Source: Bacteroidota bacterium (GTDB lineage: Bacteria > Bacteroidota > Bacteroidia > UKL13-3). Taken from it: a stretch of 46,204 nt of DNA. The notes under the pieces were generated by a model. It was not told the DNA's origin and made no database searches. It saw only the letters and a list, made by a program, of their open reading frames with translations. The position numbers were made by a program, and so were the translations under genes. The stretch spans positions 1 to 46,204 of the forward strand of contig CANGPW010000015.1 in assembly GCA_947456185.1 (NCBI GenBank). The letters run 5' to 3'. Below, piece after piece: positions 1-46,204 of the stretch; position 1 is the stretch's first letter, and the number at the start of each line of letters is the position of its first letter.

Positions 1-2112
1 ATTTCGAGAGTAGGATATAGAACCACTTTTGTAACTTTAGATTTAGACGAAGGCGCCAATAAAAAAATCCAAATTGAATTGGAAGCTTTTTCTGACCAAA
101 TGAATCAAATAGTAATTGCTGGTTCACGTCAAGGAAAGCAAGTAGCCAAAGAAATAGCATCAGTAAGCATTATCAAACCTTATTTAATAGAAAACACAAA
201 CAGCACCGATTTGTCGCAGGTTATAAATCGATTGCCAGGGGTGCAAGTAGCCGATGGGCAGGCAAGTATTAGAGGTGGTGTGGGATATAGTTACGGCACT
301 GGAAGTAAAGTTGCTGTTTTGCTTGACGACATGCCACTATTGGGAGCTGATTTTGGTGATGTTCGTTGGAAATTTTTGCCAATAGAATCGGCCGAACAAG
401 TGGAAGTAATAAAAGGTGCTTCTTCTGTTTTATATGGCTCTGCAGCGCTAAACGGAACTATCAATGTTAGAACGGGTTGGCCAACTATGAAACCTCAAAC
501 TAAAATACAGACCTATCAAGGTATGATGCAAAACTATGATAGAACAATTATAAATTGGTGGGAAAAGTCGACCCAACCGTTTAATAATGGGATGTTTTTT
601 TCGCACAAGCAAATGTTTGGCAATTTTGATATAGTGCTGAGTGGAAATATTTCTAGTACGCGTAGCCATTTGCAATATAACGATGAACTGAGGGCGAGAA
701 CTTATTTTAAAACACGCTATCGACCAAAAAATAATAAAAATTTATCGTTTGGTTTGAATGGAAATTTAATGTTTGAAAAATCAGGAAATTATTTTTTATG
801 GGCCAATGCCGATTCAGGAACGTTAAAACAATTTGACAGTAAAAAAATTATTGATAATTTTTACCGAATTGTAAGCATTGATCCACATTTGGATTACAAA
901 CATGTAAACATGAGTCATTCTGTAAAATTCAGATTTTATCAAATAGCTAGATTGGTAGAGGTAAAAAGATATCAATCGGAACATGATGCCATAGCAAGTA
1001 TGTTTGCTTTTGACTATAATAACAAGTATAAAATAAATAAATATTTTACTTTAAATAGTGGCATTTATAGCACCGCTTTACTTGCAAATGGCAATTTATA
1101 TAAAGGTGTTTTTGGAGGAGCTACCGCTGCTATTTATTCCCAAGCCGATTTTAATTGCAAAAACTTAGTAATTACTGCTGGTATAAGATATGAAGGCATT
1201 GCACAAGATACTAGTAAATTAGAAAAAGTACTTTTAAGAAGAGTAGGTATAAATTGGCAAGTGGCTAAAAAAACATATATCCGTTCTAATTATTCTGAAG
1301 GTTATAGGGTACCATCTATCAGTGAAAAATTTGTAGAAGATAAAATTTCTTTTCTTTCCGTAATACCAAATCCATCATTGGTTCCTGAAAAAGGTTGGAC
1401 TGCAGAAATTGGCATACAACAAGGTTTTAAAATTGCAGGATTTGTAGGTTCACTAGATTGTGCAATTTTTATGCAAGATTATGACAGCATGATTGACTAT
1501 AAGTTTGATCAATATAACAAACATCCAACTCCAGATAATCCGGATCCATTATTGGGCTTTAAAGCTTATAATGTAGGCCATGTTAGAGCTGGTGGTATAG
1601 ATTTAAGCTTGCAGGGTGAAGGAAAAATTAAAGATGTAATGATTCGTATTTTAACAGGTTATACTTATAGTTTACCTGTTAATGTGAGCGTTGACAATAG
1701 CTTAAAAGATTATGGGAAATATACTGATTTATTTCTTAAAAGTTTAAGTGTAGACAAAGCCCAACCAGGAAGTGATTTATACAAAGCTTTACTTACCAAT
1801 AGGAATAGAACAACTGCCAAATTTGATATAGATTTAACATATCATAAACTTACATTTGGCTACAGTATTTTTTATTATAGCATATATGAACGAGTGGATG
1901 AATTTGTATTGCTTTTACCCGGTGTAAAAAAGTTTTTTGAAAATGCAGGAATTGCAGATGTAGTTCATAATATCCGCATAGGTTTCAAACCTACTAAAAA
2001 CTATTCGTTTGGATTTTTGGTAAATAATTTAACCAATAGAGAATTTGCTACAAGACCAGGAAAAATGGATCCCGCACGAACATTAGTTGTACAATTATTG
2101 ATAAATTTTTAA
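1..2112 (+). CDS. TonB-dependent outer-membrane receptor, 5' end cut by window
   Basis: The frame is open from base 1, so the gene begins upstream; the first usable start-like codon inside (TTG at 79) is not the real start. The visible product opens with the last strand of a carboxypeptidase-regulatory-like domain (ISRVGYRTTF...), followed by a plug domain (LSQVINRLPGVQV, then SIRGGVGYSYG, VLLDDMPLLG and QVEVIKGASSVLYGSAALNGTINVRT-type residues between about bases 200 and 475) and a long beta-barrel ending in NF, with an aromatic last residue as usual for outer-membrane barrels. Family knowledge: such receptors import siderophores, cobalamin or glycans using TonB energy. No SusD-like lipoprotein follows, so it is probably not a SusCD glycan importer; the substrate cannot be told. 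A bidirectional terminator follows. Confidence 0.93.
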   Translation: MSRVGYRTTFVTLDLDEGANKKIQIELEAFSDQMNQIVIAGSRQGKQVAKEIASVSIIKPYLIENTNSTDLSQVINRLPGVQVADGQASIRGGVGYSYGTGSKVAVLLDDMPLLGADFGDVRWKFLPIESAEQVEVIKGASSVLYGSAALNGTINVRTGWPTMKPQTKIQTYQGMMQNYDRTIINWWEKSTQPFNNGMFFSHKQMFGNFDIVLSGNISSTRSHLQYNDELRARTYFKTRYRPKNNKNLSFGLNGNLMFEKSGNYFLWANADSGTLKQFDSKKIIDNFYRIVSIDPHLDYKHVNMSHSVKFRFYQIARLVEVKRYQSEHDAIASMFAFDYNNKYKINKYFTLNSGIYSTALLANGNLYKGVFGGATAAIYSQADFNCKNLVITAGIRYEGIAQDTSKLEKVLLRRVGINWQVAKKTYIRSNYSEGYRVPSISEKFVEDKISFLSVIPNPSLVPEKGWTAEIGIQQGFKIAGFVGSLDCAIFMQDYDSMIDYKFDQYNKHPTPDNPDPLLGFKAYNVGHVRAGGIDLSLQGEGKIKDVMIRILTGYTYSLPVNVSVDNSLKDYGKYTDLFLKSLSVDKAQPGSDLYKALLTNRNRTTAKFDIDLTYHKLTFGYSIFYYSIYERVDEFVLLLPGVKKFFENAGIADVVHNIRIGFKPTKNYSFGFLVNNLTNREFATRPGKMDPARTLVVQLLINF

Positions 2113-2140
2113 AAGATATTTTCTAAAATTATTTCAAATA

Positions 2141-2176
2141 AAAAAAGGCCATTTCAGTTTGAAGTGGCCTTTTTAA
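2141..2176. terminator. Bidirectional rho-independent terminator
   Basis: A 9-bp stem (GGCCATTTC with GAAGTGGCC, one T-G wobble) is flanked by an A-run on the left and a T-run on the right. It lies between two convergent genes, the TonB receptor (ends 2112) and the RNA methyltransferase (ends 2187), and can serve both. Confidence 0.8.
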
Positions 2177-2186
2177 TTAATTTTTA

Positions 2187-3377
2187 TTATTCCCCACTTT
2201 CAGTTTTGGGTTCAGTGTCAAAAACTCTTTTTGTACCTTGATACATTTCATATTGGTGAAATTTACATTCTAATGGGCCGTTAAATACCAATAATCGTTG
2301 TGATGTTTTTAAGCGAATACTTTTCATAGCATCTTGATTAGATGAAAGCACCCAAGCTTGCCAACCAGAAAAATCTTTTTTGAATTTATCACCAATCATT
2401 TTGTAAAAAGCATTTGCTTCTTCTAATTCCAATCTTTCTCCATAAGGAGGATTCATGATTAAACAACCTTTTGACGCATTTGATGTTAGGTTTTCAAAAG
2501 GAATTTTATCCAATTTTATGACTCCAGCTAATCCAGCTTTTTCCACATTACTTTTAGCAATTTCTAAAGTATCCCATGAAATATCAGAACCATTTATTTT
2601 TAAAGGAATGTCTTTGATTCTAGCTTTTCCCTCATGTTTTACTTCTTGCCAAAGTTGATGGTCATAATCTAACCACGATTGAAAACCGAAGCGTTTTCTT
2701 AAATAATTAGCAGGAATATTTAAAGCAATCATGGCTGCTTCTATCAAAATAGTACCACTTCCACACATGCCATCCATTAAAGGTTCAGCACCATTCCATC
2801 CACACATTTTTACAATTGCTGCAGCAGTAACTTCGTTCAATGGCGCCTTATTAGCATCTTCGCGGTAACCTCTGCGGTGCAAAGAATCGTTGCTTGAATC
2901 AAGTGAAAGTGTGGCAGTATCTTGAAAAATATGTAAGTTTAAACGTAAATCAGGATTTACAACATCTACATCTGGACGTTTTTTATATTTTTCTCTAAAT
3001 TGATCAACAATGGCATCTTTGGTTTTTAATGCAATGTATTGCGAGTGATTAAAATAGTCGGAACGCAACAAACCATCAACTGCCAAAGTACCATTTACAC
3101 TTAATAAATCATCCCAATTGATGGAACTAATGGCATCGTAAAGTTGTTTATCGTTGATAGCTTTAAAGTTAAAAAACGGAACCAATATTTTTAACGATAA
3201 ACGTGAATGTAAATTCACTTTATACAATAATCTTTTATTGCCTTCAAAACTAACGGCACGCTTGTGTCGTTGGGTATTTACAGCTCCTAATTCTAATAAT
3301 TCTTTTTCTAATAATGGCTCAAGACCTTGTTGCGTTTTGGCAATCATTTTAAATTGCCCTTCAGTAATGTTTTTCAA
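2187..3377 (-). CDS. THUMP-domain class I SAM-dependent RNA methyltransferase (RlmL N-half type)
   Basis: The 396-residue product has an N-terminal THUMP RNA-binding region (about 10-155) and a Rossmann methyltransferase domain with motif I DGMCGSGT at 202-209 and the amino-methylating catalytic motif NPPYGERL at 309-316. The layout and length match the part of E. coli RlmL that makes m2G2445 in 23S rRNA; the fused second methyltransferase (RlmK half) of the gammaproteobacterial enzyme is absent, as usual in Bacteroidota. The specific target base is inferred, not shown. Start: Met1 is used, but Met11 (MIAKTQQGLE) also fits the family and may be the real start. It stands alone on the minus strand. 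Confidence 0.9.
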   Translation of the reverse strand: MKNITEGQFKMIAKTQQGLEPLLEKELLELGAVNTQRHKRAVSFEGNKRLLYKVNLHSRLSLKILVPFFNFKAINDKQLYDAISSINWDDLLSVNGTLAVDGLLRSDYFNHSQYIALKTKDAIVDQFREKYKKRPDVDVVNPDLRLNLHIFQDTATLSLDSSNDSLHRRGYREDANKAPLNEVTAAAIVKMCGWNGAEPLMDGMCGSGTILIEAAMIALNIPANYLRKRFGFQSWLDYDHQLWQEVKHEGKARIKDIPLKINGSDISWDTLEIAKSNVEKAGLAGVIKLDKIPFENLTSNASKGCLIMNPPYGERLELEEANAFYKMIGDKFKKDFSGWQAWVLSSNQDAMKSIRLKTSQRLLVFNGPLECKFHQYEMYQGTKRVFDTEPKTESGE

Positions 3378-3553
3378 AATTTGTATTTGTTTATTTTTTA
3401 AACCAACTAATATCCGTTTAATAAGCTGGCATCAGGCTTAATATAAAATTATTTAGCCTGCAATAGTAAACAAAAAAAAGAGGATGAAATTAAATAAATT
3501 CAATTAGTTGATGAAGATATTCTTGTACAAGTAATCAATTATTGTAATATTGT

Positions 3554-3569
3554 TCCCGATTAATCGGGA
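3554..3569. repeat. 16-bp perfect palindrome TCCCGATTAATCGGGA
   Basis: A perfect palindrome lies 15 bases before the ATG of the SDR gene at 3585. The same half-sites (TCCCGAT ... ATCGGGA) recur at 45340-45355 with a different two-base centre, and both copies are intergenic. It could be a dispersed short palindromic repeat or an operator or leader hairpin of the SDR gene; the sequence alone does not decide. Confidence 0.7.
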
Positions 3570-3584
3570 TTCAAATATTCAAAA

Positions 3585-4286
3585 ATGAATTTACAAAACA
3601 AAATAGCAGTAGTAACTGGTGTAAGCAAAGGAATTGGTAAAGCAATTTGCCAAAAATTATTAGAAAATGGTGCTCACGTTTTTGGGTTTGGCCGAAATAA
3701 CAATGATATTTCAAATCCAAATTATACATTCATCAATTGCAATGTTAGAAGTTTTGAATCAGTTCAAAATGCATTTTTTCAAGTTTTTGCTGCAAGCAAT
3801 CAAACCATCGATATATTAATTAACAATGCTGGCTTAGGCTATTTTGGTTTTTTAGAGGACCTGCCAATTGTGCAATTTCATGAAATGCAAGAAACTAATG
3901 TAAATGGTATTTTTTATTGTTGTAAATTGGCTTTGCCAAAAATGAAAGAAAAGGAAAGTGGCCATATTATTAATATTGCTTCTACTGCAGCATTAGAAGG
4001 TATGGCTCAGGTTTCGGGATATTGTGCAACCAAGTGGGCTGTTAAAGGTTTATCAGAATCATTGTTTCGTGAGGTGCGCGATTTTAAAATAAAAGTTACT
4101 TGTATTTATCCAGGCTCAACCAAAACTGATTTTTTTAGAAACAGCCCTGGAGTAAAACCCCACGATTTTATGTTAATGCCAGAGGATGTGGCTACTAATT
4201 TAATTTTTGCTTTGCAAATGCCAGATAATTTTAACACAGTAAATTTAGAAATTAGACCATTGCAACCTAAAGGTCCAAAAAAATAA
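3585..4286 (+). CDS. Short-chain dehydrogenase/reductase (SDR)
   Basis: This 233-residue classical SDR has the cofactor glycine motif TGVSKGIG (11-18), the NNAG motif (80-83) and a catalytic triad of Ser133, Tyr146 and Lys150 (YCATK). It is expected to be a cytosolic NAD(P)H-dependent oxidoreductase acting on an alcohol or ketone; the substrate is unknown. It resembles the SDR at 42724-43434, including a shared late motif in which PEDVA/PKDVA is followed by EIRP/IIRP, so the two are probably paralogues. It is transcribed alone: the upstream gene is divergent, and glnN starts 117 bases downstream. The palindrome at 3554-3569 lies just before the start codon. Confidence 0.92.
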   Translation: MNLQNKIAVVTGVSKGIGKAICQKLLENGAHVFGFGRNNNDISNPNYTFINCNVRSFESVQNAFFQVFAASNQTIDILINNAGLGYFGFLEDLPIVQFHEMQETNVNGIFYCCKLALPKMKEKESGHIINIASTAALEGMAQVSGYCATKWAVKGLSESLFREVRDFKIKVTCIYPGSTKTDFFRNSPGVKPHDFMLMPEDVATNLIFALQMPDNFNTVNLEIRPLQPKGPKK

Positions 4287-4403
4287 TTCGTTCAAGGTCT
4301 CTGAATTTAAATGGCTCTAAAAATTATCTTGAAAAAAATTATAAAAAAATAGGGCTAATTTTTTGTTATTTATTATTTTTACACCAAAAATAAACCTAAT
4401 TAA

Positions 4404-6593
4404 ATGTCAACTTTACGTTTTAACGCTTTAAAAACTGCTTTGAGCAGAACTCCAGTAATAACAAAAGCCCCTTCAGATAAAGTTTCTGATTTTTACAACA
4501 GCAATGTTTTTAATGACAATGCTATGAAAAACTTTTTAAGCAAAGAAGCATACGAAGCAGTTTCAAGAGCAGTTAAAATGAGTGAAAAAATTGACCGTGT
4601 TCATGCAGATGCTGTAGCTTCTGGAATGAAAAATTGGGCAATGAGCCGAGGTGTTACTCATTATACACATTGGTTTCAACCATTAACAGGTGCAACAGCT
4701 GAAAAACATGATGCTTTTTTTGAACCTACAGAAGAAGGCCGTTCTATGGAAAAGTTTTCTGGTGGTGCCTTGGTTCAACAAGAACCAGATGCAAGTAGCT
4801 TTCCAAATGGTGGCATAAGAAATACATTTGAGGCACGCGGTTATACGGCTTGGGATCCTTCATCACCAGCATTTATTATGGAAGAAAGCAATGGTAAAAC
4901 ATTGTGTATCCCAACTATTTTTGTGGCTTATACCGGTGAAGCATTAGATTTTAAAGCCCCACTTTTAAAAGCATTACATGCAGCAGAAAAAGCCGTTGTG
5001 GCTGTTTGTTCTAGTTATTTTGATAAAAATGTTACCAAAGCATCTATCAGTTTAGGTATAGAACAGGAATATTTTTTAATAGACGAAGCCATGTATTATG
5101 CTCGTCCAGATTTAATGCTTACAGGAAGAACTTTATTGGGTCATGCACCCGAAAAAGGCCAACAATTAGACGATCATTATTTTGGTTCAATTCCTCCAAG
5201 AGTTCATGACTTTATGGTGGATTATGAAACCGAAGCCTATAAACTAGGAATTCCTTTAAAAACACGTCACAATGAAGTAGCACCAGGACAATTTGAATGC
5301 GCTCCAAATTTTGAAGAGGCAAACTTAGCCGTTGATCACAATCAATTGTTAATGGATTTAATGGAAAAAGTAAGTCAACGTCACGGCTTAAAAGTTTTAT
5401 TACATGAAAAACCCTTTGCTGGTGTAAATGGAAGCGGAAAACATAATAATTGGAGTTTAATTACCAATACTGGAATTAATTTATTATCACCTACAAAAAA
5501 CCCAGAAACAAATATTCAGTTCCTTACTTTTTTTGTAAATGCGGTAAAAGCTGTTAACGATCATGCAGACTTATTACGCGCTTCAATAGCATCGGCAAGT
5601 AACGACCACAGGCTTGGAGCTAATGAAGCACCACCAGCTATCATGAGTATTTTTATTGGTAGCCAAATGACCAATGTGTTAGATTCTATTTTAAACGATA
5701 AATCGAGTGCAAAAGTAAATACTAAATCGAAACAAGCTATAAATGTTATAAAAATACCCGATATTTTATTGGACAATACCGATAGAAACCGTACTTCACC
5801 TTTTGCATTTACAGGAAATAAATTTGAATTCCGTGCGGTTGGTTCTAGTGCAAATTGTGCTAATGCAATGATTGTGTTAAACACAGTGATGGCAGACCAA
5901 TTGAATAAGTTTAAAGTGGAAGTAGATGCTTTAATTAAAAAAGGAAAAACAAAAAACGAAGCAATTTTAACCATTCTAAAAGCCTATTATAAAGCTTCAA
6001 AAAATATTTTATTTGAAGGAAATGGGTACAGTGACGAATGGGTAAAAGAAGCTGCAAAACGTGGTTTATCAAACGTAAAAACTACTCCTGAAGCATTGAA
6101 CGCATATGTTTCAAAGCAATCAACAGAATTATTTATTAGAAACAATATTTTTAGTAAAATAGAGTTAGATGCGCGTTATGAAATTATGCAAGAAGTGTAT
6201 GTTAAAAAAATAGACATTGAAGCAAAAACAATTTCACAATTAGCTATTTCGCATGTTGTTCCTGCTGCCGTTGAATATCAAAGCAAATTAGCCATAAATG
6301 TGCAAGCTTTAAAAGGAGCAGGTTTAAGTAAAGCTAGTTATGAAACACAATTGAAAACTATCGAAATAATTTCAAAACATATCAAAACAATTTGCGATAA
6401 TGTAGACAAACTTTTAGTTGAAACAGATAAAGCACATCATGCAACAGATACACATAAAACTGCATTGGTTTTCTGTCACAAAGTAAAACCATTGTTTGAT
6501 AATGTTAGAGCAGCAAGTGACGCATTGGAGTTTATTGTTGATGATACTTTATGGCAATTACCAAAATATAGAGAAATGTTATTTATAAAATAA
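4404..6593 (+). CDS. glnN: Glutamine synthetase type III
   Basis: The 729-residue product matches the long GSIII class in length and motifs, unlike the roughly 450-residue GlnA. It makes glutamine from glutamate, ammonium and ATP in the cytoplasm. Visible family blocks include a glutamate/metal-site strand (IEQEYFLID), RHNEVAPGQFE, the loop KPFAGVNGSGKHNN, the nucleotide-site block NDHRLGANEAPPAIM and FTGNKFEFRAVGSSAN, then a helical C-terminal region typical of GSIII (about 580-729). It is a single-gene unit with ordinary codon use. No GlnK/AmtB or glutamate synthase gene is nearby, so nitrogen control cannot be inferred from context. The ATG at 4404 gives the usual GSIII N-terminus. Confidence 0.96.
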   Translation: MSTLRFNALKTALSRTPVITKAPSDKVSDFYNSNVFNDNAMKNFLSKEAYEAVSRAVKMSEKIDRVHADAVASGMKNWAMSRGVTHYTHWFQPLTGATAEKHDAFFEPTEEGRSMEKFSGGALVQQEPDASSFPNGGIRNTFEARGYTAWDPSSPAFIMEESNGKTLCIPTIFVAYTGEALDFKAPLLKALHAAEKAVVAVCSSYFDKNVTKASISLGIEQEYFLIDEAMYYARPDLMLTGRTLLGHAPEKGQQLDDHYFGSIPPRVHDFMVDYETEAYKLGIPLKTRHNEVAPGQFECAPNFEEANLAVDHNQLLMDLMEKVSQRHGLKVLLHEKPFAGVNGSGKHNNWSLITNTGINLLSPTKNPETNIQFLTFFVNAVKAVNDHADLLRASIASASNDHRLGANEAPPAIMSIFIGSQMTNVLDSILNDKSSAKVNTKSKQAINVIKIPDILLDNTDRNRTSPFAFTGNKFEFRAVGSSANCANAMIVLNTVMADQLNKFKVEVDALIKKGKTKNEAILTILKAYYKASKNILFEGNGYSDEWVKEAAKRGLSNVKTTPEALNAYVSKQSTELFIRNNIFSKIELDARYEIMQEVYVKKIDIEAKTISQLAISHVVPAAVEYQSKLAINVQALKGAGLSKASYETQLKTIEIISKHIKTICDNVDKLLVETDKAHHATDTHKTALVFCHKVKPLFDNVRAASDALEFIVDDTLWQLPKYREMLFIK

Positions 6594-6707
6594 ATTTGAG
6601 TTTTTAAAACTTTTAAAACAGCTATTTAGTTAATAATTAAATGGATGTTTCTTTAAAAACAATTCATATTTAGGCAATTAGAAAATAAATTCTTTCAAAA
6701 AAAAACA

Positions 6708-6737
6708 TTGTTTTATACGTTAAATTGTATAAAATTG
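6708..6737 (+). promoter_or_regulatory. Bacteroidota-type promoter with internal inverted repeat
   Basis: TTG at 6708-6710 and TAAAATTG at 6730-6737 are 19 bases apart. This fits the phylum consensus TTG-N17-20-TAnnTTTG with one mismatch and would start transcription about 28 bases before the lipoprotein ATG at 6772. A perfect inverted repeat, TTTTATAC (6711-6718) and GTATAAAA (6727-6734), separated by 8 bases, occupies the spacer and overlaps the -7 box, so it could be an operator. Confidence 0.5.
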
Positions 6738-6771
6738 CGTTTATCCTAAATCAAAAGCAAAGTATTTAAAC

Positions 6772-8895
6772 ATGAAACAAAACTACATGATAAAATTATC
6801 AGGATTTGTACTAATCCTTTCAGCATTATTATTTGCATGTAAAGGTGGAGGCGGAGGAGATATTAATGAAGCACGAAAAAAATTTAAAGGATTAGAATAC
6901 GCTGCTGCTGGCGATATTTACAAAAAAGTTTATGGTAAAACCAAAAATAAGGATATAAAAAAAGAAGCTGCATTTTATGCCGCAGAGTGTTATAGAATTT
7001 CAAACAATTGGCCTGTAGCTGAAGCTTGGTACACCAAAGCTGTTCAACAAGATCCAACCAATGCTGAAGCAAAATATCGTCAAATTCAAGCATTGAAATT
7101 TTCGGAAAAATATGTTGAGTCAATTACTGAAGCTAATAAATATAAAAAAATTGTAGGTTCTGATCCTAAAATAGATTTAGAGGATTGCGGTAGCGTAAAT
7201 GCTCAAAAATGGAAAACTGAAAAAACTCGTTATTTAGTTGAAAACGTAGTTAAACTGAATACAAAATGGAGCGATTTTGCTCCTATGTATTATAGAAAAG
7301 ACCAGTTAATGTTTACAAGTGATAGGTTAGAAGTTGGTGTGAGCGGAAAAAACAAATATGGCTGGTTTAATAATGGATATAGTGATGTTTACAATACTAC
7401 TCTAAAACTGAACAAAAAGAACAAAGAAATTATTGAAAGTTATAGTTTACCTGCATTAGTTGACAAAACAAATATTAATGGTAAATGGAATGATGGTACT
7501 GTATGTTTTGATGCAAAATACACTACCATGTATTTTACAAAATGTAATTATGGGGCAAAATTTGATGGAAAAGGTGCTCATTGCAGAATATACGAATCAA
7601 AATTAAGTGGCACAGAATGGAGCGTACCAGTTGCTCTTCCTTTTAGCACCGATTCATTTGATTGTGGCCATCCTTTTTTAAGTAAAGATGGAACAGTTCT
7701 ATATTTTTCAAGTAATATGCCTGGAAGTATAGCAAAGCCAGTTACAAGTGCTGAAAATCCTGAAGGAGCTGAGTTAAGCAAAGATATTTACAGCGTTAGT
7801 TTTAGCAAAAGAGGAAATGCTTGGGGCGATCCAGTAAACTTAGGACCAACTATTAATACAGAAGGTGATGAAGGATTTCCTTTTTTACACGAGGATGGAA
7901 CTTTATATTTTTCATCTAACGGAAAATGTGGAATGGGTGGATTTGATATTTATCGTGCTACAGGTCAAGGAAAAGATTGGGGCGATGCAATTAATATGAA
8001 ATCACCAATTAATTCTGGTGGTGACGATTTTTCTATTATTGTTTCAAAAGATAAAGAAAGTGGTTTTTTCTCATCAAACAGGGCAAATGGTAGCAAAGGA
8101 AGTGATGATATATATAGATTTACAAAAACTCCATTAGTATTTACATTAAGTGGTGTGGCTCGTAATTCTGATACAAGGGAAATTTTAAAAAATACTACTA
8201 TTTCATTTACAAACAGTTCAGATACTGTAAAATTGGTATTGAAAACAGATGGTGTTGGTTCATATAAAATTCCATTGCGTGCAGGTACTGATTATGATTT
8301 ATATGGTAACAAACCATTGTTTTATGATAGTAAAATATACTCACAAACTACCAAAGGTTTAGAAGTGTCAACAGATTTAATTCAAGATTTAGAATTGATG
8401 CCAATCAATATAAAAACATTTGAAGTACAAGGTATTTTCTATGGTTTAGATAGTGCAGATATTAGACCACGTTCGGCTGAAATATTAGATTCATTATTGA
8501 TCATTATGAATAAATATCCAATGTTGAAATTTGAGCTAGGTTCACACACAGATTGTAGAGCAGATTCATTGTATAATATTAGATTATCACAAAGACGTGC
8601 TGATTCATGTGTAGGTTATTTAATTAGCCACGGTGTAGATTCAAACAGATTGATTTCAAAAGGTTATGGAGAAAACGAATTAGCAGTTCCCGCTTGTGCT
8701 TGTGAGGGGCCAAATGAAAGAGAACAAGGACAAAAATGTCCTGAATCTGAACATCAAAAAAACAGAAGAACTACAGTAAAAGTAATCGATATTAATTATG
8801 TGGCTCCTGCAGTTAAATTGAAGGAAAAAGAGGCCGAGCCAAAACAATTATTACCAGGCCAAAGAGTAAGACCCGGAACACAACCAAGAAGGTAG
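6772..8895 (+). CDS. PorE-like OmpA-family lipoprotein of the type IX secretion system
   Basis: The 707-residue product begins with a lipoprotein signal peptide ending in the lipobox LLFAC (Cys23, then KGGGGG). The domains follow in the order known for PorE: TPR-like helices (about 30-130), a PD40/WD40-type beta-propeller with repeated FTSD, YFSSN and FFSSN blades (about 160-450), a carboxypeptidase-regulatory fold (about 455-540), and a C-terminal OmpA peptidoglycan-binding domain (about 560-690) with the NIRLSQRRAD helix. In Porphyromonas, PorE anchors the T9SS trans-envelope complex to peptidoglycan. Cys-rich residues (CACEGPNEREQGQKC) sit in a late loop of the OmpA domain. Related PD40-OmpA lipoproteins are common in this phylum, so orthology to PorE is likely but not proven. 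No other core T9SS genes adjoin, but a PorV-family gene lies 1 kb away. Confidence 0.82.
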   Translation: MKQNYMIKLSGFVLILSALLFACKGGGGGDINEARKKFKGLEYAAAGDIYKKVYGKTKNKDIKKEAAFYAAECYRISNNWPVAEAWYTKAVQQDPTNAEAKYRQIQALKFSEKYVESITEANKYKKIVGSDPKIDLEDCGSVNAQKWKTEKTRYLVENVVKLNTKWSDFAPMYYRKDQLMFTSDRLEVGVSGKNKYGWFNNGYSDVYNTTLKLNKKNKEIIESYSLPALVDKTNINGKWNDGTVCFDAKYTTMYFTKCNYGAKFDGKGAHCRIYESKLSGTEWSVPVALPFSTDSFDCGHPFLSKDGTVLYFSSNMPGSIAKPVTSAENPEGAELSKDIYSVSFSKRGNAWGDPVNLGPTINTEGDEGFPFLHEDGTLYFSSNGKCGMGGFDIYRATGQGKDWGDAINMKSPINSGGDDFSIIVSKDKESGFFSSNRANGSKGSDDIYRFTKTPLVFTLSGVARNSDTREILKNTTISFTNSSDTVKLVLKTDGVGSYKIPLRAGTDYDLYGNKPLFYDSKIYSQTTKGLEVSTDLIQDLELMPINIKTFEVQGIFYGLDSADIRPRSAEILDSLLIIMNKYPMLKFELGSHTDCRADSLYNIRLSQRRADSCVGYLISHGVDSNRLISKGYGENELAVPACACEGPNEREQGQKCPESEHQKNRRTTVKVIDINYVAPAVKLKEKEAEPKQLLPGQRVRPGTQPRR

Positions 8896-8913
8896 TTGTT
8901 CCATTATATAAAT

Positions 8914-8950
8914 AAAAAACCCGACAAATAAATTAGTTGTCGGGTTTTTT
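8914..8950. terminator. Bidirectional rho-independent terminator
   Basis: A perfect 14-bp stem, AAAAAACCCGACAA at 8914-8927 and TTGTCGGGTTTTTT at 8937-8950, has a 9-base loop. It sits between the convergent PorE-like gene (ends 8895) and HIT gene (ends 8965) and works in both directions. Confidence 0.88.
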
Positions 8951-8964
8951 TATGAAGTAAATTT

Positions 8965-9357
8965 TTATAAAAAGCTAGCTATTGAATTTGCTATTTCTAA
9001 AAATTCCTCTTTTGTAAAAGTGAGTTTATTATTTAAAAAGTTCATGTCATTTAACTCATTTATTGGAATTAAATGAATGTGTGCATGTGGAACTTCCAAA
9101 CCTATTACAGTAACTCCAACTCTATTGCATTTTATAGCCTTTTTTAAAGCTATAGCAACAGTTTTAGCAAATAAATGTAGTTTTATATAGCTTTCATTTT
9201 CTAAATCGAAAATATAATCTGTTTCTATTTTTGGAATTACCAGTAAATGTCCTTTTGTTAATGGATTAATATCTAAAAATGCTAAACAATGTTCAGATTC
9301 AGCCACTTTATAACAAGGAATATCGCCAGCAATAATTTTAGAAAAAATACTAGCCAT
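8965..9357 (-). CDS. HIT-family (histidine triad) nucleotide hydrolase
   Basis: This 130-residue protein has the signature histidine triad H91-A-H93-I-H95 and the family N-terminus (SIFSKIIAGDIPCYKVAE). HinT-type enzymes hydrolyse purine nucleoside phosphoramidates and aminoacyl-adenylates in the cytoplasm; the exact substrate here is unknown. The start lies 3 bases after the greA stop, so the two are co-transcribed, an arrangement that recurs in Bacteroidota. Confidence 0.93.
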   Translation of the reverse strand: MASIFSKIIAGDIPCYKVAESEHCLAFLDINPLTKGHLLVIPKIETDYIFDLENESYIKLHLFAKTVAIALKKAIKCNRVGVTVIGLEVPHAHIHLIPINELNDMNFLNNKLTFTKEEFLEIANSIASFL

Positions 9358-9360
9358 GAT

Positions 9361-9861
9361 TTAGCTAAATGAAATATTTAAAATTTCTAATTTTATAATA
9401 CCTGCGGGTGCAGTAATTTCAGCTATCTCACCTAATTTTTTACCCATTAATCCTGCACCAATTGGTGATTTAGCCGAAATTTTACCAATTTTAAAATCAG
9501 CTTCATTTTCAGAAACAACAGTATAAGTAAATTCTTTTTTTACATTGTGATTCATTACTAAAACTTTACTTAAAAGCATTACTTTAGAATTATCAAGTTT
9601 TGATTCATCAATAATTCTGCTAATGGCTAAAAGAGATTCTACCTGTGATATTTTAGTTTCCAAATGACCTTGATCTTCTTTTGCAGCGTGGTATTCGGCA
9701 TTCTCACTTAAATCACCTTTATCTCTAGCGTCAGCAATTTGCTTTGAAATGAAAGGACGTTTTACAAATTTTAAATCGTGAAGTTCGTTTTGTAACCTTT
9801 CAAATCCCTCTTTCGATAAATAATTTAAAGGTGGTGGAACTGATAATGTTTTTTTACTCAT
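9361..9861 (-). CDS. greA: Transcription elongation factor GreA
   Basis: This 166-residue protein has an N-terminal coiled-coil hairpin whose tip carries the acidic motif DARDKGDLSENAEYH (Asp50 and Glu53), the residues that place Mg2+ in the RNA polymerase secondary channel for transcript cleavage, followed by the FKBP-like C-terminal domain (about 90-166). It rescues backtracked RNA polymerase. It is about 8 residues longer than the E. coli protein because of a proline-containing N-terminal extension (SVPPPLNY). It is the first gene of a two-gene operon with HIT; a terminator just upstream separates it from the PorV-family gene. Confidence 0.95.
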   Translation of the reverse strand: MSKKTLSVPPPLNYLSKEGFERLQNELHDLKFVKRPFISKQIADARDKGDLSENAEYHAAKEDQGHLETKISQVESLLAISRIIDESKLDNSKVMLLSKVLVMNHNVKKEFTYTVVSENEADFKIGKISAKSPIGAGLMGKKLGEIAEITAPAGIIKLEILNISFS

Positions 9862-9890
9862 TTTTTTAATATATTGATAGCATTAAAAAC

Positions 9891-9925
9891 AAAAAGAAAC
9901 GTTCGGAATATGCATTCCGAACGTT
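9891..9925 (-). terminator. Rho-independent terminator of the PorV-family operon
   Basis: A perfect 12-bp stem, AACGTTCGGAAT at 9898-9909 and ATTCCGAACGTT at 9914-9925, has a 4-base loop. On the minus strand it is followed by a T-rich run. It lies between the end of the PorV-family gene (9951) and the start of greA (9861). Confidence 0.78.
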
Positions 9926-9950
9926 CCTTTGTAATAGCAAATATATAGTA

Positions 9951-11048
9951 TTAGTTGTTATTTCCTAAAGTTAGTTTAAGACCAATACTATGAATTCCGC
10001 TAAAAATAACTGTTGGTTGGTAAGCATAATCTATGGATAATGCAGTTCCAGCATCGCTTATAGGTAAATTAAAACCAACCCCATAACTTAAACCATATTG
10101 GGGAGTTCTATAATCAGAATTTGAAAAATTACCTTCTTGGTGTGCATATCCAGTTCTAACCATGAACATACTTTTAAATGCATATTCTAATCCTAAAGCA
10201 GTAATATTTGAAGAAAAAGCATTGTAATTAAAGTTACCAGAAACTGATAATCTATGATCATAAGTTTCTTCACCTTTGTCTAAACGCATGTCATAAGTAA
10301 CACCAATATTAGCTAGAGCTGGCATATTAAATGGTTGAGAGCCAAATAATGTTTTGCGAGTTGCACCAGTAGCAGTGACAGTAGTATTAGTTGATAAACC
10401 AGTACCTTGATAGGCAAAATCTGGACCTAGATTACGAATAGCAATACCAAATCTAAAATCTTGTTTTTTAATTTTCTTTGTTGGATTTAAAGCAGTTTGA
10501 TATTGAACACCAGCATCTAATGTAATGCCACTTGCATTCACATTAGCAGTTCCTTCACTTACATATCTTACCATTAAACCTCCAGTTATGGAATTAGAAA
10601 ATGTTTTTGAATAAGCTAAACCAAGGTTCATTATTTGAGTAGTATATGTTCCTAAAGTCATATCAGGTGCTTCAGTAGTAGTTATAGGAATACTTCCAAT
10701 ATCCCAATAAGAAAAAGCCAAACCTAAAACGCCACCACTTCCATTTTCGCCTAATGCTTGTGCAATACCAAAATTATTGATGTAAATATCTGTTCCCACC
10801 AAGTATCTGGTTTGAGAAGCTTGAATTTCCATTTTCTTTACATAGGCCAAACCCCCTATATTTAAATAATATGATTCTAAGCCGCGAGCTGAAGCAGTAT
10901 TTGAACCACTTAAACCAATTCCTCTAACATAAGGATTCACCAAAAGCTGAGTTGCACCAGCTCCTCCAGCTCTATCTGGATTTCCTGCATTAACGGTAGC
11001 CAAAATTCCAAAACAGGCTACTATACTTTGTAAAATATACTTCTTCAT
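9951..11048 (-). CDS. PorV/PorQ-family outer-membrane beta-barrel protein (T9SS-associated)
   Basis: The 365-residue product has a signal peptide (MKKYILQSIVACFGILATVNA), then the family opening in which a conserved GATQLLVNPYVRGIGLSGS block is followed by SYYLNIGGLAYVKK, and a FadL-like barrel of alternating strands ending in LKLTLGNNN. PorV shuttles folded T9SS cargo from the SprA translocon to the cell-surface attachment complex. Bacteroidota encode several PorV/PorQ-family members, and this one is the third gene of an operon that also encodes a 1287-residue T9SS cargo and a TonB receptor. It may therefore be a dedicated partner of that cargo rather than the general PorV; this is inference. 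A perfect 14-bp hairpin precedes the gene. Confidence 0.8.
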   Translation of the reverse strand: MKKYILQSIVACFGILATVNAGNPDRAGGAGATQLLVNPYVRGIGLSGSNTASARGLESYYLNIGGLAYVKKMEIQASQTRYLVGTDIYINNFGIAQALGENGSGGVLGLAFSYWDIGSIPITTTEAPDMTLGTYTTQIMNLGLAYSKTFSNSITGGLMVRYVSEGTANVNASGITLDAGVQYQTALNPTKKIKKQDFRFGIAIRNLGPDFAYQGTGLSTNTTVTATGATRKTLFGSQPFNMPALANIGVTYDMRLDKGEETYDHRLSVSGNFNYNAFSSNITALGLEYAFKSMFMVRTGYAHQEGNFSNSDYRTPQYGLSYGVGFNLPISDAGTALSIDYAYQPTVIFSGIHSIGLKLTLGNNN

Positions 11049-11077
11049 ACGAGTAAATTATTTTATATTTTTTTTAT

Positions 11078-11115
11078 AAAATATCATTTAACCAAAAATG
11101 ATTAAATGATATTTT
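11078..11115 (-). repeat. Perfect 14-bp inverted repeat between cargo gene and PorV-family gene
   Basis: The arms AAAATATCATTTAA (11078-11091) and TTAAATGATATTTT (11102-11115) are exactly complementary around a 10-base loop. The hairpin begins 10 bases after the cargo gene's stop and ends 29 bases before the PorV-family ATG. It is nearly all A+T, so it could be a weak terminator, an RNA-processing or stability hairpin, or a translation control element within the operon. Confidence 0.65.
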
Positions 11116-11125
11116 TCTTGTTTTA

Positions 11126-14100
11126 TTAAAATGAATCAAAATCAGCTGGGCGCATTACACCAAACCATTTTATAATTCTTTCACCAATTCCTGGAGCTTC
11201 TATATGTATTAAATAAACACCACTAGATACTGGAACATTTGCATCATTACGTAAGTTCCACTCAATATAAGTCTTAGCATCATCGTCTTTGTTAATTCTA
11301 CGAACTAAAAATCCATTTTGAGTATAAATAGAAACAGTACATTTTTTAGGGGTATTAATAATTTTAACTCTGTTATCTAAAGCATTGCCTGGATCTTCAT
11401 ATCCACTATAAGCATAGTATGGATTAGGAGAAACATTGATCATATCCATTGCTTTATTTCCTGCAGTTTTATCGTTAATTTGAGGAGCAATACTAGCTGT
11501 ATTAAATTCATATAACGGCTGACCAGCATTAATTAAAGGTGTAACAACGTTATTTGTATATTTTGCAAATGGACGTTTTACCCTTAATTTTACAGTAGCT
11601 TCATTTGGAACTATACCATCTGCCATCGAACTTAGTTTTGAGGTTGGCAAAAGCATTGGCATAGTAACCCACATAAATTGTGATAAGAAATAACGTTTTT
11701 TCAATTGATTTGGATCTTCAGAAGGACTATTTACAGCTAATAAACTTTTGTAATCAGCACAACCATCGTATTTAGGACCTTTGTAAAGTACATTAGAACC
11801 AATTTTAAGCTCTTTTGCTCCCATAATATATACGTGGTGCTTTCCACCAAAAGAAGGAATAGCATTATTAGAAAATTTGTCAAAGAAACTATTTGTAGGA
11901 TTCCAAATCATATCAGCACCATTTTCGGTAGGTAATGATGAATCTTCGCCAAAAATAATATTTAACCTTTCGCCAGTTTCTACATTAATTGCATAACCAG
12001 GGAACCAACTTAAGCCATAGCTGCCTGGAATTTGTTTACCATCTTTATCTACTGAAAGTGAGTACCTAATATTACCTTTAGCAACGTTCCCAATATTTTG
12101 TTCTCTATTTTCTCCCATTTCTAAAACTATACATTGCGACCATTTGCTTTTATCATTTGTAAAGACAACATCCACACTTTGTAAAGTAGATAAAGGATTA
12201 TCTTCAGAAATTTGATTGGTATTAGGAGTTAAACTAAGTCCGGGACCATAACTACTTGTATACTGATTTGAAGCTGTTCTTGTTAAAGTAGCTTTAGCAG
12301 CTAATTCAAAAGGAGCCCATGTTCCTCCTAAAATATTGCCAAATTGTTTTCTTGGGTCGATAGCAACTTTACTGCCACCAATTGACCTAAAAAAGTCATG
12401 TTCCCCAACGTTTGCAAAGTCAGGTGTTCCAGTATTTCCTGATCTAATCCAGTTAAAAGGTGCAATTGGAATCATACCATCAGGTACACCTGAAAGCCAT
12501 CGGTTAGTAGGATCAGAAAAAGTAATGGTTCCATCAACAAAACCATTTGACAAATCACTGCTATTATTTGGATCTCCGGGGGCTGCAACTTGACTAACAG
12601 TTACAGATAAACCTAGTTCTTCAAAAATTTGTTCATTATTTAATTCTAAGTTTCTTTTACCTAAAAAAGTATCATTAGTGATTGTATTTACAATATACCA
12701 TTTAGTATTTGCTCTTGAAAGAGAATCACTTAATTTGGTATTTGCAGAGTTATCAGTAATAAATAATTTAAAATCTGCCAAAGGAACTTTATATGGATTT
12801 ACTACTTTTATAATCACTGGACCTTGACCTTCAATGTACTTTGGTTTTTTAGAAAAAAATGGAGATGCTAAAGCTTCTTCAATTGTTTCTTTTGATAAAT
12901 TTAAGAAATTACCGCTGTTACCAATTCCTTCAACTCTAGTTAAAGCAGGTCCACTAGTATAAGATCCATTTAATTGAGTTCCTTGTTGGTGTCCAAAAGG
13001 CAAGTGAGGAGTACAAGTTATAATTACTGGTTTTGAACCTGATAAATATTGTAAAGCTTCATCTACACAATTAGTAACTGCAGCATAAGGAACAATTAAG
13101 AAATGGTAATTTTTATAGTTTACTAATGTTTGATCGGATTCAACTGAAAAAACATCACGGGTTATTTGAAATGAGTGAAGTATTCCTTTGTCTTCACCAT
13201 TTACCATTACTTTCTTTACATTTCCTAAATCTGGGTCATTAACTATATTAACTATAAAACCTATACCATCCTGCAAATCGCATTGAGCCACTAAACGAGC
13301 TTGGTCTCTATCAGAGAAATCACTTGGAGTAGTAGGAATTTTAAGTTGGTAAATTTGGTAACCTTGGAATTTATAGTCAGTTGAATCTGCACATAATCCT
13401 GATACTTTTGCTTTAAAAGTTTCAGGTTTTTCAGCATTAATAATATTGATGACTAATTCGCGGTTCAATTCAGTAATTTTCACTGCATTGTCATCAAATT
13501 CTGGTCCTCTTAAAATTTTGAAATTATTTTTAAATAAAACAGTTGCTTTATCACTTGCTTCTTTTAATAAATTAAATGAACCAGTAGCACCTCCAGTTGT
13601 AGCTCTTGACCAAACTACACCAATTGTAACTCTATTTACTGCACCTGGCAATAATTTAAATGAACCTGCAGTTTGTAAAAAACGTCTATCCGCTGGCGTA
13701 TTTCCGGCTATTTTTTCAGTCCATGCAGCTCTTTTGCCTGGATCAGTAGAACCAGGGAACATATAACTAGCAGTATCAGAACCTCCTCTACCATTTCCTC
13801 CATAAGTAATTGATTGCCCATCTTTCCAACGGCCATTTAAATAGTTCCAAAAATGAGCAGGATTTGAAGGATTTCCTTGTTGTGATTGGTTGTTATCATA
13901 ATATACAAATTTTGTTAAACCAATTTGTTTTCCATTTTCATTTAATGGACCTTCAAAAAAGTTGACACCAATACTAGGTGGATTTAAACCATAACCTAAA
14001 ATACCTTCATCATTATCGTCACCATTATAGCAAATTCCTAAATTTCTTTTTACATCACATTCTACGTAATCATCTACATAATTACCTAAATCAGGATCTA

Positions 14101-14989
14101 CCCATTGGCCAAAAACACAGCTATCAATAATTTCAGTACCTCTGTTTATAATAGTAGTTTTATAAAAAGTCATGTTATTCACTTCGTCATTGGTAGCAAA
14201 ACCAAATGCTTGTAATCTAAATTCTAAGTTTAAAGGCAAACCTTGAGTTTCAGTATGAATATTTCCTTTGTCATTATAACATATAAACATCATTTGATCA
14301 GGGATAGAAGCCAAGCCTGCTTCTCCTTGATTAAAAGTAGGATAATCACCTTCATCGTAGCTATAAACTCCATCATTATTTGCATCAAAAAATGGTGCTA
14401 AAAACTTAGCCTCACCAGTACTTCCGTTACCTGGCCATTGTTGAATATCAACGGGAGCGTTCAAAGGATCACCGTCAATATGAGCAGCAATTTGAGAACG
14501 TGTAACAGTCCAAACTTTATCAAAAGTTTTACATCTATCGGCAGAGATACTAGCAGAACCATCAATTTGTAATGGACCTGGATAAAAATCGTTACCTGTT
14601 TGACGATAGGTTTGTGCAGCTAATCTTAAATTTCCTTGAGTAATTCCACCAATCCAAAGTGCACCTGAAAACAAAGAGTTTTTTGCCACTTGTCCAGTTT
14701 GAACTTTAGGAACTTCATAACGTGCATTACTTAAATTCCACCACATGTCGCCACCATTTAAAATAATGGTTCTAACATTGTTTACTGAAAGTTCTTTTTG
14801 AGCAGTTGCTGGTAAGCAACCAGCACCCATTTTAGAAAGTGGATTACTTGATTTAAATGAAGGATTTTCGTTAGCTGATTTACCCGCTAAATTTCCTTTT
14901 CCAATATTTTCACGAGCCTGAAGATTTAAACAAAATCCTAAAGCACTTAAAAATAATGCTGTTGTTTTTATATTTTTAAAGTTTAACAT
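11126..14989 (-). CDS. Large T9SS-exported surface protein with C-terminal sorting domain
   Basis: The start is Met at 14989 (MLNFKNIKTTALFLSALGF...), which opens directly into a signal peptide; a longer frame from a TTG at 15031 would overlap the upstream gene and is rejected. The 1287-residue product has an early conserved block (VRTIILNGGDMWWNLSNARY, then SLFSGALWIGG), an EF-hand/dockerin-like calcium loop (FDANNDGVYSYDEGDYP), many beta-rich repeats, and a C-terminal T9SS type A-like sorting domain (VSPNPYYAYSGYE, then IYTQNGFLVRRI and VSSGVYLIHI). The tail continues past the usual end, finishing in ADFDSF. It should be exported and anchored on or released from the surface. No enzymatic motif is visible; function unknown. 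It lies 19 bases after the TonB receptor gene and before a PorV-family gene. Confidence 0.85.
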   Translation of the reverse strand: MLNFKNIKTTALFLSALGFCLNLQARENIGKGNLAGKSANENPSFKSSNPLSKMGAGCLPATAQKELSVNNVRTIILNGGDMWWNLSNARYEVPKVQTGQVAKNSLFSGALWIGGITQGNLRLAAQTYRQTGNDFYPGPLQIDGSASISADRCKTFDKVWTVTRSQIAAHIDGDPLNAPVDIQQWPGNGSTGEAKFLAPFFDANNDGVYSYDEGDYPTFNQGEAGLASIPDQMMFICYNDKGNIHTETQGLPLNLEFRLQAFGFATNDEVNNMTFYKTTIINRGTEIIDSCVFGQWVDPDLGNYVDDYVECDVKRNLGICYNGDDNDEGILGYGLNPPSIGVNFFEGPLNENGKQIGLTKFVYYDNNQSQQGNPSNPAHFWNYLNGRWKDGQSITYGGNGRGGSDTASYMFPGSTDPGKRAAWTEKIAGNTPADRRFLQTAGSFKLLPGAVNRVTIGVVWSRATTGGATGSFNLLKEASDKATVLFKNNFKILRGPEFDDNAVKITELNRELVINIINAEKPETFKAKVSGLCADSTDYKFQGYQIYQLKIPTTPSDFSDRDQARLVAQCDLQDGIGFIVNIVNDPDLGNVKKVMVNGEDKGILHSFQITRDVFSVESDQTLVNYKNYHFLIVPYAAVTNCVDEALQYLSGSKPVIITCTPHLPFGHQQGTQLNGSYTSGPALTRVEGIGNSGNFLNLSKETIEEALASPFFSKKPKYIEGQGPVIIKVVNPYKVPLADFKLFITDNSANTKLSDSLSRANTKWYIVNTITNDTFLGKRNLELNNEQIFEELGLSVTVSQVAAPGDPNNSSDLSNGFVDGTITFSDPTNRWLSGVPDGMIPIAPFNWIRSGNTGTPDFANVGEHDFFRSIGGSKVAIDPRKQFGNILGGTWAPFELAAKATLTRTASNQYTSSYGPGLSLTPNTNQISEDNPLSTLQSVDVVFTNDKSKWSQCIVLEMGENREQNIGNVAKGNIRYSLSVDKDGKQIPGSYGLSWFPGYAINVETGERLNIIFGEDSSLPTENGADMIWNPTNSFFDKFSNNAIPSFGGKHHVYIMGAKELKIGSNVLYKGPKYDGCADYKSLLAVNSPSEDPNQLKKRYFLSQFMWVTMPMLLPTSKLSSMADGIVPNEATVKLRVKRPFAKYTNNVVTPLINAGQPLYEFNTASIAPQINDKTAGNKAMDMINVSPNPYYAYSGYEDPGNALDNRVKIINTPKKCTVSIYTQNGFLVRRINKDDDAKTYIEWNLRNDANVPVSSGVYLIHIEAPGIGERIIKWFGVMRPADFDSF

Positions 14990-15008
14990 AAAATTATTAT
15001 TTTTCTTT

Positions 15009-18000
15009 TTAAAACTGAACTGAAATTCCAATACGGGTTAAGCGTGGTAATAAAAATCTGTCAGAGTTTACCATTCTTGTATTATAAAGGTCAACAAATG
15101 ATTGAGCATTGGTTGCTGTTCTGATTTGATCGGCTGCAAACGGTGAACTTAAATAACCATCGCTGTATGCGCTACCTGTGTATCTATAAACACTTGTTAC
15201 ATTTGCTGCATTTAATAAATTAGTAACTGTTAGGAATACACGCATGCGGTATTCTTTAACTTTAGCTCCTGCATTACCATTTTTAATGGTAAAGTTTTTA
15301 TCAATGTTAATGTCCACATTAAACTGAGCTGGTAAATTAGCTCCGTTTGGTGTTCCTTTAATTGAACTTCTTGTAGCTGCTCCAGATTGTGCATCAGGTG
15401 TAGCAGTTAAGTTTTGAGTATAAGGACGACCAGAATATGCTGAGAAAATAAAATTACAGCCAGCATTTTCTAATATTTTTTTACCACCAATAATAGGACC
15501 ATCATATTTTTTTCCATCTTTATAGTGAAAATCAAAATTAGTTTTAAAAGTATGACGGGTGTCAAAATCTAAAGGAAAAATTGTTCTAGTATTTGGCAAA
15601 CCAGCTTGAATTAAAGCTGAACTTGATGAAATATTTGATCCTGAACCATCGGCAAACTGTAAGTTATAATTTGCATCAATATTAACATTTCCCATGTCAA
15701 TTAATTTATATTCTAACCCTACAGATTTAACAGTTGAAAAATCTATATTTCCTACTGTAGTATATGTGTTTGGCCAAGCTTGAATAAAGCTATATAATTG
15801 AGTCATATTTCTATTTTCTCTGTAAGAAGCTATTAAGCCAATGGCTGAGTTTTTACCAATTTGTTGACGAAAACCAATTTCATAAGCAGTTACTTGCGTC
15901 ATTTTCAAATCTGGGTTTGCAATAACACCTGTTAATCTATTTGACAAATAAAAATAATCATCAATTTGAGCAACATTTCCACCTGGTCTTTGATTTAAAA
16001 TATCGTAAGTACCATAGAATTGAGAAGAAGTATTAATAGGGAAAGAGAACCAAACACGTGGTGAAATTTTTACATCTGGCACGTAATCTTTAAAAGAAGC
16101 TGCTGTTGGTACTTTTGGACTTTTAGCATCAGCAACATAAGGAATATTTTGACTGGTTCCTGCTGCACGTTGAATAGCTGCTGGATCTGAAACAGGATTA
16201 CCGTTTTTGTCATACCAATTATTACCATTTCTAAAACCAGCTACACCATAAGTATTTGAGCTAAAATTATCTGTGTTAATATATACTTTCCAATCGTCTT
16301 GAACTACCGAAGGAATTGCATCTTTTTCTATTTTCAACGAACCAGCTGTAGCAGTTCTAATTTCTCCTGCCGATAAAATTGGAACCATTGAATAAGGATC
16401 ACGTAATACTAATTGATTTGCATCAAATCTTTCAACACGTAAACCAACGCGTAAAATTAAATCTTTGAATTGGAATTTATCTTGAATCCAAGCAGCAGCG
16501 TATATTGGCTGATAAGCTCCTAATATTCTGTTTTTGAAAAATTCATTGATTCCTGGTTTACCTGATACCTCGTTTCCTAAATGGTCGTAACCGAAATAAC
16601 CTACATATGAATTTCCATTATTTAACAAATCATTAGCTGAAAACATATTTAAATTATAGGTTCCTGGTGAATATGAATTTACATCGAGATATGTTTGACT
16701 GGTAATAGGGTTTCCATTATTATCCGTTGCATTAGTACTAATTAATTTATCTCTTAAATTTTTGTCAAATTCTGTTTGGTCAGCGGCTACTATTCTTCTA
16801 TCGAAAGTAATGGTATCTTGAAAAACTCCATTGGCATCAAATTTTGCATATCCAATTGAATCTAAACCTGAGAATTGGCGATTTGCTAATAATGGCATTA
16901 AGTTCCATAAGCTACCAGCTCCTAATGAGTAATTTCTTTGAATGCGTTGTTCGTATGTTAATCCAAATTGTAAATTATGTTTTGCTTTTAAGTTTCTACG
17001 AGGAGCAATGGTTGCATTTGATTCAATGTAAACAATATAGTTTTCAAATAAACTTTTCGAATATCCTGTTTGAATATCACCTACATTTCCCCACATACCT
17101 GAATAAATAGAAAGTGGATCGTCACCATTTTGCAAAGCTCCCAAACCTCTTAAAGGAGCAAAGTTTGCAAAATTATTTGCACCATAATAATTTAAGAAAG
17201 CTTGCGTATAATTTCCTCTTACAGTATTAAAATCAGCTTTGGTAAAACGGAAAGCAGTATCTCTAAATCCAGTTTGACGGGTATAACCAGTTAAAAAAAG
17301 TTGTTTGCCGTCTTTTAAAGTAATGGTATCAACTGGTTGCCCTAATCCTTTTCTTACATTAGTATAAGCAGGTGCATTATAAGTTTTAAACTTTCCTACA
17401 TAACCATATTTAAAAAAATCTTTGCCATTATTAGGATCAAATGTTTCTGAAAAATTGCGTTCATAACTAACCCTAACAGTATAATAAGCATCCGAAATTT
17501 TTACACCTTTATTAATTGCAGCTTCTAATCTTGCTTTAGTAGTATCTTCTTTTTTATTAAACATTTGTGTAAACTGTAAATAAGTTACCGTTCTGTATCC
17601 TTGCGAAACTGAATTGTTAGCAGTATTTAAAAGAGAAGCATAGCTATTCCAATTATTTTGATTGAAGAAATTATAGATGTAACCTAATTTTACGTTGATA
17701 TTGTTATTAGGTTGGTAGTTAAAGTTACCACTAGCACTTACGTTATAACCAGAAGCGTTTACACGATAATCTGTTTTTTCTAAATCGCTTTTCCTTAAAA
17801 ATTCACCAGCAGGAACCAAAGAACCTAAAGCATTTGGTCTAACAGGAGTTGCCTCAATTTCTTTCATTTTGGAATCTTTCACTTTATACATATCTACAGC
17901 GGGTAAACCACCATCCAATGAATAAGCAGCTCTGATTGAGTTTGTAAATCCAATTAATATTTTTTCTCTGTCTCTGTTTCCTTTATCTCTTAATAAAATT

Positions 18001-18776
18001 GGACCAGATACAAATGAGGTCATTTCGTTATGATGCGAATTATCCAAATAGCCAAAGAAAGGGCTAGAAGTTCTGTATTCAAAAAAGCGAATCCATTGTT
18101 TAGTTGGAGCTTTGGTAGTAGCACTAATTGCACCACCTGTAAAATCGCCATAAGAAGCGGGAGTTCCACTTGTAATTACTTCTAAATTTTCAATTGCGTT
18201 AGCAGGCAAACTAATACCTGTTACTCTTACACCATCAATATAATAAGCAGTATTTTCAGAACGTGAACCCGCAATATTTGGAGTTCCGCCTCCTCTTGAA
18301 TCAACACCACGTTGACTACCAGCCAATGCATTGATATTTTGAGTTCCTTGCTTGTTTATATTTTTCAAGGTTTTTTGAGTGGGGTCATCAGGGTCAATTA
18401 GTTGAACTTTATCCCTAATAGTTACTGGACCTAAGTTGGTTTTATTACTTGGACTTAAACTGAATGACCTGTTAGTAATTTTGTTATCACCTTTAACTGG
18501 AATATCTTCAGTTTTAGCTTTTTGATAGCCTGTTAACGAAATTGTCACATCGTAATTTCCTGCGGGAATAGCTGTAAATTCAAATTCACCATCTTTATCG
18601 GTGTATTTCGATTTTTTTATTCCTCCACCACCTTCTATAGTAACCAAAGCAAATTCTATCGGTTTTTTGGTAGTTTCATCGTTGACTTTGCCGGCAATGG
18701 AACCCAAGTTTGACTGGGCCGTTGCAATAGCAGAAATGCCTATTAAGGCAGCTAATAATAAATATATCCTTCTCAT
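15009..18776 (-). CDS. TonB-dependent receptor with carboxypeptidase-regulatory domain
   Basis: The 1255-residue product starts with a signal peptide (MRRIYLLLAALIGISAIATA), an N-terminal carboxypeptidase-regulatory domain (about 25-100, GSIAGKVNDETTKKPIEFALV), a plug domain (about 135-225, with VDSRGGGTPNIAGSRSENT and YYIDGVRVTG) and a large 22-strand-type barrel ending in GISVQF. The size is that of SusC-like receptors, but the next gene is a T9SS cargo protein, not SusD. The barrel may therefore work with the exported neighbour, as a lid or binding partner, or the two may simply share regulation; this is inference. It is the first gene of the three-gene operon; a TACATTTG box lies upstream at 18851-18858. 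Confidence 0.92.
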   Translation of the reverse strand: MRRIYLLLAALIGISAIATAQSNLGSIAGKVNDETTKKPIEFALVTIEGGGGIKKSKYTDKDGEFEFTAIPAGNYDVTISLTGYQKAKTEDIPVKGDNKITNRSFSLSPSNKTNLGPVTIRDKVQLIDPDDPTQKTLKNINKQGTQNINALAGSQRGVDSRGGGTPNIAGSRSENTAYYIDGVRVTGISLPANAIENLEVITSGTPASYGDFTGGAISATTKAPTKQWIRFFEYRTSSPFFGYLDNSHHNEMTSFVSGPILLRDKGNRDREKILIGFTNSIRAAYSLDGGLPAVDMYKVKDSKMKEIEATPVRPNALGSLVPAGEFLRKSDLEKTDYRVNASGYNVSASGNFNYQPNNNINVKLGYIYNFFNQNNWNSYASLLNTANNSVSQGYRTVTYLQFTQMFNKKEDTTKARLEAAINKGVKISDAYYTVRVSYERNFSETFDPNNGKDFFKYGYVGKFKTYNAPAYTNVRKGLGQPVDTITLKDGKQLFLTGYTRQTGFRDTAFRFTKADFNTVRGNYTQAFLNYYGANNFANFAPLRGLGALQNGDDPLSIYSGMWGNVGDIQTGYSKSLFENYIVYIESNATIAPRRNLKAKHNLQFGLTYEQRIQRNYSLGAGSLWNLMPLLANRQFSGLDSIGYAKFDANGVFQDTITFDRRIVAADQTEFDKNLRDKLISTNATDNNGNPITSQTYLDVNSYSPGTYNLNMFSANDLLNNGNSYVGYFGYDHLGNEVSGKPGINEFFKNRILGAYQPIYAAAWIQDKFQFKDLILRVGLRVERFDANQLVLRDPYSMVPILSAGEIRTATAGSLKIEKDAIPSVVQDDWKVYINTDNFSSNTYGVAGFRNGNNWYDKNGNPVSDPAAIQRAAGTSQNIPYVADAKSPKVPTAASFKDYVPDVKISPRVWFSFPINTSSQFYGTYDILNQRPGGNVAQIDDYFYLSNRLTGVIANPDLKMTQVTAYEIGFRQQIGKNSAIGLIASYRENRNMTQLYSFIQAWPNTYTTVGNIDFSTVKSVGLEYKLIDMGNVNIDANYNLQFADGSGSNISSSSALIQAGLPNTRTIFPLDFDTRHTFKTNFDFHYKDGKKYDGPIIGGKKILENAGCNFIFSAYSGRPYTQNLTATPDAQSGAATRSSIKGTPNGANLPAQFNVDINIDKNFTIKNGNAGAKVKEYRMRVFLTVTNLLNAANVTSVYRYTGSAYSDGYLSSPFAADQIRTATNAQSFVDLYNTRMVNSDRFLLPRLTRIGISVQF

Positions 18777-18850
18777 GTAAATTTTTGTTACAAATTATAA
18801 ATTGGATTGAGTTTAAGTGCTGTAAATAAAATCAGTTTAAATTAATAAAT

Positions 18851-18858
18851 CAAATGTA
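18851..18858 (-). promoter_or_regulatory. Putative -7 box TACATTTG of the TonB/T9SS-cargo/PorV operon
   Basis: This is an exact match to TAnnTTTG on the minus strand, about 65 bases before the first-gene ATG at 18776. No clean TTG lies at the expected -33 spacing, so support is partial. Confidence 0.4.
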
Positions 18859-18892
18859 GAGGCAATTAAACGCTAAAGAAATTTTATTGTGC

Positions 18893-19819
18893 TTATTTTA
18901 AGTTAGTTAATTTTAAGAGTATGGATTGCGCAATTTTTTCATAACTCTCAAAAGTCCAACCGGCAATATGCGGTGATAAAACTACTTTTTTGTTGTTTAT
19001 AAGGTAGTCAAAATCTTTTTGCTGTTGGTTGCTTAGCGTGGTTAATTTTTCGTTTTCAAGCACATCAAATGCAGCACCTAATATGATGTTATTGTTAATA
19101 TATTCAATGGTTTCAGGCATATTTACCACCTCTCCCCTACACATATTTAACAGGTAAATTTTTTTCTTAAATTGACCCAAGAATTTACCGTTTACCATAT
19201 TTTGGGTTTCGGAAGTTAGCGGAACATGAAGTGATAAAATATCAGCTTTTTCAAAAATTTCCTCCATAGTTGTTTCTTGGGCATATTGGTTCGAATAATT
19301 TTTTAAATACTTGTCGTATGCTAAAACTTTTACCTCAAATCCAGCTAATTTTTTTGCAAAAGCCTTTCCTGTATTACCAAAGCCAATAATTCCAAGCGTT
19401 TTACCTTTCATTTCTAATCCTCTATTTCCATCTCTGTCCCAAATTTTATTTTTAACTTGGGTATTGGCAATATTGATGTTTCTAAATAAATTCAATAAAG
19501 CGCCTAACGTAAATTCACCAACAGCATCGGCATTGGCTTCCCCAGCATTGATACAAATAATATTTCGTTGCGCAGCAATAGATAAATCAATATTATCTAA
19601 TCCACTTCCTGCTCTGGCTATTATTTTTAAATTTTTAGCCGCTTCAAATATTTCATTGTCAATAAGCGTTTTGGTTCTAACCACCAACACCTCAAAAGAT
19701 GCAATGATTGCAATAATTTCTGCTCTGTTGATGTTTGGTAAATAGGTTATAGAATTACCAATTTCTTCTAAACCAGTTATCAGTAAGTCAGCTACATCGT
19801 CTATAATTAAAACTTTCAC
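18893..19819 (-). CDS. D-isomer-specific 2-hydroxyacid dehydrogenase (SerA-like, no ACT domain)
   Basis: The product resembles D-3-phosphoglycerate dehydrogenase. It has the active-site segment ARAGSGLDNID, NAGEANADAVGEFTLG, the NAD-binding motif GIIGFGNTGKAFAKKL, the catalytic-Arg segment NMCRGEVV and the catalytic histidine block LSPHIAGWTFES. At about 308 residues it lacks the regulatory ACT domain of long SerA enzymes. The chosen start is GTG at 19819, giving MKVLIIDDVADLL as expected for the family; an alternative GTG at 19846 would add nine residues and lies inside a 9-bp tandem repeat. The enzyme may make phosphohydroxypyruvate for serine synthesis, or act on glyoxylate/hydroxypyruvate; no serC is adjacent to decide. 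Confidence 0.9.
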   Translation of the reverse strand: MKVLIIDDVADLLITGLEEIGNSITYLPNINRAEIIAIIASFEVLVVRTKTLIDNEIFEAAKNLKIIARAGSGLDNIDLSIAAQRNIICINAGEANADAVGEFTLGALLNLFRNINIANTQVKNKIWDRDGNRGLEMKGKTLGIIGFGNTGKAFAKKLAGFEVKVLAYDKYLKNYSNQYAQETTMEEIFEKADILSLHVPLTSETQNMVNGKFLGQFKKKIYLLNMCRGEVVNMPETIEYINNNIILGAAFDVLENEKLTTLSNQQQKDFDYLINNKKVVLSPHIAGWTFESYEKIAQSILLKLTNLK

Positions 19820-19843
19820 GGGTGCAATAAAGTTAAATTTTGC

Positions 19844-19870
19844 CACAGATTACACAGAAAACGCAGATTA
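19844..19870. repeat. Three imperfect 9-bp tandem units (CACAGATTA type)
   Basis: Units CACAGATTA (19844-19852), CACAGAAAA (19853-19861) and CGCAGATTA (19862-19870) lie head to tail in the 5' region of the hydroxyacid dehydrogenase gene. Similar CACAGATTA-rich stretches occur as dispersed non-coding sequence in other bacterial genomes (recollection, not searched). This argues that the upstream GTG at 19846 is not the true start. Confidence 0.55.
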
Positions 19871-20012
19871 TTTAAAAAATTCAAAAAAGCACTTTTTTTA
19901 TTTATGTGGAGCTAAACTTATTTTTTCAATCAATAATCTCTATTTCAGAAATCAAAAATCATGTATTACTCAAGAAAAATCAAATTTAATTTCTTAATAT
20001 CGAAGCTTGAAT

Positions 20013-21089
20013 ATGATGATACTTTTTAGAATTTTAGTAGCACCTTTTACCTTATTATATGGGAGTATTTTGTACATACGAAACTTATGCTATAACAAAG
20101 GTTTATTAACTGAAACCTTTTTTGAATTACCCATTATAAATGTTGGGAACTTGGCATTTGGCGGAACAGGAAAAACACCTCACATTGAATATTTAATTCA
20201 TTTACTAAAAAATAATTATAAAGTAGCCATTTTAAGCCGAGGTTATAAACGAAAAACCATTGGTTATTTTTTTGCAAACAATGAAAGTACCGCTGCCGAA
20301 ATTGGCGATGAGCCACTTCAAATCAAGCAAAAATTTAAGAATGAAATTGATTTAGCCGTTTCGGAAAACAGAGTCATTGGCGTACCCAATTTATTATTTG
20401 ATGCACCCGAAACCGATATTATTTTACTAGACGATGCTTTTCAACACCGCGCTATCAAAGCTGGATTGAATATTTTATTGACCGATTATCATAATTTATT
20501 TACCCAAGATTATTTAACGCCTTCGGGAACATTACGCGAATACCGTGCTGGCTTCAAGCGTGCAGATATAATCATAGTTACCAAATGTGAAGCTGATTTA
20601 ACCGAAAACGCAAAACAAAAAATTATAGCTGAAATAAAACCTTTGGCACATCAAATAGTATATTTTTCTTACCAAAAATTCAGTGCTTTGGTACATTTTT
20701 ATAACAATACTATTTTGCCAATTCATGAAATAAGAAAAACTGATTTGCTATTATTCAGTGGCATTGCCAAGGCAACTAGTTTTGAAAACTATCTACAATC
20801 CAATTCAAATACTATCATTGATGCTTGGCAATTTGGCGATCATCATAATTTTACTACTGAAGAAATCACAAAACTTTTAGCTGTATTTGATTCCAATTCT
20901 TCTACCAATAAAATAATTGTCAGCACTGAAAAAGACAGCATGCGTTTAATGACAGATGAATTTAAAGCTTTGCTTTTAAACTATCCAATTTATTATTTAC
21001 CATTAGAAATAGCCTTTTTTGAAAATGATAAAACAAATTTTAACAAACAAATTTTAAATTATGTTGACCAAAATAAACGAAGCTATTGA
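20013..21089 (+). CDS. lpxK: Tetraacyldisaccharide 4'-kinase LpxK
   Basis: LpxK phosphorylates the 4' position of the lipid A precursor at the inner membrane. The sequence shows an N-terminal hydrophobic anchor (MMILFRILVAPFTLLYGSIL), a Walker A motif GNLAFGGTGKT (residues 45-55), ILSRGYKRKT, the EIGDEPLQIKQKF block and LLDDAFQHRAIK, all family hallmarks. The length of 359 residues is slightly above the E. coli enzyme. The start is taken as ATG 20013 (ATG 20016 is equally possible); a TTG at 20007 is less likely. The pnp start codon lies 29 bases inside the 3' end, so the two genes are translationally linked. Confidence 0.95.
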   Translation: MMILFRILVAPFTLLYGSILYIRNLCYNKGLLTETFFELPIINVGNLAFGGTGKTPHIEYLIHLLKNNYKVAILSRGYKRKTIGYFFANNESTAAEIGDEPLQIKQKFKNEIDLAVSENRVIGVPNLLFDAPETDIILLDDAFQHRAIKAGLNILLTDYHNLFTQDYLTPSGTLREYRAGFKRADIIIVTKCEADLTENAKQKIIAEIKPLAHQIVYFSYQKFSALVHFYNNTILPIHEIRKTDLLLFSGIAKATSFENYLQSNSNTIIDAWQFGDHHNFTTEEITKLLAVFDSNSSTNKIIVSTEKDSMRLMTDEFKALLLNYPIYYLPLEIAFFENDKTNFNKQILNYVDQNKRSY

Positions 21090-21864
21090 GTATATTAATA
21101 GTAAAACACAAATAAAACCTGAAACTGGAATTATATTAGGTACAGGTTTGGGCGCTTTGGTAAATGAATGTGAAATAATTGACACCATCAACTACCAAGA
21201 TATTCCTCATTTTCCCATAAGTACTGTTGAAAGCCATACCGGCCGATTAATTTTTGGCAATATCAATAAAAAACCGGTAGTAATTATGCAAGGCCGCTTT
21301 CATTACTACGAAGGTTACAGCATGCAAGAAGTTACTTTTCCGGTGAGGGTTTTTAAGTTTTTAGGAATTCAAAAATTATTAATCAGCAATGCATCGGGAG
21401 GTTTAAACAGAAATATTAAAGTAAGCGAATTGATGCTTTTAACCGATCATTTGAATTTACTACCTGAATCGCCACTAAGAGGAAAACATTACAAAGAATT
21501 TGGACCACGTTTCCCTCAAATGAGTGAACCTTATAGCCTAGATTTAATTGAAAAAGCACGTGGAATTGCAAAGCAATACAACATAAAACTGCATGAAGGT
21601 TGTTATGCTGCCGTGCAAGGTCCTGCATTAGAAACTAGGGCTGAATATAAAATGGTAAACATTTTAGGAGCAGATGCAGTGGGTATGAGTACCGTTCCCG
21701 AAACCATTGTGGCCGTTCAAATGGGTATACCAGTTTGTGCTATTTCTGTTATTACCGATTTAGGATTTCCTGAAGGAAATGAAACAGTAAGCATGGAATC
21801 AATTATAGCTGCCGCCAATAGCGCGCAACCATTATTGACTAAAATGTTTAGTGAATTAGTTTAA
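21061..21864 (+). CDS. Purine nucleoside phosphorylase
   Basis: This 267-residue class I trimeric-type PNP cleaves (deoxy)inosine and guanosine with phosphate to the base and ribose-1-phosphate in the cytosol. Motifs: phosphate loop GTGLG (27-31), SHTGRL (58-63), QGRFHYYEGY (77-86), SNASGG (109-114), the purine-site Glu191 within GPALETRAEY, and GADAVGMSTVPE with Met209. The ATG at 21061 overlaps lpxK by 29 bases. The gene pairing is typical of Bacteroidota and says little about function. Confidence 0.95.
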   Translation: MLTKINEAIEYINSKTQIKPETGIILGTGLGALVNECEIIDTINYQDIPHFPISTVESHTGRLIFGNINKKPVVIMQGRFHYYEGYSMQEVTFPVRVFKFLGIQKLLISNASGGLNRNIKVSELMLLTDHLNLLPESPLRGKHYKEFGPRFPQMSEPYSLDLIEKARGIAKQYNIKLHEGCYAAVQGPALETRAEYKMVNILGADAVGMSTVPETIVAVQMGIPVCAISVITDLGFPEGNETVSMESIIAAANSAQPLLTKMFSELV

Positions 21865-21913
21865 ATATTAAACATCAAAAATTGCAGTCTATTATTACGT
21901 TTTAAAAACTAAG

Positions 21914-21944
21914 TTGGTGTTTTAATTCATAAAACCTATTTTCG
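21914..21944 (+). promoter_or_regulatory. Putative hppA promoter (TTG-N20-TATTTTCG)
   Basis: TTG at 21914-21916 and TATTTTCG at 21937-21944 are 20 bases apart, one mismatch from TAnnTTTG, and lie about 40 bases before the hppA ATG at 21984. The same TATTTTCGCA string lies upstream of mdh at 43736. Confidence 0.45.
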
Positions 21945-21983
21945 CACCCTTTAAAAAATAAAATAAACAACACAAAAAAATAA

Positions 21984-24509
21984 ATGATGCAAAGTGTAAT
22001 GTACGCAATACCCTTGTTGGGTGTAGTTGGCCTAATAGTAATGGCCGTTAAAAGTGCTTGGGTTAACAAGCAAGACGCAGGTGATAAAAACATGCAAGAA
22101 TTGGCAGGATATATAGCCGATGGAGCCATGGCATTTTTAAAAGCCGAATGGAAAGTATTAAGTATTTTTGTAGTTTTTGCTGCAGCTTTATTGGCTTATT
22201 CAGGAACTATTCATGAAGTAAATGGTAAAGAAATTCACGGAAGTTGGATTATCTCTATTGCATTTATTATAGGTGCAGTATTCTCGGCTACTGCTGGTTA
22301 TATTGGAATGAAAGTAGCTACTAAAGCAAATGTTAGAACTACACAAGCTGCTCGTACAAGTTTAAAGCAAGCTTTAAAAGTTTCGTTTACTGGTGGAACT
22401 GTTATGGGTTTAGGTGTAGCTGGTTTAGCCATTTTAGGATTAGGTGGTTTATTCATTGTGTTCCTAAATATTTTTGCTGACTTAGGAACTAATACTGTTA
22501 AAACTGCTATTGAAGTATTAACAGGATTTTCTTTAGGAGCTGAATCTATTGCTTTATTTGCCCGTGTTGGTGGTGGTATTTATACCAAAGCTGCTGACGT
22601 TGGAGCTGATTTAGTAGGAAAAGTAGAAGCTGGAATCCCTGAAGATGACGTTAGAAATCCTGCTACCATTGCTGATAATGTTGGTGACAACGTAGGTGAC
22701 GTGGCTGGTATGGGAGCCGATTTATTTGGTTCGTACGTGGCAACTATTTTAGCTACCATGGTTTTGGGTCAAGAAGTGGTTGTTCAAGATAATTTTGGTG
22801 GCATGTCGCCAATATTATTACCCATGGTAATTTGTGGATTAGGCATTTTATTTTCAATAGTTGGAACTTGGTTCGTTACTATTAAAGATGACAAGTCGAA
22901 TGTTCAAAATGCTTTAAATTTAGGAAATTGGGCTTCCATGGCTTTAACTGTTGTGGCTTCTTATTTTATAGTAAACTGGATGTTACCTGAAGGAGTAATT
23001 TCATTACGTGGTATTGAATTTACTAAAAATGGTGTATTTGGTGCTATTTTAGTAGGAACTGCAGTGGGTGCAATTATGAGTATAGTTACTGAATATTACA
23101 CTGCAATGGGCAAAGCTCCTGTATTGTCAATTATTAGACAATCAGCAACTGGTCATGCTACAAATATCATTGGTGGTTTATCAGTTGGAATGAAATCAAC
23201 CGTTATTCCAATATTGACTTTAGCTGCTGGTATTATGGGTTCATATTATTGTGCAGGTTTATATGGTGTAGCAATTGCTGCTGCAGGTATGATGGCAACT
23301 ACTGCTATGCAATTAGCCATTGATGCTTTTGGTCCTATTGCTGATAACGCAGGTGGAATTGCCGAAATGAGTCAATTACCTCCTGAAGTTCGTGAACGTA
23401 CCGATAATTTGGATGCAGTAGGAAATACTACTGCAGCAACTGGAAAAGGATTTGCTATTGCTTCGGCAGCATTAACTTCATTGGCATTATTTGCCGCATT
23501 TGTTGGTATTGCTGGTATTGATGCCATCAATATTTATAAAGCAAATGTATTAGCTGGTTTATTTGTTGGTGCAATGATTCCATTTATATTTTCAGCATTA
23601 TGTATTCAAGCAGTTGGAAAAGCAGCCATGGATATGGTTCAAGAAGTTCGCAGACAATTCCGCGAAATTCCAGGAATTATGGAATATAAAGCTAAGCCAG
23701 AATATGAAAAATGTGTGGCTATTTCAACGGAAGCATCTATCAGAGAAATGATGTTGCCTGGTGCAATTGCTTTAATAACTCCAATTATTGTTGGTTTCAC
23801 TTTTGGCCCTGAAGTATTAGGTGGTTTATTAGCTGGTGTTACTGTAAGTGGTGTGTTGATGGGAATTTTCCAAAGTAACGCAGGAGGAGCATGGGATAAT
23901 GCTAAGAAATCATTCGAAAAAGGTGTAGAAATCAATGGTGAAATGTTCTATAAAAAATCAGAGCCACATAAAGCTTCAGTTACAGGCGATACAGTAGGTG
24001 ATCCTTTCAAAGATACTTCGGGTCCTTCTATGAATATTTTGATCAAATTAATGTCAATTGTTTCCTTAGTAATTGCTCCTTATATAGCTGTTCAAGGTGG
24101 TTTAACTGACCCTGCTGGAATGGTAAATGGTGCAAAAACTGAATGCTGCGCAATGGATTCAATGGATATGAATCATTGTGAAATGATGGGTAATTGCGAT
24201 ATGAGCAAATGCATGGAAATGACTAAAGAAGAGTGTGCTGCTTATTGCGATAGCATGAAATGTACTCCAGCACAAAAAGACATGTGCCAAAGCATGTATG
24301 GTGCCGATGGAAAATTTGATATGGCTAAATGCAAATCAATGTGCAAAGCTGAAATGGAAAGTGATTGCATGGAAGCTTGCGAAAAAGGTTGTAAAACTGA
24401 AGAAGAGTGCATGAAAAGTTGTGGCGATGCTTGCGTTACTTCACACAAAGAAGCTAAGGCTTGTTGTGCTGAAGGTGAAAAAGAAAGTCATAGCATAGAC
24501 AAAAAATAA
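21984..24509 (+). CDS. hppA: Membrane-bound ion-pumping pyrophosphatase with Cys/Met-rich C-terminal tail
   Basis: mPPases couple hydrolysis of pyrophosphate to H+ and/or Na+ export through 16 membrane helices. The core (about 1-718) shows the pyrophosphate-site motif [11 protein letters not shown] with [21 protein letters not shown], and later the second acidic site [19 protein letters not shown] carries Ala rather than Lys, which marks the K+-dependent subfamily; whether it pumps H+, Na+ or both cannot be read securely. The last core helix is near [13 protein letters not shown]. Residues 719-841 (bases 24138-24506) are an added 123-residue tail with 19 Cys and 16 Met, many as CxxxC. Since both termini of mPPases face the periplasm, the tail should too. 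It is a single-gene unit ending in a terminator. Confidence 0.95.
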
Positions 24510-24532
24510 TTAAATAGAATACGTTTTAATAT

Positions 24533-24562
24533 AAAAAAACACGCTCTCAGGCGTGTTTTTTT
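24533..24562 (+). terminator. Rho-independent terminator of hppA
   Basis: A stem of A7-CACGC (24533-24544) paired with GCGTG-T7 (24551-24562) encloses a 6-base loop. It lies 24 bases after the hppA stop. Confidence 0.85.
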
Positions 24563-24668
24563 GTTTATTCTTATTATTCTTTTAAAAATAAATTTGATTG
24601 TTATTTAAATGTAAATAAATTGTTTTTAGTTTTAGCATTTAATTATCAAATCTTAATCATAAGCACCT

Positions 24669-24676
24669 TACATTTG
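24669..24676 (+). promoter_or_regulatory. Putative -7 box TACATTTG of mrdA-rodA
   Basis: This exact TAnnTTTG match lies 21 bases before the ATG at 24698. It supports that start, because the longer frame from TTG 24620 would begin upstream of the promoter. No clear -33 TTG is visible. Confidence 0.4.
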
Positions 24677-24697
24677 CCTTGCATTTTATTTGCAATA

Positions 24698-26563
24698 ATG
24701 GAAAGTCAAATCAAGCAAAAAATTTTATTCGGTGTGTTTATTTTTGTAGCATTGGTTTATGTTATCAGGCTACTTACGCTACAAATATTTGACGATAGTT
24801 ATGTTCGTTATGCGCAAAATAATGTTTTGCAAGAGCAAACTATTTATCCTGCTCGTGGATTATTAATGGACAGAAACAGCGAGTTATTAGTTTATAACGA
24901 CAATATTTATGATTTATTTGTAATACCTGAACAAGTAAAAAAATTAGATACTGTTTCCTTTTGCCAAGTAATTGGCATAACTAAAGAAGAATTTATAGCC
25001 AGATTTGAAAAAATAAAGCGTCAGAAAGGATATGCTATTTACAGAGCATCGGTTTTTGAAAAGCAATTAACAATTTCCACATATGCAAAATTCCAAGAAA
25101 TGCTTTTTGATTTTCAGGGATTTTTTGTAGATGTAAGAACTGATAGAAAATACAAATACAGTAATGCAGCTCATATTATGGGTTATATTGGCGAGGTTAC
25201 AGAAAAAACCATTGAAGCTTCCAATGGATATTACCGAATGGGTGATTTTATAGGTGTAAGTGGCGTGGAGAAAACTTATGAAAAAGAATTGGGAGGAATT
25301 AAAGGAGTAAGATATGTATTAGTTGACAGCAAAAGCAGAACACAAGGAAGATATAAAGCTGGTGAGTTTGATACAGCTGCCATTGCTGGAAAAAAAATAA
25401 ACTTGACTTTAGATTTAAAACTTCAAGAGTTAGGCGAAGAGTTAATGCAAAACAAAATTGGAAGCGTAGTTGCAATAGAACCAAGCACTGGCGAAATTTT
25501 ATCGATGGTTAGCAGCCCTGCTTATGACCCAAATTTATTTGTAGGCCGCGACAGGGGAAACCATTACATGGAATTGTTACGCGACCCGAGCAAACCATTA
25601 TTTAACCGACCAATTGCAGCTCCTTATCCTCCAGGTTCTATTTTTAAAATTATCATGAGTTTAATTGGGCAGCATGAAGAAGTACTTTTCCCAAACACGG
25701 AATACTATTGCGGTGGAGGATTTAATTCTGGGGGATTGCATGTTGGTTGTCACGCTCATGGTTCGCCATTACCATTGCAAGGTGCTATAGCGGTAAGCTG
25801 TAATGCTTATTTTTGCCATGTATATAGAACAGTAGTAAACAATCCAAAATATCCAAAAGTAGAAGACGCTTATAATAAATTATACGACCATTTGGCAAGT
25901 TTTGGAATGGGCCGAAAACTTGGCGTAGATTTATATGGTGAAGGTACTGGATTTGTTCCAAAAGCTACTTATTACGATAAAATTTATGGCCGAAACCATT
26001 GGCAAGCTTTAACCACTATTTCATTAGGAATTGGGCAAGGAGAATTAGGAATTACACCATTACAAATGGCTAATGCAACTGCATTAGTGGCTAACCGTGG
26101 ATATTATATAACACCACATATAGTTAGAAGAATTGAAAGCAGAAAAAATCCAAATCCTGAATATAATATTAAACATTGGTGTTCAGTTGATACTAGTTAT
26201 TTTCCGGTGGTTATTAATGGAATGGAAGACGTGGTAAACCATGGAACAGCATATGTAGCCCGTATTCCGGGAATAGCTATTTGCGGAAAAACAGGAACAG
26301 CGCAAAATCCACATGGAAAAGATCACTCTATATTTTTTGCTTTTGCACCCAAAGACAATCCAAAAATTGCCATAGCAGTAGTAGTGGAAAACGCTGGATT
26401 TGGAGCTACTTGGGCTGCGCCAATTGCCAGTTTAATGATAGAACAATATTTAACAAAAAAACACGATACTCGACCTGCATTAGTAGAACGAATGGTAAAA
26501 GGAAACTTAACACATAAACCAATTTTAAATGACTCAACAGCAACCAAAACCAGCGCACATTGA
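24698..26563 (+). CDS. mrdA: Penicillin-binding protein 2 (cell elongation transpeptidase)
   Basis: This class B PBP cross-links peptidoglycan during lateral wall growth. It has an N-terminal membrane anchor (ILFGVFIFVALVYVIRLL), a pedestal/dimerisation domain beginning ARGLLMDRN, and a transpeptidase domain with all three active-site motifs: SxxK at Ser314-Ile-Phe-Lys317, SxN at Ser367-Cys-Asn369 and KTG at Lys531. The start is ATG 24698 (MESQIKQKILFG), giving 621 residues; an upstream TTG at 24620 would put an odd hydrophobic peptide before the anchor. rodA begins 35 bases before the end, so the pair is translationally coupled. mreBCD are not in the window. Confidence 0.95.
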   Translation: MESQIKQKILFGVFIFVALVYVIRLLTLQIFDDSYVRYAQNNVLQEQTIYPARGLLMDRNSELLVYNDNIYDLFVIPEQVKKLDTVSFCQVIGITKEEFIARFEKIKRQKGYAIYRASVFEKQLTISTYAKFQEMLFDFQGFFVDVRTDRKYKYSNAAHIMGYIGEVTEKTIEASNGYYRMGDFIGVSGVEKTYEKELGGIKGVRYVLVDSKSRTQGRYKAGEFDTAAIAGKKINLTLDLKLQELGEELMQNKIGSVVAIEPSTGEILSMVSSPAYDPNLFVGRDRGNHYMELLRDPSKPLFNRPIAAPYPPGSIFKIIMSLIGQHEEVLFPNTEYYCGGGFNSGGLHVGCHAHGSPLPLQGAIAVSCNAYFCHVYRTVVNNPKYPKVEDAYNKLYDHLASFGMGRKLGVDLYGEGTGFVPKATYYDKIYGRNHWQALTTISLGIGQGELGITPLQMANATALVANRGYYITPHIVRRIESRKNPNPEYNIKHWCSVDTSYFPVVINGMEDVVNHGTAYVARIPGIAICGKTGTAQNPHGKDHSIFFAFAPKDNPKIAIAVVVENAGFGATWAAPIASLMIEQYLTKKHDTRPALVERMVKGNLTHKPILNDSTATKTSAH

Positions 26564-27800
26564 TTGGATAAGTTTAACCCTTTATGTGGTTTTTGTTTTA
26601 TCGGGATTGCTATGCATTTATGCCTCGGTTTTTAAAGAAACTAATCCAAATATTTACGATATGGATATGAATTATGGCAAGCAATTGCTGTGGATTGTAA
26701 TTTCTTTATTTATTGCTTTACTAATTTTACTGGTTGATGAAAAACTGTTTTATGCATTTGCCTATGGATTTTATGGTATAACAATTATATTACTAATAGC
26801 CACATTTGCTATTGGCGCAGAAATTAAAGGTAGTAGCAGTTGGATTAGAATTGGTGGATTTCAAATTCAGCCCGCTGAGTTTGCTAAATTTGGCACTGCT
26901 TTAGCATTGGCAAAATTTTTAAGTGGTTATAATATTAACTTCAAGGATATAAAGGTAAAATTGATAAGTTTTGCAATTATTGGCCTACCTATGATTATTA
27001 TTTTACTACAAAACGAAACTGGTTCAGCATTGGTTTTTGCTTCATTTTCATTGGTATTATACCGCGAAGGATTACCTGGGTGGTTACTTTTAGGAGGAGT
27101 TGCTTTAGCAATTTTAGCAATTTTAGCCTTACTTTTTCCTCCACTTAATATTATAATATTTTTGGGGATTTTAGCAGTTATTGTTTTGGTATTTGTAAGA
27201 AGAACAATGTTACTAATATTTTTAACAATTGGCATTGTGGCGATTTCAAGTATATATGTAAGTACAGTAAATTATGCTTTTGAAAATATATTGCAAGCAC
27301 ATCAAAGAACTAGAATAAATGTATTGCTTGGTAAAGAAGTAGACTTAAAAGGTGCGGGCTATAATGTACAGCAATCTCTTATTGCAATTGGCTCAGGTGG
27401 TGCTTTTGGAAAAGGTTATTTAGAAGGAACACAAAACAAATTTAGGTTTGTACCAGAGCAAAGTACTGACTTTATTTTTTGTACTATTGGGGAGGAATTT
27501 GGATTTTTAGGTTCTTTGATTTTTGTAATACTTTATATGCTTTTACTATACCGATTATTAGTAATGGCAGAAAGACAAAGAAGTAAATTTAACCGGGTAT
27601 ATGGTTATAGTTTAATAGCCATTTTGTTCTTTCATTTTCTAATAAATATTGGAATGACATTGGGATTAATGCCTGTAATTGGGATTCCCTTACCCTTTTT
27701 TAGTTATGGTGGCTCGGCTTTATTAAGCTTTACTATTTTACTTTTTATTTTTATCCGTTTGGATGCAAATAGAGTAAATGAGTTAAAAAGTTTTGAATAA
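26529..27800 (+). CDS. rodA: Rod-shape SEDS glycosyltransferase RodA
   Basis: This 423-residue polytopic SEDS protein polymerises lipid II into glycan strands together with PBP2. It shows about ten membrane helices, the early segment GSSSWIRIGGFQIQPAEFAK, the conserved periplasmic loop with QSLIAIGSGGAFGKGY and FIFCTIGEEFGF, and the C-terminal LPFFSYGGSALL. The ATG at 26529 lies within the end of mrdA. The gene converges on the VOC gene with only one base between stop codons and no hairpin there. Confidence 0.95.
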   Translation: MTQQQPKPAHIDWISLTLYVVFVLSGLLCIYASVFKETNPNIYDMDMNYGKQLLWIVISLFIALLILLVDEKLFYAFAYGFYGITIILLIATFAIGAEIKGSSSWIRIGGFQIQPAEFAKFGTALALAKFLSGYNINFKDIKVKLISFAIIGLPMIIILLQNETGSALVFASFSLVLYREGLPGWLLLGGVALAILAILALLFPPLNIIIFLGILAVIVLVFVRRTMLLIFLTIGIVAISSIYVSTVNYAFENILQAHQRTRINVLLGKEVDLKGAGYNVQQSLIAIGSGGAFGKGYLEGTQNKFRFVPEQSTDFIFCTIGEEFGFLGSLIFVILYMLLLYRLLVMAERQRSKFNRVYGYSLIAILFFHFLINIGMTLGLMPVIGIPLPFFSYGGSALLSFTILLFIFIRLDANRVNELKSFE

Positions 27801-27801
27801 A

Positions 27802-28224
27802 TTAAGCATTTTCTAAAACTTCTATTTCAAATTTTGTCATTTTCATAAATGCTGCTATCACTCTTTGCGATTTTTCTGGATCAGACATTAGTTTACCTAA
27901 AACAGTTGGAATAATTTGCCACGAGACACCAAACTTATCTTCCAACCATCCACATTGTTTATAAACTCCTTCCTGTCCAAATTTATACCAATAATGATCT
28001 ATTTCTTCTTGGTTTTCACATTGAATCACATATGAATTGGCTGGTGTTAATTTATATGTTGGGCCACCATTTAAAGCCATAAATTTATTTCCATTCAATT
28101 CAAAATTTACCACCATTAAATTTTCTGAAATAATTTTGGAATTAGGAAATATATCACAATAAAATGTAGCTGCTTCTTTTGCTTTTCCATCAAACCACAG
28201 ACATGGATAAATAGAATTTTTCAT
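27802..28224 (-). CDS. VOC-family PhnB-like protein
   Basis: This 140-residue protein of the vicinal-oxygen-chelate fold has the PhnB/'3-demethylubiquinone methyltransferase-like' signatures YPCLWFDGKAKEAATFYCDIF and CGWLEDKFGVSWQIIP, then an end block SDPEKSQRVIAAFMKM. Such proteins are widespread and mostly of unknown substrate; the old methyltransferase label is not supported by any SAM motif here. It sits downstream of the Crp gene but is separated from it by a terminator. Confidence 0.9.
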   Translation of the reverse strand: MKNSIYPCLWFDGKAKEAATFYCDIFPNSKIISENLMVVNFELNGNKFMALNGGPTYKLTPANSYVIQCENQEEIDHYWYKFGQEGVYKQCGWLEDKFGVSWQIIPTVLGKLMSDPEKSQRVIAAFMKMTKFEIEVLENA

Positions 28225-28259
28225 GAGTTTTTTAAATAAAAAAGTTTGGTATTATTATA

Positions 28260-28296
28260 AAAAAAGCCTTGATTCAAATTCAATCAAGGCTTTTTT
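28260..28296 (-). terminator. Rho-independent terminator of the Crp/Fnr gene
   Basis: A perfect 15-bp stem (A6-GCCTTGATT at 28260-28274 and AATCAAGGC-T6 at 28282-28296) has a 7-base loop, directly after the stop of the minus-strand regulator gene at 28299. Confidence 0.87.
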
Positions 28297-28298
28297 AT

Positions 28299-29009
28299 TT
28301 AAACAGTAGCGTGTGAAATTCTTTCTAACGCTTCTTTATTTATTATTTTTATTCTTTTTCCTTCAAAGTCAATATACTTATCAGATTTAAACTCTGAAAG
28401 CAATCTAATTAAAGTTTCAGTAGCCGTTCCAACTATATTAGCCAAATCTTCGCGAGGCAAACTAATAGGAATAACTGGCTCCTCCTCTACCGATTTGGTA
28501 GCAAAAGTTTGATGTAAATATAAAATAGTTTCTGCTACTCTTTCTCTTACACTTTTTTGAGCTAAACTTTGCACTTTTTCATTGTTTAAACCCATATCGT
28601 GGCAAAGAGCTTTAAACATTTGTTTATTTATTTCAGCATTGCTTTGCAGTAAATCCAAGAAAACTTGGCGTGGAATAAAACAAGCAGTTACATCGTCAAT
28701 ACAAGTAGCAGTAGCGGTTAAAGGCTCATCGGCTATAACGGCACGGTAACCTAAAAACTCACCATCTTTGGCAAAGCGCAGAATTTGCTCTTTTCCAAAA
28801 TTATTACTACGAGTAATTTTAACTATTCCTTTTGTGATACAATATATTCCAAGTGGCAAATTATCTTCGTAGAAAATTGCTTGTCCTTTTTTATAATGTC
28901 CACATGACTTACCAGTACTAACTGCATGTACTTCCTCAGGATTACAGAATTTCATAAATGAAATGGCTTTTGAGTCGCACATTTCGCATTCAAGCTTTAC
29001 TTTTTGCAT
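28299..29009 (-). CDS. Crp/Fnr-family transcriptional regulator with N-terminal cysteines
   Basis: This 236-residue regulator has a cyclic-nucleotide-binding-like beta-roll (about 38-130, YKKGQAIFYEDNLPLGIYCITKG), a long dimerisation helix and a C-terminal winged helix-turn-helix (LPREDLANIVGTATETLIRLLSEF). Four cysteines precede and enter the roll (Cys8, Cys11, Cys22, Cys36), recalling the Fe-S ligands of FNR, although FNR's fourth ligand lies elsewhere. In this phylum such CxxC regulators are common and their signal is usually unknown. A good promoter lies just upstream at 29039-29066 and a terminator follows, so it is a single-gene unit. Confidence 0.92.
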   Translation of the reverse strand: MQKVKLECEMCDSKAISFMKFCNPEEVHAVSTGKSCGHYKKGQAIFYEDNLPLGIYCITKGIVKITRSNNFGKEQILRFAKDGEFLGYRAVIADEPLTATATCIDDVTACFIPRQVFLDLLQSNAEINKQMFKALCHDMGLNNEKVQSLAQKSVRERVAETILYLHQTFATKSVEEEPVIPISLPREDLANIVGTATETLIRLLSEFKSDKYIDFEGKRIKIINKEALERISHATV

Positions 29010-29038
29010 AGTAAAAAACGTTGGTTTAAATGATGTTT

Positions 29039-29066
29039 CAAATATAGAGAGCTAACGGCTTAACAA
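29039..29066 (-). promoter_or_regulatory. Strong Bacteroidota promoter of the Crp/Fnr gene
   Basis: On the minus strand TTG (29064-29066), 17 bases and TATATTTG (29039-29046) match the TTG-N17-20-TAnnTTTG consensus exactly. It overlaps the last codons of the M61 peptidase gene (stop at 29052), giving the regulator its own transcript, and leaves a leader of about 25 bases. Confidence 0.6.
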
Positions 29067-30482
29067 AAAATTAAATAGCAAATTATTTTCAGAATTTTGA
29101 CCTTTTGTTAACTTATTATTATTTATTGAGCACCCAAAGTAAGTCAAAATATTTTGTAAATCAGCTATTAAGTTATTTTTACCCCAAATATTTTTAGCAA
29201 AAAATTGTTCAAAACTTTCTTGTCCATATTTTTCTAAAAGTGCTTGATAATCATTTTCAGTGTAACCTTTATTGTTTTTATAGAACAAATGATACAAATC
29301 GTGCATTACATTATCCAAGCTATGTTTACCATTTGAGTTCTTAATGATGGTTAAATCGGCAATCATAGCAGCTAACATTCCCTCAATATAAATGCTCACT
29401 TTTCGGGCAGCAATTCCCGGCACATAACCATCGAGCCAAGTATCAAAACTTGATTCTGCTACTGAATAATTATGAACTCCTGGATTAGAAATATGACGCA
29501 AAAAATCATCATTCCAACTTTCAACATATTGATCCCAGCTCCAAACTCCACTTCTTAGTAACATTAAGTCGCCATAATAAGTAGTAATTCCTTCATATAT
29601 ATAACCCAAAGTACTGTAATTTTCTTTGGTAAAATCGTAAGGTAACATGCTAGCCGGACGAATTCTTTTTACATTCCACATATGAAAAAGTTCGTGACTA
29701 CTGATGGCCAATAATGAATGATAAAAATCGTCACGAAGCATATCATTTCCTAATCCCATGGCAATAACGGTAGAGTCGGCATGCTCTACTCCATGTCTGA
29801 AAGCAGTAGGCAACATCTGATATAAAAAATGATAATCTGTGCATGGAAATTCTTTGAAAATATCAATTTGTAAGGCGGCATAAGCTTTTGTGTCCGCTTC
29901 TAATTTTACAATATCAATTTCATGTTTGCCTTGAAACCAAAAATGTATTTTGGAATCATTTACTTTAAATTCATGGTGTTGCAAGGTATTACTAGCAATA
30001 AAAGGACTATCGGCCAGTTGATCAAAATTATTGGAAATTAAAATATTGTTTGAACTTGGCAGTTGGCAAGCAATTTTATAATCGGCAGGAATGTTTAATT
30101 TTACTTCAAATTGTTCTTCCATTTTACCCACTTCATACATAAAACAATGAACAGGATTTACATATAATTGCTCTTCATTGATAAAGCAAGCACCAGCATC
30201 TAATTGGTTTGCGTAATATTCATAGGAAACGGTAATTTCAGCATTATTTTCTGAATTGTAAATTAACCAACTGTCTTTTGTTTGCTTCCTAACTTTAAGT
30301 TCAGCTCCATTTTTTGCCATTGCTTTAAAGCAACGAATATTTTTGGCAAAGTTTGCTAACTCATATCTACCGGGCCTCCAAGCTGGAAGTTGCAGTAAAA
30401 TTTCAGTGCTATTAGAAATGATTTTGGCTTCAATTTCAATAAAATTTTCAAAAGCCTTGTTTATTGATACTTGGTATTTCAT
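29052..30482 (-). CDS. M61-family metallopeptidase lacking the PDZ domain
   Basis: The product resembles glycyl-type aminopeptidases of family M61: an N-terminal beta domain (about 1-160, with LQLPAWRPGRYEL) and a zinc peptidase domain with H263-E-L-F-H267 followed by MWNVKRIRP and the third-ligand motif YEGITTYYGD. Family members usually run to about 600 residues with a C-terminal PDZ domain; this 476-residue protein stops soon after the helical domain with a short polar tail, and no continuation in another frame is possible in the 42 bases before the next gene. The start is ATG 30482; the longer TTG frame is rejected. No signal peptide is apparent, so location is probably cytoplasmic. Confidence 0.88.
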   Translation of the reverse strand: MKYQVSINKAFENFIEIEAKIISNSTEILLQLPAWRPGRYELANFAKNIRCFKAMAKNGAELKVRKQTKDSWLIYNSENNAEITVSYEYYANQLDAGACFINEEQLYVNPVHCFMYEVGKMEEQFEVKLNIPADYKIACQLPSSNNILISNNFDQLADSPFIASNTLQHHEFKVNDSKIHFWFQGKHEIDIVKLEADTKAYAALQIDIFKEFPCTDYHFLYQMLPTAFRHGVEHADSTVIAMGLGNDMLRDDFYHSLLAISSHELFHMWNVKRIRPASMLPYDFTKENYSTLGYIYEGITTYYGDLMLLRSGVWSWDQYVESWNDDFLRHISNPGVHNYSVAESSFDTWLDGYVPGIAARKVSIYIEGMLAAMIADLTIIKNSNGKHSLDNVMHDLYHLFYKNNKGYTENDYQALLEKYGQESFEQFFAKNIWGKNNLIADLQNILTYFGCSINNNKLTKGQNSENNLLFNFLLSR

Positions 30483-30496
30483 ATTTGTTGCAAAAT

Positions 30497-30745
30497 ATGA
30501 ACATACCAATAATAACCACCATTTTTTCTGTAATAATGTTATTAATTTTTACAGGACTCTCACTAATAAAAACACAAAATATAACCTTACAACTTGTAAG
30601 TGTTGTAGTTAGCGCTTTTTGCATTGGCATCATTACGTGTATTATTATCGTGAATTACGATAATAAATCAGCTTTAATTTGGCCAGGATTATTTGCAATT
30701 ATGATCATCAATAAAGTGATTGAAATAAATAAAAATCTTCGCTAG
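30497..30745 (+). CDS. Small hydrophobic membrane protein, unknown function
   Basis: An 82-residue frame from ATG 30497 is made almost wholly of three hydrophobic segments (IPIITTIFSVIMLLIFTGL, LVSVVVSAFCIGIITCIIIV, LIWPGLFAIMIINKVI) ending in a charged tail EINKNLR. It starts 14 bases from the divergent M61 start, and no other gene fills this interval. The hydrophobic composition with charged loops supports a real inner-membrane protein. No family is recognised. Confidence 0.6.
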   Translation: MNIPIITTIFSVIMLLIFTGLSLIKTQNITLQLVSVVVSAFCIGIITCIIIVNYDNKSALIWPGLFAIMIINKVIEINKNLR

Positions 30746-30790
30746 TAAATTTTTATAGTAGCTTCACTCAAAAACCAATAATATTGCACC

Positions 30791-31429
30791 GTGAAAAAAT
30801 ATTTATTTATAGCATTCAGCTTATTCACTTTAAGTAGCATTGCTCAAAGCAGTAAAGATGCCGATTTGTTAATTAACAAAATTAGCAAACGTTACAAAAA
30901 ATTCAGTTCCATTAAAGCCGATTTTACTTACAGCATTGAAAGTAAAGCCGAAAAAATTAATGAAAAACAAAAAGGTAATATTGTAATAAAAGGCAATAAA
31001 TTCAGGTTAGATATTGCAGGGCAAACAATCATTTGCGATAATAAAACTCAATGGACATACAGTAAAGAAATAAATGAAGTAAATGTTCAACATTATAAAC
31101 CTAAGGAAGGAATTATGAAATTGGACGATATATTTACTATGTATAACAAAGGCTTTGTAAGTAAAATAGGCGAAATAGTGAAAGAAGGCGGAAGAGAATT
31201 AACTATTTTAGAACTTGCACCAAAAGATAAAAAGAAGAACTATTTTAAAATTAAACTTTATATTGAAAAAAATAATCAGCAAATAATTAAAACAGTTGTT
31301 TTTGATAAAAACGGAAGTGTTCACACTTATACTATTACCAATCAAATACCGAATATTAAATTTGATGATGGTTATTTTACTTTTATAGCTAAAAAATACC
31401 CCAATGTTGAAATAAATGACATGAGGTAA
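30791..31429 (+). CDS. LolA-like outer-membrane lipoprotein carrier
   Basis: This 212-residue periplasmic protein has a signal peptide (MKKYLFIAFSLFTLSSIAQ) and the LolA fold pattern: ISKRYKKFSSIKADFTYSIE, KGNIVIKGNKFRLDIAG, WTYSKEINEVNV, and a final strand near FDDGYFTFIAKKYPNVEI. LolA carries lipoproteins from the inner-membrane LolCDE complex to the outer membrane. The start codon is GTG at 30791, immediately after a TAATATTG box (30779-30786), so the message may be nearly leaderless. It converges on the permease gene 18 bases downstream. Confidence 0.88.
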   Translation: MKKYLFIAFSLFTLSSIAQSSKDADLLINKISKRYKKFSSIKADFTYSIESKAEKINEKQKGNIVIKGNKFRLDIAGQTIICDNKTQWTYSKEINEVNVQHYKPKEGIMKLDDIFTMYNKGFVSKIGEIVKEGGRELTILELAPKDKKKNYFKIKLYIEKNNQQIIKTVVFDKNGSVHTYTITNQIPNIKFDDGYFTFIAKKYPNVEINDMR

Positions 31430-31447
31430 AACAAATTGTTATTTATT

Positions 31448-33130
31448 TTAATCTTTATCTACCTTTAATTTACTGTGTTTTTTTCCGTATAGGAAATAAA
31501 TAAATAAACCAATAACTAACCAAGCTCCAAAGGCAATCCAATTACTTTTATTAAGCTGTGTCATTAGGTAAAAGTTAGTAATCATTCCTAAAACAGGAAG
31601 TAAAGAAAAGCGGTGTAAAAAACTAAATGCCGATATGGTAGCAAACAGAATCCAAAAGCTGTAAGCAGGAAAATTTAAGCCAATATCAAAGTTTAAAAAT
31701 ATTCTATTTTCATCGAAAACAATGAATAAAAACATACTTACCAAAAACAACAAAGGCATAATTACTCTTCCACTAATATAAGGAACTCTAAACCCTTTGT
31801 GGTTTGGATTTCGGTGTGTTTCCATTTGAATAACACCAGCATTTACCAACACAAAAGCAAACAAAGTTCCAATACTACTTAAATCGGTTACTTCTTTTAA
31901 ATTTAAAAATAAAGCGGGTATTGCTACCAAAGCACCGGTAACTAAAGTTGAAAAATAAGGAGTTTTAAATTTAGGATGAATTTTACTAAATTTTTTGGGC
32001 AATAAACCATCGCGGCTCATGCTCATCCAAATTCTTGGTTGCCCATTTTGAAAAACTAATAGCACCGAAGCCATAGCAATTACTGCACTTACGGCTACTA
32101 TACCACTCATCCAACCTACATTTAATTTTTCAAAAACAAAAGCCAACGGATCGCCAACGGCTAACTCTTTATAGCTTATCATACCAGTTAAAGTAAGCGA
32201 AATAAGAATGTATAAAACCGTACAAATAATTAAGGAAGCAATCATGGCTTTTGGTAAATCGCGTTCAGGGTTTTTACATTCTTCGGCAGTGGTTGCTAAA
32301 GCATCAAAACCAATATATGCAAAGAAAACAGATGAAACTCCTTGTAAAACTCCTGTTAAATGATTGGGCATAAATGGGCTCCAATTATCAGGATTTACAT
32401 AAAAAGCACCAACTATAATGACCAAAACTATCACAAATAATTTAATAGCAACAAAAATATTACTGGCTTTTTTTGTTTCATGCACACCACGATATATTAA
32501 AGCGGTAATGGCCAAAACAATGGCAACAGCAGGCAAATCAAAAATTAGTTTTAAACCACTAATACTTGGAGCGGTTTGCCAAGCACTGTATTGTTCGGTT
32601 AAAGCAAAAGTTAATTTTTCATTTTTGCTTAAAAGCAAACTTGCATTTTCAAAACCTGCTTTTGCAGTTAAATAATCCATGGTTAAATAATCGGGTATAT
32701 GAATATTTAAACCACCTAATAAACCCGTAAAATAATCGCTCCAGCTAATGGCCACTACAATGTTTCCAATTCCATATTCTAAAATTAAAGCCCAACCAAT
32801 TATCCATGCTATAATTTCACCAAACGAAGCATACGCATAAGTATATGCACTGCCACTAATAGGAATTGAAGAAGCAAATTCTGCATAACTCATGGCCGAA
32901 AAACCACAAGCAATAGCAGTAAAAACAAACAATAAAATAACCGCGGGTCCACCCATAAAACTGGCATTTCCTATGGTACTAAAAATTCCAGCACCAATAA
33001 TAGCAGCAATGCCCATGGCTGTTAAATCACGTAAAGACAATGTTTTATGTAATTGATGGCTGCCATGTTCGGCTTTGTTGGCTTCAATTAAAATTTGTGC
33101 TACATTCTTTTTTCTGAAAAATTGTCTCAT
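31448..33130 (-). CDS. APC-superfamily amino acid permease (cationic amino acid transporter type)
   Basis: This 560-residue polytopic protein has about 13-14 membrane helices and the APC signature at the first helix (LTAMGIAAIIGAGIFSTIGN), then SAYTYAYASFGEIIAWIIGW and FFAYIGFDALATTAEECKNP, the latter typical of the CAT subfamily (TC 2.A.3.3). It should take up amino acids by proton coupling; the specific substrate is unclear. A predicted periplasmic loop around residues 150-190 is longer than in short YfnA-type homologues. It is transcribed alone, divergent from the LutB-like gene. Confidence 0.93.
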   Translation of the reverse strand: MRQFFRKKNVAQILIEANKAEHGSHQLHKTLSLRDLTAMGIAAIIGAGIFSTIGNASFMGGPAVILLFVFTAIACGFSAMSYAEFASSIPISGSAYTYAYASFGEIIAWIIGWALILEYGIGNIVVAISWSDYFTGLLGGLNIHIPDYLTMDYLTAKAGFENASLLLSKNEKLTFALTEQYSAWQTAPSISGLKLIFDLPAVAIVLAITALIYRGVHETKKASNIFVAIKLFVIVLVIIVGAFYVNPDNWSPFMPNHLTGVLQGVSSVFFAYIGFDALATTAEECKNPERDLPKAMIASLIICTVLYILISLTLTGMISYKELAVGDPLAFVFEKLNVGWMSGIVAVSAVIAMASVLLVFQNGQPRIWMSMSRDGLLPKKFSKIHPKFKTPYFSTLVTGALVAIPALFLNLKEVTDLSSIGTLFAFVLVNAGVIQMETHRNPNHKGFRVPYISGRVIMPLLFLVSMFLFIVFDENRIFLNFDIGLNFPAYSFWILFATISAFSFLHRFSLLPVLGMITNFYLMTQLNKSNWIAFGAWLVIGLFIYFLYGKKHSKLKVDKD

Positions 33131-33314
33131 ACTTCAATTTATAAAATGGAATAAAATTTTATACCCATGCAATTATACCAAGATATACATGTAAAACAAG
33201 GTGTAGTTTATGATTGATTTTAATAAAGCGAATAATAAAGTAGTTTTCCTTTATATAAATGTTCAAAATAAATGTTTTAGCTTTAAAAAGTTTTACTTTA
33301 ATTCGTAAAATAAG

Positions 33315-34688
33315 ATGAGCACAGAACAAACATTTCATCAAGCTGTTAAAACAACTATAAAAAATACTGAATTGCAAGCCAGAACAATGGCAGCTGCAAT
33401 GCAGCATCAGCATGCAATGAATGGGGCCATCAAACAGTTTGCAAACCTTGATTTGGCTCGTAATAGAGCTAAATATATTAAGTGGCGTGTAAATGAAAAT
33501 TTGGATAAATATTTGATAGATTTTGAAGCCAATTTGATGCGAAAAGGTGGAAAAGTTATTTGGGCCGATACTGCTCAAACTGCTTTGAATGAAATTGAAC
33601 AAATCATCAAAAAAAATCAAGCTAAGCAAATTGTTAAGTCAAAATCGTCTATTTGTAACGAAATTGGATTAAATGAATTCATTCGTTCAAAAGGTTATCA
33701 ATTATTTGAAACAGATTTAGGCGATTTTATAATTGATGGTTTCAATGAAAAAGCATTTCATACTGTTTTACCCGCATTACATAAATCAAAGCTAGAAATA
33801 AACAACTTATTGAACCAAAAAATCAGTTCTTCACTCGACATTGAAGCACATGAAATGATGGGCGATGTAAGGGAATATATGCGGTCTAATTTTTTTAAAG
33901 CTGATATTGGAATAACAGGAGCTAATTTTTTAATAGCTGAAAATGGAATGGCTTGCATTACCGAAAACGAAGGAAATGTAAGGCTTACAAGTACGTTTGC
34001 AAAAACCCACATTGTAGTAGCTGGAATTGATAAAATGCTTCCAACTTTACAAGACGTTGATTTGTTTTTTTCATTGTTAGGAAGTTATGGAACTGGACAA
34101 AAACTAACAACATATAATTCTATTATTGGCCCAAAAAATAGCGATGAACATGACGGACCAACTGAATTTATAGTAATTTTAGTTGACAATGGGCGTAGTA
34201 ATATTTTGGCTTCACATGATCAACGTGAGGCATTAAGTTGTATCAAATGTGGCGCATGTCATTTTGTTTGTCCGGTATTTACTAATATTGGCGGACATGC
34301 TTATGGAAGTAGTTATACAGGCCCAATTGGTGCAATTACAGAGCCTCTTGCGCATGGGTTAAAAGAAAATATTCACTTAAGTAATGCCAGTACAAGTTGC
34401 GGAAAATGCAATGATGTATGTCCGGTTAAAATAGAAATTAGTAACCAAATAATTAGAAACAGAAGAGATGCTGTGAATTTAGGCGTTGAATCTACAAGTG
34501 AAAAATTAGCTTGGTACACATGGACAAAAGCCATGTTAAGTCGTAAAAATTTAAACCGCTCTGCTAGTTTAAAAAACTTTACATTTAAGCAACTTTATAA
34601 AAACAATTGGGGAACTGAAAGAGAATTTCCGAAAATCGAGGAAAAATCTTTTAACCAATTATGGAGAGAGAAATTTGGTGGTGTTTAA
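33315..34688 (+). CDS. LutB/LldF-type iron-sulfur protein
   Basis: This 457-residue protein has the LUD domain (about 60-290) and a ferredoxin-like region with C309xxC312xxC315xxxC319P and C362xxC365xxxC369P for [4Fe-4S] clusters, as in the LutB subunit of the LutABC L-lactate oxidation complex. The partners LutA (CCG-domain protein) and LutC are not adjacent in this window, so it may work with subunits encoded elsewhere or have another redox role. The N-terminus (MSTEQTFHQAVKTTI) starts at ATG 33315. A terminator follows. Confidence 0.9.
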   Translation: MSTEQTFHQAVKTTIKNTELQARTMAAAMQHQHAMNGAIKQFANLDLARNRAKYIKWRVNENLDKYLIDFEANLMRKGGKVIWADTAQTALNEIEQIIKKNQAKQIVKSKSSICNEIGLNEFIRSKGYQLFETDLGDFIIDGFNEKAFHTVLPALHKSKLEINNLLNQKISSSLDIEAHEMMGDVREYMRSNFFKADIGITGANFLIAENGMACITENEGNVRLTSTFAKTHIVVAGIDKMLPTLQDVDLFFSLLGSYGTGQKLTTYNSIIGPKNSDEHDGPTEFIVILVDNGRSNILASHDQREALSCIKCGACHFVCPVFTNIGGHAYGSSYTGPIGAITEPLAHGLKENIHLSNASTSCGKCNDVCPVKIEISNQIIRNRRDAVNLGVESTSEKLAWYTWTKAMLSRKNLNRSASLKNFTFKQLYKNNWGTEREFPKIEEKSFNQLWREKFGGV

Positions 34689-34720
34689 AAATTACTGATT
34701 TAAAAAAATATTAAAAAACA

Positions 34721-34748
34721 AAAAAAGCTCCAAATTGGAGCTTTTTTT
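34721..34748. terminator. Bidirectional terminator between lutB-like gene and tRNA-Cys
   Basis: The stem A6-GCTCC (34721-34731) pairs with GGAGC-T6 (34737-34747) around a 5-base loop. It ends the plus-strand gene and can also end the minus-strand tRNA transcript. Confidence 0.85.
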
Positions 34749-34753
34749 GTTAG

Positions 34754-34824
34754 AGGTATCGATCAGATTCGAACTGATGTACAAGCTTTTGCAGAGCTTT
34801 GCCTAGCCGCTCGGCCACGATACC
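34754..34824 (-). tRNA. tRNA-Cys (anticodon GCA)
   Basis: The minus strand folds as a 71-base cloverleaf: acceptor GGTATCG/CGATACC, D-arm GGCCGAGCGGC, anticodon loop CTGCAAA with GCA, T-arm with TTCGAAT, and discriminator U as expected for tRNA-Cys. The 3' CCA is not encoded. Confidence 0.95.
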
Positions 34825-34930
34825 TTAATGCGATTAGGGGTGCAAATATAAAAAAATATTTTACTTCACCGCATTTTTTATCATTTGTAAAAACTTTAAA
34901 ACTTATTAAGCTGATATGTAGCCAATTTGC

Positions 34931-35683
34931 TTACAATTCATTGATTTTATACAATACAGGTTTGCTAGGGCTAGCATCACTTTCAAAGGAAGCAATTTGT
35001 AAATTCAATAAATAAAAACCATCTGCAATTTCATTATTTACAAAAATTAATTCAGAAATGGTGGCATCTAATCTAGTATTAGTAGGATACTGCCAAAAGG
35101 CATGATGAGTTGCCAAAGCACCACCATCTTCTTCCCTATCTACCGAAGGCAAATCTACCAGCAAATTTTTTACATTTTGATTGGCCAAAAATTCGCCTAA
35201 TGCTGGCTCCAAATAAGTAGGGTTATTCCCTGAATATTGATTCATTTTTTTTGAATCGTTATTGGGTAAAGTACGAATAATTACTGCATCAGCCATGGAA
35301 TTATAAAGATTTGCAATACTTTGGTTAGTTACTAAATTATCGCCATTTTCTAATTTTTGCGGCAGCACCGAAATAACTTGCGCAATGGAATAGAAATTCT
35401 TTAATGTTTGATTGATGGTAATTCGCTCTTTACTGATATGTCCAACACATTCGGTATGCGTTCCATTTCCGTGCGCATTCAGTTTTAAATTTTCACAATT
35501 ACAAGCTCCACCATCTATTACGGAACCTATAAAAGTTCCTACTTTTACAGGCTCAAATAATGGATTATCGATGTAAAAAGCATTGGGATTTTGAGCGCCA
35601 CTAAACAAAGGAATTGACAAATCTAAAGGCATTGACAAATTAGCTTCGTAATTTTTTTCTTTGTACTTAAATTGAATGATCAT
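34931..35683 (-). CDS. Cyclase-family (KynB-like) metal-dependent hydrolase
   Basis: This 250-residue protein of the cyclase/kynurenine-formamidase superfamily has a metal-site motif HGNGTHTECVGH at 71-82. Compared with the consensus HxGTHxDxPxH, the first spacing is one residue longer, Asp is replaced by Glu78 and Pro by Val80, but the histidines at 71, 76 and 82 remain. A later block LLVDLPSVDREEDGG and a C-terminal HHAFW also fit. The substrate is unknown; no tryptophan-degradation genes are nearby. It follows the epimerase gene by 27 bases and is probably co-transcribed with it. Confidence 0.82.
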   Translation of the reverse strand: MIIQFKYKEKNYEANLSMPLDLSIPLFSGAQNPNAFYIDNPLFEPVKVGTFIGSVIDGGACNCENLKLNAHGNGTHTECVGHISKERITINQTLKNFYSIAQVISVLPQKLENGDNLVTNQSIANLYNSMADAVIIRTLPNNDSKKMNQYSGNNPTYLEPALGEFLANQNVKNLLVDLPSVDREEDGGALATHHAFWQYPTNTRLDATISELIFVNNEIADGFYLLNLQIASFESDASPSKPVLYKINEL

Positions 35684-35710
35684 AGCTTAAATTTCAATAT
35701 AAAAATGTTT

Positions 35711-36742
35711 TTATTTATCTTCTATATCCAACGCAAATTGGTGGCAAACTTCTTTGATAGTTTGTTCAACAGGCTTAAAATTAAAGTTTAAAGCCGAACA
35801 TATTTTACTGTTATCATAAAAATATTGCTTTTGAGAAGCACGGGCAGTTTCTTTGGTTAAACTAAATTTTGAAAGTTTTAAGAGCCTAACAATTGCAAAT
35901 AATCGCCAAGCAATTTCGCCCATTAATGGAGTAATTAAAGTTTTGGGTGGTTTTACACCTAAATGCTTTGCAATGCTATAAAACAATGTTTTTATACTGA
36001 TACTTTCGCTGCATAAAATATACCGTTGTCCAAATATATTTTGCTCCATTAATTGATAACAAATCTTGATAATATCTTGTACATCTATGTAACCATTAAT
36101 TCCATTGGTATAAAAAGGTAAACCTTTATAAACCGTATCAAACAAAACAATGGAGCCTTTGGTAAAATCGCCATAACCCAAAATAACGCCTGGATTGACT
36201 ATACAAACGTTTAATCCTTCTTCTTTTCCTCGCCAAACTTCCATTTCGGCTCGGTATTTACTTATGGCATAATTACTGTTTAAATTACTGTTTTCCCATT
36301 TACAATTTTCATTAATGGTAGCGCCATTAATACTTCTTCCTATTGAAGCAATTGAACTAATAAAACAAAATTTTTCAATCTTATGGAGCAAAGCTAAATT
36401 CACCATATTTGCTGTTCCTTCAATATTGGTTTTTTCCATTATTGATTTATCGGCTTGCGCAAAACTTACCATTGCAGCGCAATGATAAACTTCTGTGACA
36501 TTTAAAAATGCTGATTCTAACTGCGGAATATTTAAAATATCGGCTTCCATCCAAACAATTGTTTGAAATAAAGCTTCTTTTGCTTGTGGATCGTAATGCT
36601 TGAAATAATAATTAAATATTTTTTCAAATTCAGCTAAATTAGCTGTACTGCGCTTCATTAGCTTCACTTTTTTGCTATGCAATAACAAATAACAAGCTAT
36701 ATGAGCTCCTAAAAATCCTGTTGAACCGCTTACTAAAATCAC
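35711..36742 (-). CDS. NAD-dependent epimerase/dehydratase family protein (extended SDR)
   Basis: This 343-residue extended SDR has the N-terminal nucleotide motif GSTGFLG (6-12), EVYHCAA (84-90), a Ser/Tyr/Lys site with Tyr158-Ala-Ile-Ser-Lys162, and an NPGVILGYGDF block, a pattern shared with dihydroflavonol-reductase-like and sterol-dehydrogenase-like members. The substrate is not known. The start is GTG at 36742, which opens straight into the MILVSGSTGF strand; no ATG precedes it. It is the first gene of the pair with the cyclase-family gene. Confidence 0.88.
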   Translation of the reverse strand: MILVSGSTGFLGAHIACYLLLHSKKVKLMKRSTANLAEFEKIFNYYFKHYDPQAKEALFQTIVWMEADILNIPQLESAFLNVTEVYHCAAMVSFAQADKSIMEKTNIEGTANMVNLALLHKIEKFCFISSIASIGRSINGATINENCKWENSNLNSNYAISKYRAEMEVWRGKEEGLNVCIVNPGVILGYGDFTKGSIVLFDTVYKGLPFYTNGINGYIDVQDIIKICYQLMEQNIFGQRYILCSESISIKTLFYSIAKHLGVKPPKTLITPLMGEIAWRLFAIVRLLKLSKFSLTKETARASQKQYFYDNSKICSALNFNFKPVEQTIKEVCHQFALDIEDK

Positions 36743-36838
36743 TGTTTGTGGATATGTTTATTTTATATGCCAACAAATTAATGATTTTTGAAGCAAATAG
36801 TTATTACTATTTTTTAAATAAATTAAATTTATAAAATC

Positions 36839-37996
36839 ATGGAGTTTTTAGAGCCAATACCAAATCATATCATTGAACAATTAAAAATCAATTGTAGCCA
36901 AAGAAGTATTTATTATTCTACCACATTTGCTGCCGAAACAATTGATAATTTAGCTAATTATCATTTAGCTATTATTGGCGTTTGTGATGATAGATTACGT
37001 TCCAATTTTGCTGGTTCGGCAAAGGCTGCTGATGCCATAAGATTAGAATTTTATCAATTAATAAAACACCGAAATGATTTACAAATTATAGATTTGGGAA
37101 ATATTGTATCGGGAAACACCATTAGTGATACCTATTTCGCCTTAAAGCAAACCATTGCAACGCTTTTAAAACAGAAGGTCTTATGCTTAATTATTGGTGC
37201 TAGCGAAGATTTTATTTACCAACAATATGCTGCTTATGAAGAAACACATTTTAACATGAATGTATTTATAGCAGATGCGCGAGTGGCTTTAAAATATGAT
37301 GATAACAATGAGTTACAAAGTGGGTATTTAAGTAGAATTATTGCACATCCAAAAAATTATTTGTTCAATATTGCTCATATTGGTCATCAAAGTTATTTTG
37401 TAGAACCTGAAAGTTATGATGCTTTTGAAAATATGAATTTCGATATGTTGAGGTTAGGCCTTTTTAGAAATAAAATTCAAGATATAGAACCATTTTGCAG
37501 AAATGCCGATATGATGGCTATAAATATGTCGGCTATAAAAGCAGCCGATGCACATGGTCAAAATTCACCTTCGGCAAATGGTTTTACTGGTGAAGAAGCA
37601 TGCCAATTAGCTCGCTATGCAGGAATGAGCGATGATTTAAAAAGTTTTGGAATTTATAACGTAAATCCGAACCATGATTTAAACAACTTAACCAGTCAAC
37701 TTTCAGCACAAATGTTGTGGTATTTTATTGATGGATTTAATAACAGAAAAAGCGAATATCCAAATAAAGACAGCAATGATTTTATGGTTTATTATACCAG
37801 TATTCAAAGCACTTACGACATTACATTTTATAAAAACAAAATGAGCGACAGGTGGTGGATGGAAGTTCCATATCCAAAAAACAGAAATGAGCAAGAAGGT
37901 TCGTTTATGGTGCCTTGTAATTACAGTGATTATGAAATAGCGTTGAGTGATGAAATTCCTGATAGATGGATAAAAGCCTTTCAAAAATTGGCTTAA
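36839..37996 (+). CDS. Arginase/formimidoylglutamase-fold protein lacking the metal ligands
   Basis: This 385-residue protein has the arginase-family layout, but the metal-binding motifs are degenerate: where GGDH is expected there is G120-A-S-E-D, where DAHxD is expected there is D146-A-R-V-A, and the SxDxDxxDP segment reads AINMSAIKAADAHG. A conserved block, NGFTGEEACQLARYAG, and the C-terminal YFIDGFNNRK are retained. Similar proteins in other Bacteroidota are often labelled formimidoylglutamase, but catalysis by a di-manganese centre looks unlikely here. It may bind a ligand or have a structural role. The alkyltransferase-like gene begins 2 bases after its stop. Confidence 0.8.
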   Translation: MEFLEPIPNHIIEQLKINCSQRSIYYSTTFAAETIDNLANYHLAIIGVCDDRLRSNFAGSAKAADAIRLEFYQLIKHRNDLQIIDLGNIVSGNTISDTYFALKQTIATLLKQKVLCLIIGASEDFIYQQYAAYEETHFNMNVFIADARVALKYDDNNELQSGYLSRIIAHPKNYLFNIAHIGHQSYFVEPESYDAFENMNFDMLRLGLFRNKIQDIEPFCRNADMMAINMSAIKAADAHGQNSPSANGFTGEEACQLARYAGMSDDLKSFGIYNVNPNHDLNNLTSQLSAQMLWYFIDGFNNRKSEYPNKDSNDFMVYYTSIQSTYDITFYKNKMSDRWWMEVPYPKNRNEQEGSFMVPCNYSDYEIALSDEIPDRWIKAFQKLA

Positions 37997-37998
37997 AA

Positions 37999-38334
37999 AT
38001 GAAAGACAAATATACTTTTTTTGAAAATGTGTTTGACGTAGTTAGGCAAATTCCTTATGGAAAAGTAACCAGTTATGGAGCCATAGCAAAATATTTGGGA
38101 AGCGCCAAAAGCAGCAGAACCGTTGGCTATGCCATGAATGCAAGCCACCAATTAATTCCAAAAATAGCGGCTCACCGTGTGGTAAATAGAAATGGAATGT
38201 TAACGGGCAAAATTCATTTTGGAGGTAATGCAATGCAGCTAAGTTTAGAAGCCGAGGGAATCATTATTATAGAAGATAAAATTCAAAATTTTAGACTACA
38301 TTATTGGGATCCAAATACAGAGCTGACCATTTAA
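37999..38334 (+). CDS. Alkyltransferase-like (ATL) protein, MGMT fold without catalytic cysteine
   Basis: This 111-residue protein matches the DNA-binding domain of O6-alkylguanine-DNA alkyltransferases (VVRQIPYGKVTSYGAIAKYLG, with the arginine-finger region SSRTVGYAM), but the PCHR active site reads A57-A58-H-R, so the acceptor cysteine is Ala58. ATL proteins bind O6-alkylguanine, flip it and hand the lesion to nucleotide-excision repair rather than repairing it directly. The start is ATG 37999; a longer frame from 37966 would overlap the preceding gene. It forms a two-gene unit with the arginase-fold protein. Confidence 0.9.
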   Translation: MKDKYTFFENVFDVVRQIPYGKVTSYGAIAKYLGSAKSSRTVGYAMNASHQLIPKIAAHRVVNRNGMLTGKIHFGGNAMQLSLEAEGIIIIEDKIQNFRLHYWDPNTELTI

Positions 38335-38391
38335 AATGCAACATGATTATTTAAGTTAAAAACGAATAAAAATAATTATTTTGCATCCCAA

Positions 38392-39444
38392 TTGAAAACA
38401 CACCAAAAATATATTCAGCGCTGTATTGAATTAGCGCAAAATGGCACTGGTACAGTATCTCCAAATCCTATGGTGGGATGTGTGATAGTTCATAATGATA
38501 ACATTATTGGCGAAGGTTGGCACATGAAATATGGTGAAGCTCATGCGGAAGTAAATGCTATAAATTCAGTGAAACAAAAGCATTTATTGCCGGAAGCAAC
38601 GCTTTATGTTAATTTAGAACCTTGTCATCATTTTGGAAAAACTCCTCCTTGTACAAATTTTATTATTGATAATAAAATTAAAAAAGTGGTGGTTGGAATG
38701 ATTGATCCATTTGAAAAAGTAGCAGGACAAGGAATTCAAAAACTGAAAGATACAGGAATTGAAGTGGAAGTTGGAATATTAGAAGCTGAGTGCAAGTATT
38801 TAAACAGACGTTTTATTAAATATATAACTCAACAAAAACCATATATTATTTTAAAATGGGCACAAACTTTTAACGGCTATATAGCTCCTGATGCTACTAA
38901 AATAAGTGCGGCCGAATTTGAAATTCATCGCCATATAACCGATAGAATTGTTCAAAGATTGGTACACAGGTGGAGAACAAAAGAAGATGCAATCATGGTG
39001 GGTACAAACACCGCTTTGCTCGACAATCCTGCATTAAATGCAAGAGAATGGTCAGGCCAAAACCCAATAAGAATAGTACTTGATAAAAATTTACGTTTGC
39101 CTAATGATTTAAAATTATTTGATAAAAGTGAACCCACCATCATAATTACTTCTATTCAAAAAGAGTCGGAACATAACCTCTCATTTATCAAATTAGATTT
39201 TGAAAAAAACTGGTTGGATGAAATGCTGAATGAATTGTATAAACTTAAAATTCAAAGTTTAGTTATAGAGGGTGGCACACAATTATTAAATGCTGTTATT
39301 ACTAATAAAATATGGGATGAAGCAATCATTTTCACTTCGCCTAAAACCATTAATGATGGAATAAAAGCGCCACTTATTTATGGAAATAAAATTCAACAAG
39401 AAGACATTGATGGTGTAATGATGAATGTACTTTTAGCCAATTAA
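38392..39444 (+). CDS. ribD: Bifunctional riboflavin biosynthesis protein RibD
   Basis: This 350-residue enzyme carries out two steps of riboflavin synthesis: deamination, by the zinc deaminase domain (1-145; H51-A-E53, C78 and C87 ligands), and reduction, by the C-terminal DHFR-like reductase domain (about 148-350; PYIILKWAQTFNGYIA, then VIEGGTQLLNAV). The start is TTG at 38392; no ATG precedes it and the next Met (residue 27) would cut into the deaminase fold. A TATTTTG box at 38377-38383 lies so close that the message may be almost leaderless. It is first of a five-gene run (gaps of 19, 7, -4 and 11 bases). Confidence 0.94.
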   Translation: MKTHQKYIQRCIELAQNGTGTVSPNPMVGCVIVHNDNIIGEGWHMKYGEAHAEVNAINSVKQKHLLPEATLYVNLEPCHHFGKTPPCTNFIIDNKIKKVVVGMIDPFEKVAGQGIQKLKDTGIEVEVGILEAECKYLNRRFIKYITQQKPYIILKWAQTFNGYIAPDATKISAAEFEIHRHITDRIVQRLVHRWRTKEDAIMVGTNTALLDNPALNAREWSGQNPIRIVLDKNLRLPNDLKLFDKSEPTIIITSIQKESEHNLSFIKLDFEKNWLDEMLNELYKLKIQSLVIEGGTQLLNAVITNKIWDEAIIFTSPKTINDGIKAPLIYGNKIQQEDIDGVMMNVLLAN

Positions 39445-39463
39445 AATTAACAAAATTCAATCA

Positions 39464-40336
39464 ATGATATTCTTACTATTAAGTATTTTAGCATCTACCA
39501 TTACTGTAAGTTTTTTTAAAATTTTTGAACGTGTGGGTGTAAATACTTTACAAGGCATTATTTTTAACTATATAACTTGTGCTGTTTTAGGTAATTTATT
39601 TACCACAGAAACTCCAGTGATTTTAACAAATTTCTACCAGCAAGATTGGTTTCCATACACACTTTTATTAGGATTTTTATTTATCAGTATATTTTTTGCA
39701 ATAGGAGAAACTTCACAAAAAATGGGTGTTTCGGTAAGCATGGTTTCTGCCAAACTTTCGGTGGTAATGCCTATAATATTTGCATTGTTATTTTTTAACG
39801 AAGGTCTTTCCTTTTTTCAAATAGTGGGAATCATCTTATCACTGTTAGCAGTATATTTTATTAGTAGAAAGCATGAAAATGGCGAAACTAAAACTAAAAA
39901 TTTATGGGTACTACCAACAATTGTTTTTGTTGGTAGCGGCATTATTGATACTACTTTAAATTTTATTCAAAAACAATTTATTCCCTTAGTGAGTGAATCG
40001 TATATTATTACCACTGTTTTTAGTATTGCATTTATATTGGGCGCTATTTATTTGAGTTATTTGGTACTTTTTAAAAATGAAAAAATAGCTTTTAAAAATG
40101 TTTATTGGGGAATTTTACTAGGTATTCCAAACTACTTTAGCATGTTATTTTTAGTAAAAACTTTAAGTTATTTTCCTACTGCTAGCGCAACAGTTTTCCC
40201 CATCAATAATATTGGAATTGTGGCGGTAAGCACAATGGTTTCTGTTTGGTTTTTTAAAGAAAAACTGAATTCAAAAAACATCATCGGTTTGTTGTTGTCA
40301 TTAACAGCTATTGCATTAATTGCTATAAAATTTTAG
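39464..40336 (+). CDS. EamA/DMT-family transporter
   Basis: This 290-residue protein has about ten hydrophobic helices arranged as two repeated five-helix halves (the second begins near LPTIVFVGSGIIDTTLNFI), with the family's late motif (ASATVFPINNIGIVAVSTMV followed by FFKEKLNSKNIIGL). Drug/metabolite transporters of this type export or import small molecules; no substrate can be assigned. It sits directly after ribD, so riboflavin or a related metabolite is conceivable but unsupported by any motif. Confidence 0.88.
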   Translation: MIFLLLSILASTITVSFFKIFERVGVNTLQGIIFNYITCAVLGNLFTTETPVILTNFYQQDWFPYTLLLGFLFISIFFAIGETSQKMGVSVSMVSAKLSVVMPIIFALLFFNEGLSFFQIVGIILSLLAVYFISRKHENGETKTKNLWVLPTIVFVGSGIIDTTLNFIQKQFIPLVSESYIITTVFSIAFILGAIYLSYLVLFKNEKIAFKNVYWGILLGIPNYFSMLFLVKTLSYFPTASATVFPINNIGIVAVSTMVSVWFFKEKLNSKNIIGLLLSLTAIALIAIKF

Positions 40337-40343
40337 TTTGTAT

Positions 40344-40958
40344 ATGTTATTTTCCGATACCTATTTAACCATTGAAAGCAATTCGCAAGGCGAATTTAAA
40401 GACAAAGGAAGTCAATTTATTGGTTTTGCTTATGCAATAAAAACGGAAGAGGAAGGAAAAGAAATAGTGAAGCAATTAAAAAAAGAACATCCGCAAGCGA
40501 ACCATCATTGTTGGGCTATGGTACTTGGCGCAAATAAAGAATTTCAGAAAAGTACAGACGATAGAGAACCAGCAAACACGGCTGGCAAACCAATATTAAG
40601 AGCTATTTTACAAAAAAATTTAACTAATGTTTTGATAGTGGTGGTTAGGTATTTTGGAGGAAAATTATTGGGAGTTCCTGGCTTAATAAACGCTTATCAT
40701 GTTGCGGGAATTGAAGCTTTAACCAATGCTAAAATTTTAGAAAAACAAGTAATAGAACAATATGAAGTAGAGGCAGAATTTATATTGCACAATCATTTGT
40801 ACAAGGTTGGTAAAAACAATGGTATAAAATTATATCCCAATAACGATTTAAATACAAACAGTTTTATATTTGAAGTTAGAAAAGCAAAAGCCGATGAAGC
40901 TTTAAAGCAACTAAATGACGCGGGAATTTGTCAAATAAAGTACAAAGGAATTATATGA
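40344..40958 (+). CDS. YigZ/IMPACT-family protein
   Basis: This 204-residue protein has the UPF0029 N-terminal domain with the signatures GSQFIGFAYAIKTEEEG, HPQANHHCWAMVLG, DDREPANTAGKPIL and VVRYFGGKLLGVPGLI, and a shorter ferredoxin-like C-terminal domain. The eukaryotic relative IMPACT regulates the GCN2 kinase; the bacterial proteins' role is unclear, with ribosome or nucleic-acid binding suggested. The start is ATG 40344, 7 bases after the transporter's stop. The stop overlaps the next gene's ATG (ATGA). Confidence 0.92.
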   Translation: MLFSDTYLTIESNSQGEFKDKGSQFIGFAYAIKTEEEGKEIVKQLKKEHPQANHHCWAMVLGANKEFQKSTDDREPANTAGKPILRAILQKNLTNVLIVVVRYFGGKLLGVPGLINAYHVAGIEALTNAKILEKQVIEQYEVEAEFILHNHLYKVGKNNGIKLYPNNDLNTNSFIFEVRKAKADEALKQLNDAGICQIKYKGII

Positions 40959-42712
40959 GAAAACTATTATTAATATTAAGTGTTTTTTATGCTCCATTTG
41001 CCATTGCGCAGCAAAGTAATTTTGCTAAATATTTAGGTAATAAATCGGCCAAAGTTTTTATTCCTGTACAAAAAATTATTATAAATAATACTAATTCATT
41101 AGCTAAAAAAAATATAGACTTAAGTAGCGTTGTAAAGCAATATTTATTGGATAATACAAAGGAATTGCAAATTGAAAATGGCGATTTAAAATTGACTAAT
41201 ACTTATGAAAGTTTAGTGGGAACACATTACCAATTTATTCAAACATATCATGGTTCAGAAATTTATCAATCGAACATAAAAATAGCAGTAAATAATCAAG
41301 GTGAAATTATAAATATTATTAATGATTTAGTAGATGTAAGAAATAAAAATCTTCCTCCTAATGTGTTACAAAATACTGAATTTTGGGCTTATGATGGCAA
41401 TGAATTAATAGCATGTAAAAAAGTGCTTGTTGGTAATAAAGAGCAGCTTTTTACATCAAATAATAAATTGATTTATGAAAATATAAAAAGCTTAAATAAA
41501 GGAAAAACGGATACCAATGTTTTGGTAAAAATATTTAATCCTGATCCGCTTACAAGTGCTAGAAGTGAGTATGTAGCACCTTATTTAAACTACAATAAAT
41601 TAGATACTCCTTCATTAAATAATGAAAGAAAAGATTTGCTTTTAAGTTTAAAAATGGATAGTGCTGGGAATTATTTAGCCGAAAATAAATACGTTTTAAT
41701 AAAAGATATTTTTGCGCCAAATGTGGCACCCTTTTCTACCAAATATAAAGATAGTTTAATAGTTACTAGAAATACTGATATTTTTAAACAAGAAATGGCT
41801 TTATATCACATAAAACATTTTCAAGAATATATTCAAAGCTTAGGTTTTACCAATATTCAAAACCAATTATGGGTGGATGCATTAGGTGATTTTGGCGAAG
41901 GTTCTCGTTTTGAATTTTCTGATTTAGACCCTTATTTAATACTTGGAATTGGGGGTATTCCCGATGCAGAAGATGCCGATGTGATATTACATGAATACGG
42001 CCATGCAACAGCTTTTTATATAGCACCAAACACTGTAGATGGGGAGGAAAGAATAGGAATAGACGAAGGCAATAGCGATATTTTAGCAGTAATTTATTCC
42101 AAGAAATTAAGCGATTATAATTGGCGCAAAGTTTTTAATTGGGACGGAAATCAAACATGGAATGGAAGAAATACTTTAAATATTAAAAATTATGTAGATG
42201 ATTATGTTTTAAATCGTTACTCATTATGTGATATTTGGAGTGCTTCTGTAACTGATTTTGCAGAGCAAATAGGTTTGGATACCACAGTTACATTATTGCT
42301 TACCGCCATGGCTTCGATGCAATCAAACATGAAAATACCTGAATTTGCAAAATTGTTTATTCAAGCCGATAGTTTACTATATAACAAATACCATTTTGCA
42401 ACCATTAAAAACTCATTCTTTAACCGCAAACTTATTCCTTCTGTTTCTATTGATGAGGTGTTTGATGCTTCGTTAATTAAGGTCATTAATTCACAAGGAT
42501 TTGCTAGTTCAAATGAGCCTTTGATGATACAAGTTCCAAGTCATGAAAAGTATCAAGTTACAGTTTATAATTTACAAGGAAAACAAGTATTGGAATTCAA
42601 TAATCAGCAAACATCAACAAGCATAAATCCAGAATTATTGAGTACTGGAATGTATTTAATAAACATTGCCGGTGGCAACAATAATTACAATTTTAAAATA
42701 ACAAAATACTAA
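40955..42712 (+). CDS. Secreted zinc metalloprotease (M36/thermolysin-like) with T9SS sorting domain
   Basis: The 585-residue product has a signal peptide (MRKLLLILSVFYAPFAIAQQ), an FTP-like propeptide region (about 55-140), and a zinc peptidase domain with H346-E-Y-G-H350 and downstream IDEGNSDI supplying the third ligand. The C-terminus (YQVTVYNLQGKQVLEF, then LSTGMYLINI and FKITKY) is a T9SS type A sorting domain, so it should be secreted to or attached at the cell surface. Compared with classical fungalysins the catalytic region is short. The ATG at 40955 overlaps the YigZ stop, an odd partner for a secreted protease and probably operon hitch-hiking. Confidence 0.87.
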   Translation: MRKLLLILSVFYAPFAIAQQSNFAKYLGNKSAKVFIPVQKIIINNTNSLAKKNIDLSSVVKQYLLDNTKELQIENGDLKLTNTYESLVGTHYQFIQTYHGSEIYQSNIKIAVNNQGEIINIINDLVDVRNKNLPPNVLQNTEFWAYDGNELIACKKVLVGNKEQLFTSNNKLIYENIKSLNKGKTDTNVLVKIFNPDPLTSARSEYVAPYLNYNKLDTPSLNNERKDLLLSLKMDSAGNYLAENKYVLIKDIFAPNVAPFSTKYKDSLIVTRNTDIFKQEMALYHIKHFQEYIQSLGFTNIQNQLWVDALGDFGEGSRFEFSDLDPYLILGIGGIPDAEDADVILHEYGHATAFYIAPNTVDGEERIGIDEGNSDILAVIYSKKLSDYNWRKVFNWDGNQTWNGRNTLNIKNYVDDYVLNRYSLCDIWSASVTDFAEQIGLDTTVTLLLTAMASMQSNMKIPEFAKLFIQADSLLYNKYHFATIKNSFFNRKLIPSVSIDEVFDASLIKVINSQGFASSNEPLMIQVPSHEKYQVTVYNLQGKQVLEFNNQQTSTSINPELLSTGMYLINIAGGNNNYNFKITKY

Positions 42713-42723
42713 AAAGATTGATA

Positions 42724-43434
42724 GTGACTAGAACCGTATTAATAACAGGAATTACTAAAGGAATTGGCAGGGCATTGGCGGAATTATTTGCAGCAAATGG
42801 ATTTAATGTTGCGGGCTGTGCTCGCAATGAAAAAGAAATAAATGCGTTTAAAGCTGAACTTTGGAATAATTATGAAAATCAACGATTTTTAATAGCTTCG
42901 GTGGATGTAAGTGACAAAGTAGCTTTGCAAGCATTTGCAAGTGATGTTTTATTAGAATTTGAAACCATTGATGTTTTAATTAACAATGCTGGTGTATTTG
43001 TTCCTGGTAGTATTTTAGAAGAAGAAGATGGGATTTTTGAGCAGCAAATCAATACGAACTTGGCCAGTGCTTATCATTTAACACGCGAAATAGTGCCAAG
43101 TATGAAAGCTAATAACCATGGTTTTGTTTTCAATATTTGTAGTACTGCTAGCATCAAGGCTTATCCTAATGGCGGAAGTTATTGTATTAGTAAATTTGCT
43201 ATGCTTGGCATGACTAAAGTGTTGCGCGAGGAACTAAAGAATCATCATATAAAAGTAACCGCAATTATTCCTGGCGCTACTCTAACTAGCAGTTGGGAAG
43301 GCACAGATTTACCAGCAGAAAGATTTGTGTTGCCTAAAGATGTGGCAGATGCCATTTGGAGTATTTATAACTTATCAGGAAATACTGTAGTAGAAGAAAT
43401 GATTATTCGCCCCCAGTTAGGCGATATAGGATAG
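42724..43434 (+). CDS. Short-chain dehydrogenase/reductase (SDR)
   Basis: This 236-residue classical SDR has TGITKGIG (8-15), NNAG (87-90) and the catalytic Ser140, Tyr153 and Lys157 (YCISK). The start is taken as GTG 42724, giving MTRTVLITG; a TTG at 42718 adds only two residues. It probably shares ancestry with the SDR at 3585. It is the last gene of the ribD run, 11 bases after the protease gene. The substrate is unknown. Confidence 0.9.
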   Translation: MTRTVLITGITKGIGRALAELFAANGFNVAGCARNEKEINAFKAELWNNYENQRFLIASVDVSDKVALQAFASDVLLEFETIDVLINNAGVFVPGSILEEEDGIFEQQINTNLASAYHLTREIVPSMKANNHGFVFNICSTASIKAYPNGGSYCISKFAMLGMTKVLREELKNHHIKVTAIIPGATLTSSWEGTDLPAERFVLPKDVADAIWSIYNLSGNTVVEEMIIRPQLGDIG

Positions 43435-43797
43435 AATTAAATAGTTTTATTTAAATACAATTTTAAAATTATTTTTGTTAGAATGACAATTATGATGAAA
43501 ATCTAGGTTCGTTGTATGTAAATAAAAACGTAAAAAAAGAGGGTGTTTTCATAATTACAAGACAAAAGAACTTATTGATAACTTTGTTTCAACAAACTGA
43601 AAAGGTAAAATAAAAAATAATAACGTCTACGAATACAGTTATTTTTAATGACTAGCTAAAGGTTAATATTTCACATATTTGAACTATCTGAATTAAAAAC
43701 TGCAAACAATCATTTTTATTGGGCTGCTTTACTTTTATTTTCGCAGTTCAATTACAAACAGTTTTAGTTTTCTAAAAAATTAATTATAAATACAAAA
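43435..43797. other. 363-bp AT-rich intergenic region with possible mdh promoter
   Basis: No convincing gene is visible on either strand; the longest plus-strand starts give only very short peptides. The right end holds a TATTTTCG box (43736-43743) resembling the one before hppA; the nearest TTG (43719-43721) is only 14 bases away, shorter than usual, so the promoter call is weak. The rest of the interval may be a leader or decayed sequence. Confidence 0.5.
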
Positions 43798-44739
43798 ATG
43801 ACAAAAGTATCAGTTATTGGAGCAGGTGCAGTGGGAGCAACCACAGCCGATGTTATTGCTTATCGCGAATTAGCCGATGAAGTGGTTTTATTAGATGTAA
43901 AAGAAGGATTTGCCGAAGGTAAAGCACTTGATATTTACCAAACAACATCTTTATTAGGAATGAAAACTCGCGTAAGCGGAACTACAAATGATTATAGCAA
44001 AACTGCTAATTCTGATGTAGTAGTTATAACTTCTGGTATTCCTCGTAAACCAGGAATGACACGTGAAGAATTAATAGGTACCAATGCAAATATTGTAAAA
44101 ACAGTAGCAGAAAATGTGTTGAAACATTCGCCAAATGCAATCATAGTGGTAGTTTCTAACCCAATGGATACCATGACTTACTTGGCTTTAAGAGCAACTG
44201 GCTTGCCTAAAAATAGAATTATAGGAATGGGTGGATTATTAGATAGCGCTCGTTTTAAAGGTTATTTGGGAATGGCATTAAACCAACCAACTGCCGATAT
44301 TCAAGGAACAGTAATTGGTGGACATGGTGATACTACCATGATTCCGTTAACTCGTTTGGCTACTTTAAATGGTGTACCCGTTTCTAATACTTTAAGTGCT
44401 GAGCAATTAAAAGAAATTAGCGATGCAACTATGGTTGGTGGAGCTACTTTAACCAAATTATTAGGAACTTCGGCTTGGTATGCGCCAGGTGCTGCAAGTG
44501 CTTTTTTAGTAGAAAGCATTGTTCGTGATCAAAAACGTGTAATGGCTTGTTGCGTAGCTTTAGATGGTGAATATGGCCAAAAAGATATTTGCTTAGGTGT
44601 TCCAGTTGTTATTGGTAAAAACGGTTGGGAAAGTATAGTTGATTACAAATTAACTGCAGAAGAGCAAGAATCATTTAACAAAAGTGCAGATGCTGTTCGC
44701 AATATGAACAGTGTTTTAGCTGAAATTGGAGTTTTATAA
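43798..44739 (+). CDS. mdh: Malate dehydrogenase (LDH-like, NAD-dependent)
   Basis: This 313-residue TCA-cycle enzyme interconverts malate and oxaloacetate. It has the NAD-binding motif GAGAVG (8-13) with Asp33 for NAD preference, the substrate arginines Arg83 and Arg89 in IPRKPGMTREEL (Arg rather than Gln at the first position marks malate over lactate), Asn121, Arg152 and the catalytic His176 in GGHGDTT. It belongs to the LDH-like MDH class of Bacteroidota. It is a single-gene unit with a terminator after it. Confidence 0.96.
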   Translation: MTKVSVIGAGAVGATTADVIAYRELADEVVLLDVKEGFAEGKALDIYQTTSLLGMKTRVSGTTNDYSKTANSDVVVITSGIPRKPGMTREELIGTNANIVKTVAENVLKHSPNAIIVVVSNPMDTMTYLALRATGLPKNRIIGMGGLLDSARFKGYLGMALNQPTADIQGTVIGGHGDTTMIPLTRLATLNGVPVSNTLSAEQLKEISDATMVGGATLTKLLGTSAWYAPGAASAFLVESIVRDQKRVMACCVALDGEYGQKDICLGVPVVIGKNGWESIVDYKLTAEEQESFNKSADAVRNMNSVLAEIGVL

Positions 44740-44764
44740 ATAACTCCTAATATAAATTAACAAA

Positions 44765-44797
44765 AAAAAAGACTTGTCAGAAATGGCAAGTTTTTTT
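44765..44797 (+). terminator. Rho-independent terminator of mdh
   Basis: The stem ACTTGTC (44772-44778) pairs with GGCAAGT (44785-44791), with one T-G wobble, a 6-base loop, a preceding A-run and a following T7 run. Confidence 0.75.
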
Positions 44798-44861
44798 ATG
44801 TCAAAAAAATCAATAAGATGAATTTTAAAACACTTTTTTGTTTTTTAGGTTATTCAAATAG

Positions 44862-45227
44862 ATGACTAGAAATGAAAACATATTGAAATTGCGTCCTGAA
44901 ATAATTACAGACAATACAAAAACTAGTTTGTCTGAAGAAAGCTTTCAGAATTTAACTTTACGCCCAATTTTAAAGCTTCAAAACGAACTAATTTTAAAAT
45001 TAACAAACAAGCATATGGCTAAATTTATTATTGATAAAAGTAATGAAGAAAGTAAAAAAATAATAGAAACTAGGTTGGCGGAACAAGTAATCAAACAACA
45101 ATTAATAGGTTTAACCATTGGATTATTTACTTCAGAAGAGTTTGAATTTTATTTACAAAACCAATCAAGTATAAATAAGCGCATAGGCCAGTTGATTGTA
45201 AAGCGTGTATGCAGCCAAATTTTATAA
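44862..45227 (+). CDS. Small conserved-looking protein of unknown function
   Basis: This 121-residue soluble, helical, charged protein has the central pattern FQNLTLRPILKLQNELIL, a helix of EESKKIIETRLAEQVIK, and an end region LIGLTIGLFTSEEFEFYL with INKRIGQLIVKR. I recall similar short proteins, sometimes labelled glyoxalase, in Flavobacteria-like genomes, but no glyoxalase metal site is visible and I do not assign that function. There is no signal peptide or membrane segment. It stands between two terminators, so it is its own unit. Confidence 0.75.
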   Translation: MTRNENILKLRPEIITDNTKTSLSEESFQNLTLRPILKLQNELILKLTNKHMAKFIIDKSNEESKKIIETRLAEQVIKQQLIGLTIGLFTSEEFEFYLQNQSSINKRIGQLIVKRVCSQIL

Positions 45228-45281
45228 ATTCACTTGATAAAATATAAATTGAGTAAAAAAACTATAAATTTTGCAAATAAA

Positions 45282-45315
45282 AAAGGCTTACAAGATTTAA
45301 AACTTGTAAGCCTTT
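45282..45315. terminator. Bidirectional rho-independent terminator
   Basis: A perfect 13-bp stem, AAAGGCTTACAAG (45282-45294) and CTTGTAAGCCTTT (45303-45315), has an 8-base loop. It lies between the small plus-strand gene and the minus-strand tRNA region. Confidence 0.82.
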
Positions 45316-45326
45316 GATTTATAACG

Positions 45327-45370
45327 TGGGTCCACCTGGTCCCGATACATCGGGAGAACTAGGCACCTAC
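45327..45370 (-). pseudogene. Decayed 3' part of a tRNA gene with a palindrome in the T-loop
   Basis: This segment repeats the 3' third of the intact CAU tRNA next to it: acceptor strand GGGTCCA, T-stem CCTGG ... CTAGG, then CACCTAC. The normal 7-base T-loop (AATCGAA on the plus strand) is replaced by 19 bases that hold TCCCGATACATCGGGA (45340-45355) and end in the original GAA. Homology also covers the flank TTTATAA-N-GTGGG on the 3' side. The D-arm, anticodon arm and 5' acceptor strand are missing, so it cannot make a tRNA. Confidence 0.75.
45340..45355. repeat. Palindromic repeat TCCCGAT-AC-ATCGGGA
   Basis: Perfect 7-bp arms surround a two-base centre. This is the second copy of the palindrome family found at 3554-3569 and it lies inside the tRNA remnant's T-loop. 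Confidence 0.7.
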
Positions 45371-45386
45371 AATGGTTTTTATAATG

Positions 45387-45460
45387 TGGGCCCACCTGGA
45401 ATCGAACCAGGCACCTACTGATTATGAGTCAGTTGCTCTAACCGAATGAGCTATAGGCCC
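45387..45460 (-). tRNA. tRNA with CAU anticodon (Met elongator or Ile2)
   Basis: The minus strand folds as a 74-base cloverleaf: acceptor GGGCCTA/TGGGCCC, D-arm GCTC...GAGC, anticodon stem ACTGA/TCAGT with loop CTCATAA (CAU), T-arm CCTGG-TTCGATT-CCAGG, discriminator A. The 3' CCA is not encoded (CAT follows). A CAU tRNA may be elongator Met or, after lysidine modification, Ile for AUA; sequence inspection alone does not settle this. Confidence 0.92.
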
Positions 45461-45541
45461 TACTAATTAATCATATTCTGATTTTTTAGGGAGTGCGAAA
45501 GTATCTTTTTACTGCTATTATTGCAAATAATTTTTTTTAAA

Positions 45542-46162
45542 ATGCTAAAATATAAAGCTATAATTTTTGATTTAGGTGGAGTAATTGTAAATCTTGACCA
45601 AGACAGAACCATTAGGAGTTTTAAACGCTTAAATATTGACCTTGACGAAGTAAATGATAAACTGCCTGTTTTTAAACAATATGAAACAGGACAGGTGAAT
45701 ACCGAAACTTTTATTCAAACCATCAAAGCTGAACTAAAAGGAAGCGCTAGTAATGTTGAAATTTCTAATGCTTGGAACAAGATGATTTTGGATGTTCCAA
45801 CTGATAGAATTGAGTTTTTAAAGGAACTTAGGAAGAATTATCAATTATTTATTTTAAGTAATACCAACGAATTACATATTCAAGAATTTACCAAATTATT
45901 TGAAGTAGATCATCCAAATGAAAAATGGGAGGATTTATTTGATAAAATATATTACTCGCATAAAATAGGTCTACGCAAACCAAACATAGAAGCTTGGCAA
46001 CTTATATTAGATGAAAATAATTTATTAGCCCACGAAACTATTTTTATAGATGACACAAGCATGCATTATAAAGCCGCTGAAACATTAGGCATAAAAAGCA
46101 TTTGGGCCAAAGAACCCATTGGAAAATGGTTTATTGATGAAGTAAAAAAACTGGAAATTTAG
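45542..46162 (+). CDS. HAD-family phosphatase (YihX-like)
   Basis: This 206-residue haloacid-dehalogenase-superfamily protein has motif I FDLGGVIVNLD with the nucleophile Asp near residue 10, motif II LSNTNELH, the motif III lysine in SHKIGLRKPN, and motif IV FIDDTSMHYKAAETLGI. It resembles YihX-type sugar-phosphate phosphatases (alpha-glucose-1-phosphatase), but HAD substrates are hard to read from sequence. The start is ATG 45542 (MLKYKAIIFDLGG); the TTG further upstream is rejected. The stop lies 42 bases before the window ends. Confidence 0.92.
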   Translation: MLKYKAIIFDLGGVIVNLDQDRTIRSFKRLNIDLDEVNDKLPVFKQYETGQVNTETFIQTIKAELKGSASNVEISNAWNKMILDVPTDRIEFLKELRKNYQLFILSNTNELHIQEFTKLFEVDHPNEKWEDLFDKIYYSHKIGLRKPNIEAWQLILDENNLLAHETIFIDDTSMHYKAAETLGIKSIWAKEPIGKWFIDEVKKLEI

Positions 46163-46204
46163 AAAACTTCTTACAAATGAATTAGTTTAAATGCTAATTT
46201 TTGG

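Follow-up and report, generated by a model that had tools for sequence, protein, structure and literature searches.

A cysteine-rich, presumably periplasmic module at an exchangeable C-terminal site of membrane pyrophosphatases in sampled Bacteroidia

Introduction

Membrane pyrophosphatases (mPPases) have mostly been treated as bare 16-helix pumps. Two described enzymes offer points of comparison for the protein considered here. In the accessible text of the relevant reports, the H+-PPase of Flavobacterium johnsoniae carries a glutamate at position 5.43 and none at 6.53 or 6.57 (PMC6882861, PMC10897367); these Glu 5.43 signatures of the F. johnsoniae-type, K+-dependent H+-PPase are common to our HppA, a comparison that concerns the core only. 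The mPPase of Paucibacter sp. KCTC 42545, together with some relatives, has an OmpA-like C-terminal domain (PMC11210485). The likeness lies in an add-on domain placed after the last helix, and OmpA versions are also found here in Bacteroidia. The Paucibacter enzyme differs in that it comes from another bacterial group, is predicted to be K+-insensitive, carries another domain and, in the accessible part of that report, is described with no Cys module (PMC11210485).

For the tail itself, the copper-storage proteins Csp1 and Csp3 share many Cys and helical CXXXC pairs, and such pairs are present in the tail; in the available text of the source, Csp proteins are free-standing four-helix bundles that form tetramers (PMC5171941), whereas the tail is modelled as short helices fused to a pump. 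Metallothioneins are comparable in their very high Cys content and their few large hydrophobic residues. Most are free-standing proteins with abundant CxC and CxxC, whereas CxxC is all but absent from the module-bearing tails. The twin CX3C hairpins of small Tim proteins and the like bear CX3C pairs on helices, as does the tail, but the tail has no sequence match to them and odd Cys counts are common among the module-bearing tails.

Here we analyse an HppA protein with a Cys- and Met-rich C-terminal extension, encoded within a 46,204-nucleotide stretch of Bacteroidota DNA that is referred to as a whole as the window.

Results

The hppA gene (21984..24509, + strand) encodes a membrane pyrophosphatase of 841 amino acids with a C-terminal Cys/Met-rich extension (PF03030, E 4e-267; NF001955, E 0). 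The PF03030 profile aligned over its full length (1-645 of 645) and the catalytic motifs are present, placing the protein among the membrane pyrophosphatases. The Pfam H_PPase match marks the pump core (residues 14-697; 22023..24074, + strand), and the best NCBIfam model stops at residue 718. The protein bears the signatures of the Glu-5.43 H+-PPase subclass, with Glu187 (22542..22544, + strand) at position 5.43, no Glu at 6.53 or 6.57 and the ten-residue signature motif, where the numbering was mapped by motif in our own alignment. It also has the Ala of the GNTTA motif, a marker of K+ dependence. Judged by these sequence signatures, the window HppA is a K+-dependent, H+-pumping mPPase.

Searches for soluble PPases of families I and II found neither in the window genome (94% complete), and the pump may therefore be its main PPase. 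Family I enzymes were present in 12 of the 34 genomes searched (4 of these 12 in the window's genus) and family II in 0 of 34, so the pump is not always the sole PPase. Elsewhere in the window, reading by eye showed a Crp/Fnr-like regulator (28299..29009, − strand) whose N-terminus contains Cys, in CEMC and at further positions.

At the C-terminal end of HppA the last active-site motif, 14 residues long (residues 668-681; 23985..24026, + strand), is followed by a single hydrophobic helix, the last transmembrane helix with a short exit (residues 682-706; 24027..24101, + strand; hydropathy peak 685-703), and then by a Cys- and Met-rich tail of 135 residues (707-841; 24102..24506, + strand). The preliminary description had counted 19 Cys and 16 Met by hand in residues 719-841, and the count holds; residues 713-841 contain 19 Cys and 17 Met, the extra residue being Met713. 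By comparison, the core (residues 1-712) has 4 Cys, and the 29 other window ORFs entered (12,820 aa) average 1.03% Cys, with at most 8 Cys in any 129-residue stretch. Several elements can be distinguished within the tail, all encoded on the + strand. A Met/Cys-rich lead-in (residues 721-737; 24144..24194), mostly predicted to be disordered, precedes module A (residues 738-768; 24195..24287), a 31-residue motif with the spacing C-x4-C-x7-C-x3-C-x4-C-x7-C. Further along are a CKSMC pair in a predicted helix (residues 783-787; 24330..24344), module B (residues 795-817; 24366..24434), with the spacing C-x3-C-x3-C-x5-C-x3-C-x3-C, and a terminal CysCys pair (residues 827-828; 24462..24467).

The repeated CxxxC spacing noticed at the outset was borne out by shuffling (6 in the window tail versus 2.6 expected, p about 0.02). 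Across 123 distinct module-bearing tails, the count of CxxxC is 346 where 193 would be expected, and that of CxxC is one against 192; a separate, earlier count of C-x4-C gave 273 against 189. The shuffles keep composition and ignore the relatedness of the tails, which exaggerates these contrasts, although relatedness has little bearing on the near-absence of CxxC. Chance composition was rejected as the source of the Cys spacing. Large hydrophobic residues are few in the module-bearing tails.

Module A is the best-conserved part of the tail. Six columns, E749, C751, C755, D756, C760 and C768, do not vary among 20 aligned Cys-rich tails. A loose seed (Thr or Ser, an acidic residue, Ala and one Cys) recovered 136 copies, of which 127 kept all five other Cys offsets, five lacked the second Cys only and four departed otherwise. 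An earlier set of 63 distinct copies were all 31 residues long, where the constant length is weak evidence because the search pattern itself fixed most spacings and three Cys. In that set six copies lack the second Cys, and in five of them, from about three lineages, it is the only Cys lost. In the tails of L294 and L295 it is replaced by Met, and ten Flavobacterium tails (L296, L297, L304-L311; genus g70, taken as Flavobacterium) have a shortened module A without it. The motif can be read as two half-repeats of CDxxxC-x7-C, and several tails carry module A in tandem, with a spacing of 45 or 46 residues in some. At positions 2 and 8 of the module, Met was exchanged only for Leu, Ile, Trp or Phe across the 63 copies, so the two best-conserved Met look like hydrophobic positions and not obvious metal ligands. 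Met as a demonstrated metal ligand within module A was rejected on this substitution pattern.

We next consider predicted structure. For the window tail AlphaFold2 gave short helices with disordered ends (pLDDT 70, pTM 0.46); module A is predicted confidently as a block of pLDDT 88-93, and the pairs C751/C755 and C783/C787 sit in predicted helices. The four-helix bundle that the preliminary description had suggested looking for did not appear in this model, which also found no fold match in the PDB. A fold search of the PDB with the window-tail and Flavobacterium tail models reached no match at E 0.001 or better, from which little can be concluded because the confidence of both models is moderate. 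By sequence, the window tail had one PDB match, at E 0.64. Many Flavobacterium tails (e.g. L212, L214 and L233) continue after module A with a piece of roughly 45 residues, predicted as strand-strand-strand-helix in the L212 model; it had no Pfam match in the one tail scanned and no convincing PDB match. In the Flavobacterium tail model, the N-terminal end and an inner stretch are predicted to be disordered.

Profile searches against Pfam were likewise negative. Nothing significant was found for the window tail, the best hit being DUF6664 (E 0.09, under its cut-off), and it had no match to YceI, OmpA or FKBP. Among 29 tails scanned there was no metal-binding family and no twin-CX3C family; the best of the weak hits was DpdA (E 0.019, one of the 29), and another was Notch LNR, a disulfide-bonded domain (E 0.094, one tail). 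The Csp family, which has a Pfam model, matched neither the window tail nor any of those 29, even with E values up to 1 allowed. With no match to the family, Csp membership is unsupported and was rejected.

A further possibility is that the tail is an error of assembly or sequencing, for instance a frameshift that opens a false reading frame. HppA was found in 57 of 58 related genomes searched. HppA is present in 34 genomes of the same family, counting the window's own (G000-G033), and its tail has at least eight Cys in 30 of them; the remaining four are G020 (5 Cys in 57 residues), G022 and G031 (short and Cys-free) and G008, in which the frame is broken. Nothing in the window points to an artefact, and the one observation of that kind, an in-frame TAG inside the HppA match, belongs to the same-genus draft G008 (contig C117, L005). 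Genomes of the same genus and of the same family encode the tail in an open frame that can be aligned, as do named strains, including Flavobacterium silvisoli and F. palustre. The frameshift explanation is refuted by these relatives and was rejected; an artefact is almost certainly not the origin of the tail. When the window HppA was set against seven related pumps, dN/dS was 0.08-0.27 in the tail and 0.02-0.06 in the core, and the tail kept 114 of 117 Cys cells (97%), 103 of 110 Met and 455 of 580 others. By these sequence comparisons the Cys/Met-rich tail is a real module under purifying selection, less constrained than the core. The possibility raised at the outset that the tail is disordered and absent from close relatives stood only for disorder at its ends: module A is predicted with confidence, and most same-family relatives have the Cys-rich tail.

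A profile of the tail alone, the search suggested in the preliminary description, was run over genomes and recovered relatives fused to HppA. Across the class it matched in 57 of 395 genomes, 21 of 196 genera and twelve family codes. The match lies on HppA in all 57 genomes, 53 by sequence and four (G085, G096, G163 and G296) by position, beside an HppA core and in an equally long frame. The matching frames are 787-906 residues long, the size of a tailed HppA, except in four genomes with short frames (G053, G121, G345 and G257), where the module still adjoins the HppA end; one extra match, in G356, reads through stops. In a draw across the phylum, 16 of 395 genomes matched, namely the window and 15 of genus g70, and all 16 matches are HppA ends by sequence. 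Among named genomes, 353 stretches encode relatives. Examination of the best 80 of these 353 showed fusion to HppA in every case (80 of 80), with many of the 80 in Flavobacterium. Viral contigs gave no pattern match with the window tail, and the 29 pattern matches to the module alignment A3 include none that encodes a relative. Plasmid records searched with the tail had no match. Within the sequences searched, the Cys module is exclusive to HppA. Three HppA proteins of Bacteroidota type come from records titled Rhizobium, Bifidobacterium and Nitrotoga (L189, L193 and L201), probably mislabelled genome bins.

Other pumps carry other domains at the same place. Pfam identified YceI in seven tails (E 5e-19 to 2e-45), OmpA in two (E 4e-16 and 2e-23) and FKBP_N with FKBP_C in one (G061; L124, L263; E 2e-21 and 6e-26). 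Typing of 151 distinct tails with local profiles, for which the Pfam matches served as seeds, gave 55 with module A, 25 otherwise Cys-rich, 31 with YceI, eight with OmpA, one with FKBP, two with another domain and 29 short; these tails and the 103 cores placed on a tree come from chosen genomes, window kin or top scorers, and not from a random draw. Tail type, under six labels, needs at least 32 changes on this quick tree of chosen cores, which has no bootstrap and in which 26 of 100 inner branches are under 80% support. Branches with at least 95% support force nine changes for module A, eight for YceI and four for OmpA. Of the 104 rows that passed the core filter, L005 was dropped for its broken frame, L255, L056 and L043 were relabelled by eye, and a long-branch warning applies to L053, L055, L045, L033 and L038. 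In sampled Bacteroidia, different domains have in the course of evolution been fitted into the same C-terminal slot of mPPases. On one HppA (L289, G257 contig C152), read by eye, a variant of module A is directly followed by YceI, and such stacking is a possible route by which one filling could replace another.

Other arrangements were noted in passing. L265 resembles the FKBP-tailed HppA by pattern, and its near relatives L264 and L266 are short-tailed. L146 and L147 have Cys-free tails of about 100 residues, that of L147 without a Pfam match, which points to yet another domain in this slot. A short Cys-bearing segment stands ahead of YceI in L096, L104, L106-L108, L110 and L112, and a similar Cys-free one in L089-L091 (all by eye).

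This turnover bears on whether the tail does anything at all. Frequent loss and replacement on the tree, the predicted disorder of its ends, the commonness of short tails in related pumps (29 of the 151 fetched) and a dN/dS above that of the core would fit a weakly constrained, low-complexity extension that is tolerated, often replaced and without specific role. Such an extension sits poorly with the low dN/dS itself and the retention of Cys, or with the kept Cys offsets of module A, its tandem copies and its matches over twelve family codes, and we consider it very unlikely. At the other extreme, pumps with a YceI tail have cores 92-93% identical to that of the window, and near-identical cores without the Cys tail indicate that it is not essential to pumping; an essential role in pumping was rejected on this ground.

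On which side of the membrane does the tail lie? The mPPase active site is cytoplasmic in known structures, and a single helix separates its last motif from the tail, which places the tail outside. OmpA and YceI, envelope domains elsewhere, agree with this when found at the same site. A simple hydropathy count recovered 13 of the 16 expected helices, so the side was deduced from the position of the catalytic motif before the last helix. The tail is presumably periplasmic, given mPPase topology and the types of domain at the site; the earlier placement of the tail on the membrane face opposite the active site is supported by this motif-helix-tail order and by OmpA, YceI and FKBP at the same position.

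Pump type was compared among loci L001-L057. Tails with at least six Cys are found on 35 of 46 pumps of the E5.43 (H+-PPase-like) type and on 0 of 8 of the other type, after removal of the duplicate window row (L001/L002), with L005 counted as without and L014 and L034 absent for want of a motif match. In the named-genome scan 72 of 72 readable loci are of the E5.43 type, but these loci had been picked for the module. The two pump types fall on two sides of the tree, so the 35/46 versus 0/8 contrast may reflect one event and is weak evidence of a link. In an alternative reading the tail is a regulatory sensor, in which metal loading or thiol oxidation shifts pump conformation and thereby PPi hydrolysis or proton pumping; the restriction of the module to HppA in all surveys, and of tails with at least six Cys to the E5.43 type in this one comparison, speaks for such a sensor. 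Near-identical cores with other tails, the YceI-tailed ones among them, the wide spread of tail length and Cys number and the division of pump types between two sides of the tree speak against it, and we judge a sensor unlikely.

Discussion

The reading that best fits the tail, to which we give a probability of about one half, is a membrane-anchored thiolate metal-binding module for Cu(I) or Zn, as suggested by Cys content, spacing and conservation. In this proposal a periplasm-facing module rich in thiolates and thioethers would bind several ions of a soft metal, Cu(I) being the likeliest and Zn(II) the alternative. Module A would be the folded unit, and the flexible Met/Cys lead-in might act as a loading arm. 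The main role of the pump, present in abundance in the inner membrane, would be to anchor the module there and display it beside the proton-release site. A precedent for the chemistry is Csp3, in which, in the available text, CXXXC pairs on a single helix bind Cu(I) (PMC5171941). The scarcity of large hydrophobic residues in the tails also speaks for metal.

In its main rival, the tail is a small periplasmic domain held by disulfides, akin to a twin-CX3C hairpin, that makes protein contacts or anchors the envelope and binds no metal. The short CxxxC helices and the spacing of module B resemble disulfide hairpins, and OmpA and FKBP, which occupy the same slot, are contact or anchoring domains elsewhere. 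Moreover, disulfide attachment of Bacteroidota outer-membrane proteins is reported in the available text of one paper (PMC12635249), so the tail thiols may be oxidised. Against a fixed set of disulfides, Cys parity in the 123 distinct tails is random (64 odd, 59 even, among tails that are related and not independent), lone Cys losses in module A leave a partner unpaired, Cys number varies from 7 to 29 over module-bearing tails, and no Pfam twin-CX3C family was detected in the 29 tails. The near-even parity and the lone losses of the second Cys are easier to reconcile with metal ligands than with a fixed set of disulfides, and we regard the disulfide domain as the strongest of the alternatives and nevertheless doubtful.

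Several observations weigh against the metal-binding module. The tail has no match among metal-binding families or solved structures, and inspection of the window ORFs by eye brought out no copper-handling gene. The periplasm is also a place where disulfides form. Nothing obliges a general metal buffer to stay with a single pump, but HppA is the only protein on which the module was found. The conserved Met of module A look hydrophobic, and the ten shortened modules lack the second Cys. With these points included, the explanation as a whole, a K+-dependent H+-PPase with an exchangeable periplasmic C-terminal slot that is filled here by a metal-binding Cys module using the pump as its anchor, has in our estimate marginally less than an even chance of being right.

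Part of the architecture is already known. An OmpA-like C-terminus on an mPPase has been described, and the Cys-module and YceI versions were not found in the literature searched. The preliminary description had stated that no mPPase with such a domain was known; this stands for a Cys-rich domain, but an added C-terminal domain as such is in print, in the accessible text on the Paucibacter enzyme (PMC11210485). The literature on mPPases with a Cys module or a YceI C-terminus was searched mostly outside subscription papers, and none was found.

A broader picture is conceivable, though we consider it improbable: the socket may be general in Bacteroidota H+-mPPases, with the pump-exclusive Cys unit coupling the periplasmic metal or redox state to PPi-driven pumping, OmpA linking the pump to the cell wall, YceI to lipid or quinone carriers and FKBP to folding.

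Looking forward, the Cys module is short and occurs in named Flavobacterium strains, which makes metal content and tail deletion directly testable. If the C-terminal slot has repeatedly been refilled with envelope modules, one of them exclusive to the pump, then these mPPases would have a periplasmic side that is invisible to work on tail-less and plant enzymes.
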